Shown here piece by piece: positions 1 through 64,000 of a stretch of DNA of 64,000 nt. How positions within the stretch are numbered: the first letter of the stretch is position 1; each line of letters opens with the position of its first letter. The translations under genes were made by a program, and so were the position numbers. Source of the stretch: Alphaproteobacteria bacterium (lineage in GTDB: Bacteria > Pseudomonadota > Alphaproteobacteria > Rickettsiales > SXRF01). Where the stretch lies: the NCBI GenBank assembly GCA_025360605.1, contig JANYBV010000052.1, positions 1 through 64,000 on the forward strand, in the 5' to 3' direction. The notes beneath the pieces are model-generated. The model worked only from the letters and a program-made list of their open reading frames with translations, had not been told where the DNA came from and did not search any database.

Positions 1-175
1 AACGCCAGCTTTATCGCAGACGACTTGAACTCAGATGAATAAAACGTCAATTTCTTCTTGGTATTTATATTCTCAGGCATTGGCTCTTAGCTCCTTCAGT
101 ATCGCTCAAGCACACTGTCCGCTAAACTATAGCCACTTCACCACGTTGGAAACGTGGGTGAAAGGAATGGGCTTT

Positions 176-358
176 ATGCTTGTTCTAGCTCGTGAAGATG
201 GTGAGTCGATCATGATTGGCGATAACATCAAAATCACTATGATTGTCGAAGGCGGTAGGACCAAATTCGGAATCGAAGCGCCAAAAGAGATTCCAGTCCA
301 CCGACTGGAAGTCTATGAGGCGATCCAGCGAGGAGAACAGCCACCGGAACAGAATTAA
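176..358 (+). CDS. csrA: Carbon storage regulator CsrA, RNA-binding translational regulator
   Basis: A 60-residue protein of normal CsrA length. It begins MLVLAREDGE, carries IGDNIKITM, the family core GIEAPKEIPVHR with the RNA-binding VHR arginine near residue 44, and ends in a short hydrophilic tail. CsrA dimers bind GGA motifs in mRNA leaders and alter translation or stability. The frame stays open upstream to position 35, but the ATG at 176 was chosen because the family starts at MLVL and an AAAGGA ribosome site lies nine bases before it; ATG 167 is the alternative. The usual LTRK motif reads LARE here, a mild deviation. It is monocistronic, since a strong terminator follows. No flagellar or FliW gene lies nearby. 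Confidence 0.93.
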   Translation: MLVLAREDGESIMIGDNIKITMIVEGGRTKFGIEAPKEIPVHRLEVYEAIQRGEQPPEQN

Positions 359-399
359 GGAGATGATCCTAAATAAAGTTCTGGCTGTCTGACTCGCTT

Positions 400-454
400 A
401 GAGGGGTGTGAAAACTTCGGCTGCAAAGCCAAGATTTTGCACCCCTCTTTTTTT
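400..454 (+). terminator. Rho-independent terminator of csrA
   Basis: The AGAGGGGTG arm at 400-408 pairs with CACCCCTCT at 440-448. The stem continues through GAAAA/TTTT with one mismatch, a smaller GGCT/AGCC hairpin sits in the loop, and a run of seven T follows. It ends csrA transcription just before the convergent nadE stop codon. There is no T-run on the other strand, so it does not look bidirectional. Confidence 0.88.
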
Positions 455-470
455 GTCGATTTTTTATGAT

Positions 471-2102
471 TTAAAACTTATTGGTCAGCGGGAAGCGGCG
501 ATCCTTGCCGTAGAGCATGGCCGAGAGCTTCACCCCCGGACACGACTGGCGGCGCTTATATTCCGACAGCCGCACCATGCGCAGAACTTTATGCACGATG
601 TCGGCAGGAAACCCGCGTGCGATGATGGCCTCGGCCGGTTCACGCAGCTCGATATGGTAAAATAACATCTCGTCCAGCATGGCATACGGCGGCAACTGGT
701 CTTCATCTTTCTGGTTCGGCGCGAGTTCGGCGGAGGGTGCTTTGTCTATGCTGCGCTGCGGTATAGCCTCGCCCTGCGTGTTGCGCCAGCGCGCCAGCTC
801 ATACACCTGCGTTTTATAAAGGTCTTTAAGCACATTGTAGCCACCGCACGAATCGCCGTACAGCGTGCTGTAGCCAACGGAAAGCTCGGATTTATTACCT
901 GTAGAAAGCAGCATCCACCCAAAGCGGTTGGATATTGCCATCAGCGTCAGCCCGCGCAGGCGCGCTTGTATGTTGCCGCCAATCAGCGGATTTTCCATCC
1001 AGTTATCGTCTTCAAACACCGGATGCAAAGTTTCGTGAAAGGTTTCCATGCCGGCGGTAATGGGTATGGTCATCGTCTGGATGCACAGCAAACCCGCAAG
1101 ATAGAGCGCGTCTTCTACGCTTTCTTCCGAGGTGTACGGCGATGGCAACAACACGCCCTTGACCCTCTCGGCTCCCAGCGCATCCACCGCCACGGCGGCG
1201 GAAACCGCCGAATCGATGCCACCGGAAATGCCCAGCACCACACCGGAAAAACCGTTCTTGCCGACATAATCCTGCAAGCCCGTCATCATTGCACGCCACA
1301 GCGTTTCTTCCAGTGGCATCGGTTGCTGCTGCGAGGATGCGGCGATACGCCAGTTTTTGTTCTGTTTTTGCATTGCAACAATTTCGAATGCTTCGGAAAA
1401 TTCCGCCAGCTGGCGCGCTATTTTTCCATCCGCAGACATAACGAATGAGCCGCCATCGAACACGATATCGTCCTGCCCGCCGACCATATTCACATACACC
1501 AGCGGGATGCCCGCCTTCGCTACAGCTTCGGCCGCGACTTGTTTGCGTTGCAACAATTTACCCGCCTCAAACGGCGAGGCGTTGATCACCACCAGCAGTT
1601 CCGCTCCCTGTTGTTTAAAATCCGCCGCCAGCGAAGGATACCAGATATCCTCGCAGATCAGTATGCCCAGCGTCACGCCGCGCCACTGCACCGCCACCGG
1701 CCCGCGACCTGCACTAAATAAGCGCTTCTCGTCAAACACCCCGTAATTCGGCAGCATGGTTTTAGGCTGGATATGCACAATGCGTCCACCTTCCATCAGC
1801 AGCGCCGCATTGAACACCACACCTGCATCCACCCACAACGAACCGATGATGAGCGCCGCCGCACCGTTACAACGCGCTGCAAGTTCTTGTGCCGCTTGCA
1901 TCACCTTGTTTTGAAAATCGGGGGTTAATATCAGGTCTTCAGGCGGATATCCGGTGAGCGATAGCTCGGGGAAAATCACCAGATCGGCATTTTGCGCCAC
2001 CGCATCATAATTATTCGAAATCAGCGCAGCATTGCCCTCAATATCCCCCACCGTCGGGTTGATCTGGGCGATCGCAATTTTTATGCTGTCTGCGCTGGCC
2101 AC
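471..2102 (-). CDS. nadE: Glutamine-dependent NAD+ synthetase
   Basis: A 543-residue, two-domain enzyme that makes NAD+ from nicotinic acid adenine dinucleotide, ATP and glutamine. The N-terminal nitrilase-type glutaminase carries the triad Glu46 (FPELSLTG), Lys114 (PKTMLPNYG) and Cys150 (LICEDIWYP). The C-terminal synthetase has the PP-loop SGGIDS at 293-298 and a KSELSVGYSTLYGD segment. Length is normal for the glutamine-dependent class. It starts with GTG at 2102, four bases after the etfA stop, so it is probably co-transcribed with etfBA. In many alphaproteobacteria a 3-hydroxybutyryl-CoA dehydrogenase gene follows etfA; that gene is not here. Confidence 0.96.
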   Translation of the reverse strand: MASADSIKIAIAQINPTVGDIEGNAALISNNYDAVAQNADLVIFPELSLTGYPPEDLILTPDFQNKVMQAAQELAARCNGAAALIIGSLWVDAGVVFNAALLMEGGRIVHIQPKTMLPNYGVFDEKRLFSAGRGPVAVQWRGVTLGILICEDIWYPSLAADFKQQGAELLVVINASPFEAGKLLQRKQVAAEAVAKAGIPLVYVNMVGGQDDIVFDGGSFVMSADGKIARQLAEFSEAFEIVAMQKQNKNWRIAASSQQQPMPLEETLWRAMMTGLQDYVGKNGFSGVVLGISGGIDSAVSAAVAVDALGAERVKGVLLPSPYTSEESVEDALYLAGLLCIQTMTIPITAGMETFHETLHPVFEDDNWMENPLIGGNIQARLRGLTLMAISNRFGWMLLSTGNKSELSVGYSTLYGDSCGGYNVLKDLYKTQVYELARWRNTQGEAIPQRSIDKAPSAELAPNQKDEDQLPPYAMLDEMLFYHIELREPAEAIIARGFPADIVHKVLRMVRLSEYKRRQSCPGVKLSAMLYGKDRRFPLTNKF

Positions 2103-2106
2103 ACTA

Positions 2107-3036
2107 TTATTTCGCTAAGAGTTTTTCGAGTTCTGGCAGCACCGTCTGCCACTCGCCCACCAGACCGTAATCGGCGACTTCAAAAATGGGAGCGTTTTCA
2201 TCCTTGTTGACGGCGACAATGACTTTGCTGTCCTTCATGCCAGCCAGATGCTGGATGGCTCCGGAAATGCCGATGGCGATATACAGGTCAGGGGCAACCA
2301 CCTTGCCGGTCTGCCCAACCTGATAGTCATTAGGCACATAGCCTGCATCTACCGCCGCGCGTGACGCGCCGATGGCCGCACCAAGGCTGTCAGCCAGCAC
2401 TTCAAGGCGTTTGAAATTCTCCGCCGAACCCATGCCGCGCCCACCCGACACAACGATGCGTGCCGAAGTGAGTTCAGGGCGTTCGGACTTGCTTTCCGTT
2501 ACACTGACGAAGCTGGAAAGGCCCGCATCAGCCAACACTGCCACGGTTTCAATAGCGGCATGGCCACCCGTCGCGGCTGCGGGGAACGCCGTCTGGCGGA
2601 CGGTGATGACTTTAATCGCATCGGCGGATTTTACGGTTTCAAGCGCGTTCCCCGCATATACCGGACGCACGAACGTATCCGCCGACACCACCTGCACAAT
2701 TTCCGACACCTGCGATACATCCAGCAATGCTGCAATGCGGGGAAATATGTCCTTGGCGGTGGTGGTGGCCGTGGCCAGTACATAGCCATACGGCTTGGCA
2801 ATGGAGGCGACCAGCGGGGCAATATTTTCCGCCAGCGACCATGCGTAGTGCGCGCTGTCAGCGATCAGTACCTTGCTCACACCGGCTATTGCCGCCGCCT
2901 GTTGCGCCGCAGCATTACAGTTACTCCCCGCCACCAGCAGATGAATGTCCCCGCCTATTTGCAAAGCAGCCGTCACCGCATGTTTCGTGGCGGGATGCAG
3001 TGAAGTGTTGTTATGTTCGGCGACAATGAGAATCAT
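2107..3036 (-). CDS. etfA: Electron transfer flavoprotein alpha subunit
   Basis: A 309-residue ETF alpha subunit. The N-terminal ETF domain starts [10 protein letters not shown]; the C-terminal FAD-binding domain carries the diagnostic VVSGGRGMG near residue 197, [17 protein letters not shown] and [12 protein letters not shown]. With EtfB it takes electrons from acyl-CoA and related dehydrogenases and passes them to ETF-quinone oxidoreductase, which is not encoded in this window. Its ATG overlaps the etfB stop by four bases, so the two subunits are translationally coupled, as expected for a 1:1 heterodimer. Confidence 0.97.
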
Positions 3037-3782
3037 ATGACCTTTGCTTCGTTACGCAGCTTATCGACCAGTATCTCCGACGATGCCACCTTGGAACCGC
3101 CTTTACGTTTTTTCGGTTCTTCCATCTTCAGGATGGTAAGACGCGGCGCAACATCGACCCCGAGTTCGGCCACGGTCATTTTTGCCAGCGGTTTGGAACG
3201 CGCTTTCATGATGTTCGGCAAGGTGGCATAGCGCGGCTCGTTCAGGCGCAAATCGGTGGTGACAACACACGGGAGCTTCAGCTTCACCGTCATCAACCCG
3301 CCGTCCACTTCACGCGTGACCACTGCCGAGCCATTGTCCAGCTCCAGCTTCGAGGCGAACGTACCCTGCCCCCACCCCAGCAAGGCGGCGAGCATCTGTC
3401 CGGTCTGGTTGCAATCATCGTCAATCGCCTGTTTGCCGGTGATAACCAACTGCGGCGCTTCTTTATCAATCACGGCTTTGAGCAATTTGGCCGCTGCAAG
3501 GGGTTGAATCTCAACATCGGTGGTGATGTGAATGGCGCGATCCGCACCCATAGCCAGTGCCGAACGCAGCACGTCCAGTGCGGCTTCAATGCCGATGGTC
3601 ACGGCCACCACTTCCGTGGCAATACCTTTTTCCTTGAGGCGAACCGCCTCTTCCACCGCAATTTCATCGAACGGGTTCATCGACATTTTGACGTTGGCGG
3701 TTTCCACGCCCGAACCATCGGCTTTCACGCGGATACGCACGTTATAGTCAATCACACGTTTAATGCAGACGAGAATTTTCAT
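3033..3782 (-). CDS. etfB: Electron transfer flavoprotein beta subunit
   Basis: A 249-residue ETF beta subunit that begins [17 protein letters not shown]. It holds the AMP-binding region ([21 protein letters not shown]), the ETF-beta signature region around [18 protein letters not shown], and the C-terminal arm that contacts EtfA. The frame is open to 4010, but that extension is antisense to the adenosyltransferase gene and has no family homology; ATG 3782 gives the canonical start. It sits four bases after the adenosyltransferase stop, which makes a tight minus-strand operon. Confidence 0.96.
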
Positions 3783-3786
3783 GAGG

Positions 3787-4347
3787 CTACCTGTTAATTG
3801 CCGGTTCCCACAACACATCCTTATCCCCGTTGCTGTTGGCAATACGTGCCATAACAAACAGGAAATCGGACAGGCGGTTGATGTATTTAATGGATACCGG
3901 ATTGATCTTTTCTGCCGTGGCCAGCGCGCAGATGATGCGCTCGGCACGCCGCGCAACGGTGCGCGCCAAATGCAGGTGGGCAGAAGCTGCCGTGCCCCCC
4001 GGAAGGACAAAGGAATTCAGCGGGCTTAGTTTGGCGTTCAGCGCATCGATTTCTTTTTCCAGACGCTTCACCTGCACGTCGGTAATGCGCAGGGCTTTAT
4101 CGGTGCCTGCCGTGTAAGGAGTGGCGAGGTCGGCGCCAGTGTCGAACAGATCATGCTGGATGCGCTTTAGCATCTCGTCATGCGCACCTTTGGTGTACAG
4201 CCGCGCAAGGCCGATGGCGGCGTTGGTTTCATCTACCGTGCCATACGCTTCCACGCGCAGATCGTATTTCGGACGGCGCGCGCCGCCGATAAGACCGGTG
4301 TCGCCCTTGTCACCCGTGCGGGTATAGATTTTGTTGAGCTTCACCAT
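3787..4347 (-). CDS. PduO-type ATP:cob(I)alamin adenosyltransferase
   Basis: A 186-residue protein with the PduO N-terminal signature [13 protein letters not shown] near residue 7, followed by [12 protein letters not shown], an FVLPGG segment, and the conserved helix [12 protein letters not shown] with [12 protein letters not shown]. The family transfers adenosyl from ATP to cob(I)alamin to make coenzyme B12. Linkage to etfB/etfA is common in alphaproteobacteria and fits fatty-acid and propionate-type catabolism. No B12-dependent mutase gene is in the window. ATG 4347 is the start; three bases separate it from the HIG1-domain gene. Confidence 0.93.
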
Positions 4348-4350
4348 GAA

Positions 4351-4545
4351 TTACTTCCCACCCGACATGAACATCGCCGCAAGCGTAAGTAAAATCAGCG
4401 CCTGAAGCCAGACGCGCGCAATCATCAGCTTGTTGCCTAGGCGCTCGTTGGTTTTTCCGCCCACTCCCATCAGCACCACACCCGACACCAGCACGCCAAC
4501 CAAGGCGATGAGCAGGAGAACAACAATAATGCCACCAACGGCCAT
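4351..4545 (-). CDS. HIG1-domain (twin transmembrane) small protein
   Basis: A 64-residue protein with two hydrophobic segments (about 3-27 and 41-60) around a polar loop, GGKTNERLGNKLMIARVWLQA. This matches the HIG_1_N hypoxia-induced domain, where an N-x-(x)-L-G-N-K-LMRxRV-type loop precedes the second helix. In mitochondria such proteins help assemble or stabilise cytochrome oxidase supercomplexes; the bacterial role is less clear. It is common next to the cob(I)alamin adenosyltransferase in alphaproteobacteria. It lies in a minus-strand run between the zf-CHCC gene and the adenosyltransferase. Confidence 0.85.
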   Translation of the reverse strand: MAVGGIIVVLLLIALVGVLVSGVVLMGVGGKTNERLGNKLMIARVWLQALILLTLAAMFMSGGK

Positions 4546-4559
4546 CGGATTTCCTTTGA

Positions 4560-4781
4560 TTAATGATTGCCCTGACGGGATTTAGCAAGGGCATGCACCA
4601 CATACTGGCGCGAGCAGTACGGGCAGGTAATTTCGCCCTTGTCGGCATCAATATGCAAGTAGACCTTGGGATGGCCAAGACCGTTTTTCTGGTTTTCCAC
4701 GCCACCGTCGCACGCGACTTCCATGGCGTTTACCTGTATGACTTCAAATGGTTGGATTGGAGGCTGATTAGGGGCTTGCAT
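4560..4781 (-). CDS. zf-CHCC zinc-finger protein (NDUFS6-like)
   Basis: A 73-residue protein with the zf-CHCC arrangement: Cys24 (ACDGG), His37 (GHPKVYL), and Cys53 and Cys56 (CPYC). Mitochondrial NDUFS6, a complex I accessory subunit that binds zinc, has the same motif. The ATG at 4781 was chosen; an in-frame TTG at 4799 would add six residues (MQRESV). It is the first gene of the minus-strand series that continues into HIG1, the adenosyltransferase and etfBA. A role in respiratory-chain assembly is inferred from the mitochondrial relatives. Confidence 0.85.
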   Translation of the reverse strand: MQAPNQPPIQPFEVIQVNAMEVACDGGVENQKNGLGHPKVYLHIDADKGEITCPYCSRQYVVHALAKSRQGNH

Positions 4782-4865
4782 AACACTTTCTCTTTGCAAT
4801 TAAGTATAGCCCTGTATAGCGCAACGCGTAACAAGCGTCACCTTATTTTGCAAGCAGCGCGTCAA

Positions 4866-6092
4866 TTAGTCGTTGAAAATGAAATTAGGGCCGCTGCGGC
4901 GTGACGGCTGCGCCTCAAGGGTGCGGCGGCCAGCCGACGGGCTGATGTCGCTGAGGCTTTGGGCATCGGCGGTGCTGCCAGTCACCGGATTGACGAGAAT
5001 ACGCTGAACGGGCGTTTGCAACGGGGTTTGTAACGGTGTGCTGTCAGCCGTTTTGATTTCGGGAGCGGCTGACTGTGCAGGAGCAGGGGCAAGCGACGCA
5101 CCTACATTGGCAGGAAGCGCTGCCGGAGCGGTTGGAGCAACGGTTGTCGCCACCGCCGGAGCCACCGGAGTAGTGGGCGCTACCGGTGCAACTGCCGGAG
5201 CGGCAGCCGTATCAGAGTCATTATGCACGACGATGAGGTTGCTGCTCCTTCTGTAATCCCTTACGGGCTGGTGGTCAGAATCGGAGGCAATGCTGATGGT
5301 GTTCATGCGTGCATGTTCAAACGGAGCAACCTGACGGTTTTCCTGCTCATAGAGTTTAGGACGAACCACCTTCACGGTGTCTGCCGACGCCATATGAATC
5401 ACACGCGGTGTGGCGGTATGGGTATTGGAAGATGTATGCGACACCGAAGCGGGACGTTTTGGATTTTTCATTTCCTGCAAGGCGGCCACCGAACTTTCCG
5501 GCACGTTGAGCCTTGCTGTTCTCAGCTTGTCAATAATGGTGTACCAGCTGCCATACACCTGACCGACATATTCCTTGCCGAGGCTTGGCGTACGTGAATG
5601 GTAATCGCCAGCAGCTTTTTTCCATGTGCCGCCCTGATCATAAAGAGCGCGGAGGAAATTGGCGGCATAGGCAATATTTGTTTGTGGCTCGAAGGCTTCG
5701 CTGAGCGAGGCAAACGCTTCGGGATGCTGATAAAGATTCACCTGCATGCAACCTACGTCGATGCTCTGAACACCACGTGCACGTAATTTCTTGACGGCGG
5801 CAATCGCTTCTTCCTTGCTTTCAAACCAGTAGCCCTTGCCTTTGGCGTTAATCGCCCACGGCCACGGCAGCTTCATGCCGAGCCCATCATGGTAGCGGCC
5901 GGATTCGGTAGTAGCGATGGCGGATAGCAAGTGGGTAGGAATGGCATACTCGCGCTCAAAGCGCGGCAAATGGCGCGTACACAACTTTGCCCCTTCAATC
6001 ATCGGGTCGGTTGGTGAAGCATTCGCTTCCGACAGCGGCAACAGCATGGTTGCTGTAGCGACTGCCAGTATTATGGTTTTACACCACTTCAT
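4866..6092 (-). CDS. Lytic transglycosylase (SLT domain) with a low-complexity C-terminal tail
   Basis: A 408-residue secreted enzyme predicted to cleave peptidoglycan. It has a signal peptide (about residues 1-25, ending SEANA), then an SLT-type domain with the probable catalytic Glu63 in ATTESGRYHDG, the VGCMQVNLYQHPEAF substrate-groove region, NIAYAANFLRALY, and GDYHSRTPSLGKEYV. Residues after about 220 are unlike the catalytic domain and include an Ala/Pro/Val-rich stretch and TPLQTPLQTPVQ repeats, probably a flexible linker. ATG 6092 was preferred over the 27-residue longer frame because it gives a proper signal peptide and has AGGATC upstream. Confidence 0.88.
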   Translation of the reverse strand: MKWCKTIILAVATATMLLPLSEANASPTDPMIEGAKLCTRHLPRFEREYAIPTHLLSAIATTESGRYHDGLGMKLPWPWAINAKGKGYWFESKEEAIAAVKKLRARGVQSIDVGCMQVNLYQHPEAFASLSEAFEPQTNIAYAANFLRALYDQGGTWKKAAGDYHSRTPSLGKEYVGQVYGSWYTIIDKLRTARLNVPESSVAALQEMKNPKRPASVSHTSSNTHTATPRVIHMASADTVKVVRPKLYEQENRQVAPFEHARMNTISIASDSDHQPVRDYRRSSNLIVVHNDSDTAAAPAVAPVAPTTPVAPAVATTVAPTAPAALPANVGASLAPAPAQSAAPEIKTADSTPLQTPLQTPVQRILVNPVTGSTADAQSLSDISPSAGRRTLEAQPSRRSGPNFIFND

Positions 6093-6176
6093 TCGTACTG
6101 ATCCTAACACTGACTCATTCACAGTTTTGCAACGTTGATATACAAAAACTGTACCAACAGAATACCTTATCACAAG

Positions 6177-6191
6177 TTAACATTTTATTAC
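6177..6191. promoter_or_regulatory. Near-match CtrA-like box upstream of the lytic transglycosylase
   Basis: TTAA-N7-TTAC on plus; read on minus it is GTAA-N7-TTAAC, 7 of 8 core bases plus the favoured final C. It lies about 85 bases before the transglycosylase start in an AT-rich intergenic region, so chance occurrence is possible. CtrA binding is inferred from the motif only. Confidence 0.3.
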
Positions 6192-6317
6192 GCCTAGTTA
6201 TAGTATAAAAAACAAAAACTTATGATTATTCGCATGCTAAAAATTGCCAAAAATCGGCCAAAAAATGTATTAATTTCCGTATACTAATACGATTTTCGAG
6301 GAATTTAGCGGAAAAAA

Positions 6318-7313
6318 CTACTTTTCCGTTGACGCATCTTTGGGCGTTTTGAGCTTCCCAAAACCCGATGGCAGGGGGTGTTTTGGCTGTTTTATCCAAC
6401 TTAAGATGTCACCCATCACCACCTGTGCCTGTAAATCACGCAACAACATATGGTAACCTTTCGGATAATAAGCATATTCAATAGGTATTGAAAAACGGCG
6501 CAGCGCGTTTTTAATAGGGTAAGGCGGAATCACCTGATCGTTCGCACCGTATAATAGAAGCACTGGCGTTTTCATCTGTGGAACTTTTTCATAAGCACTG
6601 TCCATCAGGTGCACCACCCCATAGACCGCATCCACACGCGTGCCCTTAATCACCAACGGATCTGCCGCCAGCGCACGCAACATCGGGTAATTGTCAGAGG
6701 CAATAATTTTCAGGGCGTTTCCGGTGAATAATTTGTAAGGCAGCGTATGCGCTCCCACCCACAATGTGCTGCGGTACAGCAATGGAATGGTTTCCGCACC
6801 CCACACCGCCGGAGCCGATAAAATAACGCCGTTGATTTTTGGGAATGACGGATCGGAGGTCGCCACAATCGCCACCGCACCGCCCATGCTCTCGCCCAGC
6901 ACATACACCGGCACATGCGGATATTGTGCCTTCAGCACGCTGACATATTGCTCCAGATCGCGGATAAAATTGCTTTCCCCACCCCAGATGCCGACCTCGG
7001 GAGATCCCCCGAACCCACGCTGGTCATAGGCATATACGGCAATACCATGTTTGCTGAAAAAAGTGCCGCTGCCCTCAAAGGAGTGGCTGTAATCATTCAT
7101 GCCGTGGAGAGCAACAATAATAGCCCTCGGTTTTTTTGCAGGCAGCCACCGGCGTGAAGACAGCTCAGCCGCATCGGCGGCGTGAAATACATTATCTTCA
7201 ATATTCGGAATATCTTTTTGCCTGTTGTCGAATACCTGCTCGGTAGGCGAGCATGCGCTGAGTGATAAGGCGCATACGATACCGCAGGCGGCTGAGCGTA
7301 ATACATGCCTCAT
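6318..7313 (-). CDS. Lipoprotein alpha/beta hydrolase (monoacylglycerol lipase / lysophospholipase-like)
   Basis: A 331-residue protein with a lipoprotein signal (ALSLSAC, Cys21). The serine hydrolase fold shows ALHGMNDYSHSF (oxyanion region), the AYDQRGFGGS turn, the nucleophile elbow GESMGG, the acid LYGANDQVIPP and the histidine PKGYHMLLRD. This is the Hydrolase_4 (PldB/monoglyceride lipase) pattern. It should be membrane-anchored and act on lysolipids or monoacylglycerols; the exact substrate is unknown. Its ATG overlaps the rlmE stop by four bases, so it is coupled to rlmE. Confidence 0.88.
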   Translation of the reverse strand: MRHVLRSAACGIVCALSLSACSPTEQVFDNRQKDIPNIEDNVFHAADAAELSSRRWLPAKKPRAIIVALHGMNDYSHSFEGSGTFFSKHGIAVYAYDQRGFGGSPEVGIWGGESNFIRDLEQYVSVLKAQYPHVPVYVLGESMGGAVAIVATSDPSFPKINGVILSAPAVWGAETIPLLYRSTLWVGAHTLPYKLFTGNALKIIASDNYPMLRALAADPLVIKGTRVDAVYGVVHLMDSAYEKVPQMKTPVLLLYGANDQVIPPYPIKNALRRFSIPIEYAYYPKGYHMLLRDLQAQVVMGDILSWIKQPKHPLPSGFGKLKTPKDASTEK

Positions 7314-8020
7314 TTAGTCAGCCCTTTAAAGCCTGTCGCAATGACATAAATTTCTGAAGAATCAGCGCGGCTGGCTTTGGGCTTGGCGTGTTTTACGGAA
7401 GTAAAATCTTTTTTCATCATGGCAAGAAGTTCATGTTCGGTACCGCCCTGAAACACCTTGGCAACAAATACGCCACCTTTTTTTAACACCTCACAGGCAA
7501 ACGGATAGGCGGCTTCCAGTATCCCCATGATGCGCAAATGATCGGTAGATGCATGGCCGGTGGTGTTCGGCGCCATGTCCGACAACACCACATCGACACC
7601 ATCTTTAATATGGTCGCGGATTTCGCCCATCGCCACGCTCGACATAAAATCCAGCTTGAGCAGCAACGCTCCGGCAATCGGATCCATATTGAGCAAATCC
7701 ACCCCGATCACTTTGGGATTATTCTCGTCCGAACGCACGCGCGACACCGCCACCTGCGTCCATCCACCGGGGGCAGCGCCAAGGTCGAGTACGGTCTTTC
7801 CTGGTTTCAGCCATTTAAAACGGTCGTCCAGCTCCAGTAATTTATAAGCGGCGCGTGAACGGTAGCCCTCTTTTTTAGCCATCGTCACATATGGATCGTT
7901 GATCTGGCGCTGCAACCAGCGCACCGAAGAAATGGTGCGGCCGCGCGCCGTCTTTACACGTTTTTTAAGCTCGCGGTTGCCTGAATTGGGGCCTGATTTA
8001 GTGGGTTTTTTGGGTGCCAT
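7310..8020 (-). CDS. rlmE: 23S rRNA 2'-O-ribose methyltransferase RlmE (FtsJ/RrmJ)
   Basis: A 236-residue SAM-dependent methyltransferase for the 23S rRNA A-loop uridine (U2552 in E. coli). The SAM site is VLDLGAAPGGWTQVA (77-91), and the catalytic residues are Lys60 (RAAYKL), Asp148 (LSDMAPN) and Lys188 (FVAKVFQGG). A basic N-terminal arm of about 35 residues, longer than in E. coli, is common in alphaproteobacteria. It follows the Ppx/GppA gene by five bases; the same pairing of ppx/gppA and rlmE is frequent in alphaproteobacteria. Confidence 0.95.
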   Translation of the reverse strand: MAPKKPTKSGPNSGNRELKKRVKTARGRTISSVRWLQRQINDPYVTMAKKEGYRSRAAYKLLELDDRFKWLKPGKTVLDLGAAPGGWTQVAVSRVRSDENNPKVIGVDLLNMDPIAGALLLKLDFMSSVAMGEIRDHIKDGVDVVLSDMAPNTTGHASTDHLRIMGILEAAYPFACEVLKKGGVFVAKVFQGGTEHELLAMMKKDFTSVKHAKPKASRADSSEIYVIATGFKGLTK

Positions 8021-8025
8021 TGGGG

Positions 8026-9120
8026 TTATGCTTGGTTCATCAGTGAAAGAATGATGCCTTCACGCACGCCACGATCGGCGATTGTGATGGTGCCGGTAGG
8101 CCAAATGGTACTGATGGCCTCGAATATGGCGCAACCGGAAATAATAAAATCGGCGCGGTCGGGGCCGATGCAAGGATGATTGAAACGCTCGGACGGGCGC
8201 ATCTCCAGCAACTTATTGACTGTGGCGCGGATGTCCTTGATGTCCAGCGTGATGCCGTCAATGCGTGATCGGTCATAGCGCGGAAGTTCCATGTGAATGG
8301 CCGCCAGCGTGGTCACCGTGCCCGACGTGGAAAGTAACTGCACCGGCGCGTCTTTATGTTCATTGCCGATGGTTTCGCTGATCTTATTTTTGCTGTCGAA
8401 CGACTGCAGCCGATCCATCAACAGGTTGACCATGTCTTTGAACGCCATTTCGGCAAATTCCGAACCGCCAAATTTATCGGCAAGGTTCATCACCCCAAAC
8501 CCTACCGAAAGCCAGTCGGTGATGGATTGCGATTCGGGGTCTTTACCCAAACGGGCATTCTCGCGGATACGGTCGACATCAATCCACATCAGCTCGGTGC
8601 TGCCGCCGCCAATATCAAACACAATGGCGCGTTTGGACTGTTCGGTCAGCAGTGATGAACAGCCAAGAAAGGCAAGGCGCGCCTCTTCCTCGCTGGAGAT
8701 AATATCAATCGAAAGCCCTGTTTCGCTGAAAACCGCATCGAGAAACTGCTGGCCATTCGACGCGCGGCGGCAGGCCTCCGTGGCGACAAAACGCGAACCA
8801 TGGATAGTATATTTATTGAGCTTTTTCTGGCAGGCCTTCAGCGCCTGCAAGGTGCGCTCCATCGCTTCTTGCGAGAGTACGCCATTACTGCTCACCCCCT
8901 CGCCCAGACGGACGATGCGGGAAAAACTGTCGAATACTTTAATCGAGGGAGTCGCCAGTTTCTTGCCGTCCGGCGCAAGCTGGCCTGAGGCGATCAGAAG
9001 CCTGCAATTATTGGTGCCAAGATCCAGCGCGGCATAGGTGCTTTCCCTGCCCTGCTGGCCTTCATCCTGCGCTTGCGACTCTTTACCCACGACACAGTTA
9101 TCCTGTGGAGTATGCAGCAT
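8026..9120 (-). CDS. Ppx/GppA family phosphatase (exopolyphosphatase / pppGpp hydrolase)
   Basis: A 364-residue member of the ASKHA-fold Ppx/GppA family. It has the phosphate-1 motif AALDLGTNNCRLLIA near residue 32, GEGVSSNGVLS, catalytic Glu in EEEARLAFLG, IVFDIGGGSTELMWI, a STSGTVTTLAAI motif and a C-terminal DRGVREGI. These enzymes hydrolyse polyphosphate or convert pppGpp to ppGpp; sequence alone does not separate the two. It is shorter than the ~500-residue forms with a C-terminal HD-like domain. ATG 9120 was chosen; a GTG at 9147 adds nine residues and cannot be excluded. Confidence 0.9.
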   Translation of the reverse strand: MLHTPQDNCVVGKESQAQDEGQQGRESTYAALDLGTNNCRLLIASGQLAPDGKKLATPSIKVFDSFSRIVRLGEGVSSNGVLSQEAMERTLQALKACQKKLNKYTIHGSRFVATEACRRASNGQQFLDAVFSETGLSIDIISSEEEARLAFLGCSSLLTEQSKRAIVFDIGGGSTELMWIDVDRIRENARLGKDPESQSITDWLSVGFGVMNLADKFGGSEFAEMAFKDMVNLLMDRLQSFDSKNKISETIGNEHKDAPVQLLSTSGTVTTLAAIHMELPRYDRSRIDGITLDIKDIRATVNKLLEMRPSERFNHPCIGPDRADFIISGCAIFEAISTIWPTGTITIADRGVREGIILSLMNQA

Positions 9121-9277
9121 ATTTTCACATTTCGCCGCCAGCCTCACCCTCGGTCAAGGGAGCATCCTTTTGCAATTCAAGCGTGCGCCAGCGAATTCAT
9201 TCCAGTTGATACAATGGTGTCATCATAACGGAGATTCGGTGAAGATACAAGGAGATAGGAATAACGTCAGGGAAAGC

Positions 9278-10405
9278 CTACAGTTTAGGCATCATGCGCG
9301 AAGGCAACTGGTCGCGGTTGGCATAGGCATTCAACAGCAACCCGATTGCCAGAACGGTAGACACCATGATACTGCCGCCATACGACATCAGCGGCAACGG
9401 CACGCCCACCACCGGCATCATGCCCATCACCATCGAACAATTAATCAGGATATGCATAAAAAGGAGAGCGCTAACCCCCGAAGCCATCATCGCCCCGAAG
9501 GTGCTGCGGCTGCGCATGGCCACCATCATTCCTGCCGAGAGTAATATGATATAGAGTATGAGCAGGATAAGGCAGCCTAAAAACCCGAACTCTTCGGCAA
9601 GCATGGTGAAGATGAAGTCGGTGTGCTTCTCGGGCAGGAAGTTAAGCTGGCTCTGCGACCCCTTCAGGTAGCCCTTGCCGAATAACCCGCCCGAACCAAT
9701 CGCTATCATGGACTGGAGAATGTTATAGCCCGCACCCAGCGGATCCTGATCGGGATTGAGGAAGGTGAGTACTCGCCGCTTCTGGTAATCGTGCATGAAA
9801 TGCCAGACCACCGGCAACGCTGCCGCCCCGCCCACCGCAATGCTGATGAAATAACGCCACTGCACCCCCGCCAGAAAACACAGGATGACCCCCACCGTAC
9901 ACATAATGGTGGTGGTGCCGAGATTGGGCTGGCGCAGGATAAAAATAGCGGGCATCGCAATCAGCAACACCGGCGGAATCAGAAACGGAAACCGGCGGAT
10001 ATCGTCAGGATGGAGCTGATGAAAATAACGCGCCAGCACCAGTATCACCGCCAGCTTCATGAATTCCGAGGGCTGGAGGTTTAACCCGCCGAGGGTGAGC
10101 CAGCGCTTCGCCCCCATGCCCGTATGGCCGATAATATCCACCCCCACCAAGACCAGAAGACAGATAAAATATATGGGATAGGCGTAATCCATCAACATGC
10201 GCATGGGCAGCATGGCGATAATCATCATCAGCACAAAAGCGATACAGAATTTGCTGACCTGCTGCGCCGCCCACGGGTGAAACGCTCCGCCTGCCGCCGA
10301 CACCATCATGGCAAAACCAATCATAGCGATGGTGGACATAATAATGACGATAAACCAGTTGATCTCGGCTAATCGGTCAATAATGGAAAGGCGGCGGCTG
10401 CTCAT
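9278..10405 (-). CDS. rodA: Peptidoglycan glycosyltransferase RodA (SEDS family)
   Basis: A 375-residue polytopic membrane protein with about ten transmembrane helices. It shows SEDS hallmarks: GAKRWLTLGGLNLQPSEF, RQPNLGTT, RRVLTFLNPDQDPLGAGYN (catalytic Asp region), GYLKGSQSQLNFLPEKHTDF and the C-terminal PLMSYGGS. RodA polymerises glycan strands with PBP2 during cell elongation, so the cell is probably rod-shaped. The PBP2 gene (mrdA), usually next to it, is not in the window. Transcribed divergently from the tad cluster. Confidence 0.95.
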   Translation of the reverse strand: MSSRRLSIIDRLAEINWFIVIIMSTIAMIGFAMMVSAAGGAFHPWAAQQVSKFCIAFVLMMIIAMLPMRMLMDYAYPIYFICLLVLVGVDIIGHTGMGAKRWLTLGGLNLQPSEFMKLAVILVLARYFHQLHPDDIRRFPFLIPPVLLIAMPAIFILRQPNLGTTTIMCTVGVILCFLAGVQWRYFISIAVGGAAALPVVWHFMHDYQKRRVLTFLNPDQDPLGAGYNILQSMIAIGSGGLFGKGYLKGSQSQLNFLPEKHTDFIFTMLAEEFGFLGCLILLILYIILLSAGMMVAMRSRSTFGAMMASGVSALLFMHILINCSMVMGMMPVVGVPLPLMSYGGSIMVSTVLAIGLLLNAYANRDQLPSRMMPKL

Positions 10406-10522
10406 GTGCGTACGCTAACAATAAATGGGTGGTACTGCAAGTAATGCAGGTTTGTCTCTAACACAACATACATTTGCTTCAAATGCGTTAAAAATTCACT
10501 ACGAAATATGGCTAAAAACACG

Positions 10523-10537
10523 TTAATTATCAATTAA
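10523..10537. promoter_or_regulatory. Perfect CtrA-like box between rodA and the tad cluster
   Basis: Positions 10523-10526 and 10534-10537 are both TTAA with exactly seven bases between them, followed by C. This is the full consensus for the alphaproteobacterial cell-cycle regulator CtrA. It lies about 85 bases before the first tadE start and about 120 bases from rodA. Caulobacter pilus genes are known CtrA targets, which supports the assignment; binding itself is inferred. Confidence 0.55.
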
Positions 10538-10622
10538 CTGCTACGCAAGATTTACAACTATTTAACTCATCGGGCGCTAAAATAAGCAGTGTGATAATCG
10601 TATTTTGAGTGATCATTCCGCT

Positions 10623-11231
10623 ATGCAGAACATAATGCACTATCCAAAGCGCTTCAAAACGATGCGTTCGCTGACAAAAAACAACGAAGGCGCAACCGTG
10701 GTCGAATTTGCCTTCGTCGCGCCGGTATTCTTTCTCATCGTGTTTGGCATTATTGAATTTTCCCTGATTGCCTTCGTCGGCACCGTCATGGAAAGCGCTA
10801 CCAACTCCAGCTCGCGCCTCGGAAAAACTGGCTACGTCGCCGGTGGAACCACGCGCCAGCAGCAAATTATAGACATGATCAACACCAAAACCGCAGGGCT
10901 TCTGGACAGCAACAAGATTAGCATCACCACCAAAGTCTATTCCGACTTTAGTAAAGTGGGACAGCCGGAACCGTGTATTTCTCCGCCTACCCCACCCTGC
11001 TCAGGGGTCGCGGGGGTTAACTACGTTGATACCAACGGCAACGGCCAGTGGGATTCGGATATGGGAGCGGTGGGGCTTGGCAATGCCGGAGATATCGTGG
11101 TGTACAGCGTTAGCTACCCATGGACTATTCTTACACCGTTTATCGGCGCGCTCATTGGCAATCCCTATACCATCACGACGCGTAGCGTGGTGCGTAACGA
11201 ACCCTATAACAGCGGCGTGGGAGGGCGTTAA
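10623..11231 (+). CDS. tadE: TadE-like pilus assembly protein (first copy)
   Basis: A protein of about 202 residues whose N-terminus has the pseudopilin-like pattern NNEGATVVEFAFVAPVF followed by a hydrophobic helix (to about residue 50), typical of TadE. The rest is extracytoplasmic with a Pro/Cys-rich stretch (PEPCISPPTPPCSG). The start is uncertain: TTG 10605, ATG 10623, ATG 10635 and ATG 10662 are all in frame with no convincing ribosome site; ATG 10623 is a compromise. First gene of the plus-strand half of the Tad locus, after the CtrA-like box. Confidence 0.83.
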   Translation: MQNIMHYPKRFKTMRSLTKNNEGATVVEFAFVAPVFFLIVFGIIEFSLIAFVGTVMESATNSSSRLGKTGYVAGGTTRQQQIIDMINTKTAGLLDSNKISITTKVYSDFSKVGQPEPCISPPTPPCSGVAGVNYVDTNGNGQWDSDMGAVGLGNAGDIVVYSVSYPWTILTPFIGALIGNPYTITTRSVVRNEPYNSGVGGR

Positions 11232-11235
11232 TCCC

Positions 11236-11850
11236 ATGACAAAAAAATGCCTCTCATTGCTGAAATGTTCGCGCGGTGTCGCTTATCTGGAATTTGCGAT
11301 TATATTGCCATTTATTCTGGCATTGCTGATGGGCTCTATCGAAGTAAGCCGCTATATTATTGTTTCGCAGAAAGTGGAAAAAACCTCCATCACCCTGTCG
11401 GACGTGATCTCGCAAGGCAAAACCATTTCCACCAGCAACCTTGATAACATGATCTACGCGTCATCGCAGGTGATGCTGCCTTATACCATGGCAGGTAACG
11501 GCTATGTGATCGTCAGCTCGGTGAAACAAAACGGAGCCTACAGCGCCATCAACCCTGCCGTCGTCGACTGGCAATATAAAAGTACCGGCACCAATGGTTC
11601 GTGGGTGCAAGCCAGTAAGGTGGGTACGGTCGGAGCCACAGCCGCGCTTCCCAGCGGCATGACACTGAATGACAAGGACAACGTGATTGTGACCGAACTG
11701 TTTTACAACTTCACCCCGCTCTTTTTGAGTAACGGGGTGATTTCTTCGGCTGCTATATATAAAGTATCGGTCTTTAAACCAAGGCTCGGCGATCTTTCCA
11801 CATTAAGCAGCCTGCATTTGCAGATGCTATTTGAAGGAGCTTCATCATGA
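11236..11850 (+). CDS. TadE-family pilus assembly protein (second copy)
   Basis: A 204-residue protein that begins MTKKCLSLLKCSRGVAYLEF and continues into a hydrophobic helix ending GSIEVSRY, the TadE/TadF pattern of a short basic leader, Gly, and Glu five residues later. It could be the TadF-type minor pseudopilin that partners the preceding TadE. The frame is open from 11026, but that upstream part overlaps the first tadE gene and has no family similarity, so ATG 11236 was taken. Four bases lie after the tadE stop; the end overlaps tadG by four bases. Confidence 0.83.
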   Translation: MTKKCLSLLKCSRGVAYLEFAIILPFILALLMGSIEVSRYIIVSQKVEKTSITLSDVISQGKTISTSNLDNMIYASSQVMLPYTMAGNGYVIVSSVKQNGAYSAINPAVVDWQYKSTGTNGSWVQASKVGTVGATAALPSGMTLNDKDNVIVTELFYNFTPLFLSNGVISSAAIYKVSVFKPRLGDLSTLSSLHLQMLFEGASS

Positions 11851-13376
11851 AAATATTTTTCAAGCTTCGCAGCGTAAGCCGCTTATTCCTGAAATCAGAG
11901 CAAGGCTCGGCACTTCCATTCATCGGCATTGGGCTTATCATGCTCACCGGCGCAACCGGAACCGCGATCGACATGGGCCGTGTGCAGGTGGTTCAGACGC
12001 GCATGCAAAGTGCGCTTGACGCCGCCGGACTGGCCGTTGGCACCGAACTAAGCACTGCCAACATCAGTTCCGAAACCAGCAAATATTTCTATGCGAATTT
12101 TCCGGCAAACTATCTGGGCACCACCATCACCTCCATTTCAGCCGTGCCTAATGCTACCAACTCGATGATCACACTCGGCGTTGCCGGAACAGTGCCCACC
12201 ACCTTCATGAAAATTTTCGGCATCAACAATGTCAGCGTGTCGGCCTCGTCGCAAATCACACGCAGCCAGTCAGGCCTTGAGCTGGTACTGGTGATGGATA
12301 ATACCGGCTCCATGTCACAATCTGCCGGCGGCAGCACCACCAAAATTCAGGCCGCTAAGGATGCCGCCAACTCGCTGCTCAATATCCTCTACGGATCAGG
12401 AAATAATACCGCCAGCAACCTCTGGGTTGGCGTTGTCCCGTTTTCACAGGCGGTGAATATAGGCACTACCCACACCAGCTGGCTGGATTCCACCTATGAC
12501 GCCACACTGAACTGGGGCCCAACCACGTGGGCAGGCTGCGTGGAAGCACGCGCTAACGGCTCCTCCAGCCCACAATATGACATCAGCGACGATGCACCCA
12601 CAACGCTCAACAATAAAACCTTGTTTCGCCAGTATTACTCGACCTGTAATACCAATACCACTTATGAAAACAATCCATGGAGAGGCGTGAGTCCAAGCAA
12701 AACAAACTGCCAGACCAGTGGAACGTTAGCGTACAACACACCTTTAAGCAGCAGCCGTGGCCCTAATTACTATTGCCCGCAACCTGTAACCCCTATGGTG
12801 GCTGAAAAAAACACAGTCTCTACGGCATTGGCGAGCATGCAGGCCGTGGGCGATACGCATATTGACCTTGGCCTTGCATGGGGGTGGCGCATGCTGTCAC
12901 CTAAATGGCGCGGTATGTGGGGCGGTGAAATGGACACAAACAACCTGCCGCTGGATTACAACACGTCACTGATGAATAAAGTGATCATCCTGATGACCGA
13001 TGGTGACAATACCCTCAGCGGTACCAATGCCGCAGGTACAGCAACGGCAAATCCTGGCCTGTATACGGCGTATGGCTATCCGGACGGTAACTCGCTGGCA
13101 ATCAGTGGCGGGGAATGTACGTCAGGTGCTAACTGCACCGCAGGGCAGAATGAAATCAACAACCGTACCGCCTCAGTCTGCTCACAGATCAAGGCACAAG
13201 GCATCATTATCTATACTATCGCACTCGGTTCACAGGTGAGCACCACAGGACAAAATATGTTGAAAGCATGCGCAAGTTCGCCATCATATTACTTCCTGTC
13301 GCCAACCACGACCACGCTGACAAGTATTTTTCAACAGATAGGAGACTCCCTTGCCAATTTACGAGTAAGCCAGTAA
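11847..13376 (+). CDS. tadG: TadG-like pilus protein with a von Willebrand factor A domain
   Basis: A 509-residue protein. The N-terminal TadG-type segment EQGSALPFIGIGLIMLTG is followed by AIDMGRVQVVQTRMQSALDAAGLA, then a vWA domain with the MIDAS motif MDNTGSMS at 150-157, and further vWA parts such as KVIILMTDGDN and QIKAQGIIIYTIALG. It is probably anchored in the inner membrane with an extracytoplasmic metal-binding adhesion-type domain that acts in pilus assembly. Translationally coupled to the upstream gene through an ATGA overlap. Confidence 0.9.
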   Translation: MKIFFKLRSVSRLFLKSEQGSALPFIGIGLIMLTGATGTAIDMGRVQVVQTRMQSALDAAGLAVGTELSTANISSETSKYFYANFPANYLGTTITSISAVPNATNSMITLGVAGTVPTTFMKIFGINNVSVSASSQITRSQSGLELVLVMDNTGSMSQSAGGSTTKIQAAKDAANSLLNILYGSGNNTASNLWVGVVPFSQAVNIGTTHTSWLDSTYDATLNWGPTTWAGCVEARANGSSSPQYDISDDAPTTLNNKTLFRQYYSTCNTNTTYENNPWRGVSPSKTNCQTSGTLAYNTPLSSSRGPNYYCPQPVTPMVAEKNTVSTALASMQAVGDTHIDLGLAWGWRMLSPKWRGMWGGEMDTNNLPLDYNTSLMNKVIILMTDGDNTLSGTNAAGTATANPGLYTAYGYPDGNSLAISGGECTSGANCTAGQNEINNRTASVCSQIKAQGIIIYTIALGSQVSTTGQNMLKACASSPSYYFLSPTTTTLTSIFQQIGDSLANLRVSQ

Positions 13377-13412
13377 GCTTGCGTAAATTAATTTTAAGCA
13401 AGGAAGATTCTT

Positions 13413-14630
13413 ATGAAGCGTTCATCTTTGTATGTGACTGCCAGTGCCATTGTGCTAACACTTTTGTCTGCATGCAACACCACCTCCACTGAAACCAAAG
13501 CAGGCAAAGACACCGCCCTCACCGATAAACAGAAAATGTCATTGCAGAATGCAGAGACATTGAAAAAAAGCGGTAACCTTGTCGAAGCCGCTAAAATATA
13601 TGAAGCTCTGGCACGCGAAGATGAGACTTCCGTGGACGCGGAAATTGAACTGGCCGCCATTGACCGCAAACTGGGACGTGCCGCCGATGCCGTCGAGGTG
13701 ATGAAAGATGCGCAGAGCCGCCAACCCAACAACGCCAATGTGAACAACCAGCTGGGCTATGCGCTGATCGATGCCGGACGCTTTGAGGAAGCCGTCAAAT
13801 TGTTTGATGATGTTATCGCCAATGACCCCGACAACGCGCAGGCACTGAGTAGCAAAGCCATTGCCTTCGACAAATCCGGCAACCACCTCGCCGCGCAGGA
13901 ACTTTATAAACAGGCGCTAAAAATTGCCCCGCAGACGCTGAGTATTGAAAACAACCTCGCCATGTCGCTGATTCTCAATAACCAGCTCGACCATGCGGTT
14001 AAAATCCTTGAAAAACTAAGCCGCGAAAACCCCGACAACAAAACCATCCGCCATAATCTGGCGCTGGCCTATGGCCTCGCGGGTGACAGCGGCAAAGCTT
14101 ATAAGCTGAACTTAAAAGATCTGACGGTGGATCAGGCACGCGAGAATGAAAAATTCTACAGTTACTATGCGCATGTGCGCAGCGAACTGCAAAGCGCCAG
14201 CAGCGACCCGAATATGACCATCGGTTTCACGGAAACACCTGACGATAAAAAAACCGCCCTCATCCATCCCGATGCTGTGGTGAAACAAGCGGCTAAAGCA
14301 GCGCCAAAACCTGTAGTGGCGGAAGTGAAAACCACCCCAAAACCGGAAGTGACGCCAAAAGTGGCGGAAGATAAGGAACCACTGAAGCCTGAGGTGGTGG
14401 TCGCCAAAGCGCCGAAAGCGGAGCCGGTGGCCAAGGAAGAAAAAGCTGCAGCGAGTGAACCTGACAGCGGCAACAAACCGGATTTAATGCCTTCAGCCGC
14501 AGCACCGAAAGCCAACGCGCTGACCTTGCCTCCCATCATTGAAAATGTGCCGGAAAAACCTAAAGGGACTGTGCTGGAAACTTCGCCGGACAGCGTAGCG
14601 TCCGAATTCCCCTCACAACGTAGACACTAG
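13413..14630 (+). CDS. tadD: TadD-like TPR lipoprotein of the Tad pilus
   Basis: A 405-residue lipoprotein (LTLLSAC, Cys21) with at least four tetratricopeptide repeats between residues 45 and 240, for example NNQLGYALIDAGRFEEAVKL and NNLAMSLILNNQLDHAVKIL. A Lys/Pro/Ala/Glu-rich disordered tail starts at about residue 290. TadD proteins help localise or assemble the outer-membrane secretin. An AAGGAAG ribosome site precedes ATG 13413. It ends the plus-strand half of the locus; its TAG and the tadC TAG share the same CTAG palindrome at 14627-14630. Confidence 0.87.
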   Translation: MKRSSLYVTASAIVLTLLSACNTTSTETKAGKDTALTDKQKMSLQNAETLKKSGNLVEAAKIYEALAREDETSVDAEIELAAIDRKLGRAADAVEVMKDAQSRQPNNANVNNQLGYALIDAGRFEEAVKLFDDVIANDPDNAQALSSKAIAFDKSGNHLAAQELYKQALKIAPQTLSIENNLAMSLILNNQLDHAVKILEKLSRENPDNKTIRHNLALAYGLAGDSGKAYKLNLKDLTVDQARENEKFYSYYAHVRSELQSASSDPNMTIGFTETPDDKKTALIHPDAVVKQAAKAAPKPVVAEVKTTPKPEVTPKVAEDKEPLKPEVVVAKAPKAEPVAKEEKAAASEPDSGNKPDLMPSAAAPKANALTLPPIIENVPEKPKGTVLETSPDSVASEFPSQRRH

Positions 14631-15625
14631 TTGGCTTTGATCGTATCCATCAGCTTTACAATCGCTGGTGCAAGGATGACGATGAACAGTGTTGGCAGGA
14701 TGCATAAAATCATCGGAATAGTCATGAGCGCTGGCAGCCGCGCCGCTTTAGCCTCGGCTTTCAGCATACGTGCCTGACGGAATTCCGCTGACAGCACGCG
14801 CAACGCCTGCGCAATAGGCGTTCCATATTTTTCCGTCTGGATAAAAACACTCACCATACCGCGCAACTCACGCAGAGTACAACGCTCGGCAAGGTTGGAA
14901 AGTGCTTTGTTGCGGTCTGGCAAAAATCCGATTTCAATCGATGTCAGCGACAGCTCCTCCGACATCTCGGGGTAGGTCATCGCCAACTCGCGCGATACAC
15001 GCTCCAGCATCGACACAAGGCTTAAACCGGCTTCAGCGCAGATGGTCATTAAATCCAGAACGTCCGGCAGCGATTTTAAAATATTGTGATAGCGTTTCTT
15101 GCGCGCACGCGCCACATAGACACTGGGTAATTTCAGGCCGATATAGCCCCCTGATATAGGCCAGAGATAGTTGAAGATCTGCCCCCGAAGCGTGACGATA
15201 TGACCGGAATTATAATGCATAACGAGTAAGCCGAGCGCACTGAGAATCGTGGGCAGCACAAGATTGAAAAACGCCAGCACATAAATCGCATCTTTGGAAC
15301 GGAAACCTGCTTCAATTAGAAAGGACTCGGTTTTGCCAATCTGGTTTTTCTTCACCAACTGCAACTTGGCCGCCACCGTCTTCATGAAATTGACACCGGC
15401 TTCCGGTTTTTTACGCTTTTGCGGTGTGATAGCCTGATTCTGAAGCGTCTTTCGTCGCTCCTGAATCATTTTGATTTTCGATGACATGGAATTTTTGTCG
15501 CCGCTCCCCAGCAACATCACGCCAATGCCCAGTATCACAATACCGGCAAGCCCCATGTAGAAATCGTTCACGGATAACCAGCGTGGTAAAATCTGATTCA
15601 GTTGTAATGGCTGGCCGTCGTACAT
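14627..15625 (-). CDS. tadC: Tad pilus inner-membrane platform protein TadC
   Basis: A 332-residue type II secretion F-domain protein. Hydrophobic helices lie at about 20-38, 115-155 and two at the C-terminus (about 285-325). The cytoplasmic T2SSF core has LPDVLDLMTICAEAGLSL and ERCTLRELRGMVSVFIQTE. With TadB it forms the membrane platform that converts CpaF ATP hydrolysis into pilus extension. It lies last in the cpaB-to-tadC series, nine bases after tadB. Confidence 0.93.
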   Translation of the reverse strand: MYDGQPLQLNQILPRWLSVNDFYMGLAGIVILGIGVMLLGSGDKNSMSSKIKMIQERRKTLQNQAITPQKRKKPEAGVNFMKTVAAKLQLVKKNQIGKTESFLIEAGFRSKDAIYVLAFFNLVLPTILSALGLLVMHYNSGHIVTLRGQIFNYLWPISGGYIGLKLPSVYVARARKKRYHNILKSLPDVLDLMTICAEAGLSLVSMLERVSRELAMTYPEMSEELSLTSIEIGFLPDRNKALSNLAERCTLRELRGMVSVFIQTEKYGTPIAQALRVLSAEFRQARMLKAEAKAARLPALMTIPMILCILPTLFIVILAPAIVKLMDTIKAN

Positions 15626-15634
15626 CGTTAGTTC

Positions 15635-16612
15635 CTATATTTCAAATTCTGTCATGCGCTTCATCGACCACATGCCTATGGTCATCATCCCTGCTGCGAT
15701 CCCCGCGCAGATATTGCCGCGGTAATCTTCCCACAGCGGCCTCATATATTCCGGACTCACCAGCATCACCGCGCCCAACACGAGAAACGGCAGCGCACCG
15801 ATGATGTAGGAAGACGCACGAGCCTCGGACGACATGGCGCGGATTTTCATGTGCATGATGAAGCGGCTGCGTAGCACCTCCGACAGGTTATTTAAAATTT
15901 CGGAGAGGTTGCCGCCGGTTTCACGCTGCAAAATAATGCTGGTGGTAAAAAAGTTGAACTCGGTCATGTCCAGTTTCTTGGATGTTTCCTGCAACGCTTT
16001 CTCCAAGCTCACGCCCAGTTTCATCGTGTTGGCGATATTGCCGAACACAGGGCCGACAGGCTCCGGCACCTCGGTAGTCACCAGTATCAGTGATTCCGAC
16101 ACCGGCAACCCCGAACGCAACCCGCGCACAATCAGGTCAATCGCATCGGGGAACAGGCGCAAGAACGCTTTGGTATATTTAGTGCTGGCACGCCGCAATA
16201 ACTTCAGCGGCAGCCACACCCCGAAAATCAGGGCAACAAGAAACGATATAATGAGTTTCTTTTTCAGCAATAATGAAAAAAAGGCCATGATGACCACCAT
16301 GCTGATGAGGCGGCGCAGCACATATTGTTTAGGGGTGATGGTTTTTCCGGCTTTTTCGAGCTGGTTGCCGATGCGTTTAAAATCCGGCAATGGCTTCGAT
16401 AGCCAGTAGGTCAGGCCCTTGGCATCGTGGTTCTTGCGGCGCAGCGACATATCCTGCAACGACAGCGCGTGCAGGGTGGATTTGCCCGCGCCGCGTTTTT
16501 TAATGCGCTCAATGCGCTTTTGCGTTTCATCGCGCTTGGGATCGGACATCACGAAAATCACCGCAATCACAAGCATCCCAATCAGGCAGCCAAAAATAAG
16601 CAGGTTGGACAT
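15635..16612 (-). CDS. tadB: Tad pilus inner-membrane platform protein TadB
   Basis: A 325-residue type II secretion F-domain protein. The N-terminal helix is at 3-24, more helices at about 105-135 and two at the C-terminus; the core has FPDAIDLIVRGLRSGLPV and RETGGNLSEILNNLS, typical of TadB. One base separates it from the cpaF stop, so it is coupled to the ATPase gene. It is the paralogue of TadC and probably forms a heteromeric platform with it. Confidence 0.93.
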   Translation of the reverse strand: MSNLLIFGCLIGMLVIAVIFVMSDPKRDETQKRIERIKKRGAGKSTLHALSLQDMSLRRKNHDAKGLTYWLSKPLPDFKRIGNQLEKAGKTITPKQYVLRRLISMVVIMAFFSLLLKKKLIISFLVALIFGVWLPLKLLRRASTKYTKAFLRLFPDAIDLIVRGLRSGLPVSESLILVTTEVPEPVGPVFGNIANTMKLGVSLEKALQETSKKLDMTEFNFFTTSIILQRETGGNLSEILNNLSEVLRSRFIMHMKIRAMSSEARASSYIIGALPFLVLGAVMLVSPEYMRPLWEDYRGNICAGIAAGMMTIGMWSMKRMTEFEI

Positions 16613-16613
16613 A

Positions 16614-18095
16614 TTATTCGCCCCCCTGCGCCGCCATCATGGCTTCAATAAGCGCTTTATCCAGACCGTAATAGGCGGCCTTGGTTGAGCAATACGGACG
16701 TATGCCGCTGGATTTGAATTCGCCGACCAGCTTGCCGGTTTCGTCCTCACCTTTAAAATCGAACGTGAAGAGATCTTGGGTGACGATGACATCGCCTTCC
16801 ATGCCCACTACTTCGGTTAGGTGGGTGATGCGGCGCACACCGTCACGCATACGGCTGATCTGGATGATCAGGTTGACGGCGTTGGCAATCTGCGTGCGTA
16901 CCGCCTTGCTAGGCAGGTTAATGCCCGCCATGCCGATCATGTTTTCCATACGCGTCAACGCCTCACGCGGAGTGTTGGCGTGCAGCGTTCCCATGGAGCC
17001 GTCATGGCCTGTGTTCATTGCCTGCAACAGGTCAAACGCTTCCGCGCCACGGACTTCGCCGAGGATAATGCGGTCGGGGCGCATACGCAGTGCGTTCTTC
17101 ACCAGATCGCGCATGGTAATTTCACCGTCGCCTTCCAGATTGGCAATGCGGGTTTCAAGAGGAACAACGTGCGGCTGCTGTAACTGTAATTCCGCCGCAT
17201 CCTCGATGGTGACGATACGTTCGCCGTGACTGATCATGCGCGATACCGCGTTGAGCAATGTGGTTTTACCCGAACCCGTACCTCCGGAGATAATGATGTT
17301 CAGGCGAATGGCCCCGCAGATTTTCAAAACCTTGCACAGGTTTTCGGAAATATTCTGGGTTTGCACCATCGCATCCAGCGTAATTTTTTTCTGCGAGAAT
17401 TTACGAATCGAGATGGCAGCACCCCTGATGGCGCAGGGCTGTGCGATCACGTTCACACGGCTACCGTCGGGTAAACGCGCATCGCATATCGGGGTGGATT
17501 CGTCGACGCGTCGCCCTACCCCCGTCACAATGCGCGTGGCAATGGCCATCACGTGGCTGTTGTCGCGGAACTTCACATCCGACAACACCAGCTTGCCCTT
17601 GCTTTCGATGTAGACCTGATAGGGACCGTTGACCATGATGTCGGTGATGGTGTCATCACGCAGCAAAGGCTCCAGCGGACCAAAGCCAAGCATGTCGTCA
17701 ACGATCTGGGTCGCGAGCGTCTGTTGCTCAATCTGGTTCAGCGGCAGGCGCTGCTCCAGCACAATCTCGCCGATAATCTCGATGATCTGGCGTTTCAGCT
17801 CCTCACGCGGCAGGCGCGACGAGGTGGTGATATCGATCTGCTCCATGAGCAGGCCATAAATTTTATCTTTGGTAGCGGATAATTCGTCCTGCACTTGGCT
17901 TGGACGTTCCGGCGCTTTCAGGCTGGCTTCGGTCGTGGCATTCAAAAGCGCTTCACCGCTTTTCGACGAGGAGCCAGACGTGGTGGGTAGTGGTGTTTCG
18001 GGTTTTGGCTGAATAACCTCAGGTGCGGCAACGGGAACCGACTCCTCTGGGAGCAGCGGTGCGGTGGGATCTGATGTGCCACGCCTTCCGAACAT
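16614..18095 (-). CDS. cpaF: Tad pilus assembly ATPase CpaF/TadA
   Basis: A 493-residue secretion ATPase. After a Pro/Ser-rich disordered N-terminus of about 70 residues come the N-terminal domain (ITDIMVNGPYQVYIESKGK), Walker A GGTGSGKT at 271-278, the Asp box (TIEDAAELQLQQPHVV), Walker B RIILGEVRGAE and the histidine box MGTLHANTPREAL. It powers polymerisation and perhaps retraction of Flp pili from the cytoplasmic face of the TadBC platform. A 215-base gap before it contains a CtrA-like near-match, so it may have its own promoter. Confidence 0.96.
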   Translation of the reverse strand: MFGRRGTSDPTAPLLPEESVPVAAPEVIQPKPETPLPTTSGSSSKSGEALLNATTEASLKAPERPSQVQDELSATKDKIYGLLMEQIDITTSSRLPREELKRQIIEIIGEIVLEQRLPLNQIEQQTLATQIVDDMLGFGPLEPLLRDDTITDIMVNGPYQVYIESKGKLVLSDVKFRDNSHVMAIATRIVTGVGRRVDESTPICDARLPDGSRVNVIAQPCAIRGAAISIRKFSQKKITLDAMVQTQNISENLCKVLKICGAIRLNIIISGGTGSGKTTLLNAVSRMISHGERIVTIEDAAELQLQQPHVVPLETRIANLEGDGEITMRDLVKNALRMRPDRIILGEVRGAEAFDLLQAMNTGHDGSMGTLHANTPREALTRMENMIGMAGINLPSKAVRTQIANAVNLIIQISRMRDGVRRITHLTEVVGMEGDVIVTQDLFTFDFKGEDETGKLVGEFKSSGIRPYCSTKAAYYGLDKALIEAMMAAQGGE

Positions 18096-18224
18096 ACGAT
18101 CTCTGATGATGGTTATAACTGATTAGTTCTATCATTTCCCCATCAACAAACCGTTAAGACCGTGAGAAACACTCAGTTACAGGGCATAATTCGGATGTAA
18201 AAACCACTCTTGGCCTCCCGAGGG

Positions 18225-18239
18225 TTAATATCTGGCTAA
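18225..18239. promoter_or_regulatory. Near-match CtrA-like box upstream of cpaF
   Basis: TTAA-N7-CTAA, 7 of 8 core bases, about 130 bases before the cpaF start inside the cpaE-cpaF gap. It would allow cpaF-tadB-tadC to be transcribed apart from cpaBCDE. The evidence is the motif and the unusual size of the gap. Confidence 0.27.
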
Positions 18240-18310
18240 CTTTAGCTAAATAAAGCTTTAATGAGGGGCTCGCGCATTAAGGAAAAAAGAGCAATAGCAG
18301 AGCAAAAAAA

Positions 18311-19510
18311 TCAGTCTTTTTTGCTAAAAAAACCCTTCTTGGCATCCTTGCCGCCCGAGCGCGGTTTCACATCCGGCAGCAATTGCTCCACCAGACCATG
18401 CAACGGCTTTAGGGCCGCATGGCTCTTCATTTTGATGGATGGGATTTCTGTGCCAATCTGCATGAACATTTCGGGTGCAAACGGAATACGCTGGGCGATC
18501 TTGGCGCTGACATCTTTTTCAAAATCCGCTACCTGCATCTCATGTTTAGGGATGAAACCGGCGCGGTTCACCACAATCAGCGGCGGCTGCATTTTCAATG
18601 TCTCGCGCAGCACGTCACTCAGACGCAAAGCATCGCGCAGTGATAGCAGGGTCAGCTCTGTTACCATCACCACATGATCGGCGTGTTTCAGGCACTGGCG
18701 GGCGTACGCATTTAAATGGCGCGGCACATCCAGCACCACCACGTCAAACTTGTCGCGGAGTTCTTTTAATAAGGCGTTGGCCGCATTTTCATGTGTCGCC
18801 ACATGTTCGTTCAGCGATTCTTCGGCGCTAATAACCGAAAGGTTTTTTAGCGGCTTACTCATCACCCGCTCAATAAAAAGCGAATCAATGCGGTCCGGTT
18901 TTTCCAGCGCATCGCGCATGCCACGGCTTGGTTCAATATCCAGCGCCAGCGCAATCGTGCCCTCATGCGGATCAACATCCACCAGAGCCACCTGCTTGCG
19001 TGACAAATCAGCAATTGCTCCTGCTAAATTCAGGCTGATGGTCGATGCCCCTACCCCACCGCGAGTACCGATTACAGCGATAATTTTTCCGGGGGATTTG
19101 CCGACTCTGGAGCCGGAACTTGGCGAAGCAATGGACTTGTCATAGTTGGTATCCAGCGCCTGCAAGGTAATCGGACGCAGCATGTAGCTGAAAATACCGA
19201 TATCCATCAGCCAGCAATAGAAGCTGTACTCGTTGATGGTTCCGGTGGTGATGACCTTGGTGTCAGGATCGCACACATCCGCCAGCGTATCCAGAAGCGC
19301 AGGCGCTTCCGCAGCGGATGGCAACTCTACAAACAACAGCACCGGTGAGGTATGTTTTTTGAGAAATTCTGTGGCGGTTTTGATATCGCCCTGATGGATA
19401 TCCGCTTGCGACCAGCCTTTAGAAGCGGCAAATTCTTTCAGCACCTCGATGTCTTTTGCATCGGTGGCAAACGCCATGAAAGGCGGTTTATCCTGATTGG
19501 TTTTGGACAT
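18311..19510 (-). CDS. cpaE: CpaE-like ParA/MinD-family pilus localisation ATPase
   Basis: A 399-residue protein with a receiver-like N-terminal domain (about 10-120) followed by a deviant-Walker P-loop ATPase of the MinD/ParA type (RGGVGAST at 150-157, VALVDVDPHEGTIA, VVLDVPRH). Ala replaces the usual second-position Lys of the P-loop, as is usual in CpaE. In Caulobacter, CpaE directs pilus machinery to the cell pole. It ends in a Lys-rich tail. It follows cpaD by fifteen bases. Confidence 0.93.
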   Translation of the reverse strand: MSKTNQDKPPFMAFATDAKDIEVLKEFAASKGWSQADIHQGDIKTATEFLKKHTSPVLLFVELPSAAEAPALLDTLADVCDPDTKVITTGTINEYSFYCWLMDIGIFSYMLRPITLQALDTNYDKSIASPSSGSRVGKSPGKIIAVIGTRGGVGASTISLNLAGAIADLSRKQVALVDVDPHEGTIALALDIEPSRGMRDALEKPDRIDSLFIERVMSKPLKNLSVISAEESLNEHVATHENAANALLKELRDKFDVVVLDVPRHLNAYARQCLKHADHVVMVTELTLLSLRDALRLSDVLRETLKMQPPLIVVNRAGFIPKHEMQVADFEKDVSAKIAQRIPFAPEMFMQIGTEIPSIKMKSHAALKPLHGLVEQLLPDVKPRSGGKDAKKGFFSKKD

Positions 19511-19525
19511 TATCTTACTCTTTAA

Positions 19526-20239
19526 TTACGGACTTGAGCCTGTTGCTGAACCTGCGTCTGATCCTTCGGCGCTGTTGCCTCCGGTCAGGCTCGAACCACC
19601 GTTTCCGCCTCCGGATATCTTCCCTTCATGATAGGACTGAACCGCTTTGGCAGCCGTTGCCGTATCAATTGGAATTTCGCGATCAGTTCCATGCACTAAA
19701 TCGTGTGGATCCGCCACCATGCGCCCGAGATTGAACTCATGGGCGCAACCGAAATTAGCCTGTGTGGTATTGCTGTGCGTACTGGTAGGGGACGTGCGCC
19801 AATCAGGGCAGTCTGGCGACACCACCACCGCATAGACCAGCTTCAACTCCACCTCACCGGATTTCAAATCAGCAGAGGAATCATAAATATATTCCCCCTT
19901 GGTGTAACCCATGTTACGCAACATGCGCGTCAGGTGGCTTTTGCGTTCCGTATTCTTTTTGTCGGACGTGGAAAAATTCACGCCAATTGACTCAACGGAC
20001 AGCAAGGAAATGTTGTGAAGATTATCTCCTAACCGGTCAATTTCCGGTGGGGAAAGGCGTTCCTCACCCTTTGCAAAATGCAGCTTTATCAGCTTAACGC
20101 GGTTATCAATCGTGTTTTTGATCGGGTGCTGGCTATAGAACTCGCGCGGGTCTTCTCCGTGCATATCCATTCTGGGGTCGCAGGCGGACAAAGCACACAT
20201 CGCTAACAAACCACCTGCTATAACTACGTAGCTCTTCAT
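19526..20239 (-). CDS. cpaD: CpaD-family pilus lipoprotein
   Basis: A 237-residue lipoprotein (MCALSAC, Cys20). It carries the CpaD C-terminal signature: SPDCPDW, then NFGCAHEFNLGRMVADPHDLV. A Gly/Ser-rich tail ends the protein. CpaD is a periplasmic or outer-membrane accessory of the secretin channel. It lies between the secretin gene cpaC and cpaE in the canonical order. Confidence 0.92.
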   Translation of the reverse strand: MKSYVVIAGGLLAMCALSACDPRMDMHGEDPREFYSQHPIKNTIDNRVKLIKLHFAKGEERLSPPEIDRLGDNLHNISLLSVESIGVNFSTSDKKNTERKSHLTRMLRNMGYTKGEYIYDSSADLKSGEVELKLVYAVVVSPDCPDWRTSPTSTHSNTTQANFGCAHEFNLGRMVADPHDLVHGTDREIPIDTATAAKAVQSYHEGKISGGGNGGSSLTGGNSAEGSDAGSATGSSP

Positions 20240-20253
20240 AGATACCTACATTC

Positions 20254-21702
20254 TTATTCGAGTATAAATCCACCTTCGCCATTGAGCTTGGGCTCGGACG
20301 ATAATTTTTTATCTACTTCTTTTTTCATCGGCTGCTGGCTATACAGCTCGCCGTTGAGCAGCAACTGCAAATCGCTCGGCGGTACATAGCCATCCAGCGG
20401 GGTTTGCAGGCTCCTGTCAGCCACCGGATGCACGATATAAGGAGTGACGAGGATGACCAGCTCGGTCTGGTTGTTTTGGAACTGCGTCGAACGGAACAAC
20501 GCCCCTAACACAGGCACATCGCCCAATCCGGGGAATTTACTAATATCATTGCTGGTTTCGCTTTTAAGCAAACCCGCCAACACGAACGTATCGCCGCTAC
20601 CAAGCTCCACTGTCGCCGAAGCCTTGCGTGTTTCTAAAATAGGATAATTGAAGGTGGATACTTTGATCGGGTTATTAAAGTTGAGCGAGCTTACTTCCGG
20701 CGCAATGGTAATGCTCATGCGGTTCTTGGACATAACCACCGGCGTGAAGTTCAGGCTGACACCAAACGGTTCATACTGCACCGTTACCGTTCCGTTCTGG
20801 CCGGACACCGGCAGAGGATATTGACCACCGGCAAGGAAGCTGGCAGGCTTTCCGGTTGTTGTCGTCAGTGTTGGTTCAGCAAGGATGGTTGCCAGACCCA
20901 GCGTTTCAATCGCGTCAATGGCCGTAGTTTCCTTGTTATGGTTCCAGCGGAATAAAAGCCCCGTATCCTTGCTGGCATTGCGATCAAGCAATCCGGTGCG
21001 GTCGACAGGTACGCCGCCTACGGTCACAGCATTGTTGGTGGCGTTGTTGATGCCAATATCAGCACCCTGCAAAATCTGGAATTTGAGGTCAGTGCCAAAT
21101 CCGGGGGCAAAGGCGTTTTGCATGTTAATCCCGAATTTCTTCAGGTTATCACGCGACATTTCTACCATTTTCACACGGATCATCACCTGATCGGAGCCAT
21201 TGGTCTTCACCATGTTGACGACCTTGTCGTTCGGCCCGATAAAGGTGGAAGCAACATCGCGAATACTTTCGGATTCACTGACCGTTCCGGCAAACCCGTC
21301 CATCACCAGACCGCCATCCACGGTTTTGAAGCCTACGTCTGCTTCCGGTGCAACACGCTTCACGGCGCGCTGGAGGTTACTGATATTGTGGGTGACATCA
21401 ATCACCGCATTCATGATTTCGTTTTCGTCCACATCCATGACGTAGAGCGTGGTTTCACCGATTCTCTTGCCGCGCACGAACACCAGCTTTGGCGACACCA
21501 CCTGCACGTCCGCCGTCACCGGATCGGCGATCACCACCGATGCTGCCGGACGGTCAAGATGCACCATCGTGCCTTTATTCTGCTCAACGTAAATCATCTG
21601 CTCTTCTTTACTTAATGCTGAGCTGTGCATTAAGGCCAGCAACAGACCCGAAGCCAGAGTACCTTTAATTGTCTTGTCTATATTTAATGATAAACGGCTC
21701 AT
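20254..21702 (-). CDS. cpaC: Tad pilus outer-membrane secretin CpaC/RcpA
   Basis: A 482-residue secretin. A signal peptide (about 1-30) precedes the pilus-and-flagella N-terminal domain (YVEQNKGTMVHLDRPAASV), a BON-like region (about 105-160), and a type II/III secretin domain with FLAGGQYPLPV, VSLNFTPVVMSKNRMSITI, VELGSGDTFVLAGL and the ending TELVILVTPYIV. It forms the multimeric pore for Flp pili. Its start overlaps the cpaB stop by four bases. Confidence 0.95.
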   Translation of the reverse strand: MSRLSLNIDKTIKGTLASGLLLALMHSSALSKEEQMIYVEQNKGTMVHLDRPAASVVIADPVTADVQVVSPKLVFVRGKRIGETTLYVMDVDENEIMNAVIDVTHNISNLQRAVKRVAPEADVGFKTVDGGLVMDGFAGTVSESESIRDVASTFIGPNDKVVNMVKTNGSDQVMIRVKMVEMSRDNLKKFGINMQNAFAPGFGTDLKFQILQGADIGINNATNNAVTVGGVPVDRTGLLDRNASKDTGLLFRWNHNKETTAIDAIETLGLATILAEPTLTTTTGKPASFLAGGQYPLPVSGQNGTVTVQYEPFGVSLNFTPVVMSKNRMSITIAPEVSSLNFNNPIKVSTFNYPILETRKASATVELGSGDTFVLAGLLKSETSNDISKFPGLGDVPVLGALFRSTQFQNNQTELVILVTPYIVHPVADRSLQTPLDGYVPPSDLQLLLNGELYSQQPMKKEVDKKLSSEPKLNGEGGFILE

Positions 21703-22754
21703 TTTTTATCCTGATCGAAATCAATATTTTCAGACTTGTCACCATGCAACACATGGACACGTGCGCCGATGGGAGATTTGTGGTTCGAAAGCAGCTCACT
21801 AATGTCGCTGTCACGTGTGTACCCTTCCCCGTGGGTAAGGTCACCTGTATCTTTAGCGCCTTCTTTTTCGCCAGCAGCAGCTTCATGCGGGGCACTGTTG
21901 TCAGAAGATCTATCCGACAGTTTTGAATCCGGTGTGGACAGGCTGCGAAGGGCAATGGAGATTTTTCCGAGATCAGCAGCCACCGCAATGGCCTCGGCAT
22001 TGCGCGGCGAGACTTCAACAGTAATGGTTTTTGCGAGAATCGCTTTATTTTCAGGATTATCGATCATCTGGTCAACCGCCACCACGCGTGCATTGCGCAC
22101 AAAGGTCTCACTGACCACAAATTCATCCGTTGAAGATGCGTTGTTAAGCTGTGGTGCTTTAATGCGATGTGTAACGATCAGGTCGATGCGATCCCCTGGG
22201 GATACGAATCCAGCATTACCCGAAGTAGGATTCACACCGATAGATACAGCGCGCATGCCTGGTTCCAATACCGCAGACATAAAGCCACCCTCACCAGATT
22301 TCATGATAGCAAACTGCGGAACAGGGTCACCTGCGTGGAGCGCACGGCGTACAACAGCACCGTTAAAGTCTGTGAGCTTTACAGCCCCCTCATACAGGTA
22401 ATTTTCACGAGCAACGGAAACAGGTTGAGGAGCAGAAGGCTGAGGCGCATCAGGATTAGCATTATCAGCTTGAGGCTGTTGCTGCTGGGCAGCCAGAGCA
22501 GGTGCAGAGGCATCCGGTGCCGCACCCCAGTCGAGATCCTGCAACCCTTGAATAAAACTTCCCACCACGAGATCGCGCTTGGCGACGACAATGCGCGAAG
22601 CCTGCGCAGGTGTGGTGGTCGCCGCGGGAACCACAGGAACGTCATTGAGACGGCTGCGCAGCAACACAATCGTGAAGATGATAATGCCACCTGCCAGCAG
22701 TAATAAAAGCGCACGTCTTGACAATCCCAATCCCTCCTTAAACCCTGTAAGCAT
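21699..22754 (-). CDS. cpaB: CpaB/RcpC pilus assembly protein (SAF domain)
   Basis: A 351-residue protein with an N-terminal transmembrane helix (about 13-31), then an SAF/CpaB domain (RIVVAKRDLVVGSFIQGLQD and RALHAGDPVPQFAI), then the RcpC-like region MRAVSIGVNPTSGNAGFVSPG. Family members are periplasmic partners of the secretin. ATG 22754 has no ribosome site, whereas an AAGGAGG at 22733-22739 sits eight bases before an in-frame TTG at 22724; translation may start there, giving a protein ten residues shorter that begins M-SRRALLLL. It is the first gene of the minus-strand half. Confidence 0.9.
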   Translation of the reverse strand: MLTGFKEGLGLSRRALLLLLAGGIIIFTIVLLRSRLNDVPVVPAATTTPAQASRIVVAKRDLVVGSFIQGLQDLDWGAAPDASAPALAAQQQQPQADNANPDAPQPSAPQPVSVARENYLYEGAVKLTDFNGAVVRRALHAGDPVPQFAIMKSGEGGFMSAVLEPGMRAVSIGVNPTSGNAGFVSPGDRIDLIVTHRIKAPQLNNASSTDEFVVSETFVRNARVVAVDQMIDNPENKAILAKTITVEVSPRNAEAIAVAADLGKISIALRSLSTPDSKLSDRSSDNSAPHEAAAGEKEGAKDTGDLTHGEGYTRDSDISELLSNHKSPIGARVHVLHGDKSENIDFDQDKK

Positions 22755-22815
22755 AGTTTTGTATGCTTAAAAAAGTATTAAGTGTAAGCGCAATTACACT
22801 AAAACAATCAATCCA

Positions 22816-22830
22816 TTAAACGTCAATTAC
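22816..22830. promoter_or_regulatory. Near-match CtrA-like box upstream of cpaB
   Basis: TTAA-N7-TTAC, 7 of 8 core bases, about 60 bases before cpaB in the 253-base gap shared with rsh. A second TTAA pair at 22853-22866 has a six-base spacer and was not counted. The region is AT-rich, so the match could be chance. Confidence 0.3.
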
Positions 22831-23007
22831 CCCTAAAATCTGTAAACGTATTTTAACTGATTTTAAGGTTTTGGCATGCTAAGTTTGATTCAAATTCCTG
22901 CACGGTTATAAAGCGCTTTAAATGCACTTCTAAACCGTATCATGATGGTCTACAATAAAAACAAGTGATATGAAAACAAATAAAAAACTTTTGCGTACTG
23001 AACTCCC

Positions 23008-25170
23008 ATGATCAGACAATATGAACTCGTAGAGAAGGTCAAATCGTATGACCCCGATGCCGACGAAGACCTTATAAACCGCGCGTATGTGTTCGCCATG
23101 AAAGCGCATGGCACACAAAAGCGTGCCTCCGGTGCGCCCTATTTTTCGCACCCCGTCGAAGTGGCGTATAAACTCACCCAGTACAAACTCGACACCGCAT
23201 CCATTGCCACCGCTTTGCTACATGATACTGTCGAAGATACCGACGTGACGCTGGATGATATCGAGGCGAGCTTCGGTAAAGAAATTCGCGGCCTTGTCGA
23301 CGGTGTGACTAAATTGTCACGACTGGAGGGAAAATCCGAGAACCTCAATCAGGCAGAAAATTTCCGCAAGCTCCTCATCGCCATGTCAGAAGACTTGCGC
23401 GTGCTGCTGGTCAAGCTGGCCGACCGCCTGCACAATATGGAAACGCTGAAGTTTATCAAGAATCCGGAAAAACGCCAGCGCATCGCCCGTGAAACGGTGG
23501 AAATTTATGCCGCACTCGCCGAGCGTATCGGTATGCGTAACCTAAAAGACGAATTGCAGGATCTGGCGTTCGCTGAACTCTATCCGGAAGCTCGTGAATC
23601 CATTGTCAAACGCCTTGAATTCTTGCGTAATGAAGAACAGGCCGAACTGGATAAAACCATGGCGGCCATCCGCCAGAAACTCGATGCGGAAGGACTGACC
23701 AAAGCCCTTATTTACGGCCGTGAAAAAAAGCCGTTTTCCATCTGGAAGAAAATGGAAAATAAAAACATCGAATTCGAACAGCTCTCCGACATCATCGCGT
23801 TTCGTGTGGTCGTTGATACTATTGCCGAAGCGTATCAAACCCTCGGGGTTATCCACGCTGAATGGCACACCATCCCTGGACGTTTCAAGGATTACATCTC
23901 TACACCTAAATCCAACGGCTACCAGTCGCTACATACCGCTGTGCTGGGCCCCGGCCAGCAACGCGTTGAAATCCAGATCCGCACGAAAGAAATGGACGAA
24001 GTGGCCGAATATGGTCTCGCCGCGCACTGGTCGTATAAACAAAATGACAAGGCCACACGCGACGGCAAGCAATTCCGCTGGATCAGGGAATTGCTGAACA
24101 TTCTCGAACAATCCTCTAATCCTGAAGAATTCCTCGAAAACACCAAGCTGGAAATGTACCACGATCAGGTGTTCTGCTTCTCGCCCAAAGGAGACATCCT
24201 TGCCTTCCCGCGCGGGGCGACGCCGGTTGACTTTGCTTACGCGGTACATTCGGGTGTCGGTGACACCTGCGTGGGCGCAAAAATCAACGGACGCATTGTA
24301 CCGCTGCGTACCAAACTGAAAAACGGCGATCAGGTGGAAATCATCACCAGCAAAACGCAAACCCCGTCGCCAAGCTGGGAACGTTTCGTCATTACCGGCA
24401 AAGCAAAATCCGAAATCCGTAAATTCGTCCGTATCCAGCAGCGCAACGAATACGTCAATCTCGGCCGCGCTGTCCTCGCCAAAACCTTCAAGCAGGAAGG
24501 CGAAGAGCTGAACGAAAAAATGATCGAGCCGCACCTACCGGAATTCAATAAAAAATCCGTAGAGGATTTACTTGCAGAAGTGGGGGAAGGCCTCATCAGC
24601 CGACAGCACGTCATGGAAGTGGTAATGGGTGAACGCAAGCCCGTGGAAGCCATCGGCAGCGTCACCTCGGTGATCAATAACCTGTCCAAACCGTTCCGCA
24701 AAAAGAAATCGGGTGAATCCACGCCCATGCCGATCAAAGGCCTCATGCCCGGAATGGCCATCCATTTCGCCGGATGCTGCCACCCGCTTCCGGGCGACCG
24801 CATCGTCGGCATCGTCACCACCGGCAAGGGCATCACCATCCACACCATCGATTGCGAAACGCTGGAAAACTATTCCGATGCGCCGGAGCGCTGGATTGAT
24901 GTGGCATGGGAGCGCGATCAGGCAGACAGCCATCATGTCGGCCGCGTGCGTATGCATGTCAGCCATGAACCTTCAGCACTCGCCACCGTCACCAACGTGA
25001 TCGCCAAGGAAAGCGGCAATATCAGCAACCTGAAAATTATCAACCGCTCGATCGACTTCTTCGAAATCCTTATCGATATCGAGGTGCGTGACGTGTCCCA
25101 CCTTAATAATATCATCGCCAACCTGCGCAGCAAAGAAGTGGTGCAGAGTGTGGAGCGCTGGCAGACGTGA
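23008..25170 (+). CDS. rsh: Bifunctional (p)ppGpp synthetase/hydrolase (Rsh, RelA/SpoT family)
   Basis: A 720-residue protein with all four Rsh domains: HD hydrolase with an intact metal site (His48, His72-Asp73, ALLHDTVEDTD with Glu76-Asp77), synthetase (YGREKKPFSIWKKM from about 235, RFKDYISTPKSNGYQSLHT at 291-309, EIQIRTKEMDEVAEYG), TGS (FCFSPKGDILAFPRGATPVDF, about 388-450) and a C-terminal ACT domain (about 650-720). RFKD is the synthetase variant of bifunctional enzymes, so both activities are expected. It controls the stringent response. Transcribed divergently from cpaB. In related bacteria it is near pdxJ-acpS; here three acyltransferase genes intervene. Confidence 0.96.
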   Translation: MIRQYELVEKVKSYDPDADEDLINRAYVFAMKAHGTQKRASGAPYFSHPVEVAYKLTQYKLDTASIATALLHDTVEDTDVTLDDIEASFGKEIRGLVDGVTKLSRLEGKSENLNQAENFRKLLIAMSEDLRVLLVKLADRLHNMETLKFIKNPEKRQRIARETVEIYAALAERIGMRNLKDELQDLAFAELYPEARESIVKRLEFLRNEEQAELDKTMAAIRQKLDAEGLTKALIYGREKKPFSIWKKMENKNIEFEQLSDIIAFRVVVDTIAEAYQTLGVIHAEWHTIPGRFKDYISTPKSNGYQSLHTAVLGPGQQRVEIQIRTKEMDEVAEYGLAAHWSYKQNDKATRDGKQFRWIRELLNILEQSSNPEEFLENTKLEMYHDQVFCFSPKGDILAFPRGATPVDFAYAVHSGVGDTCVGAKINGRIVPLRTKLKNGDQVEIITSKTQTPSPSWERFVITGKAKSEIRKFVRIQQRNEYVNLGRAVLAKTFKQEGEELNEKMIEPHLPEFNKKSVEDLLAEVGEGLISRQHVMEVVMGERKPVEAIGSVTSVINNLSKPFRKKKSGESTPMPIKGLMPGMAIHFAGCCHPLPGDRIVGIVTTGKGITIHTIDCETLENYSDAPERWIDVAWERDQADSHHVGRVRMHVSHEPSALATVTNVIAKESGNISNLKIINRSIDFFEILIDIEVRDVSHLNNIIANLRSKEVVQSVERWQT

Positions 25171-26222
25171 TGAACGCCAAGCCCCCCGCCATTCCCGCAC
25201 TCGATGGCCTGCGGGCGATGGCCTGCCTTGCGGTGCTATATCGCCACATCGGAGAACTGGCAATCGACGCGCCCTTCCTATATGGAAAGAGCGGAGTGAA
25301 TCTCTTTTTTACGTTAAGTGGCTTCCTCATGACCCACCACTACCTGCCGGATTCACTTTCATGGCGCTACTGGATAGCTTATCTGATCCGGCGTTTTTTT
25401 CGCGTATATATGGTTTTTGCAATTGTAATGCTCATGTTCTGGGCATGTTCGGAATTTTGGAAACCATTACCGATCTTTGAAGATTTTAATGGGGATACAC
25501 TCATCAATGAATTAACTCTCCACGGCTTCATTTCTACGTACTGGACTATTGCGATTGAAATAAAATTTTATCTGTTCTTTCCGATTATTGGAATTTTGTT
25601 TCTGCTTTTGAAATTATCCCCCCAAAAGAAATTTATTCTAATGACACTGGCTTTAGCTGGCTCACTTATGCTCAACCCATTTAATGATATCGAGGACCGA
25701 TCAATCCTCTGGAAACATATCCCCTATTTTATAGGCGGCATGTGGGGCGCGCTTACCATTCAAACATTCGATCTCAGGCAGCTAATGCCGACGCGTGTCT
25801 GGAATGGCGTGTTGTTAATCTGCTTATTAGCTGCAATTCCCTACGCCTTTTTCCTGCAAATGGATTTTTTTAATCCGCAGCACATACACTACGATCACCT
25901 ATACTATCTTGTTTGCCCATTATTTGCAGTCATTACGGTCATGGCTACCCTTTGCAGCGGGTGGATGCTATGGCTATTAGCCAATCCCGCAATGCGCTTT
26001 ATTGGCCTTATCAGCTACAGCCTGTATCTATGCCACCGCTTGGTCTGGGGGATTGGATTAAACCTGTTTCCTGCCCCTAGCCTGTCCATGGCCTGTAGTA
26101 TTGTTGCCTTTACTTTTGTATTCGCAACGGCATTCCATTACGTCATTGAAAAACCCTTTAACAATTATGGAAAAAAATTGGCGGCAAAGATACTGGACGC
26201 AACCGATAAAAAAACATGTTGA
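25170..26222 (+). CDS. Acyltransferase-3 family membrane protein, copy 1
   Basis: A 350-residue polytopic protein of the OafA/acyltransferase-3 type. The N-terminal signature IPALDGLRAMACLAVLYRH contains the Arg and the catalytic His, and [15 protein letters not shown] follows, then about ten hydrophobic helices. Such enzymes add acetyl or other acyl groups to cell-surface glycans. ATG 25170 overlaps the rsh stop by one base (TGATG); a GTG three bases earlier is an alternative. GC content falls inside the gene relative to rsh. It is the most divergent of three tandem paralogues. Confidence 0.88.
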   Translation: MNAKPPAIPALDGLRAMACLAVLYRHIGELAIDAPFLYGKSGVNLFFTLSGFLMTHHYLPDSLSWRYWIAYLIRRFFRVYMVFAIVMLMFWACSEFWKPLPIFEDFNGDTLINELTLHGFISTYWTIAIEIKFYLFFPIIGILFLLLKLSPQKKFILMTLALAGSLMLNPFNDIEDRSILWKHIPYFIGGMWGALTIQTFDLRQLMPTRVWNGVLLICLLAAIPYAFFLQMDFFNPQHIHYDHLYYLVCPLFAVITVMATLCSGWMLWLLANPAMRFIGLISYSLYLCHRLVWGIGLNLFPAPSLSMACSIVAFTFVFATAFHYVIEKPFNNYGKKLAAKILDATDKKTC

Positions 26223-26240
26223 TAGGAAAACTAAATAGCA

Positions 26241-27269
26241 ATGACTAAGCCATCACATTCCATCCCTGCCCTTGATGGTGTGCGAGGACTGTCATGCCTG
26301 ATGGTTGTCTTTTTTCATGCAGGTCTCGCGGGGTGGTTTCCTGCTTTCTACAAAATTGGCACATTAGGGGTTATGCTATTTTTTTCCTTGAGTGGATTTT
26401 TAATGGCACTGCATTATTCGCCGCAAACCCATTCCAAACCCTATTGGATAGCATTTTACCTAAAGCGCTACGTTCGGCTTTATCCAACCTTTGTTTGTGT
26501 GGTTTTACTGGGGAGATTACTTTACCCCCATCTTTTCATCGGCGAAAAACGTATTTATGAAAGTGTGCCGAATGAATTATATACTTTATTACTGTTTATT
26601 GACGGTTCGGTATTTTGGACCATTCCTAACGAATTCACCTTCTACTTAGTGTATCCTTTTTTGGCGTTTTTCTTTACCCGCGCACAAACGCATGCTTTCA
26701 GCTTCAAGACTTTTGTTGTACTCTGGCTTGTATGGTTGCTGATCGCTTTTACCGGTGGATTACCTGATTGGAATTATTACATCTATTTTCTGGGCGGTAT
26801 GATTGCCGCTTATAGCTTTAAAGATTTTTCATTCAGCCCTTCGAGTATTCACTACTTCTGGGACCTGACCGCTTGGTTCACCATCGCCTGCATCACTGTG
26901 ATTCTGTTTTATTACAATGGCAATAACGGACGAAGCTGGATTGATATCAGTGGAGACAGCTATGTATTTTCTCCTTTACTGGCACTTTTTCTGTTAAGTA
27001 TAGCGAAAAGTCGGGGCATTATATGTAATATACTGGCGTTTACACCGCTCCGGTCTCTGGGGATAATAAGCTATAGTATTTATCTCACTCATAATTTTGT
27101 ATTATTCTCGGGCGCCGAATTGTTACCGGATTACCTTCATTGCGCATGGTTCATAACGTTTTTAGTTTTGCTGGTGGCTGTCAGTTTTTACTTTATTGTT
27201 GAAAAGCCATTTCATACACTCTCCGTCAGATGTGCCAGAAAGATAATGCATAAAAGTGTTTTGAGGTAA
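26241..27269 (+). CDS. Acyltransferase-3 family membrane protein, copy 2
   Basis: A 342-residue polytopic protein. It begins with SIPALDGVRGLSCLMVVFFH (catalytic His at the end of the motif) and MLFFSLSGFLMALHY. The central membrane region differs from copy 1, but the C-terminal [17 protein letters not shown] closely matches copy 3. Distinctly AT-rich. It probably acylates a surface polysaccharide; the substrate is unknown. It is nineteen bases after copy 1, with AGGA upstream of ATG 26241. Confidence 0.87.
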   Translation: MTKPSHSIPALDGVRGLSCLMVVFFHAGLAGWFPAFYKIGTLGVMLFFSLSGFLMALHYSPQTHSKPYWIAFYLKRYVRLYPTFVCVVLLGRLLYPHLFIGEKRIYESVPNELYTLLLFIDGSVFWTIPNEFTFYLVYPFLAFFFTRAQTHAFSFKTFVVLWLVWLLIAFTGGLPDWNYYIYFLGGMIAAYSFKDFSFSPSSIHYFWDLTAWFTIACITVILFYYNGNNGRSWIDISGDSYVFSPLLALFLLSIAKSRGIICNILAFTPLRSLGIISYSIYLTHNFVLFSGAELLPDYLHCAWFITFLVLLVAVSFYFIVEKPFHTLSVRCARKIMHKSVLR

Positions 27270-27279
27270 ATTCTTCCCC

Positions 27280-28317
27280 GTGAATAAAGAATCACCCGCC
27301 AATTGGTCGCCATCCACCTCCATCCCCACCCTTGACGGCGTGCGTGGACTCGCATGTTTGTTAGTTGTATATTTCCACGCGGGTCTCGCGGGATGGGTTC
27401 CTGTCGTCACAGCGCTGGGAGATGTTGGTGTGCAATTGTTTTTTACATTAAGTGGCTTCCTGATGGCCTATCATTACTTACCAAAGGAACATAGTATCCG
27501 ATATTGGCTCGCTTTTTACATGCGTCGCTATTTTCGCCTTTACCCTGTCTTTTTTATAACAGCAATTATAGCTTATATACTCAATAAATCACTAGGCAAA
27601 GAAGTAGCATTTGAAGAAAGCAACCTGCTGGATATATTGTTTTTAGTAAAAGCTCAGGGCCTTTTCTGGACTATTCTGGTAGAACTTAAGTTTTATGCTA
27701 TATATCCTTTTTTATCGATGTTATTTATAACAAATACAAAAAACAGATTATACAATGTCGCGATCAAAATATTTGTAGTTTTTGCCATAATCATACTTCT
27801 TGCTAATTCAAATAACAGATTTGAACGAATACTAATGTTTTTTTTCAATGGAATGCTTGCAGCACTATTGTTAAAAAATAATTTTTTGAAAAATTTACTA
27901 TCGGGTAATAGCTGGTGTATTGTAACTACGATTGTCGTAGCGATTGTATCAATTATACTTTTCTTGAATCCAACCCATCTTAATCTTGAGCATTCCAATT
28001 TTTACAATTATTATTGGTTTTTTTCTCCATTACTTGCCATCGGAGTTCTGTCTTCAGCACTCAGCAGTGGAGCGGGAATTAGTTTATTAGATAATAAATT
28101 CATACGGTTATTTGGGCGTATAAGCTATAGTATGTACCTTACTCATTTTTTTGTAGAAACATATTCCACATCCTTACTACATGGCGTATTTCATAATTTA
28201 TTAATAATGTGGACACTTGTTATCCAAGTATCAATTTTCTTTTATTACGTTATTGAAAAACCATTTCATACATTCGCAGTGAGATGTGCCAGAAAGATAA
28301 TGCAAAAGGAATTGTAA
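27280..28317 (+). CDS. Acyltransferase-3 family membrane protein, copy 3
   Basis: A 345-residue polytopic protein that begins at GTG 27280. N-terminal motif [19 protein letters not shown] and [16 protein letters not shown]. The centre is the most AT-rich coding stretch in the window, with many Asn, Ile and Phe codons, while both ends resemble copy 2 closely (a 23-base identical run AGATGTGCCAGAAAG...ATGCA near the 3' ends). This suggests gene conversion or a partial duplication. The tail contains the AAGGAATT ribosome site for pdxJ. Confidence 0.87.
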
Positions 28318-28320
28318 CCC

Positions 28321-29052
28321 ATGGACAAACTACGCCTAGGCATCAATATTGACCATGTGGCGACGGTGCGTAATGCGCGCGGCGGCGATAACCCCTGCCC
28401 TGTGCGCGCGGCGCAAATGGCCAAGGACGCAGGCGCGGACGGCATCACCGCCCACTTACGCGAAGACCGCCGCCATATCAAAGACCACGATATTGAACGG
28501 CTGAGGCACGAGATCGACCTGCCGCTGAATCTGGAAATGGCGATGACTGAAGAAATGCTGACGATTGCTTTGAAAGCAAGGCCGCATGCGGTGTGTATCG
28601 TGCCGGAAAAACGTGAAGAGGTGACCACCGAAGGCGGGCTGGATGCCGTGCGCTATGAAAAAATGCTTAAACCGTTTGTGGAAAAGCTGCAACAAAACGG
28701 CAGCAGGGTGTCGCTGTTTATCGACGCAAATCCCGAGCAAATCCACGCCGCACAGCGCATTGGTGCGCGTGTTATTGAAATCCACACCGGACGCTATTGC
28801 CACCTGCTGGGCAAAGCCCGTCACGACGAACTGGCACTGATATCCGAATCCGCCATGCTCGGGCGGGCGCTTGGCCTTGAAATCCACGCGGGCCACGGAT
28901 TGAGTTATGAGAATGTCGGCCCTGTCGCCGCTATTCCTGAAATCGTCGAACTAAATATTGGCCATTTCCTGATCGGTGAAGCAATTTTCACCGGACTTGA
29001 CGAGGCCATCCGCGCCATGCGCGCCGCCATGGATAAAGCGAGGCATGCATGA
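28321..29052 (+). CDS. pdxJ: Pyridoxine 5'-phosphate synthase PdxJ
   Basis: A 243-residue TIM-barrel enzyme that joins 1-deoxyxylulose 5-phosphate and 3-amino-2-oxopropyl phosphate to make pyridoxine 5'-phosphate (vitamin B6). It has [17 protein letters not shown] at the N-terminus, [41 protein letters not shown] and [13 protein letters not shown] near the phosphate site. Length is typical. It begins three bases after the third acyltransferase and overlaps acpS by four bases. Confidence 0.97.
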
Positions 29053-29462
29053 TCCTCGGCATTGGCAGCGACATCACCGATATCAGGCGTATTGAAAAAT
29101 CACTCGAACGCTTTAAAGAGCGTTTTGAACAACGTATTTTCACTGAAGCAGAACAAAAAAAAGCAACATCACGCGCCTACCCCGCACGCACCTACGCCAA
29201 GCGGTTCGCCGCCAAAGAAGCCTGCGCCAAAGCACTGGGAACCGGCATGAATCTGGGAGTATTCTGGCGCGATATGGAAGTGGTCAACCGCACCGGTGGC
29301 GCTCCCAGCATGCGCCTAAGCGGCGGTGCGTTGAAACGCTTGCAGGCAATGACCCCCAAGGGGATGGAAGCTTTCATCCATGTAAGCCTGAGTGACGAAT
29401 ACCCCTATGCGCAGGCACAGGTGATAATTTCCGCCGAATCTAACGTAAACGGCAGCGCCTGA
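29049..29462 (+). CDS. acpS: Holo-[acyl-carrier-protein] synthase AcpS
   Basis: A 137-residue phosphopantetheinyl transferase that activates acyl carrier protein with coenzyme A. The metal-binding Asp8 ([12 protein letters not shown]) and Glu57 ([13 protein letters not shown]) are present. Start ATG overlaps the pdxJ stop (ATGA). In many alphaproteobacteria lepB and rnc come next; here hemD follows instead, two bases on. Confidence 0.96.
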
Positions 29463-29463
29463 C

Positions 29464-30207
29464 ATGCATAATAAAACGATCCTGATTACCCGCCCGAAAG
29501 GCGACGAAACTGCAATCATGGAACTGTTCCATGATAATGAATATCGCGTCATCCATGAGCCACTGACAAGCATCTATCTCGACCATACGAAGCGTCAGGC
29601 GCTGCACCATGCGCTGGGGAATGAACCCGATGCCGTCATCATCACCAGCCGCCATGCCGCGCAAGCACTCTACCTGCTTTCCGATATCCGTGATCTTTTT
29701 CTAATCTGCGTCGGGGAATCCACCGCCGAAGCGGCAATGTCGCTGGGATTCAGCCGCGTATCTGTGGCAGGTGGCAATGTCGAAAAACTCGTCGCCGGTA
29801 TCATCGATAGCTACGACGAAGGCTCGCGTTTTGTCTACCTGTCCGGCGAACATGTGCGCTCCGACCTCGGGGTGTTGTTGGCTCAGTGCAATATGCAGGT
29901 GGAACGGCTGGTGTTGTATGAGGCAGTTGCCAGCGATATGCTATCGGATGTTTTGATCGAACACTTAAAACGCCGCCAGATTGATGCGGTCACGTTTTTA
30001 TCGCAGCGCACCGCACAAATTTTTACTCAACTGCTTGATGATGCGGACATGAAAGAGGCACTCACCTACCTGCACGCCTTCTGCCTGAGCCAGACCATTG
30101 CAGATGCGCTGAAAAACGAGCCGTGGCAGCAGGTACATGTGTCGGATGAAGCAACGCTTGCATCTCTGGTGGAGTGCGTGGATAATGTATTCCGGTCCCA
30201 AGCATAG
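29464..30207 (+). CDS. hemD: Uroporphyrinogen-III synthase
   Basis: A 247-residue protein of the HemD fold. It opens KTILITRPKGDETAIMELF, contains AVIITSRHAAQALYLL, a CVGESTAEAAMSLGF segment, YLSGEHVRSDLG and VTFLSQRTAQIF. The family is poorly conserved, and the call also rests on its place in front of mic60 and hemY, the usual alphaproteobacterial order. It cyclises hydroxymethylbilane to uroporphyrinogen III for haem. The usual upstream hemC is absent from the window. Confidence 0.87.
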   Translation: MHNKTILITRPKGDETAIMELFHDNEYRVIHEPLTSIYLDHTKRQALHHALGNEPDAVIITSRHAAQALYLLSDIRDLFLICVGESTAEAAMSLGFSRVSVAGGNVEKLVAGIIDSYDEGSRFVYLSGEHVRSDLGVLLAQCNMQVERLVLYEAVASDMLSDVLIEHLKRRQIDAVTFLSQRTAQIFTQLLDDADMKEALTYLHAFCLSQTIADALKNEPWQQVHVSDEATLASLVECVDNVFRSQA

Positions 30208-30228
30208 GCATCAGGTTAAAGGGTAGTT

Positions 30229-31434
30229 ATGTCCGATGAAACGGAAGAAGAACAATCGCATGTGGGATCTTTCCTGAATGATCTGGTGCGACGCTTCGCG
30301 TATGTGTTTGGATTGTTCTTTGTCGTCTGGATGTTACTGGCAAAAAACATTCCCAGCCTGTTCTCGCCGCTGCCATCCAAGCCAATAGCAGAGCGGGTTA
30401 CGCAGGAGCCTGTTGTACCCGCGCCCGCTACCAGAATTCCTGCTAAAGTGGAAGATATAAAACCTGCCGCCGCTACCGAAATAAAAGAAGAGCCCAAAGC
30501 CCCCGTTGCAACCACAGAAACAGGCGGTGCAAATGTACAAAATAAACCTCTGGAAGAACAGCTTGCACAGCTGACCAGCGAGCTTTCCACCGTTAAAAAA
30601 CAACTGGAAGAACGTGACGAGGGAACCAAAAAGCAAAGCCAGTCCATCGAAGACAAGCTCGCCGAACAGGACAAGCTGATTGATGCGCTGAAAGAACAAA
30701 TTGAACAACTGCAATCCAGCAGCACACATCAGGTCAGCGCCGTAACTGCCTTTTCAATTATGAAACAGTCCGCACTACGCGGTGAAGCATTCGAAAATGA
30801 ATTCAAGCAAATTCAGGAACTCATCCGCGACCCCGCGCAAAATGCACTGCTTTCACTGATACGTCCGTTTGCCGACACCGGAATCCCGACTCCGGCCGCT
30901 TTGCAAATCCAGTTTGACAAAACAGTCTCTGGCGCACTGGCTCCGTCCTCGAAAGACAATACACTGGCTGCAAGCCTGCAATCGCTTATCCGCATCCGCA
31001 AGGAAGGGGAGCAACAGCAAGGACAGGATGATGAATCCGTTGTGGCACGCGCTGAAGCCAAAATTCAGCGCGGTGAAATTGCATCGGTACTAAAGGAAAT
31101 GCAGGCACTCTCACCACCCATGGCCGACAAATTTGCCGCGTGGACTAAAAATGCGCGTAACACCATCGCCGGATATAATGCGCTGGATGCCTTACAGATT
31201 GCCATTCTCAGAAACAAGGAAATACCGCAGGAAGTGGCCCCGTCCCCTGTAAAATCCAAAGCAAAACCAGCGGCACAACCCACCCCCGAAGCAGCCAAAG
31301 AACCGGCACAACCCGCACCTGAAACCCATACAGATACCGATGCACTGGATATCGAAAAGCAACTGCTGCCAGCCAACATCTCTACACCCGACACAAAACC
31401 GGCCATCACCCCAACGGATAAAGATAGCGAATGA
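30229..31434 (+). CDS. Mitofilin/Mic60-like inner membrane protein
   Basis: A 401-residue protein with a short cytoplasmic N-terminus, one transmembrane helix (about 23-38, RFAYVFGLFFVVWML), a Pro/Ala-rich linker, a coiled coil (about 100-170, with EEQLAQLTSELSTVKKQLEE) and a C-terminal mitofilin-like domain, then a Pro/Ala tail. Alphaproteobacterial Mic60 lies between hemD and hemY, and this gene has that position. It is thought to shape inner membranes or link them to the outer membrane. It overlaps hemY by four bases. Confidence 0.83.
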   Translation: MSDETEEEQSHVGSFLNDLVRRFAYVFGLFFVVWMLLAKNIPSLFSPLPSKPIAERVTQEPVVPAPATRIPAKVEDIKPAAATEIKEEPKAPVATTETGGANVQNKPLEEQLAQLTSELSTVKKQLEERDEGTKKQSQSIEDKLAEQDKLIDALKEQIEQLQSSSTHQVSAVTAFSIMKQSALRGEAFENEFKQIQELIRDPAQNALLSLIRPFADTGIPTPAALQIQFDKTVSGALAPSSKDNTLAASLQSLIRIRKEGEQQQGQDDESVVARAEAKIQRGEIASVLKEMQALSPPMADKFAAWTKNARNTIAGYNALDALQIAILRNKEIPQEVAPSPVKSKAKPAAQPTPEAAKEPAQPAPETHTDTDALDIEKQLLPANISTPDTKPAITPTDKDSE

Positions 31435-32723
31435 TTAATCTGCTATTGTTTCTCTTTTTTCTTACCTGCGTCGGTGTCAGCGCATCGTGGCTGGCGGAAA
31501 ATCCGGGCAACGTCATCATCCACTGGTTTGGCTACCGCATCGACACCAGCTTTGCATTCCTGATGCTACTGGCGCTGATTGCAGCAGTGGTTCTGGCATA
31601 TGTGTATATGTTCCTGCGCCATGTGGCACTGGTACCGGAATATATGACCAAACACCGCAGCCTCAAACAGTATAAAAAAGGCCTTGCCGAAATCACCTAT
31701 AGCGTTGCCGCGCTTGCCGCCGCCGACACCAAGGAAGCCTTACAACGCAACCGTAATGCAGAAAAATTTCTTGGCAAAACACCACTGACCTTGCTACTTA
31801 GCGCGCAAATCGCCCGCAGCGAAGGCGACGACGAAAAAACCCGCATGCTGCTTTCGCAAATGCTTGAGCATAAAGAAACTGAATATCTGGCGGCGCGCTC
31901 ATTATCGGAAACCGCCAATAAACAACATCTGTTTCCCAAGGCACTGGCGCTTGCCAAGCGTGCCCATGCCCTCAACGCCAAAGGTATTGCGCCTTTGCTG
32001 AGCCTGCATATCCGTCTGGGTGAATGGCATCAGGCCATACACGCCATTACCAAATCCACCCGCAAGGCACAGCTGACGCGCAATGAAATCAAGCATTATA
32101 AGACGATGGTATTGCTGAAAGAAGGGATGAAAATGCTTGAAACCGGCCATCACGATGCCGCGCTGTCCTCCGCCCGCAAAGCTCTTTCCCTGCAACCTGC
32201 TTTTGTGCCCGCCATTGCGTTTACCGCGAAATGCTACGGCGCCTGCGGCAAAAAAAATACCGCGCTTAAAATGATTTACAAGGCATGGAAAACATTCCCA
32301 AATGAACAACTGGCCGAAGAATTTCGCCTTGTCATTGCGAAGGACACCAAAGAACAGCAGATCAAAATGGTGCGCAAACTGATGTCTTTCAATCCGAACT
32401 CCAACGAGAGCGATATTGCTCTCGCACAGACCGCCATGCGGCACAGGGATTTCGCAACGGCACGGCAGTCACTCAACGCCGCGCTCGATAAATCCGAAAC
32501 GGTGCGCACCTGCAAATTGCTGGCGGCACTTGAAGAAATGGAATACCCCGATTTTGATATCAGCAGCAAATGGATTGCACGCAGCACTTCCGCTGCTCAC
32601 GATCCTGCATGGGTGTGCAGCAGCTGTGGCAAGGCTTCTGCAACATGGGATGCGCATTGTGGCGCGTGCGAAGCGTTCGATTCGCTGGAATGGAAAAAAC
32701 GCGACATAGCCTTTACAGGCTGA
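31431..32723 (+). CDS. hemY: HemY N-terminal domain protein (TPR protein of haem operon)
   Basis: A 430-residue protein with two N-terminal membrane helices (about 2-20 and 38-62) with ENPGNVIIHWFGYRIDTS between them, the HemY_N signature. The rest consists of TPR-like helical repeats (for example YLAARSLSETANKQHLFPKA). It ends in a rubredoxin-like zinc knuckle with Cys396/Cys399 and Cys410/Cys413 (VCSSCGKASATWDAHCGAC). The function in haem metabolism is not well defined. The gene ends three bases from the convergent lipoprotein gene. Confidence 0.88.
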   Translation: MINLLLFLFFLTCVGVSASWLAENPGNVIIHWFGYRIDTSFAFLMLLALIAAVVLAYVYMFLRHVALVPEYMTKHRSLKQYKKGLAEITYSVAALAAADTKEALQRNRNAEKFLGKTPLTLLLSAQIARSEGDDEKTRMLLSQMLEHKETEYLAARSLSETANKQHLFPKALALAKRAHALNAKGIAPLLSLHIRLGEWHQAIHAITKSTRKAQLTRNEIKHYKTMVLLKEGMKMLETGHHDAALSSARKALSLQPAFVPAIAFTAKCYGACGKKNTALKMIYKAWKTFPNEQLAEEFRLVIAKDTKEQQIKMVRKLMSFNPNSNESDIALAQTAMRHRDFATARQSLNAALDKSETVRTCKLLAALEEMEYPDFDISSKWIARSTSAAHDPAWVCSSCGKASATWDAHCGACEAFDSLEWKKRDIAFTG

Positions 32724-32726
32724 CCA

Positions 32727-33275
32727 TCATAATTGTGGTGAACGAAGCGGATTGGGCAGCTGCTCATGCGCAGCATCAAATACCGGCATAGCGTTGGGGT
32801 CTTTTTCTTCTTCTTTAGGTGGCGGCGGCAATTCTTTGAACACCGGCTTGGCGCTTGCTACTTTATTTTCAGGCAGCGTGGAGGCATCAGCCACACGCTT
32901 TGGCAGCGGTTGCATCTGAGCGGGTGCTGGCGGGGTTACGTCCGTACCCTGAAATGCCAACAACCTGCCTTCCCATCCCGGAACCGGCTGGCGGTAGCAC
33001 AGCACATCGGTCTGTGCGCGGTAACAATACGACGCGGCAATAGCATTAGGTTTTTTAATGGGGGTTGGCGTAATCAGCCACGAGCGTAAACGCTCACCCG
33101 TAACCTTTACTTTATCACGCACAACGGATGCAGTGCTGGTAGCACCCGATTCAATGTTTTTGGCTACCTGATCGGCATCTTCTTCCGTCTGTTTTTTGAC
33201 ATAGCCCTTGTCCTCGTCGTAATGATCGCACGCGCATAACAATAAAAAGCTGGCCAGTATCAGTCTTTTAGGCAA
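32727..33275 (-). CDS. Hypothetical Pro-rich lipoprotein
   Basis: A 182-residue protein with a lipobox ending at Cys16 (LLLCAC). A charged helical segment (20-65) is followed by YCYRAQTDVLCYRQPVPGW with two cysteines (84 and 93) that could pair, and a Pro/Glu/Lys-rich tail. No family was recognised with confidence. It lies downstream of gatB on the same strand, after a 107-base gap that contains an AT-rich hairpin. A periplasmic lipid-anchored location is inferred. Confidence 0.75.
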   Translation of the reverse strand: MPKRLILASFLLLCACDHYDEDKGYVKKQTEEDADQVAKNIESGATSTASVVRDKVKVTGERLRSWLITPTPIKKPNAIAASYCYRAQTDVLCYRQPVPGWEGRLLAFQGTDVTPPAPAQMQPLPKRVADASTLPENKVASAKPVFKELPPPPKEEEKDPNAMPVFDAAHEQLPNPLRSPQL

Positions 33276-33359
33276 ATTATCCCTCCCTTGGATTGCGTAG
33301 TCGGTGGGAATATAACAGCAAACATCATGCCACCGCAGCGGCAGGAATGGGAGGGTTTA

Positions 33360-33381
33360 TTAGTAAATAAATATTTACTAA
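33360..33381 (-). terminator. AT-rich perfect hairpin directly after gatB
   Basis: TTAGTAAAT (33360-33368), a four-base loop, and ATTTACTAA (33373-33381) form a perfect nine-pair stem one base past the gatB stop. There is no real T-run on either side, so it may be a weak terminator or 3' stabilising structure rather than a strong terminator. Confidence 0.4.
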
Positions 33382-33382
33382 A

Positions 33383-34834
33383 TTAGCCGAGTTTTTTCTT
33401 CAGTAAATCGTTCAGCGCCGCCGGATTAGCCTTGCCGCCAGAGGCCTTCATCACCTGCCCGACGAAAAAGCCAAACAGCTTGTCCTTGCCCGAACGGTAT
33501 TCCGCCACTTTGTCGGCATTGCCCGCAATCACCTCATCGATGATTTTTTCAATCGCTCCGGTGTCGGTTACCTGCTTCATGCCATTTTCTTCGACGATGA
33601 CGGCTGCATCCTTACCCGTTTCAAACATGAGGTCGAGAACGTCCTTGGCGATTTTGCCGGAGATGGTGTTGTCTTCAATCAGGCCTATCAGGTCACCAAG
33701 TTTTTTCGCGCTGATGGGAGATTCTTCAATCGACACGCCCAGTTTATTCAGGCGACCGAATAGTTCACCCGTCATCCAGTTGGACGAGAGCTTCGGATCG
33801 TGCTTGGCGGCGAGCTGTTCATAATACTGCGCGTATTCCTGTTCAGCAACGATGACACTGGCATCATAAGGCGTGAGGCCAAAGGTTGAAATATAACGCT
33901 GCTTGCGCTGGTCAGGCAATTCCGGCAACGAGTTTTTGATGTCGTCGACGAATTGTTGTGTCAGTTCCAGCGGCAATAAATCGGGGTCAGGGAAATAACG
34001 GTAATCATGCGCATCTTCCTTGGTGCGCATGGTGCGGGTTTCACCTTTGGTGGAGTCAAACAGGCGGGTTTCCTGATTAATCTTGCCGCCGCTTTCCAGA
34101 ATTTCCACCTGACGCATGGCTTCAAATTCAATCGCCTTGTGCAGGAAGCGCATGGAATTGACGTTCTTGATTTCGCAGCGCGTGCCAAGCGGCTCGCCTG
34201 CTTTACGCACCGACACGTTGGCGTCGCAGCGCATGTTGCCTTTTTCCATATCGCCGTCACATGCGCCGATATAACGCACAATCGCACGCAGTTTTTTCAG
34301 ATACGCCACCGCTTCATCCGCCGAGCACATATCCGGTTCGGATACGATTTCCATAAGGATAACACCGGCGCGGTTTAGATCGATGTAGGTAAATTTAGGA
34401 TTATATTCGTGCAGGGATTTACCCGCGTCCTGCTCCAGATGGATGCGGGTGACGCCCACTTTTTTCACACCCTCGGGCATGTCCAGCAGGATTTCGCCCT
34501 TGCCGACGATGGGGTCGAGGAACTGGGAAATCTGATAGCCCTGCGGCAGATCGGGATAGAAATAATTCTTGCGGTCGAAGATGGAACGCAGATTGATCTG
34601 CGCGTTAATGGCAAGACCTGTACGCACCGCCTGCGATACCGCCACCTCGTTGATGACAGGCAGCATTCCGGGCATTCCCGCGTCAACGAACGCTACGTTC
34701 ATGTTAGGTTCATTGCCGAACTGGGTGGATGCACCGGAGAATAATTTTGAATGGCTGGTGACCTGTGCGTGAACCTCAAGACCGATCACCATTTCCCAGT
34801 CACCTGTGTTGCCTTTAATAATTTGCTGCGCCAT
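33383..34834 (-). CDS. gatB: Aspartyl/glutamyl-tRNA(Asn/Gln) amidotransferase subunit B
   Basis: A 483-residue GatB. It starts [13 protein letters not shown], carries the kinase-like core motifs [25 protein letters not shown] and [15 protein letters not shown], and [11 protein letters not shown]-type sequence (here [16 protein letters not shown]), and ends with the YqeY-like tail ([19 protein letters not shown]). With GatA and GatC it converts Glu-tRNA(Gln) to Gln-tRNA(Gln), so the organism probably lacks GlnRS or uses the indirect path for Asn too. It is five bases after an orphan gene that separates it from gatA. Confidence 0.97.
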
Positions 34835-34839
34835 AGCGA

Positions 34840-35181
34840 TTAGTACCTTCCATCAACTTCTGTATTGGGCTTCTGGCGGTAAAGCTTGCCTACACCGGCA
34901 GCCACCACAAAATCCATCCCGATAATTTCTGCCATTTTCTCTGCACGAACATTGCTGAACACCGCAGCACCTTTTTTCGCCTGCATGCGGAAATCCGCAT
35001 CTGGATTGAGCACCGCATTGATCCTGCCTGCCAAGGCAGCTGCATCCCTTGGATCGCTGACAGGCTGAAAAGCAATCACCACTTCGCGCGGCATAAAGTC
35101 TGTGGGCTTGCTTTCGTTGAAATACTCAAGCAACCGGTTGTCTTTATCAATTTTTCTTTCTACGTCGTCGCTAACAACCAT
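34840..35181 (-). CDS. Orphan small protein between gatA and gatB
   Basis: A 113-residue soluble protein, not recognised. It has an acidic N-terminus, then [20 protein letters not shown] and [36 protein letters not shown], suggesting a small alpha/beta fold. No signal peptide or membrane helix. It is spaced 11 bases after gatA and five before gatB, so it is surely in the gat operon. Start ATG 35181. A link to tRNA amidation is possible from context only. Confidence 0.72.
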
Positions 35182-35192
35182 GGCGCGTCCCC

Positions 35193-36680
35193 TTATGCCG
35201 CATCGTTCATCTTGAGTGCCTGCGGTTTGGCGTTGAAACCAATCGCCTGTTCGAGCGCATGTGCCACATTCAACACCGTGGCTTCGTCAAACGCTTTGCC
35301 GATAAGCTGCAAGCCCAGTGGCAGGCCGTCTTTATTTAATCCACCCGGAATCGAAATGCCCGGCAGGCCTGCGAGCGATGTCGGTACGGTGAATACGTCG
35401 TTCAAATACATCTCGACCGGATCGCTCGGCTTGTAGTCGAAACCGAAGGCGGCGGACGGTGCGGTCGGTGTTAAAATGGCATCGACTTTTTCATACGCTT
35501 TGCGGAAATCCTCGGCAATAAGCCAGCGGACTTTCTGCGCTTTTTTGTAGTACGCATCATAGTAGCCAGCGGACAATACATACGTGCCGATCATGATGCG
35601 GCGTTTGACTTCCTTGCCAAAACCAGCGGCGCGGGTTTTTTCGTACATTGAAGTCAGGCCATCTTCTGCACCCACACGCAACCCATAGCGCACGCCGTCA
35701 TAACGCGCGAGGTTGGACGAACATTCCGCCGGAGCAACAATGTAATAGGTGGCGAGTGCATATTTGGTGTGGGGTAAGGAAATGTCGATGATTTCCGCGC
35801 CCGCTTCGCGCAGCAATTTGATGCCGTTATCCCACATGGCGAGGATTTCAGTGTTCATGCCATCGGGGCGGTATTCTTTCGGTATACCGATTTTCTTGCC
35901 TTTGATATTTCCCGTCAGCGCTTTTTCAAAATCCGGCACATCCATTGGAACGGAGGTGGAATCTTTTGGATCGTGACCGCACATGACGTTCAGCATGATC
36001 GCGGAATCACGCACCGTTCGGGTGATGGGGCCCGCCTGATCGAGCGAACTGGCAAACGCGACAACGCCCCAGCGCGAGCAACGGCCATAGGTGGGTTTAA
36101 TGCCGACGATGCCACAGAACGATGCGGGCTGGCGAATGGAACCGCCCGTGTCGGTGCCCAGTGCGACAGGTGCAAGATGGGCGGCAACCGCCGAGGCCGA
36201 ACCGCCGGAGGAACCACCCGGAACAAGCGGCTGGCCGTCTTTCGTCCACGGACTTTTGACTGTGCCGTAATAGCTGGTGAGGTTGGCCGAACCCATCGCG
36301 AATTCATCGAGGTTGGTTTTACCGAGCATGACACCACCCTGCTCCCAACATTTTGTCGTGATGGTAGATTCGTACTGCGGAACGAAACCATCGAGGATGT
36401 GCGACGCGGCGGTGGTGAGTACGTCTTTGGTGCAGAATAAATCCTTTACGCCGACAGGCACGCCTTCAATTAAACCGCCTTGACCTTTGGCGAGTTTTTC
36501 ATCAGCGGCTTTGGCCATTTCAAGCGCCTTGCTGCGTGTGATGGTGATGTAGGAGTTGTAATGGCCGTTGGTTTTTTCAATCGCTTTAAGGTGCGCTTCA
36601 GCCAGTTCGGTGGCTGAGAATTTCTTGGCGCGTAAGGCATCGCGCATCTCGGCAAGGGTGAGGCTGTTGAGTTCGCTCAT
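35193..36680 (-). CDS. gatA: Aspartyl/glutamyl-tRNA(Asn/Gln) amidotransferase subunit A
   Basis: A 495-residue amidase-signature enzyme. The Ser-Ser-Lys triad is visible: Lys79 ([10 protein letters not shown]), the cis-Ser in [14 protein letters not shown] (157) and nucleophile Ser181 in [16 protein letters not shown]. It releases ammonia from glutamine for GatB. It lies four bases after gatC; all three subunits are on one strand with one extra gene between gatA and gatB. Confidence 0.98.
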
Positions 36681-36684
36681 ACTA

Positions 36685-36972
36685 TTACTCCATTACCTTC
36701 GGCACGACAAAGCAACCATAGTCGCTTTGCTGCGCGTTTTTAACCACGGCTTCTTGCTGGTTGCCATCAGTGACCACGTCCTTGCGCCACGGCAGTTTAA
36801 CCGCTGAAACCGAGGTCATCTGCGGCACACCGTCGGTGTTCACTTCGCTGAGTTGCTCCACCCATTGCAAAATGCCGGAAATTTCGACGGAAATATGCTG
36901 CTTTTCGCTTTCCGACACTTCAATGCGTGCCAGACGGGCAATTTTTGCCACTGCTGCAATGTCCAATGCCAT
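36685..36972 (-). CDS. gatC: Aspartyl/glutamyl-tRNA(Asn/Gln) amidotransferase subunit C
   Basis: A 95-residue GatC, the small chaperone-like subunit that wraps GatA. It has [18 protein letters not shown] at the N-terminus, [19 protein letters not shown] in the middle and a typical short C-terminal tail ([11 protein letters not shown]). First gene of the minus-strand gat operon; the 73-base gap to ruvX must hold both divergent promoters. Confidence 0.95.
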
Positions 36973-37045
36973 AAAATAATCCTTGTACGAATATGAGAAG
37001 TCCGGTTTCTAATGCAGTTAGCAATAAAACACAAGAAAACTTCGC

Positions 37046-37507
37046 ATGCTCATTGATTCTACGGCTGAATTTCTAGGCCTACTACCCGCCCACAGCCGCC
37101 TGCTGTGCCTTGATGTCGGGGGAAAAACCATCGGCCTTGCCCTGTCCGACGGGATGCGTTCCATCGCCTCCCCGCTGGAAACCATTGACCGCAAAAAATT
37201 CACCAAGGATATGGAGCATTTACAGGGGGTCATCCAAAAACACGCCATCGGCGGGCTGGTGATCGGTTATCCGGTCAATATGGACGGCAGCCACGGCCCG
37301 CGCACGCAGTCGGTGCGTACGTTTGTATCGACCATGAGCAAACATATCACCCTGCCCATGCTGCTGTGGGACGAACGCATGACTACCATGGCGGTCGAGC
37401 GCGTGATGCTGGAGGCCGATCTTTCACGCGCAAGACGCGCACAACTGGTGGACAAATTGGCGGCAAGCTATATGCTACAGGGCTTCTTGGATAGTGTAAG
37501 GCGGTAA
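37046..37507 (+). CDS. ruvX: Holliday junction resolvase-like protein RuvX/YqgF
   Basis: A 153-residue YqgF-family protein with an RNase H-like fold: CLDVGGKTIGLALSD (first Asp), GLVIGYPVNMDGSHGPR, LLWDERMTTMAVE, and a C-terminal DKLAASYMLQGFLD. YqgF is linked to 16S rRNA 5'-end maturation in E. coli and to junction resolution elsewhere. Start ATG 37046. Divergent from gatC, nine bases before plsY. Confidence 0.94.
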   Translation: MLIDSTAEFLGLLPAHSRLLCLDVGGKTIGLALSDGMRSIASPLETIDRKKFTKDMEHLQGVIQKHAIGGLVIGYPVNMDGSHGPRTQSVRTFVSTMSKHITLPMLLWDERMTTMAVERVMLEADLSRARRAQLVDKLAASYMLQGFLDSVRR

Positions 37508-37516
37508 TTTCAACGT

Positions 37517-38101
37517 ATGACTTTTATAACGCTTGCATTAGCTTACCTCATCGGCTCCATACCGTTCGGTTTATTATTAACACGGGTTGCGGGCCTTGGA
37601 GATGTACGCAGTATCGGCTCCGGTAATATCGGTGCCACCAATGTCATGCGCACAGGCCGCAAAGGCCTCGCCCTGCTTACGCTGCTGCTAGATGGCGGCA
37701 AAGGTTACGCGGCCATTGAAATGGCAAAGCAAACCAACTTGGGAAATCTTGTGATCCTTGCGGGATTTCTGGCGGTGGCCGCCCATATTTTACCTATATG
37801 GCTGCATTTCAAAGGTGGCAAGGGTGTGGCCACCACCATCGGCGTTTTCTTCGGGCTGGACTGGGTGCTGGGCGCCATTGTCTGTGTCATCTGGCTTCTG
37901 GCATTTCTCATGATGAAAATTTCCTCGCTGGCCTCGATGCTCAGCATTGGCTATTCCCCTATCGTCGCCTATCTGCTGGATGGTGACGCGACTACTATAT
38001 TATGCCTGACCCTTGCTGCGGTTATCATCTGTACCCACCGCCATAACATCTCGCGCTTGCTGCGCGGCACCGAGCCCAAATTCAGCTCAAGGACCAATTG
38101 A
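37517..38101 (+). CDS. plsY: Glycerol-3-phosphate acyltransferase PlsY
   Basis: A 194-residue integral membrane enzyme that acylates glycerol-3-phosphate from acyl-phosphate, the first step of phospholipid synthesis. It has the three conserved loops: GSIPFGLLLTR and VRSIGSGNIGATNVMR, then HFKGGKGVATTIGV, and a C-terminal THRHNISRLLRGTE. Its stop overlaps the dprA start by one base (TGATG). The partner plsX is not in the window. Confidence 0.96.
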   Translation: MTFITLALAYLIGSIPFGLLLTRVAGLGDVRSIGSGNIGATNVMRTGRKGLALLTLLLDGGKGYAAIEMAKQTNLGNLVILAGFLAVAAHILPIWLHFKGGKGVATTIGVFFGLDWVLGAIVCVIWLLAFLMMKISSLASMLSIGYSPIVAYLLDGDATTILCLTLAAVIICTHRHNISRLLRGTEPKFSSRTN

Positions 38102-39261
38102 TGTTTATCCCCGAAGCCATGCCGTTTCCGAGTCTGGTAAATGATAAGCTTCTTGATGTACTGCGCCTGATTCGCACCCCGAATGTCGGGCCTGTCACGT
38201 TTTTTTACCTGATGAAGCGCTTTGGTACCGCCGCAAAAGCATTGCAAGCCCTGCCGGATTTATCGCTGCGCGGCGGAAGTAAAACTCCCCTGCAGGTCTG
38301 TCCTGCAAACGCGGTGGAAAAAGAAATGGACGCAGCCGCCGCGTTCGGCGCACGTATGATAATGTACGGGCAATCGGAATATCCCAAATTACTGCAACTC
38401 ATTAATGATCCGCCACCGGTTATCACCGTGGTCGGCAATAGCCACTTGTGGCAGAACCTTGACATGATCGCCATTGTCGGCGCACGCAACGCATCGGCAG
38501 CGGGTTGCCAGTTTGCGGCTAAATTATCGAAAGAACTGGGCGAAGCAGGATTGAGCGTAGTCTCCGGACTGGCGCGCGGGATTGACACGTTCGTGCATAA
38601 AGGCGCACTCACCACCGGAACCATCGGCGTGATCGCCGGAGGCATCGACAACATCTACCCACCGGAAAATGCACCACTATTCCAGCAAATGCGCGAACAC
38701 GGCGCTATCATCAGCGAACAGCCGTTTGGCTCGCTCCCTTTCAGCGGAAGTTTTCCCGGACGTAACCGCATTATCGCGGGTATGTGCGTGGGCACACTGG
38801 TCGCCGAAGCGGCGCTTAAATCCGGTTCACTGATTACCGCACGCTTCGCCACCGAAAATAACCGCGAGGTACTAGCCATTCCCGGATCGCCGATCGACCC
38901 ACGCTCCAAGGGCTGCAATAAACTAATAAAGGAAGGTGCTATCATTGTCGAAAATGCGGGCGATGTGTTGCAGGGGATTGCCGCGATGCGCCGCACCTCG
39001 CTACGTGAAAACCCTGCGGCGGTGTATGCCACACCTGTGGAGGAATCCGCATTGCAGGATAATGAACTGGCGGCCATGCGCCGGATAGTGATTCAAAAGC
39101 TTGGCATCACGGCGGTGTCCGTTGACGAACTGGTGGAACAGTGTGAAGCCCCTGCCCCTATGGTTATCACGGTATTACTGGAACTTGAGCTGGCCGGACG
39201 GCTGAAACGCAGCAGCGGCAACAAGGTGCATCTCACAGAAATTGAAGAAGAAGTCGCTTAA
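38101..39261 (+). CDS. dprA: DNA-processing protein DprA
   Basis: A 386-residue protein. After an N-terminal SAM-like region comes the Rossmann-like DprA core: AIVGARNASAAGCQFA, VVSGLARGIDTFVHKGAL, GTIGVIAGGIDNIYPPEN, and FPGRNRIIAGMCVGTLV. A C-terminal winged-helix-like domain follows (about 310-386). It loads RecA on incoming single-stranded DNA, which points to natural-transformation capacity. ATG 38101 is preferred to the TTG three bases upstream. Confidence 0.95.
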   Translation: MFIPEAMPFPSLVNDKLLDVLRLIRTPNVGPVTFFYLMKRFGTAAKALQALPDLSLRGGSKTPLQVCPANAVEKEMDAAAAFGARMIMYGQSEYPKLLQLINDPPPVITVVGNSHLWQNLDMIAIVGARNASAAGCQFAAKLSKELGEAGLSVVSGLARGIDTFVHKGALTTGTIGVIAGGIDNIYPPENAPLFQQMREHGAIISEQPFGSLPFSGSFPGRNRIIAGMCVGTLVAEAALKSGSLITARFATENNREVLAIPGSPIDPRSKGCNKLIKEGAIIVENAGDVLQGIAAMRRTSLRENPAAVYATPVEESALQDNELAAMRRIVIQKLGITAVSVDELVEQCEAPAPMVITVLLELELAGRLKRSSGNKVHLTEIEEEVA

Positions 39262-39284
39262 TAATTAACAATAATTAAGCTTTT
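39256..39284 (+). terminator. Possible AT-rich terminator at the dprA end
   Basis: GCTTAAT (39256-39262) and ATTAAGC (39274-39280) pair around an 11-base loop, with TTTT after. The stem is AT-rich and the stop codon of dprA lies inside it, so termination strength would be low. Confidence 0.35.
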
Positions 39285-39345
39285 ATTGAAAAATTAATAA
39301 TTTTCCTGTACCTTCGATCTGAATTCGACCAACAGGAGTCTCTCT

Positions 39346-40008
39346 ATGTATATCGACGATAAACGTGCCGGATATAATCCATTTTGGAGCGCTATGGATG
39401 CCAATGCCAAAGGCGCAGGTAAACTTGGACAGGACGCATCCCACTACCATAATCATGACGACTATGAGTCTTTACGAAAAAACGAAAATTTTGTTGCCGC
39501 CATCACCGCCATGAATAATGCCGACCATGCCATGGTTGAAGCAGGCAAGATGATTGAAAAAGATGGCCACCGCCTGCACGTAGGCCCCAAGGGCATGCCA
39601 CGCAATTTTGACGAGCTGGATCCTAAAGAAAAAGCGTTCCTGAAACTGCTGGCGCAAGCACGCGTTGAACTGACCGAAGCATTGGAACAATTCAAACTCG
39701 CCAATCAAGCGTCCAACCATTTGCTGTCAAACAATATCGTGCCGTGGGTCGATCGTTCGGTAACTGAATTTGATAAAAATTTAAAAGACATCGATGCCGC
39801 AGTGCTCAGCAAGGTGGAAGATCTGGCCGCCGATATGCAACCGCAAAAACGTGGCAAACCTGCCGGAAAAGACTCCAAACCGGACTATGCTGCCATCGCC
39901 GATCTGCTGCAATCAAAGTTCCCCGGAATGAATCGCGGATACTATGAAACAGTTGCAGTCGACGTTGCAACAGTCGCGCTGGGTAAATCCAGATCGCCCA
40001 CTAACTAA
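39346..40008 (+). CDS. Orphan soluble protein between dprA and topA
   Basis: A 220-residue protein, not recognised. It has no signal peptide or membrane helix, and looks largely helical. Notable are a His/Asp/Tyr-rich stretch (SHYHNHDDYESL, about 32-43) and a basic-Gly linker near 170-180. AGGAG lies upstream of ATG 39346. It interrupts the dprA-topA pairing seen in alphaproteobacteria. It is 111 bases before topA and probably has its own promoter, since a possible weak terminator follows dprA. Confidence 0.75.
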   Translation: MYIDDKRAGYNPFWSAMDANAKGAGKLGQDASHYHNHDDYESLRKNENFVAAITAMNNADHAMVEAGKMIEKDGHRLHVGPKGMPRNFDELDPKEKAFLKLLAQARVELTEALEQFKLANQASNHLLSNNIVPWVDRSVTEFDKNLKDIDAAVLSKVEDLAADMQPQKRGKPAGKDSKPDYAAIADLLQSKFPGMNRGYYETVAVDVATVALGKSRSPTN

Positions 40009-40119
40009 CTATCCGCACAGCAGTTTTTGACGTATTTATTATTACGTCTTGCTGAAGACGCGTCACTACTATATAGCATCTAGCCAACCATAAACCCTCT
40101 AAGCAGGCGTAAGCATTAC

Positions 40120-42789
40120 ATGAATGTTGTTGTTGTAGAATCCCCGTCCAAAGCAAAAACCATCAATAAATACCTCGGTAAAGACTATCAGGTGTTCGCC
40201 TCTTTCGGGCATGTGCGTGACCTTCCAGCCAAGGATGGTTCGGTGCGTCCCGATGATGATTTTGCCATGACCTATGAAACCGATGCCGATGCAAAAAAGC
40301 ATCTCGCACCCATCGCCAAGGCCTGTAAAGAATCCAAAGCACTGTATCTTTGCACCGATCCTGACCGCGAAGGTGAAGCCATTTCGTGGCATGTGCTGGA
40401 AGCGCTGAAGGAATCAAAAGCCATCCACAAAAATCTTGAAATCTACCGCGTGACCTTCGACGAAATCACCAAGAAGGCGATCATCGAAGCATTCAAGCAC
40501 CCGCGTGATCTCGACATGAACCTCATCAACGCGCAACAGGCACGCCGCGCACTCGACTATCTCGTAGGGTTCACCCTCTCACCTGTGCTGTGGCGCAAAT
40601 TGCCGGGAAGCAAATCCGCAGGCCGCGTGCAATCGGTGGCGCTGCGTTTGATCTGTGAACGTGATTCGGAAATAGAACAGTTTATTTCGCGCGAATATTG
40701 GGACATCAAAGCCAACATGACCGGCAGCAGCGGCAGCTCGATCACCGCCCGACTCATTGAATATAACGGCGAGAAGATGGAAAAATTCTCCATCACGGAC
40801 GAAAAGAAAGCGAATGAAGTTGCCGCCGCACTGCGCAGCAAACAGTACGCCGTATCGAAGCTGGAACCGAAAGAAGTGCGCCGCTATCCGGCTCCTCCGT
40901 TCACCACCTCCACGCTGCAACAGGAAGCGGCGCGTAAATGCGGTTTCTCCGCCAAGAAAACCATGCAGCTGGCGCAGAAACTTTACGAAGGTATTTCACT
41001 GGGCGGCGAAACGGTCGGTCTCATTACCTATATGCGTACCGACGGTGTCACCGTGTCGGCGGACGCAATCACGGCAGCGCGTGAGTATATCGACAGCGCC
41101 TATGGCAAGCCTTACGTTCCGGCAGCGCCACGCGCCTACAAAACCAAATCCAAAAATGCGCAGGAAGCGCATGAGGCTATCCGCCCGACTGATGTAACAC
41201 GCACGCCGGCAGAGATGGCACAGTTCCTCGATAATGATATGAAGCGCCTGTACGAACTGGTGTGGAAACGTATGGTGGCGAGCCAGATGGAAAACGCAGT
41301 GTTCGACCAGCTGATCGTGGATATTTCGGCTTCCGATAAAAAAGCGGTGCTGCGCACCAGCGGCTCGGTCGTCAAATTTGATGGCTTCTTAAAACTGTAC
41401 CAAGAAGGCCATGACGACGAAGAGAGCGAAGAAAACGAAGCCAAGCTGCCAAACCTGAAGCACGATGAAAAACTGGCTGCCAAGGAAATACTCCCCGAGC
41501 AGCATTTCACCGAACCACCACCGCGCTACTCGGAAGCAAGCCTTGTTAAAAAGCTCGAAGAACTCGGCATCGGCCGCCCGTCCACCTACGCGTCGATCAT
41601 CTCGGTGCTACAGGACCGTGGCTATGTGCGCCTCGATAAAAAACGCTTCATCGCCGAATCGCTCGGACGTTTGGTCAATGCATTTTTGGTCAGCTTCTTC
41701 GAACGCTATGTCGAATACAGTTTCACCGCCGACTTGGAAGCCAAGCTCGATGACGTATCGGCAGGTGAACGCGACTGGAAAACCGTGTTGCGTGAATTCT
41801 GGAAAGACTTCATCACCAAGATCGGTGAAAGCAAAGAATTGACCGTGACACAGGTGCTGGAAGCGCTTGATACGCTTTTGGCATCCTATGCCTTCGGCGC
41901 AGCGAAAGATGGCAAAAATCCACGTGAATGTCCTGCCTGCAAACTTGCTGGAAGAACTGGCGGCCAGCTGGGTTTAAAAATCGGCCGCTTCGGCCCGTAC
42001 ATTGCCTGCTCGGCTTATCCCGAATGCACCCATAAGGCGCAGCTCGGCGATATGGGTGGCCCCACCATGACCGACTCCGAAGGCACCGAATTCAAACTAC
42101 CGAAAACACTCGGCAAAGACCCTGTATCCGGCGAAGAAGTGTCAATGCGCAAAGGCCCATACGGCGTGTATGTGCAACTCGGCGAAAGTAAAACACCAAA
42201 GCGCGCGAGCCTGTTTAAATCCATGTCACCGGAAACGATGACGCTGGAACTGGCACTGAAATTATTGTCGCTGCCGCGTGAACTCGGTTCGCATCCGGAT
42301 ACCGGCAAACCTATCGTCGTCAACAACGGTAAATTCGGTCCTTACATTTTGCATGACGGTAAATTCACCACCCTGCCTGCAGCTGAAGATCCGCTTTCTA
42401 TCGGCATCAACCGCGCGGTGGAAGTGCTGGCGCGTGCGCCGGTCAAGGGTGCGGCGAATGAAGCGGTGCGTGTGCTTGGCAAACATCCGGATGATGATGT
42501 GGAAGTCGGTATTTTCAAAGGCCGCTATGGCCCGTATATCAAGCACGGCAAAATCAATGCGCCTTTCCCTAAAGACGCTTCGATGGACACCATAACGCTG
42601 GCAGAAGCGCTGCCCCTGTTAGCGGCGCGTGCGAATGCCGCGCCTTCGGGTAAGAAGCCATTCCGCAAAGGTGGTGCCAAAGCAGCACCGAAAGCAAAGG
42701 CAGAGCCTAAAGCCAAAGCAGCTCCCAAGGCTAAGCCAGCCGCTAAAACGGTAGCCAAGCCAAAAGCAAAGGCAAAAAAGGCCAGCTAA
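40120..42789 (+). CDS. topA: DNA topoisomerase I
   Basis: An 889-residue type IA topoisomerase that relaxes negative supercoils. The Toprim domain (MNVVVVESPSKAKTI, acidic triad TDPDREGEA at 79-87) is followed by the active-site Tyr304 in GLITYMRTDGVTVS. The C-terminal region has a CPAC...CSAYPEC zinc finger (about 607-635), repeated KIGRFGPYI/KGRYGPYI topo C-terminal modules, and a Lys/Ala-rich repetitive tail (about 850-889) that should be unstructured and DNA-binding. Confidence 0.97.
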   Translation: MNVVVVESPSKAKTINKYLGKDYQVFASFGHVRDLPAKDGSVRPDDDFAMTYETDADAKKHLAPIAKACKESKALYLCTDPDREGEAISWHVLEALKESKAIHKNLEIYRVTFDEITKKAIIEAFKHPRDLDMNLINAQQARRALDYLVGFTLSPVLWRKLPGSKSAGRVQSVALRLICERDSEIEQFISREYWDIKANMTGSSGSSITARLIEYNGEKMEKFSITDEKKANEVAAALRSKQYAVSKLEPKEVRRYPAPPFTTSTLQQEAARKCGFSAKKTMQLAQKLYEGISLGGETVGLITYMRTDGVTVSADAITAAREYIDSAYGKPYVPAAPRAYKTKSKNAQEAHEAIRPTDVTRTPAEMAQFLDNDMKRLYELVWKRMVASQMENAVFDQLIVDISASDKKAVLRTSGSVVKFDGFLKLYQEGHDDEESEENEAKLPNLKHDEKLAAKEILPEQHFTEPPPRYSEASLVKKLEELGIGRPSTYASIISVLQDRGYVRLDKKRFIAESLGRLVNAFLVSFFERYVEYSFTADLEAKLDDVSAGERDWKTVLREFWKDFITKIGESKELTVTQVLEALDTLLASYAFGAAKDGKNPRECPACKLAGRTGGQLGLKIGRFGPYIACSAYPECTHKAQLGDMGGPTMTDSEGTEFKLPKTLGKDPVSGEEVSMRKGPYGVYVQLGESKTPKRASLFKSMSPETMTLELALKLLSLPRELGSHPDTGKPIVVNNGKFGPYILHDGKFTTLPAAEDPLSIGINRAVEVLARAPVKGAANEAVRVLGKHPDDDVEVGIFKGRYGPYIKHGKINAPFPKDASMDTITLAEALPLLAARANAAPSGKKPFRKGGAKAAPKAKAEPKAKAAPKAKPAAKTVAKPKAKAKKAS

Positions 42790-42825
42790 CATAAGCGATT
42801 TGCAAGCATTAACTTGTTTATGTTA
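42787..42825 (+). terminator. Hairpin overlapping the topA stop codon
   Basis: TAACATAA (42787-42794) is perfectly complementary to TTATGTTA (42818-42825), with an inner CAAG/CTTG stem. The T-run is missing, so this could be a weak terminator or a structure that limits read-through into the C26 gene that starts at 42836. Confidence 0.33.
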
Positions 42826-42835
42826 ATCTGGGCGC

Positions 42836-43699
42836 ATGGCTGAACTATCCGGTGATAAACTTATATTGGGCGTGAGCGGACACAACATCACGACGCACTC
42901 GGTGCGCTCGATGATGAAGCAACTGCGCGATCACGGTGTGGCCCCTGTGTTCCTCTCCTGTTATGAAACGGACATAGCGCTGGATGTGCAACGCGACATG
43001 GCATGGATTGACGGTCTGGTGGTGATGGGCAATGACCTCGATATCGACCCAAGAACCTATATCGACCGCTATCCGCAAGGCGATAAACGCCGCTGCGTCC
43101 ACCCACAAACACTCATTGAAACCGAATGCCAGCATGGCAAAAAAAGAGCCTGCTACGAAGAGCTGATGCTAAAAAAAGCGCTGGAATGCGGCATGCCGAT
43201 ACTTGGCATCTGCGGCGGTATGCACCGCATGAACGTGTTGTGCGGTGGCACGCTCCACCAGCATATTCCCGAACTGGTCGGCAGCGATAAACATATGCAG
43301 AAATTGCAGGGTATCGCGCCCGAAGTGCCGGTGCTTCCGATCATCATCAAGGAAGATACACGGCTGGCCGATATCGCCAGCGACATCCCCGTCCCCTATG
43401 TCCGCAAGGAACATAAATGCAGCAAGGTGCTGATGGAAAACAGCATGCACCATCAGGCCATTGATATCGTCGCACCACCGTTTCGCGTCTGCGCCGTCAC
43501 CGACAGTGTGCGCCGCCCCGACGGCACTAATGCCTTTATGGCCATGGCGATTGAGGCCGACCCTGAAGGCGAATTCGCAGGACAGTTTGCACTGGGCGTA
43601 CAGTGGCATCCCGAGTTCGGGGCGAGCTGTCTGGGCGGGCTAATCGTTGAGGAGCTGATCGGCGAGACCGCTCGCTTTAAAGAAAAACGGTCTTTGTAA
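42836..43699 (+). CDS. Class I glutamine amidotransferase-like protein (peptidase C26), copy 1
   Basis: A 287-residue protein of the gamma-glutamyl-gamma-aminobutyrate hydrolase (PuuD-like, C26) family. The nucleophile elbow is GICGGMHRMNVLCGG (Cys about residue 122), followed by TLHQHIPELVG, NSMHHQAID, and the His/Glu pair in GVQWHPEFG. All triad residues appear intact. Typical members hydrolyse gamma-glutamyl amides, but the substrate here is unknown. Compared with PuuD it has GICGGM instead of GICRGM-type. First of two tandem paralogues between topA and rnr. Confidence 0.85.
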   Translation: MAELSGDKLILGVSGHNITTHSVRSMMKQLRDHGVAPVFLSCYETDIALDVQRDMAWIDGLVVMGNDLDIDPRTYIDRYPQGDKRRCVHPQTLIETECQHGKKRACYEELMLKKALECGMPILGICGGMHRMNVLCGGTLHQHIPELVGSDKHMQKLQGIAPEVPVLPIIIKEDTRLADIASDIPVPYVRKEHKCSKVLMENSMHHQAIDIVAPPFRVCAVTDSVRRPDGTNAFMAMAIEADPEGEFAGQFALGVQWHPEFGASCLGGLIVEELIGETARFKEKRSL

Positions 43700-43806
43700 T
43701 CATAGGGTTACTATGATTCACCCTCTCCCAGATGTAACCGAATTGTCATACTCCCATTCGCAGGTTATGATAGTTTAGGATATGGAATTTTAACTGGAAA
43801 ACAACC

Positions 43807-44865
43807 GTGGCCACCAAACTCAACGCACCTGTAATCCTCATCAGTGGCGGCAGCGCAAGTTCTGCTTCCGTGCAGGCGGCTGCGACCATGGTGACCAATA
43901 ATGGCGGCGTTCCCCTGATACTCACCAATCACCTCGACAGGGTGAAAGGCAAAAACCGTGAAGGGTTGTATGCCGAAGCCATCCAGATGCTGAAAAAAGC
44001 CGACGGGCTGATGGTGATGGGCAATAACGGCGACATCGACCCGCAAGAATACGGCCAGCAGCGCGGGCACAAAACCAACAGCGAACTCTCCAACAAGGAC
44101 GGCACCATCAACGAAGAAGGCATGGCACGCCGCAACCTCGAAACCGTCATGATGAAAGTGGCACTCGGTGCAGGTATGCCCATGTTTGGCATCTGCGGTG
44201 GCATGCAGCGCATGAATGTGATTTGCGGCGGCACGCTCCACCAGCATATCCCCGATGACATGCGTGATGCCGCCCACAGCGAACACGCGCAGCAGGAGCT
44301 GGGCATCCCGCTGTTTGTCCCTGTGCAGCCCGTGAATATCAAATCTGACACACTGCTCGGCAGCATTGCCGAAACCATCAGCACCGTATTCACACCCGCA
44401 CGCACCGCCGAAGGCGACATCCACCTCGACGTCAACAGCATGCACCATCAGGCAGTCGGCACAATCGGTCAGGGACTACGCGTGGCGGCATTGTCCGAGG
44501 ATACGCTGAAAGACGGCACCAAACTGGTGGAAGCGATTGAACTCGACCCTAACGGCGTGCTGGGCAACAGTCCTCTGGGTGGCCACCGTTTCGGCGTGTT
44601 TACGCAGTGGCATCCGGAATTTTCTGACAGCCCGCTGGGGGCAAAAATCACCGCGCAATTCACCAGCAAGGCGATGGAATTTGCCAGAGCCGCCGGACAT
44701 GAACACACGCTGGAAGACGTGCAGGCGGAAAACCGTTTAAGCGCGCTTGCCGTGGTGAAAGAACCGACCGAGCAGAATACGGTGAAGGTGGGCAGCATGA
44801 CCGCCATGATTTTAAAACAACGTGCCGAGCGCCTCGTATCGGCAGTGAATGGCATGTCGGCGTAG
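43807..44865 (+). CDS. Class I glutamine amidotransferase-like protein (peptidase C26), copy 2
   Basis: A 352-residue paralogue of the preceding gene. It shares GMPMFGICGGMQRMNVICGG, TLHQHIPDDM, NSMHHQAVG and FTQWHPEFSDS, so the triad is intact. It is about 65 residues longer than copy 1, with a C-terminal extension (about 280-352) rich in Lys/Glu/Ala that contains ENRLSALAVVKEPTEQ. Starts at GTG 43807. The two copies are separated by 107 bases with a short AATCATAG/CTATGATT hairpin at 43698-43718. Confidence 0.83.
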   Translation: MATKLNAPVILISGGSASSASVQAAATMVTNNGGVPLILTNHLDRVKGKNREGLYAEAIQMLKKADGLMVMGNNGDIDPQEYGQQRGHKTNSELSNKDGTINEEGMARRNLETVMMKVALGAGMPMFGICGGMQRMNVICGGTLHQHIPDDMRDAAHSEHAQQELGIPLFVPVQPVNIKSDTLLGSIAETISTVFTPARTAEGDIHLDVNSMHHQAVGTIGQGLRVAALSEDTLKDGTKLVEAIELDPNGVLGNSPLGGHRFGVFTQWHPEFSDSPLGAKITAQFTSKAMEFARAAGHEHTLEDVQAENRLSALAVVKEPTEQNTVKVGSMTAMILKQRAERLVSAVNGMSA

Positions 44866-44918
44866 GTGATGTTACAAGCCACTTGCCCGCATCCGCAATG
44901 TCTGGCACAGTGGCGGTG

Positions 44919-47084
44919 ATGATAAAAACTAAATCCGGCCCACATAAACCCTCGCACAAGCCGAAACCCAAGCGTTCGCACAAAGGGTCACCAAAACGAT
45001 CAGGCAAGAAATCATACGGCGCGGCGCATAAAAGTAACGCCCCCTCCACCCCGCGCGATGTTAGCGTGCTGGTCATCAGTGAAATCAATGACGAAGGCCA
45101 GCTGATTGCCAAGCCCGTCAAATGGGACGAGCGCAAAAGCCCGCCGCATATCGTGGTCACTGAATCAGGCCGTCATCCGGCGCTGGTGAAAGGCGACCGC
45201 ATTCTTGCCAAAATGCATAAAGTCACCCCGCACCTCTATCAGGCGCTGGTGATCAACGTGTTGCCAAGCGAAGTAGCAAAAACCGTGCTGGGAGTATTTG
45301 TGCCCACCGCTGACGGCGGATTTATTGAACCGATCAGCCGCAAAATGAAAGACTCATTTATTGTTGCACTGGGTGACACGCTCGGCGCGCAGGCGGGTGA
45401 ACTGGTGACGGGCGTCACCCTCCCCGATATGCCGTCGATGAGCATGAGCTACGCAAAAATTACCGAACGCCTCGGGCGTATGGATTCCCCGAAAGCCGCC
45501 AGCCTGATCGCATCACAGATACACAGCCTGCCACAGGCGTTCGCGCCTGAAGTGCTGGCTGAAGCCGAAGCCGCTGAACCACCTGTGCTGAATGCAGGAC
45601 GCACCGATCTGCGCGATATTCCTCTGGTGACGATTGACGGCGAGGACGCACGCGATTTCGACGATGCGGTGTTTGCGGAAAAGGACGGTGATGGCTGGCA
45701 TTTGCTGGTGGCGATTGCCGATGTGGCGTATTACGTCACCGAAGGCAGCCCGCTGGATTTATCCGCTTTCGAACGCGGAAACTCGGTGTACTTTCCCGAC
45801 CGCGTAATCCCGATGTTGCCGGAACGCTTATCCAACGGCCTGTGTTCGCTGATGCCCGATCAGGATCGTTACTGCCTTGCGGTGCATATCTGGATTGATG
45901 CTGATGGCGTGATGCAGCGCTACCAGTTTGTGCGCGGCCTGATGCGTTCACGCGCCCGCCTCACCTACAATGATGTGCAGGCCGCCCGTGACGGAATAAC
46001 AACACACTCGCTTGCAGAAACGATTGTCAAACCGCTGTACGAAGCCTACGCCGCCCTCGCCCATGAACGCGACACACGCGGTGCGCTCGACCTCAACCTG
46101 CCCGAATTTAAAATCCAGTTTGATGCGGAAGGCAATGTCGCTGCCATCACCCCGAAGGCGCGGCTGGAAAGCCACCGCCTGATCGAAGCCTACATGATTG
46201 CCGCCAACGTGGCGGCAGCGGATTTCCTGCTCAGCAAAAAAATGGCGGGCATCTACCGCGTGCATGAACCACCGAGCGAGGAGAAACTCGAAGAGCTGAA
46301 AATCCTGTTGCAAGCCTCAGGCTATTCGTTGCATACGGGTGCAGGCATCAAGGCAGGGCATTTCAACCGCATCCTAAAACAGGTAGAAGGAAAACCCGAA
46401 GCATTCCTTGTCAACACCGCCATTTTACGCAGCCAGATGCAGGCCTATTACTCGGAGGAAAACCTCGGCCATTTTGGTCTGAGCTTACAAAAATACGGTC
46501 ACTTCACCTCGCCCATCCGCCGCTACGCCGACTTGGTCGTGCACCGCTCGCTGGCAACGGCCATTGATGCACACGCCCACCGCGCCACGCACCAGCACCG
46601 CGTGAAACTAGCAGAGGTGGCACTGCATATTTCCGACACCGAGCGCCGCGCCATGATGGCTGAACGCGATGCGTCCGACCGCTACAAAGTGTCCTACATG
46701 AGCAAGCATGTCGGCAAAACATTTTCCGGCGTGATCGTGTCGCTGAATGAATACGGCCTGTATGTCGCACTCGATGACACCGGCATCAACGGCTTCATCC
46801 CCGTGCGGAATTTATCGGGCGGCGGTCAGGGAGATTTTTTCCATTACGATAAACGCCATGCGTGTTTTTCCGGACGGCGCTCGGGTGTGAATTTCCATAT
46901 CGGCCAGCCGCTGATTATCCGTGTACAGATCGCCAACCCCACCAACGGCAGTCTGATTTTTGAACTGGCGCAGGAGGTGGCGGTGACAGATGCGCCGCTG
47001 CGGCCCAAGTTTCATAGGCAGGAGCGTGATAACAGCAAAGGCCGCCGCGAGAAAAAACGCCGCAAACATAAAAATTCCGATTAG
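44919..47084 (+). CDS. rnr: Ribonuclease R
   Basis: A 721-residue 3'-to-5' exoribonuclease of the RNB family. A Lys/Arg/Ser/Pro-rich N-terminus (1-45) precedes the cold-shock-like domains, then the RNB core with the metal-binding aspartates IDGEDARDFDDAV and FERGNSVYFPDRVIPMLP, LLSKKMAGIYRVHEPP, and SPIRRYADLVVHRSL, a C-terminal S1 domain (TFSGVIVSLNEYGLYVALD) and a basic tail. The start is unclear: TTG 44883, ATG 44898 and ATG 44919 are in frame. The dprA-topA-rnr order is typical for alphaproteobacteria. Confidence 0.95.
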   Translation: MIKTKSGPHKPSHKPKPKRSHKGSPKRSGKKSYGAAHKSNAPSTPRDVSVLVISEINDEGQLIAKPVKWDERKSPPHIVVTESGRHPALVKGDRILAKMHKVTPHLYQALVINVLPSEVAKTVLGVFVPTADGGFIEPISRKMKDSFIVALGDTLGAQAGELVTGVTLPDMPSMSMSYAKITERLGRMDSPKAASLIASQIHSLPQAFAPEVLAEAEAAEPPVLNAGRTDLRDIPLVTIDGEDARDFDDAVFAEKDGDGWHLLVAIADVAYYVTEGSPLDLSAFERGNSVYFPDRVIPMLPERLSNGLCSLMPDQDRYCLAVHIWIDADGVMQRYQFVRGLMRSRARLTYNDVQAARDGITTHSLAETIVKPLYEAYAALAHERDTRGALDLNLPEFKIQFDAEGNVAAITPKARLESHRLIEAYMIAANVAAADFLLSKKMAGIYRVHEPPSEEKLEELKILLQASGYSLHTGAGIKAGHFNRILKQVEGKPEAFLVNTAILRSQMQAYYSEENLGHFGLSLQKYGHFTSPIRRYADLVVHRSLATAIDAHAHRATHQHRVKLAEVALHISDTERRAMMAERDASDRYKVSYMSKHVGKTFSGVIVSLNEYGLYVALDDTGINGFIPVRNLSGGGQGDFFHYDKRHACFSGRRSGVNFHIGQPLIIRVQIANPTNGSLIFELAQEVAVTDAPLRPKFHRQERDNSKGRREKKRRKHKNSD

Positions 47085-47164
47085 AAATGCCCTCAGCAGT
47101 TGCATTTTCTTCTTACCTGTAACATAGTTACGCTCATATTCCACTGTTACGGAGATCGTTACTA

Positions 47165-47464
47165 ATGGCTAAAGCAAGAATTTACCGCCCTGATAAAAGC
47201 GCGATGCAGTCGGGAAAAGTATCTATGGACCACTGGGTTCTGGAATTTGCGCCTGAAAAACCGTATTTTGTTGACAATTTAATGGGTTGGGTCGGTATGA
47301 CCGATACACCACAGGAAATACACCTGAAATTCCCGACCAAGGAAGCCGCCGTGTCATACGCCAAGGCCAGAGCCATTCCTTTCGATATTTTCGAGCCTAA
47401 CAAGCGCAAAACCGTGCGCAAAGCCTATGCCGACAATTTTAAATTTGGCAGGGTAACGGGCTGA
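47165..47464 (+). CDS. NDUFS4-like complex I accessory subunit
   Basis: A 99-residue protein of the ETC_C1_NDUFA4/NDUFS4 type: ARIYRPDKSAMQSGK at the N-terminus, WVLEFAPEKPYFVDNLMGWVG, and the ending FGRVTG. It binds bacterial complex I as in Paracoccus, where the NDUFS4 homologue is a subunit. It is not next to nuo genes here. An ACGGAGATCG region lies before ATG 47165, giving a good ribosome site. Confidence 0.92.
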   Translation: MAKARIYRPDKSAMQSGKVSMDHWVLEFAPEKPYFVDNLMGWVGMTDTPQEIHLKFPTKEAAVSYAKARAIPFDIFEPNKRKTVRKAYADNFKFGRVTG

Positions 47465-47556
47465 TACGGCTTTATTTTTTTCGGTATTTCTGTCATAATT
47501 CAGTAATACATTTGTGCTAACCTGAGGGAAGTTTAAATAGTTTGAGAGTGTAGTCC

Positions 47557-47835
47557 ATGAAGCGCTTTACTGTTCCTTGTGATTTCAATGGCACCAAATA
47601 TCCGTTCCACGTGTATGTGGGCGAGCCGCATCCGGCGCGCCATCCGTTGCAGCATCAGGCATGGTGGCTGTCCTCCATCCGTGGCGGCACCATCCCGCAG
47701 GAAGTCATGGACAGCTTTGAACGCCTGCACAAAATTGCTCAGGAAAATAACGTTTCGTTCGAAGACCTGTGCGTGTACGCACTTGGCACCGCCGCAGGCG
47801 AAGGTGGCACACAGGTGCAGGTTAAAGAAGCATAA
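47557..47835 (+). CDS. DUF2610-like small protein
   Basis: A 92-residue protein that begins MKRFTVPCDFNGTKYPFHVY and has RGGTIPQEVMDSFERLHKIA and VSFEDLCVYALGTA. This resembles the DUF2610 family known from Rickettsia and other alphaproteobacteria, whose function is not established. No signal or membrane segment. It lies between the NDUFS4-like gene and the 534-aa gene, 29 bases before the latter, so co-transcription with it is likely. Confidence 0.78.
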   Translation: MKRFTVPCDFNGTKYPFHVYVGEPHPARHPLQHQAWWLSSIRGGTIPQEVMDSFERLHKIAQENNVSFEDLCVYALGTAAGEGGTQVQVKEA

Positions 47836-47864
47836 AACGACTTTGCGTAATCCAAGGTTAGCTC

Positions 47865-49469
47865 ATGGCCGATAAACCGGAAGATAATGACGATCTTCTA
47901 CGGAAGGTGCTGAATCAGGTACAGTCAGCGCTGGTGGTTCCCCCGCAGGAAAAACCCGCTACCGATAAGCCCGACGCCACCGATAAGCAAATCCTTGCCT
48001 GCGAAGACACCATGGAGATCATCAGCTCCATCGGCAAAGTAGAAGGATTGCCCCAACCCACCCGCGATGAATCCGTGGAAGAAGCGCGCAAGATTTTGCG
48101 CTGGCTGCGCAATATGGAATTTGCCGACCAGAGCGTCGAGCAATGGCTGGATAACAGCACACCCAAAGTGGCCGTAGCAAAAAAAGAAGCGTTGCAGAAA
48201 CTGCTTCGTATCCTTGCTGTGCATATTCACGCCTCGAAAATTCAGGGACTCAATCCGGATGATCCGAATATTGAAAATGCCGTTGATGCCATGAAAGCCA
48301 TGGCGCTAACCATGGCCGAGCATACGTTTAACGTTTTGCTGACCCACGAAGCGCATCTCGACAAGCTGGAGAAGATGATTGACGAGATGGACGAGCGCGC
48401 CCTCATGCGTCAGGAACAATCACTGACACAGCTGCTTGATACGATGGAACTGGGCATGGAGCGCGCCACCGGACAGGAGGTGAGTGAACTCTCTGCCACA
48501 TTCCGGCTGCAAACGCTGAGCGAACAGATTGGCCGCTGTGCACAGCAACTGGAACATTCTGAAGGCCTTGAACCGCCGTCGCGCGAGGAGTCGCTTGACC
48601 TCGCCCGCGACATTATCCGCAAACTGCATAACCTGTCCTTCGGACAGCAAACCATGCAGGAGTTTATTGAAAACGGTAAACTTGAAGACAAAACCGCCTT
48701 CGCCCAACAAGTGGCGGAACTGGCAGGTGTCTACCGCAATATTATTGCCGAAGCAGCAATATCCAACCCCAATATCCTTAAAGATAAAGAGGTGCAGGAA
48801 GCCAATAACTCTCTCAGCCAATTTGCCCATGCCGTCAATCTCATGGCAGCGAAGGAAATTCCCTCCAGCATTGCCCACGCGCAGCACATTGCGGCGGATG
48901 TCACACAGGCACCGGAGCAATGGGCTGACCTACATGACCGCACCGTTGACCGTCTGGTCAAGAGCGCCGAAGGCGGGCTTGAAAAAGCCATTGATGGAAT
49001 GGGCGAACAACAACAAGAACAGCAGCAAGACGATGACCTGGCTCAGGATATTATTGACAGTGCCCTGCAAATCTCCGACCAGAAAAAACGTAAGAAAAAA
49101 CGCCGTGGTGACAGCAAATCCAAATCCGGCAAGGGTGGCAAAAAACAACGCAAGCAGCACTTGGATATGACGGCGGATGACTATGTGCTGAAGCAGGGGC
49201 GCTTTGCCGTGGATGCGCAGATGGCACGTACCGGAAGCGATGTTCCGATGGCAGGGCTGAAGCCGGAAGATATGGCGGCTATCCGCGCACTCGGCGGCAG
49301 CTTACGCGATATAGGAAGCCAGCTGAAAGACCTATCGACGACGGTGTCGAGCGTGTCGGTGAATGACAAAATTATGCCATCACCCAACGAACAATCCGCA
49401 GCCCAGCGTATTCTGGATGATCAGCCCAAACCTACCAACAACCGTGGCAACAGCGGCCCCGGGGTGTAA
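47865..49469 (+). CDS. Orphan 534-residue helical protein with an internal duplication
   Basis: Not recognised. Two related modules are visible: residues about 48-156 (GLPQPTRDESVEEARKIL, LRNMEFADQSVEQWLDN) and about 221-325 (GLEPPSREESLDLARDII, LHNLSFGQQTMQEFIEN), offset by 173 residues. Helical linkers lie between them. After residue 380 come a Gln-rich run, a strongly basic patch (about 407-431) and a shorter conserved-looking end (MTADDYVLKQGRF). It looks cytoplasmic. The gene abuts the convergent symporter gene with no intergenic base. Confidence 0.78.
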   Translation: MADKPEDNDDLLRKVLNQVQSALVVPPQEKPATDKPDATDKQILACEDTMEIISSIGKVEGLPQPTRDESVEEARKILRWLRNMEFADQSVEQWLDNSTPKVAVAKKEALQKLLRILAVHIHASKIQGLNPDDPNIENAVDAMKAMALTMAEHTFNVLLTHEAHLDKLEKMIDEMDERALMRQEQSLTQLLDTMELGMERATGQEVSELSATFRLQTLSEQIGRCAQQLEHSEGLEPPSREESLDLARDIIRKLHNLSFGQQTMQEFIENGKLEDKTAFAQQVAELAGVYRNIIAEAAISNPNILKDKEVQEANNSLSQFAHAVNLMAAKEIPSSIAHAQHIAADVTQAPEQWADLHDRTVDRLVKSAEGGLEKAIDGMGEQQQEQQQDDDLAQDIIDSALQISDQKKRKKKRRGDSKSKSGKGGKKQRKQHLDMTADDYVLKQGRFAVDAQMARTGSDVPMAGLKPEDMAAIRALGGSLRDIGSQLKDLSTTVSSVSVNDKIMPSPNEQSAAQRILDDQPKPTNNRGNSGPGV

Positions 49470-50768
49470 TTAGCGGTTCATGTCTTCGTAAAGTGGCTTG
49501 TCGAACGTGCCTTCGGATTTATCCACCAGCATGGTGATCACCGAGTCGCCGGTGATATTCACCGTGGTGCGCAGCATGTCGAGGATACGGTCTACACCAG
49601 CGATCAGTGCAATGCCGTCCAGCGGCAGCCCCACCGAGGTCAGCACCATGCCCATCATGATCAGCGAACCACCCGGAATACCGGCAGCGCCAATGGAACC
49701 AAGCGTAGCGGTCAGCACCAGCACCAGCATGTGGTGGCCATCGATAGGGATGTTGTAGGCCTGCGAGAAGAACAAGGCGCAGATGCCGAGGTAAATGGCC
49801 GTGCCGTCCATGTTGATGGACGCACCCAGCGGCAACACAAATGAGGTGCTGGATTTAGATACGCCGATGCGTTCATTGACCACGCGCATAGCGGTGGAAA
49901 GGGTGGCCTTGCTCGAGCTGGTCGAAAATGCCAGCAGCTGCGGTTCCACCATCTTGCGATAAAACGGGAATGGCGACATGCGGCCAAAGAACACGATCAT
50001 GATGCCGAACAAAATATACTGCGTGAACAACGCGCCTACCACCGTGCCTACGAGCTTGAGCAGCGCTATCAGGATGTCCATACCCTGCGTGCCGACCACC
50101 CATGAGGTCAGCGCGAATACACCATAAGGCGAGAAGCGGATGATAATTTCAATGAGCTTGAACACCAGCAACGCCGACTGTTTGAACAGGTCGTTCAGGG
50201 CTTGTGTCTTTTCACCGAGCTTATTGAGGGTGATGCCCACAAAAATAGCGAATACCACCACCTGCAAAATCTGGTCTTCGGACATGGCTTTGATCACGTT
50301 GGTCGGAACCATGTTGACGATCAACTGTACCATGCTGAATTCCTGCGCTGCCGGAGCGGCATTGGCGCTTGCAGAAACATGTGCCTTCAACATGCTGAGG
50401 TCTACGCCTTCACCCGGATGGAACACGGTGCCGAAAGCAAGGCCGATGCACACGGCAAACGCACCCGTCATCAGGAATGCGCCGACGGCTTTAGTACCGA
50501 TACGCTTGAACGCTTCCGCATTCGTCATGCTGATGATACCCGAAACCAGCGAGAAGAAAATCAGCGGCACAACGACCATTTTGATCAGGTTGATAAAGAC
50601 GGTGCCGACAGGTTTGATGTAATCGGTGAGTAATGTTTTACCCGTAATGCCCAGCGGATTGTCTGCCGTCATCGAGCCGACAGCGAAACCGAAAAATACG
50701 CCCAGTGTAAGGCCAAGTAATACGCGAAACCACAATTTACCTAATAAAGACTTCACACGGGTCGTCAT
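49470..50768 (-). CDS. Dicarboxylate/amino acid:cation symporter (DAACS family)
   Basis: A 432-residue polytopic membrane protein. Family hallmarks are the serine-rich re-entrant loop AFSTSSSKATLSTAM, the SFVLPLGASINMDGTAIY motif and AGIPGGSLIMMGMVL. It imports glutamate/aspartate or C4-dicarboxylates with Na+ or H+; which one cannot be decided here. It lies 54 bases after the TAXI binding protein gene on the same strand. ATG 50768 is the start. Confidence 0.92.
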   Translation of the reverse strand: MTTRVKSLLGKLWFRVLLGLTLGVFFGFAVGSMTADNPLGITGKTLLTDYIKPVGTVFINLIKMVVVPLIFFSLVSGIISMTNAEAFKRIGTKAVGAFLMTGAFAVCIGLAFGTVFHPGEGVDLSMLKAHVSASANAAPAAQEFSMVQLIVNMVPTNVIKAMSEDQILQVVVFAIFVGITLNKLGEKTQALNDLFKQSALLVFKLIEIIIRFSPYGVFALTSWVVGTQGMDILIALLKLVGTVVGALFTQYILFGIMIVFFGRMSPFPFYRKMVEPQLLAFSTSSSKATLSTAMRVVNERIGVSKSSTSFVLPLGASINMDGTAIYLGICALFFSQAYNIPIDGHHMLVLVLTATLGSIGAAGIPGGSLIMMGMVLTSVGLPLDGIALIAGVDRILDMLRTTVNITGDSVITMLVDKSEGTFDKPLYEDMNR

Positions 50769-50822
50769 ACGTCTCCAACTATTGTTGATTGTTGTAAGGG
50801 GGGTGGGTTTAGGGGCTTTAAC

Positions 50823-51800
50823 CTACTCGATCAGGCCCTTTTCCTTGAAGTACTTGAGTGCGCCCGCATGGAACGGGACCGCTTCGTTGGCACGCACCAT
50901 CTGCTTTGCATCCAGAGTTGCAAACACAGGGTGGAGGGTTTTGAAATTATCGAGGTTATCAAATACCGCTTTCACGAAAAGATAGGCGGTGCTTTCGTCC
51001 ATGTCTGCAGAAGCCACGAGTTCAGCACGCATACCAAATGTTTTTACGTCCTTGGCGTTACCAACATACATGCCACCCGGAATGAGGGCATGGGTGTAGA
51101 ACGGATGTTCGGCAATCATTTTATCAATCTCGGGACCAGACACATCAACCAGACGGGTAGGACACATGCTGGTGATCTGCTGTATAGTGCCGTTCGGATG
51201 GCCACCGGCATACACCATAGCGTCGATTTTACCGGAACACAGGGACTGCGCCTGATCGCTGGACTTCAGGTCGACAACGCTGGCGAAGCTTTTGCTGTTC
51301 CAGCCTTTGTTTTGCAGCAATTCATCCATGGTAGCGCGCATGCCGGAACCTGGAGGGCCGAGATACACGCGTTTGCCTTTGAGGTCGTCAAACGTGTTGA
51401 TCTTCGCATCTTTGCGGGCAACAACGGTGAACGGCTCGGAATGCAGGGAGAATAGAATACGAAGCTTGGTGTCAGCACCTACATCGGAGAAAATTTCATC
51501 ACCCTTATAGGCGTGATAGAGAATATCGGACTGGACAACGCCAAGCTCAAGATCGCTTTTGCGGATGGATTCAAGGTTGTTGATCGAACCACCGGTGGAT
51601 TCCACGGTGCAACGGATGCCATGTTCTTTACGGCCACGGTTGACCAAACGGCAGATCGCTCCGCCCGCAGGATAGTACACGCCTGTTACACCGGCGGTGC
51701 CGATGGTGACGATTTTTTCAGATGCCTCGGCACACACAGAACTTAAAATGGTGGTACCCAAAGCCAGCAAAATACAAACGTTTTTAACAGTAGTCTTCAT
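50823..51800 (-). CDS. TAXI-family solute-binding protein (TRAP transporter)
   Basis: A 325-residue periplasmic binding protein with a signal peptide (1 to about 27) and the TAXI start VTIGTAGVTGVYYPAGGAICRLVN. It also has VESTGGSINNLESIRKSDLELGVVQSD and VYLGPPGSGMRATMDELL. Such proteins pass substrate to a fused TRAP permease, but no permease gene is adjacent. ATG 51800 was chosen over the longer frame because GGGGAG lies eight bases upstream and gives the proper signal peptide. Confidence 0.93.
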   Translation of the reverse strand: MKTTVKNVCILLALGTTILSSVCAEASEKIVTIGTAGVTGVYYPAGGAICRLVNRGRKEHGIRCTVESTGGSINNLESIRKSDLELGVVQSDILYHAYKGDEIFSDVGADTKLRILFSLHSEPFTVVARKDAKINTFDDLKGKRVYLGPPGSGMRATMDELLQNKGWNSKSFASVVDLKSSDQAQSLCSGKIDAMVYAGGHPNGTIQQITSMCPTRLVDVSGPEIDKMIAEHPFYTHALIPGGMYVGNAKDVKTFGMRAELVASADMDESTAYLFVKAVFDNLDNFKTLHPVFATLDAKQMVRANEAVPFHAGALKYFKEKGLIE

Positions 51801-51913
51801 AATCTCCCCTGCGGTAATTATGTTGTTTTTTATCGATTGGAGGCGGGAGTGTAGCAAAACCCGAAGCCAAGCACAACAACGGAGATTAGGGGAATGAAAT
51901 TTAAGAAAAATTT

Positions 51914-52696
51914 CTAAGCTTTTGTCAGTTTTGCCTTGGAACGGCGCTTGTCAACATACATAGACATATCCGCAGAAGACAGAGCGGACTCGGCGTCATC
52001 ACCGCTACGTATCGCGTAATATCCAAATGCAGCCGCAACGGTCAATTGTTTGCCATTGAAGTTAAACGGCGTTTTTTGCAGCTTTTCCACGATTTTGGCA
52101 CCGCGCTTCTTGGCGGCATCCTCGTTGGCGTAATACATAATTACAGCGAATTCATCACCGCCGATACGCGCCAAAAAGTCGGATTCGCGCATGGTATTCG
52201 ACAGAAGCTGGGCAACGTGACGAATGGCAAGATCGCCCGCCGCATGGCCATAACGGTCGTTGATCTGTTTGAATTCATTGATATCAAAGTACAAAATGGC
52301 CGACGGATGGCCATAGCGCTCGTGCATGGTGATCGTCCATGACAGGCGGCGCATGAAGGCGCGGCGATTAGGAATGGGGGCGAGGCAATCCACGTCGACA
52401 AGGCGCTCAATCTCGGAAAGACTGTCTTTGGTGCGGGATAATTCGCGGTTTACGTCATCGAGTTTTTCAAGAAGCGCCGACACAGCAAGGCTGACCGCAG
52501 GAGTCATTTCAGCCTCGGGAATATCCAGCATGGCGAGGCGATCCGTCATACGGTTATTCTTCAAAATCGACTTGGAATCAGGTAATTCCTCGACAACATC
52601 AGACTTTATCTCACCGTCGGTGGGGCCAAAACGCACGAGCCATTCTTTCTTGTTTGTTGTATTGTAATTATTATATTCCTCAGCTACCTGTATCAT
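51914..52696 (-). CDS. GGDEF-domain diguanylate cyclase
   Basis: A 260-residue cytoplasmic protein. About 100 residues of unassigned N-terminal sequence with a helical stretch (65-100) precede the GGDEF domain: PIPNRRAFMRRLSW, ILYFDINEFKQINDRYGHAAGD, and catalytic IGGDEFAVI at 178-186. The inhibitory I-site RESD (170-173) is five residues ahead. The usual DPLTGLxNR entry reads DCLAPIPNR. It should make c-di-GMP with product inhibition. ATG 52696 was chosen over TTG 52708. Confidence 0.92.
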   Translation of the reverse strand: MIQVAEEYNNYNTTNKKEWLVRFGPTDGEIKSDVVEELPDSKSILKNNRMTDRLAMLDIPEAEMTPAVSLAVSALLEKLDDVNRELSRTKDSLSEIERLVDVDCLAPIPNRRAFMRRLSWTITMHERYGHPSAILYFDINEFKQINDRYGHAAGDLAIRHVAQLLSNTMRESDFLARIGGDEFAVIMYYANEDAAKKRGAKIVEKLQKTPFNFNGKQLTVAAAFGYYAIRSGDDAESALSSADMSMYVDKRRSKAKLTKA

Positions 52697-52769
52697 AATT
52701 ATTACCAATTATCACTTCAAAAAAGAATTGTTTTTCATAATTTCATCAAACCGTCATAACGGATGGGAA

Positions 52770-52784
52770 TTAATTTTTTATTAA
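52770..52784. promoter_or_regulatory. CtrA-like box between the GGDEF gene and purE
   Basis: TTAA-N7-TTAA with exact spacing. However, the surrounding 60 bases are almost all A/T, so the match is far less informative than the ones at 10523 and 55579. It is 74 bases from the GGDEF start and about 145 from purE. Confidence 0.27.
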
Positions 52785-52929
52785 ATTAATTATTTTTTTT
52801 GATTATTTAGTTAATTCATTGACACAGCTGTGGCGTTAATGCCCCTTTTGGGATTCCGAACTGCCTTAAAAAATTTTGACTTTGCAGGCTATTGATGTAA
52901 GTTTCATCCCCTTTTCTCAAGGACTGGTT

Positions 52930-53427
52930 ATGATCAAAAAAACACCCGCTGAAAGACCCGCTATCGCTATTATCATGGGAAGTACCTCTGACTGGGAAAC
53001 CATGCAACATGCCGCCAGCACACTCGATGATCTCAAAATTGCCTATGATAAACGGGTCGTATCGGCACACCGCACGCCCGACCGCCTGTATGCATTCGCT
53101 AAAAGCGCCTCCGATAACGGCTTTAAGGTGATTATCGCCGGAGCGGGCGGTGCAGCCCATTTACCTGGAATGACCGCCTCGATGACCAACCTGCCCGTTC
53201 TGGGGGTTCCGGTCGAAAGCAAGGCGCTGAAAGGCATGGACAGCCTTCTGTCGATTGTGCAGATGCCAGGAGGTGTTCCGGTGGGAACACTGGCAATCGG
53301 CAAACCCGGAGCGATCAACGCCGCACTGCTGGCCGCATCCATTCTGGCACTGGAAGACAGCGCGCTCGCCAAGCGCCTCGCCAGCTGGCGCAAAAAACAA
53401 ACGGATTCGGTGGTTGAGAAACCGTGA
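52930..53427 (+). CDS. purE: N5-carboxyaminoimidazole ribonucleotide mutase PurE
   Basis: A 165-residue class I Pur[51 protein letters not shown] and [21 protein letters not shown]. It moves the carboxyl group of N5-CAIR to give CAIR in purine synthesis and works with PurK. ATG 52930 follows AAGGACTGG; the 18 additional upstream residues have no homology. Its end overlaps an orphan gene by four bases. Confidence 0.97.
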
Positions 53428-54074
53428 CCGCACGCAGACCCAATAAAAAATCGTATGAACACTCTGGCTACTCGGGGGGATACACCAAACGTTGGCAACT
53501 AAAACCGGAATCCGCCCGACACATGCTATCGATCATGAACGAAATCTCTGATCCGGATGCTAGGGGTAATGCGTTTGGCAGTGTAATCATTGCCGATGCT
53601 GGCGTTGATCCTGAAAAAAATGACCCCGCCATTGCCAGCATTATAATTTTTCCCGACAAGGTGGTGATCTCCTCGCGCCCGCTAAACGATCAGGACAGGG
53701 ATATAATGGGAATATCCACCGAGGTGCCCCATATTCAGGAACTGGAACAACGCGCGGTAGATAACGGGATTGAGATTATGTCACAACACCAAACCAAAGG
53801 CGCTATCCCCACACTCGTCATCACCGATTGCAAGACAGTGACAAACACTATGTTTAACGCTAAATTTCTTGCCATGATACCAGATCATACGTTGCCCACA
53901 GTGCGCCATGCGGCAGGTGAAGACACCTCGGTAGCCCAGCGCGCACTGCACGCGCTGGCGGATGAACTATGCCGGTTCAGCCGCCGGTCGAAAAAAGGCG
54001 GCTATGAACTCACGCTGGACAGGCAGGCTTTGGAAGAAATGATCAAAACACAAGTACAGAACAGCCCCACATGA
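53424..54074 (+). CDS. Orphan protein encoded between purE and purK
   Basis: A 216-residue soluble protein, not recognised. A basic Gly/Tyr-rich N-terminus ([17 protein letters not shown]) precedes alpha/beta-like sequence ([41 protein letters not shown]) and a basic C-terminal helix region ([18 protein letters not shown]). GTG 53424 overlaps the purE stop by four bases and its stop overlaps purK by four bases, so all three are translationally coupled. No signal or membrane segment. Confidence 0.8.
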
Positions 54075-55153
54075 AACACATGACACATCCGATTTCCCCT
54101 AATTCAACCATCGGTATCCTTGGCGGCGGCCAACTGGGCCGCATGATGGCCATCGCCGCAGCCGAGATGGGCTACCATGTCCATATCTATTGCCCCGAAG
54201 CCGATGCCCCCGCCAGCGAAGTCGCATACCAGACCACCACCGCTGCCTATGATAATCTTGACGCACTCAGGGCATTTGCCGACAGTGTTGATGTGGTGAC
54301 GTATGAATTTGAAAATATTCCCGCCGCTTCGGCTGCGTTGCTATCGGCGCATGTAGCTGTCCGCCCGAGTGCCGAACTGCTGCAAACCACCCAGCACCGC
54401 GTGGCCGAGAAACAGGCCATCAACCAGATGGGCATTGCCACCGCGCCGTTTGCCGCCGTGCGCTCGCTGGAAGAACTCACACACGCTGTAGCAACGCTGG
54501 GCCTGCCCGCTGTACTTAAAACCTGCCGCATGGGCTATGACGGCAAGGGACAGGTCATGCTGTCAAAAGATTCCGACCTCGCCGCCAGCTGGCAAAAACT
54601 GAATACCGATGATGCGATTTTAGAAGGATTTATCCGCTTCCGTATGGAGATTTCCGTGATCGTCGCCCGCGACGTGGCCGGACATTGCGTCTGTTACTGC
54701 CCTGTGCAAAACACCCACCTGCATCACATCCTGCATGAAACCACCGCCCCTGCCCCAATCAGCGAAATATTGAGCGACAAGGCACAAGCCATGGCATGCA
54801 CCATCGCCGACGGGCTGAATCTTGTCGGATTAATGGCGATTGAAATGTTCGTCACCGAGAATGACGAGATTCTGGTCAATGAACTCGCCCCGCGCCCCCA
54901 TAATTCCGGCCACTGGACCATTGATGCCTGCGTGACCAGCCAGTTTACACAAGCCATTCGCGCCGTGTGCGGATTAACACTGGGTTCCACGCAACGACTC
55001 TGCGATGCGCGCATGCTGAATTTAATTGGTGACGATGTGAATGACTGGAAACACTACACCACGGTTCCCAACATGAAACTGCATCTCTACGGAAAAAAAG
55101 AAGCGCGTGCGGGACGCAAAATGGGCCATGTGACCCAATTGCTGGTTAAATAG
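54071..55153 (+). CDS. purK: 5-(carboxyamino)imidazole ribonucleotide synthase PurK
   Basis: A 360-residue ATP-grasp enzyme that makes N5-CAIR from AIR, bicarbonate and ATP. It shows IGILGGGQLGRMMAIAAAEMG at the N-terminus, the ATP-grasp LPAVLKTCRMGYDGKGQVML, and VNELAPRPHNSGHWTIDAC. Length is normal. Coupled to the preceding orphan by an ATGA overlap. Its last eight bases overlap the convergent small lipoprotein gene. Confidence 0.97.
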   Translation: MKHMTHPISPNSTIGILGGGQLGRMMAIAAAEMGYHVHIYCPEADAPASEVAYQTTTAAYDNLDALRAFADSVDVVTYEFENIPAASAALLSAHVAVRPSAELLQTTQHRVAEKQAINQMGIATAPFAAVRSLEELTHAVATLGLPAVLKTCRMGYDGKGQVMLSKDSDLAASWQKLNTDDAILEGFIRFRMEISVIVARDVAGHCVCYCPVQNTHLHHILHETTAPAPISEILSDKAQAMACTIADGLNLVGLMAIEMFVTENDEILVNELAPRPHNSGHWTIDACVTSQFTQAIRAVCGLTLGSTQRLCDARMLNLIGDDVNDWKHYTTVPNMKLHLYGKKEARAGRKMGHVTQLLVK

Positions 55154-55376
55154 ATACGATGGGTTTGGCGAGCTGGCGGTCTGCCATCAGATCGGCAGCA
55201 TGCGTACTTTTGTAATTGATGCCCTGAGAAATGCTGCGTTCCTTGTCCGCCTGCCGATTGTCCATACGGTTGTACGGGATCTGCGCGACGGGTTGGGACT
55301 TCTGAACACCATGGCATCCGGCCATAAGAGAAATCATCAGCATCCATGCCGAAATCTTGAGGTTTCGGCTTTTCAC
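55146..55376 (-). CDS. Small hypothetical lipoprotein
   Basis: A 76-residue protein from GTG 55376: VKSRNLKISAWMLMISLMAGC, in which the lipobox Cys is residue 21. The mature part is short, polar and rich in Gln/Asp/Arg. GGGAG lies six bases before the GTG, an excellent ribosome site; the longer 113-residue reading has no signal peptide. Function unknown. Transcribed divergently from fumC and convergent with purK. Confidence 0.6.
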   Translation of the reverse strand: MKSRNLKISAWMLMISLMAGCHGVQKSQPVAQIPYNRMDNRQADKERSISQGINYKSTHAADLMADRQLAKPIVSI

Positions 55377-55689
55377 GTTTGGCTCCCGATTGGGGGACAC
55401 GAAACGACACATTTCCAACCACTCTGCAGCGTGTCTGTACTGCGGAGCGATTATACTGTTGTTCTCCCTGATTCTCATCTGGCGCATGCCGATATTGAGA
55501 AGGAAGGGGTTCTAGTTTGATAGAACAAACAGATAATCCAGCCATCATACACGAAAAATGGAATTTTTCCAGTAGAAATTAATATTAAGTTAACAAATAA
55601 GAGCGGTTGGCGGCACTTGCATCCGCCCCCAATAGGCGTTATACATCCACATATCATTTTTATAGTAACTATATTTATCAGGATGTTAT
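55377..55689. other. Intergenic region between the small lipoprotein and fumC
   Basis: 313 bases with no convincing gene. It must hold the divergent promoters of the lipoprotein gene and fumC. The only clear motif is the CtrA-like box at 55579-55593. Short open frames here lack ribosome sites and look random. Confidence 0.5.
55579..55593. promoter_or_regulatory. Perfect CtrA-like box upstream of fumC
   Basis: TTAA-N7-TTAA followed by C, which matches the extended CtrA consensus. It lies 97 bases before the fumC ATG. This would be an unusual CtrA target because fumarase is a housekeeping enzyme. Confidence 0.5.
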
Positions 55690-57090
55690 ATGGCTTCTAC
55701 CCGCAGCGAATCGGACTCTTTCGGCAATATTGAGGTCGATTCCTCGAAATACTGGGGCGCGCAGACCCAGCGTTCCCTGCAAAATTTCAAAATCGGCACC
55801 GAAACCATGCCAAAACCGCTCATTCAGGCGTTTGGTATCCTGAAACTGGCCGCAGCACGCGTGAATATGCAGCTGGGCGTGCTGGATAAAGCCACCGGTG
55901 AGAAAATTATCGCAGCCGCGCAGGAAGTAATCGACGGCAAGCTCGACGGCAATTTCCCGCTCGTTGTCTGGCAAACCGGAAGCGGCACCCAGACCAACAT
56001 GAATATCAATGAAGTGATCTCCAACCGCGCGATTGAAATGGCGGGCGGTGTGGTGGGTTCCAAAAAACCCGTGCATCCGAATGACCATGTGAATATGGGG
56101 CAGTCGTCCAACGACTCCTTCCCCACCGCCATGCACATTGCGGCACTCTACGAACATGTGAACCACTTGTTGCCAGCGCTGACACACCTGCGTGATGCGC
56201 TCGATGCCAAGGCAACAGAATTCAAAGACATCATCAAAATCGGCCGTACACACCTTCAGGATGCCACCCCTTTGACGCTCGGTCAGGAATTTTCAGGTTA
56301 TGTCGCACAGATCGATTACCTGCTCAAGATGCTGGATATTGATGCCCTCGCCTACCCTATCCGCATGCTGGCACAAGGCGGTACGGCAGTGGGTACCGGA
56401 CTCAACGCCAAAAAAGGATTTGCAGAAGCATTCGCCAAAGAAGTGGCAAGCATTACCAAGCTACCATTCATTACCGCTCCGAATAAGTTTGCTGCGCTCG
56501 CCACCCATGATCCGCTGGTGGCATTGTCCGGCGGGCTGAATACCGCTGCTGCAGCACTGATGAAAATCGCCAACGATATCCGCCTGCTCGGCTCCGGCCC
56601 GCGCTGCGGCCTTGGCGAATTATCGCTCCCTGAAAACGAACCTGGTTCATCGATCATGCCCGGCAAGGTCAACCCAACACAATCCGAAGCCATGACCATG
56701 GTGTGCGCGCAGGTGATGGGCAACCATGTCACCGTTACGATTGCCGGTTCCAACGGCCATTTCGAACTGAACGTGTTTAAACCCGTTATCATCTATAATG
56801 TACTGCAATCCATCCGCCTCATTGCCGACAGTGCGGTGAGCTTTACCGATAACTGCGTGGTGGGTATTGAAGCGAATAAAGATCGCATCACCCAGCTGAT
56901 GAACGAATCGCTCATGCTGGTAACGGCGCTAAACCCCCATATCGGCTATGATAATGCAGCAAAAATTGCCAAAAAAGCCCACAAAGAAGGCACCTCGCTC
57001 AAACAAGCAGGCATTGCACTCGGGCTACTCACGTCGGAACAGTTTGATCAATGGGTTAAGCCAGAAACCATGCTGGGACCTAATGACTGA
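55690..57090 (+). CDS. fumC: Class II fumarate hydratase FumC
   Basis: A 466-residue fumarase of the iron-independent class that interconverts fumarate and malate in the TCA cycle. The motifs [32 protein letters not shown] and the catalytic [16 protein letters not shown] loop are intact, as is [14 protein letters not shown]. Length is typical. An AGGATGTTAT lies before ATG 55690. A possible promoter for the next gene follows directly. Confidence 0.98.
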
Positions 57091-57102
57091 ACACCGACTC
57101 GA

Positions 57103-57131
57103 TTGACAAGACCGTACAGGTTTGTTATCAC
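57103..57131 (+). promoter_or_regulatory. Possible sigma-70-type promoter of the 84-aa gene
   Basis: TTGACA at 57103-57108, a 17-base spacer and TATCAC at 57126-57131. The -35 box is perfect and the -10 box moderate. It is 36 bases before the start codon of the small gene at 57167. Confidence 0.45.
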
Positions 57132-57166
57132 ACCACTGTTGGTTAACATTTATTAAGGGAAATTCT

Positions 57167-57421
57167 ATGTCTGATTCCGATGGAAAAATGCCTTTCAGCG
57201 CCGAAATTGCAAGGCAACGTTTAGAAGAAGCCGCACAGGGCCGTGGCATCGGCGGTGCCCCACTTGATAAAGAAACCACAGAAACAGCAAGAAAATTAGT
57301 GGCTGGGACTCAGGTCTACATGATGAAAAAAGATAGCGATGAGTTCTCAAAAAAGCTCGGGTTAGATAAGATGGCGGAGCCTGAGCCAGAAGACCTAGAT
57401 CCCAACGCAACATTTGGTTGA
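57167..57421 (+). CDS. Small orphan protein downstream of fumC
   Basis: An 84-residue hydrophilic protein that begins MSDSDGKMPFSAEIARQRLE. It has a predicted helix, GIGGAPLDKETTETARKLV, and an acidic tail (EPEPEDLDPNATFG). Not recognised. AAGGGA lies seven bases before ATG 57167; the 15 extra upstream residues in frame look random. A partial copy of its 5' end follows at 57442. Confidence 0.7.
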   Translation: MSDSDGKMPFSAEIARQRLEEAAQGRGIGGAPLDKETTETARKLVAGTQVYMMKKDSDEFSKKLGLDKMAEPEPEDLDPNATFG

Positions 57422-57441
57422 TTCCAATTGAGAAGCATAAC

Positions 57442-57480
57442 ATGTCCTATTCCGATGGAAAAGTGATGACTTCTAATTAA
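57442..57480 (+). pseudogene. Truncated repeat of the start of the upstream 84-aa gene
   Basis: The first 24 bases match the start of the 84-aa gene at 21 of 24 positions (shared ATTCCGATGGAAAA), then the frame reaches TAA after only 12 codons (MSYSDGKVMTSN). GAGAAG precedes it, so a tiny peptide might be translated. Best read as a degenerate tandem copy; its end overlaps the end of the convergent 716-aa gene. Confidence 0.4.
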
Positions 57481-59623
57481 TCGAGTTGGTGGGGGGGGTA
57501 TGCTCCTCCAGCACCTTGCGCATCGCTTCCTGATCGGCGTAGGTTTTCTTTGAGGTGATTTTCTCGGCTGGTTCCGCCTTTTTAGGCGCAGGCTTGGCGC
57601 TGATGATGCGCTCCTGCCAGCTCAGGTCGCTGCTTGCAACTTTCCCTTCCTGCTCCAACTTTTCTTTATCAGCTTCCTGCTGTGCCTGAAGAATTTCATC
57701 TTGCATCTGGGATTGTGTTTTACTGAACACGTCAGCAGCGGACGTATCAATTTTGTTACGGCGCTGGCCTTCCGCCTCACGCGCAGGATCTTTGAGTGGC
57801 TGACGCAGAATAGACTGCCAGACTTCACCCGCCCCTGATTTAAATTCACCCCAGTTCAGTTTGGCCGCACCATCAATCATGCGTTCCGCCGCCATATCCA
57901 TTTTGCCGTTATCCCACATATTGGCGAACTCGGCCTTCGCATACATATACGGCGTATAGGAAATGGACGCATTGATAAAGGGGCGGCTAAACTTGCTGAG
58001 ATTTTCAATGCCAAGCCCACTATTTAACTTGGCAGCAACTATATTTTGATCCAATTTCAATGCGAATTCATTGCCGACATTGGCAATTTTGTTGTTGGCA
58101 TTGCCAGCCGCATTCAAAATACCATCGGCGACACCAAAGGTTCTTTCATACGGATTAAAGCTTTTTCCCTGAATCAGGGGTTCAATCTGATGCCCGTCAA
58201 CCGGTGTGCGCGAGAATGGCGCACCATTGGCCTGATTAAAGCTTGGATCATACCTTGAATAGGTCAGGTTGCTTCCCGTATTTACCGTTCCATTGACCAC
58301 GTTATAAGTATAAACAGCGTTTCTTCTGCCTTTTTGCTCATTGGAAAGATTGGACAGCATCGCTTCTCTTTCCTGATCAATAAAAATACTGCGGTGTTTG
58401 GTTTGTGGTGTGCGCGTGATCCAGAAAAACGGTACCGCCGGAGTCATTACAATCACGCCTTTGACGGCACTTCTCGCCACCCATTTCAGTAAATCACCCG
58501 CCTTGTCCACCGCACCTTTATGAGATTCCTTATCGGGCGCACCATAAAGATTATCCTGCTTGCCTGATAATTTATTGCCAATATAATCGTAAGCCTCACG
58601 GAACATCAGCGTACCGACGTTGTACACGGTGAAACGGCTCTGGAGGTCCATCAGACCTTCCATGTTGTAGTTGCCGACGATTTTATTATCCTTAAGCTTG
58701 AAGCTGCCGCCGTTAATCGAGCGGTCGAAATCGTACTTGAACCCCGGGCTGGCTTTATTGATCAGCGCCCTCTGGCCTTTCATGAAATACGCATACGGAA
58801 TGGCAACCGCCCAGTCTTCGCCGCCGTTGTACGTCACATAACGCGTCATCGCGTTGATTGCTGCGTCAATCGCCTTCGGAATCTGAATATGGCCTTTATC
58901 ATCCATCCATGTTTTTTTGACATTCGGATCAAACCATCCTGCAATGTCACGTCCCAGTGCGTCACCGATGCTGGCACAGAAAAAGTCAAAAGTGATCATG
59001 GTCGTTTCTTCGCCGAGCGTACGGCCCCATGCCAGTTTGCCGTCGTAACCCATGCGCTTGTATTCGGTAGGACGGAACGTAATAGCGTTCGCTGCCGCCA
59101 CCTCACTGCCAGTAATGGCTTTGACGGTAGCGTGAATCGGCTTGCCGACCACCGTATCGATAAGTTTGGAAATCAGCTGCAGGGGATTATTAGACGCCGC
59201 CTCTGAAAAACTGCCACTCGCGTTATATCCTTTATAACTTAGATCTTTGCGGCCCATCCATTTTTTTGCAAGCAGACCACCACCGGCAAAAAACGCCGCC
59301 CCCAGAACGCCGCGCGAGAACATGCGGATGGCAAGGCGCGTCTTCGGATCGTCGGCCCACGGCTTATTTTTGTCGATTTCGTTCCACGCTTCCTTGGTGA
59401 TCAGCGGGCGGGTGGTGTGTTCGCCGTACGCTCCGAGCGTCTTGTCTGTGGCAGGGACTGAAGGGCTGGCGGTCTGGTTTTGGGATTCGGCGGCAGATGG
59501 TGCTGGCTGGGCGGAAACCTCGGACGCAGGCACAGCTCCACCCACCGCAGGAGAAGCGACCGCTTCTTTGTCCTTTTCGGGAGAATCAGCTTTTTTGCCT
59601 TTGTCCGTCAATGGTTTATCCAT
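57473..59623 (-). CDS. Orphan 716-residue membrane-associated protein
   Basis: Not recognised. Residues 1-70 are Pro/Ala/Ser-rich and disordered. Two hydrophobic segments, about 102-118 (SRGVLGAAFFAGGGLLA) and 385-402 (GVIVMTPAVPFFWI), suggest membrane insertion. Between them is a long domain with many aromatic residues (TFDFFCASIGDALGRDIAGWF). The C-terminus has a charged helical, likely coiled-coil region (about 635-660) and a Lys/Ala linker. It is single-copy in the window, transcribed alone; ATG 59623 starts it. Confidence 0.78.
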   Translation of the reverse strand: MDKPLTDKGKKADSPEKDKEAVASPAVGGAVPASEVSAQPAPSAAESQNQTASPSVPATDKTLGAYGEHTTRPLITKEAWNEIDKNKPWADDPKTRLAIRMFSRGVLGAAFFAGGGLLAKKWMGRKDLSYKGYNASGSFSEAASNNPLQLISKLIDTVVGKPIHATVKAITGSEVAAANAITFRPTEYKRMGYDGKLAWGRTLGEETTMITFDFFCASIGDALGRDIAGWFDPNVKKTWMDDKGHIQIPKAIDAAINAMTRYVTYNGGEDWAVAIPYAYFMKGQRALINKASPGFKYDFDRSINGGSFKLKDNKIVGNYNMEGLMDLQSRFTVYNVGTLMFREAYDYIGNKLSGKQDNLYGAPDKESHKGAVDKAGDLLKWVARSAVKGVIVMTPAVPFFWITRTPQTKHRSIFIDQEREAMLSNLSNEQKGRRNAVYTYNVVNGTVNTGSNLTYSRYDPSFNQANGAPFSRTPVDGHQIEPLIQGKSFNPYERTFGVADGILNAAGNANNKIANVGNEFALKLDQNIVAAKLNSGLGIENLSKFSRPFINASISYTPYMYAKAEFANMWDNGKMDMAAERMIDGAAKLNWGEFKSGAGEVWQSILRQPLKDPAREAEGQRRNKIDTSAADVFSKTQSQMQDEILQAQQEADKEKLEQEGKVASSDLSWQERIISAKPAPKKAEPAEKITSKKTYADQEAMRKVLEEHTPPTNSIN

Positions 59624-60018
59624 GCATTAAATGCCCGTATTACTCCAAACCCCCGTTGAATTTATTACTTTTTTACTTACAAGAAGCAATATACCATGAT
59701 TTTTCAATGATCTCGTATGAAAGTTTTATGACAGCGACACACTATATGTGTGATATTGGCTAACCTCCATATTTATCAAACCCTTTCAATTGGTTAACTA
59801 CCGTTAGCAAATCAGGCAGAAATAGGCGGAAAACAGCTCTAAAAAAGCCCTTGAAACACCCCCCGAAAACGTGTAAAAAGCGGCTCCCATTCAATAACGA
59901 AGGGGAAATTCACAGGCAAAGTGAGGCAATCTGGGTGTTCCAGACCTGCCATCCGGTGCTACCTTTAGGGGTAAGTCACACCATTTTGCCGAGGTTTAAC
60001 CGGAAAAGGATAACTATC
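59624..60018 (+). promoter_or_regulatory. rpsB upstream region and putative leader
   Basis: 395 bases without a convincing gene. Visible elements are a CACAC-TATAT-GTGTG palindrome at 59738-59752, a weak TTGAAA-N17-TAAAAA promoter-like pair at 59851-59879, and a possible hairpin at 59955-59982 (GGTG/CACC and TACC/GGTA). The AAAGGA ribosome site of rpsB closes the region. Ribosomal S2 often represses its own leader; this is only inferred here. The palindrome may be an operator or chance. Confidence 0.35.
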
Positions 60019-60933
60019 ATGACTCTACCCGCTTTTAACATGCGCGAGCTTATCGAAGCTGGTGTTCACTTTGGCCATAAAACCAAACGCTGGAACCCAC
60101 GCATGGCGCCGTATATTTTCGGTGTCCGCAACGATATCCATATCATCGATCTCGGTAAAACCGTTCCTATGTTGCATCAGGCGCTCACCGCCATCCGCGA
60201 CGTAGTAGCCCAGAACGGCCGTATCCTCTTCGTTGGAACCAAACGTCAGGCGGCTGATCCTATCGCTGAAGCAGCAAAACGTTGCGGCCAGTATTACATC
60301 AACATGCGCTGGCTCGGTGGCTTGCTCACCAACTGGAACACCATTCAGGTGTCCATCAAAGCACTGCGCAAACTCGAAGAACAACTCGCTGGCCCAAACG
60401 CCGGTTTCACCAAAAAAGAATTGCTCAGCATGAGCCGTCAACGCGACAAGCTCGAAGCATCCCTCGGTGGTATCAAAGACATGGGCGGCCGTCCTGACCT
60501 GATCTTCATCATCGACACCAACAAAGAAGACCTCGCAGTGAAAGAAGCGCAGAAACTCGGTATACCGATCGTGGCAATCATCGACAGCAACTGCTCCGTT
60601 GATGGCATCACCTACCCTATCCCGGGTAACGACGATTCCACCCGCGCTATCCGCCTCTATTGCCGCTTAATCTCCGATGCAGTACTCGGTGGCTTGCAGC
60701 AGAGCATGGTGTCCTCGGGCGCTGATCTCGGCGAACGCGAAGATGCAGGCGAAATCCTGAACATCGACGGTATGGACGCATCCGGCGAAGTATCACCGGA
60801 AAAAGAAAAACGTGATGCCGATAACGAAGATAACAAGAAAAAAGGTGCCTCACGCGGTGGCCGCAAAGCTCCTGCTTCGGCTCCGAAAAAAGCACCTACC
60901 GTTCAGGTGAAAAAGACCCCAGGTAAAAAGTAA
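60019..60933 (+). CDS. rpsB: 30S ribosomal protein S2
   Basis: A 304-residue S2, about 60 residues longer than in E. coli. The S2 core ([60 protein letters not shown]) is intact. The excess is a C-terminal charged tail (after about 250) rich in Glu/Asp then Lys/Ala. ATG 60019 with AAAGGA upstream was chosen; a longer frame from 59851 is unlike S2. It pairs with tsf as usual. Confidence 0.97.
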
Positions 60934-60949
60934 TCTAATGACTGAGTAT

Positions 60950-60980
60950 GAAGCGGCAGGGTGAATAACTCTGCCGCTTC
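60950..60980 (+). promoter_or_regulatory. Ten-pair hairpin between rpsB and tsf
   Basis: GAAGCGGCAG (60950-60959) and CTGCCGCTTC (60971-60980) are perfectly complementary around an 11-base loop. There is no T-run after it, so it is more likely an attenuator, RNA processing site or stabilising element than a full terminator. Such structures can set the ratio of S2 to EF-Ts. Confidence 0.6.
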
Positions 60981-61016
60981 GTGCCATCTATTTTCTGACA
61001 ACAAAGGACTCGCACA

Positions 61017-61955
61017 ATGACACAAGTAACTCCTGAACAGATTAAAGCACTTCGTGAAACCACCGGCGCTGGCATGTCGGACTGCCGCAAAGCACTCGTC
61101 GAAAATGCTGGCGACATGGAAGCCGCTATCGACTGGCTGCGCAAAAAAGGCCTGTCATCCGCCGCTAAAAAATCTGGCCGTATCGCTGCCGAAGGCCTCG
61201 TTGCCGTTGCCGTTGAAGGCACCAAAGGCGCTATCATCGAACTTAACTCCGAAACCGACTTCGTTGCCCGCAACGAAAAATTCCAGCAGCTGGCCAGCTC
61301 CATTGCCGAATTCGCTGTTCGCAACAGCATCGAAAACGTAGAAGAACTTAAAGCTGCCAAGTGCCCAAAAACCGGCACCACCATTCAGGAACAGGTCAGC
61401 AACGCCATCGGCACCATCGGCGAAAACATGAACCTGCGCCGCAGCGCCATCCTTGGCGTCACCAACGGTGTGGTTGCCAGCTACATCCATAACGCCATTG
61501 CCCCAGGCATGGGCAAAATTGCGATTCTCGTCGCGGTTGAAACCACCGGCGATGTAGGCAAAGCGGAAGCATTCGGCAAACAGATTGCAATGCATATCGC
61601 TGCTGCCCGCCCTGAAGCACTCTCCACCGCTGACGTTGATTCCGCCAAACTGGAACGTGAACGCGCCGTATACCGTGAACAGGCTGCTGCTTCCGGCAAA
61701 CCTGCCGATGTGGTAGAAAAAATGGTCGATGGCCGCGTGCGCAAATACTACGAAGAAGTCGTTCTGCTCGAACAGCTCTTCGTTATCGATGGCAAGACCA
61801 AAATCAGCCAAGTTGTTGCTGATGCCGCTAAAACCATCGGCGCACCTGTCAAGATTCTCGCCTTCGTGTCCTTCCGCCTCGGCGAAGGTATCGAAAAAGC
61901 AGCCACCGACTTCGCTGCTGAAGTTGCAGCAGCAGCGGGCACCGCAGCTGCCTGA
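61017..61955 (+). CDS. tsf: Elongation factor Ts
   Basis: A 312-residue guanine nucleotide exchange factor for EF-Tu. It begins with the UBA-like region ALRETTGAGMSDCRKALVE, the SETDFVARNEKFQQLA motif follows, and the C-terminal half has VVEKMVDGRVRKYYEEV, typical of EF-Ts. Length is normal. AAAGGACT precedes ATG 61017. pyrH and frr, which usually follow, are absent because a terminator ends the operon here. Confidence 0.97.
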   Translation: MTQVTPEQIKALRETTGAGMSDCRKALVENAGDMEAAIDWLRKKGLSSAAKKSGRIAAEGLVAVAVEGTKGAIIELNSETDFVARNEKFQQLASSIAEFAVRNSIENVEELKAAKCPKTGTTIQEQVSNAIGTIGENMNLRRSAILGVTNGVVASYIHNAIAPGMGKIAILVAVETTGDVGKAEAFGKQIAMHIAAARPEALSTADVDSAKLERERAVYREQAAASGKPADVVEKMVDGRVRKYYEEVVLLEQLFVIDGKTKISQVVADAAKTIGAPVKILAFVSFRLGEGIEKAATDFAAEVAAAAGTAAA

Positions 61956-61986
61956 AAGAATGAGTAACCTGTAATGGGTTACGCAG

Positions 61987-62019
61987 AGGGTTTGCAGGAA
62001 ACTGCAAACCCTTTTTTTA
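61987..62019 (+). terminator. Rho-independent terminator of rpsB-tsf
   Basis: AGGGTTTGCAG (61987-61997), a GAAA tetraloop, CTGCAAACCCT (62002-62012) and a run of T. This perfect 11-pair stem with a stable GNRA loop is a strong terminator. The convergent membrane-protein gene stops inside its T-run, at 62017. Confidence 0.92.
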
Positions 62020-63096
62020 TGCAAATGTTTTACGGAAAAGCGGATGATCGGCCAGCCCCGCACCGGCAATGAGCGAGTGCGTGGCATACAGCACCATGAA
62101 GGGCAGGCTCCAGTAGAAATCACGGTATTCATACGGAACGCAAATAGCAAAAAAGATGGCCGTGTGTGTCAGAATCATGGGAACGCCACTGCGTAAAAAC
62201 GCCGGTTTTTCTTTCCAGCGGTAGCCCATCAGCGCCGCCGACATCGCAAAAACAAAGACATCACCCGTTCGCAACACTGCCTTGATATTTCCTATCAATG
62301 TGACGTGCGGCCCTATCAGTTCCCCCGGATAACTGGCGAAATACACGGTCAGTCCGCCCTTGATCATTAGATATAATACGCATTGCTGTGCCAGTAAAAT
62401 AATGAACTGCCGACGCGGCAAACGGAACACAAAATACGTCGCAAAAGACAGGATGCAAAAGATCGTGGTTTCCTTGTTAAAGGTTGCAATCACAAAGACA
62501 CACAGATACGCAACCCAACGCCGTTTTAACAGTAAGTAAAACAACGCACACGAAAAAAACAGCTCTGAAAAATCATAGATATAGGCATTGTTTATCATCA
62601 GCGCCGGAAGTAGTTGCAGCATAATGACGGGAGCCAGCAACGCATAGGATGTGGAGTCAGGAAACAGGGCGCGGGTGAGATGATAAAACATGGCGATAAA
62701 CGCCAGAAACGTCAGGTAACAAACAAACGCCACCACCGCCGTTTCAAAAATCACCTCGTTCGCCAGCGGCGGTGGACGAAAGAACAATGATTTTACCGTT
62801 TGTTTTCCCTCGTCACTGTCGCGCCACTGTATCAAACGCTCAGTCAACGGTTTTTCAATGACCTGCGGAACCACCGCGCGCACCACTTTTGCAATATTCG
62901 GCATCAGCACCCTGTACACCATCGGGCGCGAGGGTGTTCCATACGGGTAGCTATCCAGTCCGGTATAGCCTGACCCCACCGCACCCGCCATGAACGGAAT
63001 CATCACATACAAAGAGCAGACGAAATACAGCACCAGAAACACGGGTAACAACCCGCGCTGCACTGATGGAATCCATTTCCCTTGTCCGTTAACCAC
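62017..63096 (-). CDS. Polytopic membrane protein of unknown function
   Basis: A 359-residue protein with about eight transmembrane helices. After the first helix (16-40) comes an extracytoplasmic stretch of about 70 residues (YTGLDSYPYGTPSRPMVYRVL), then helices with aromatic-rich loops such as NNAYIYDFSELFFSC and FNKETTIFCIL. The pattern resembles GT-C-type glycosyltransferase-like or EpsG-like membrane proteins, but no motif decides it. ATG 63096. Divergent from the DUF2333 gene. Confidence 0.7.
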   Translation of the reverse strand: MVNGQGKWIPSVQRGLLPVFLVLYFVCSLYVMIPFMAGAVGSGYTGLDSYPYGTPSRPMVYRVLMPNIAKVVRAVVPQVIEKPLTERLIQWRDSDEGKQTVKSLFFRPPPLANEVIFETAVVAFVCYLTFLAFIAMFYHLTRALFPDSTSYALLAPVIMLQLLPALMINNAYIYDFSELFFSCALFYLLLKRRWVAYLCVFVIATFNKETTIFCILSFATYFVFRLPRRQFIILLAQQCVLYLMIKGGLTVYFASYPGELIGPHVTLIGNIKAVLRTGDVFVFAMSAALMGYRWKEKPAFLRSGVPMILTHTAIFFAICVPYEYRDFYWSLPFMVLYATHSLIAGAGLADHPLFRKTFA

Positions 63097-63175
63097 TATT
63101 TTTCCTGAATATTTTTGGAATGATAATCACATAGTAGCGCTTGCTGCACCTGCACACAACTGCTACATAGTAGGC

Positions 63176-64000
63176 ATGAAAATCGTGATTGAAAAACTAA
63201 AATCCTTACCCAAATTCGCCGCGCTCGGCGTGTCGCTGCTCGTCATTTTCATCGGGCTGGTGTATTATCCTGTAGGCATGGCCTATGTTCACTCTATCGA
63301 CGATTCTGCCAGCTTCACCGCCGATGGCTACGACGTTGAAAAGGGCAGCCACTCAGTTGCAATGACCATAGCCCTCATCAACCGCGAAACCAAAACCCAT
63401 ACGTGGGTGGCCAGCGACCCGTTCTTTTATCCGGGGTCTATGCTTGTGCGTATGCCTGCCTTCCAACGCGGCATCCTGTCCAGCCTGTCACGCTTTACCA
63501 TCGAACTCTATGATCATATCGGACGCACGCGCGGCTCCAGTCAGGCTGATAATGACCTCCAAAATGCCTCCGGCCTGCTGAACTATTCGCCTTACGTGTG
63601 GATGTTCAACTTCCAGACCTCATGGCTGCCGACCGCCTCGTCGCCCACCCAATACCGCGCAGGCATGGAATCGCTGATGAAATATAACAACCGCCTCGCC
63701 GCTGGTACGGCCGTATTTGAACGCCGCGCCGACATTTTAATTGAGGTGCTTGACCAGTTAGCCTCTGATCTTGGCTCATCCTCAGCTACGCTGGCTTCAC
63801 ACATGGAAAAGCAATCGGGTTTATCGTTCAAAACGGCCGCCGACCTTTTTTATCACACTAAAGGCAGGCTCTATGCCGACTACATGCTCCTGCGCGAGCT
63901 GAAAAAAGATTTCAATGAAGTGATCAGAGAAAAGGAACTCGACACCGCATGGGAACAGATGCTCGACTCGCTGCAGCAAGGCATGGTCTTGGGTAATTTC
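63176..64000 (+). CDS. DUF2333 family protein (partial, cut by window end)
   Basis: The first 275 residues of an open frame that runs off the window. One N-terminal membrane helix (about 14-35, FAALGVSLLVIFIGLVYYP) is followed by VHSIDDSASFT, TIALINRETKTHTWVASDPFF, GRTRGSSQADNDLQNASG, PTASSPTQYRAGMESLMKYNNRLA and FERRADIL. This matches the DUF2333 family of alphaproteobacteria and other proteobacteria, of unknown function. ATG 63176 was chosen. Confidence 0.85.
   Translation, partial: MKIVIEKLKSLPKFAALGVSLLVIFIGLVYYPVGMAYVHSIDDSASFTADGYDVEKGSHSVAMTIALINRETKTHTWVASDPFFYPGSMLVRMPAFQRGILSSLSRFTIELYDHIGRTRGSSQADNDLQNASGLLNYSPYVWMFNFQTSWLPTASSPTQYRAGMESLMKYNNRLAAGTAVFERRADILIEVLDQLASDLGSSSATLASHMEKQSGLSFKTAADLFYHTKGRLYADYMLLRELKKDFNEVIREKELDTAWEQMLDSLQQGMVLGNF

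Follow-up and report, generated by a model that had tools for sequence, protein, structure and literature searches.

Why do three acyltransferase genes stand within a run of housekeeping genes, and how did they come to be there? The initial annotation of the DNA analysed here (the window, a stretch of 64,000 nucleotides from an uncultured alphaproteobacterium) placed three tandem acyltransferase genes between rsh and pdxJ-acpS. This arrangement was borne out: the open reading frames lie at the positions listed below, and each of the three matches PF01757 (acyltransferase-3, AT3) at E ≤2.6e-24.

Gene order and family membership

23008..25170, + strand: rsh (RelA/SpoT homologue), the upstream neighbour, with HD, RelA_SpoT, TGS and ACT domains
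25167..26222, + strand: acy1, predicted standalone AT3, 351 aa (PF01757, E 7.3e-28)
26241..27269, + strand: acy2, predicted standalone AT3, 342 aa (PF01757, E 2.6e-24)
27280..28317, + strand: acy3, predicted standalone AT3, 345 aa, the most AT-rich copy (PF01757, E 1.4e-29)
28321..29052, + strand: pdxJ, the downstream neighbour (PF03740, E 6e-99)
29049..29462, + strand: acpS (PF01648, E 5.2e-17)

All genes lie head to tail on the + strand, and the spacing from rsh through acy1, acy2 and acy3 to pdxJ is -4, 18, 10 and 3 bp, in that order. The start of acy1 is GTG at 25167 or ATG at 25170 and overlaps the rsh stop codon. Because the spacing is so tight, we infer co-transcription, and the array is probably both co-transcribed and translationally coupled with the rsh-pdxJ-acpS run. 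A promoter and terminator scan returned 18 promoter sites versus 12.4 expected and 9 terminator sites versus 7.7 expected, which is compatible with internal promoters. RBS-like sequences were seen by eye ahead of some starts. The identity of rsh across ten named loci (L086-L095) was 80-89%.

Judged by their sequences, acy1-acy3 encode ordinary standalone AT3 membrane acyltransferases. They score 98, 86.3 and 103.6 bits against PF01757 (Acyl_transf_3; cut-off 31) and span positions 2-324, 2-324 and 3-322 of its 326. Passages of PMC9833829 and PMC7448272 describe R-X10-H, RXXR and FFxxSG (there FFXISG) as AT3 motifs, with R-X10-H in TMH1 (PMC9833829) and RXXR expected at the cytoplasmic face of TMH3. 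The R-X10-H motif is present in all three copies, starting at residues 16, 15 and 22, respectively. RXXR (R76 and R79 of acy1), a motif assigned here by sequence, is invariant in the alignment of the three copies, as are the FFxxSG columns. The AT3 fold comprises ten transmembrane helices. An AlphaFold model from the three-row alignment was mostly helical at a poor mean pLDDT of 57.6, and a hydropathy scan gave no separable helices. The profile of the three copies matched none of the solved structures, and the sole NCBIfam match was that of acy2 to SucT, at 17.5 bits versus a cut-off of 1275.

The genes had also been called OafA-type. The acyltransferase part of this label holds, but the label is imprecise: OafA is presented in a passage of PMC7448272 as an AT3-SGNH fusion, and the three proteins, at 342-351 aa and with PF01757 as their sole Pfam match, share the AT3 domain with OafA/OafB and have no C-terminal SGNH domain. 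In the same genome, five further PF01757 matches fall within open frames of 644-706 aa, and these may be AT3-SGNH fusions. The copies resemble the standalone AT3 proteins Shigella Oac and E. coli WecH in domain, length class, all three motifs and the lack of SGNH. However, they form three tandem copies within a housekeeping run rather than sitting in a glycan cluster or prophage, and the flanks of the array show no recognisable glycan gene.

According to passages of PMC9833829 and PMC9558356, the AT3 family acylates mostly extracytoplasmic sugars. On this family basis, the array most likely acylates an extracytoplasmic glycan, and the enzymes probably decorate surface sugars. Through its membrane domain, each enzyme would draw an acyl group, in many cases acetyl, from acyl-CoA in the cytoplasm and hand it to a sugar or glycan at the outer face of the inner membrane; the three diverged copies may serve different acceptors or positions.

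Divergence and base composition of the three copies

The pairwise protein identities among the copies are 33, 37 and 42%. The ends of acy2 and acy3 had been described as near-identical, a wording that the DNA does not sustain: identity is only 77% over 95 nt at the 5' end and 84% over 68 nt at the 3' end, with no exact run longer than 23 nt (27228/28282). The two 3' segments are as follows.

27186..27253, + strand: possible recombination tract at the acy2 3' end, holding the 23-nt exact run
28240..28307, + strand: partner tract at the acy3 3' end, 84% identical over 68 nt to 27186..27253

For gene conversion, codon identity at conserved residues was compared with the expectation from the genes' own codon usage in 18 tests, with p values left uncorrected. 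In the 3' part of acy2/acy3 (alignment columns 281-373), 24/39 codons were identical versus 14.4 expected (uncorrected p = 3.5e-4 among the 18 tests). The 5' end gave 14/33 versus 10.2 expected (p = 0.10), and the two middle regions gave 16 versus 16.4 and 6 versus 7.4. The other tests below an uncorrected 0.05, again among the 18, were acy2/acy3 columns 339-373 (p = 0.015), acy2/acy3 over the whole length (p = 0.015) and acy1/acy2 columns 161-280 (p = 0.036). Partial gene conversion, as originally proposed for both ends, is thus weakly supported, with codon identity clearly above expectation in the 3' part only. A limited recombination tract at the acy2/acy3 3' ends is plausible from the sequences, and such a short exchange would account for the match between them; conversion would be confined to this tract at most. 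A literature search on gene conversion in tandem O-acetyltransferases found nothing.

The diverged centres had in addition been attributed to shuffling of specificity regions. In 28 control AT3 pairs with 30-55% overall identity, mean identities over five regions were 0.56, 0.46, 0.29, 0.38 and 0.32, and the values for acy2/acy3 over the same regions were 0.68, 0.41, 0.26, 0.35 and 0.68. Because the control pairs also show a conserved N-terminus and a diverged middle, shuffling is not needed to explain this pattern. The last 25 residues of acy2/acy3 are 68% identical versus 32% in the controls. A recent triplication was ruled out by the 33, 37 and 42% identities together with codon matches near expectation over most of the length. 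The divergence of the sequences indicates that the duplication is old, so that the word "recent" in the initial annotation may fit the insertion and does not fit the duplication.

The rise in AT content from copy 1 to copy 3 was confirmed, with GC of 0.447, 0.411 and 0.353 and GC3 of 0.513, 0.433 and 0.325 for acy1, acy2 and acy3; the neighbours have GC/GC3 of 0.527/0.639 (rsh) and 0.567/0.626 (pdxJ). As background we used 353 mechanically called ORFs (150 aa or longer, the three copies included), drawn from the window together with 20 other stretches of this genome, 13 of which had been picked for AT3 genes on them or their contig, so that this background is not random. Its mean GC is 0.514 and its mean GC3 0.573. 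Lower GC was found in 22, 3 and 0 of these ORFs for acy1, acy2 and acy3, which makes acy3 the lowest and acy2 the fourth lowest, and lower GC3 in 70, 19 and 1. The 17 other AT3 genes of the genome range from 0.421 to 0.565 in GC and from 0.444 to 0.689 in GC3; acy1 falls inside both ranges and acy2 and acy3 fall below both. This result suggests that the AT-richness is partly normal for such membrane proteins in this genome and partly specific to acy2 and acy3.

Such a gradient sits poorly with a long stay of all three copies together, since genes that had diverged side by side should be alike in base composition, and the copies may have arrived separately. On such an account, three distantly related AT3 genes were acquired one after another, acy3 latest, and the likeness of the acy2/acy3 ends arose by later recombination. 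The strong difference in composition between copies is in line with it, as is the greater likeness of the acy2/acy3 3' ends than of the remainder. The GC3 of acy3 falls from 26/50 in the first 50 codons to 86/295 after them (p = 0.003), which would fit a chimeric 5' end. However, the shift is not specific to acy3, because acy1 has a similar, weaker step (33/50 in the first codons versus 147/301 after, p = 0.03).

The phylogeny also speaks against separate arrivals. The three copies form one clade in both trees (SH-aLRT 97 in the 39-row tree; 98/90 in the 37-row tree), with acy2 and acy3 as sisters. Rows of other genes were trimmed to the first 400 or 430 residues, and rows from other genomes ran from one stop codon to the next. 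The 39-row tree left out the paralogue L018 (internal stop), a sub-threshold match on C15 and the relatives' L054, L056, L057, L066 and L069. The 37-row tree dropped eleven rows of the 39-row set, most of them long-branched (L012, L013, L014, L017, L019, L020, L052, L055, L058, L062 and L063), as well as L211 and L213 of the new matches; L213 is the gene of L061, and L204 re-enters the gene of L052.

Moreover, the samples searched yielded no closer single homologue. In 385 genomes of the class (acy1, acy3) and 398 of the phylum (acy3), the best matches outside this genome were 28-32% identical along most of the protein length, or alternatively 42% identical across a 93-residue piece of the conserved N-terminus; the best in the class, in G389, was 32% identical. 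In these searches the best few candidates per genome were scored and the genomes were a sample, so that closer kin may exist. The three-copy profile, run over 262 genomes of the order, found its best outside match at E 8.7e-30 (family genome G003); anywhere in the two same-genus genomes, the best was E 9.9e-8 for acy2 and E 6.6e-16 for the profile. Serial acquisition is unlikely, and the array is more probably a tandem from one ancestor, duplicated before or after its arrival.

The rsh-pdxJ junction in relatives

Of 16 genomes in the family set, 10 carry rsh and pdxJ on one contig; in G003, G006, G010, G013 and G015 the stretch around pdxJ contains no rsh, and G011 has no pdxJ match. The two genes are adjacent in five of the ten (G004, G005, G008, G009 and G012), with gaps of ~130 bp or less. 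The other five, this genome among them, hold inserts with different genes in each: 2201 bp in G001, with ORFs of 132 and 227 aa and a GNAT acetyltransferase of 160 aa; 967 bp in G002, with a 275-aa protein; 1132 bp in G007, with a 363-aa protein on the opposite strand; and 2595 bp in G014, with a 173-aa protein and a glycosyltransferase-sulfotransferase fusion. Five of the seven proteins carried by the relatives match nothing in Pfam at E 0.001, and among eleven cargo proteins compared no between-genome pair scored better than E 0.11.

Among 80 named rsh loci, pdxJ was present in 38, with gaps of < 200 bp in 15, 200-500 bp in 2 and > 500 bp in 21; of the 42 loci without pdxJ, 9 had < 2 kb left to search. 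The earlier statement that rsh and pdxJ are neighbours in relatives is thus upheld, and the 21 wide gaps indicate that genes often occur at this junction outside the family as well. Several Azospirillum loci share a similar short ORF at this position. A literature search on rsh/pdxJ/acpS operons found nothing relevant.

The junctions further downstream, at genes that we take to be hemD, hemX and hemY, are closed. Gaps were ≤82 bp for pdxJ-acpS and ≤345 bp for acpS-hemD in 8/8 named family loci, and ≤11 bp for hemD-hemX and ≤83 bp for hemX-hemY in the 6 loci measured; six loci repeating a named locus (L071-L074, L079 and L080) were dropped from the count. Since tight packing or overlap is the rule among these downstream genes, the comparison is tilted towards rsh-pdxJ as an open seam. 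On the upstream side, the cpaB-rsh gap is 200-248 bp in 4/5 loci but 1604 bp in L107, which counts against a single open seam. We consider it quite doubtful that rsh-pdxJ is a preferred docking point of the family, at which surface-modifying enzymes were placed repeatedly and where an insert would fit without disturbing core translation and would gain rsh-linked transcription. The surface-modifying cargo that such a proposal can cite is the AT3 genes here and the fusion in G014.

None of the nine other family genomes with rsh and pdxJ on one contig has the array between these two genes, and it is absent at the seam in both same-genus genomes, one of which is 79% complete. The same three genes are thus not shared by all relatives, and the gain at rsh-pdxJ is lineage-specific among the genomes compared. 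Its absence from the same-genus genomes, together with the atypical composition of acy2 and acy3, would also fit a three-gene array that was built in another organism and inserted once at the seam. We regard this as somewhat unlikely: composition varies inside the array, inspection by eye of the ORF translations of 21500-31500 revealed no integrase or transposase (six of these ORFs were also scanned with Pfam), and a donor was not found. Candidate mobile donors gave distant matches only, all < 60% identical. With the three-copy profile, viral contigs gave 30 pattern matches, 0 of them confirmed. Plasmids gave 137 records for acy2, of which 105 span more than 80% of the query, and 201 for acy3, none of which does, with 28-39% identity among the matches listed.

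Origin and predicted role of the array

This genome has 21 PF01757 matches (20 over the cut-off, one of these with an internal stop), the two same-genus genomes have 13 and 12, and the thirteen other family genomes have 0-7; the G002 assembly is in 210 pieces with several matches at contig ends, so that its count may split genes. The genus is thus AT3-rich. This richness, and the distant match of acy3 to annotated phage O-antigen acetylases, would accord with a seroconversion module in which the acyltransferases vary the surface glycan under phage pressure, by analogy with phage-borne O-antigen acetylases. The phage search with acy3 returned 33 records, and the 15 listed were 30-36% identical over ~40% of the protein. 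The oac genes of phages D3 and SPC32H are ~30-32% identical to acy3, in the N-terminal 40% only. However, this region is commonly conserved, the acy genes are chromosomal with no phage gene recognised beside them, and PADLOC, a defence search, matched neither the three copies nor five cargo proteins. A phage-driven role is accordingly improbable.

These alternatives bear on origin and role, and the identification of the genes as AT3 is compatible with all of them. Overall, the reading we favour, at a probability of about 0.7, is that an array of three paralogous standalone AT3 genes was gained at rsh-pdxJ in this lineage among those sampled, that it is co-transcribed and acylates an extracytoplasmic glycan, and that its diverged copies differ in acceptor or position.

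The enzymes are ordinary and their seat is unusual. Putative surface-modification genes can sit inside a core-metabolism run with almost no spacer, and the rsh-pdxJ junction holds different inserts in half of the comparable family genomes, while the four downstream junctions measured stay closed. This insert-tolerant seam is mildly interesting and is the sole point that we consider worth follow-up. Should glycan acylation and rsh indeed be expressed together, the chemistry of the surface could change with growth state.

Genes at the rsh–pdxJ junction in relatives

Four further family members (rsh loci L086, L087, L089 and L095) also carry genes at the junction between rsh and pdxJ; these genes differ from genome to genome and proved unrelated to one another when compared across genomes. 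Five of the seven proteins encoded by these cargo genes had no Pfam match. On the other side of rsh, the spacing between cpaB and rsh is 1604 bp in L107, the rsh locus of genome G004, versus 200–248 bp in four relatives.

Transferase-like reading frames elsewhere on the contig

Glycosyltransferase-like, sulfotransferase-like and acyltransferase-like ORFs, labels assigned by eye from the first residues only, are grouped at L188:10853-13611, another stretch of the window's contig. The acyltransferase-like ORF is AT-rich as well (GC 0.377).

Acyltransferase-3 genes in the genus

One match to the acyltransferase-3 family (PF01757) in the genome under study, G000, contains an internal stop codon (L018, G000:C45:119245-120150) and is possibly a decaying copy. 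We counted 21 PF01757 matches in G000, 12 and 13 in its congeners G001 and G002, and 0–7 in the thirteen remaining family genomes. The acyltransferase-3 gene set of this genus is expanded relative to the rest of the family.
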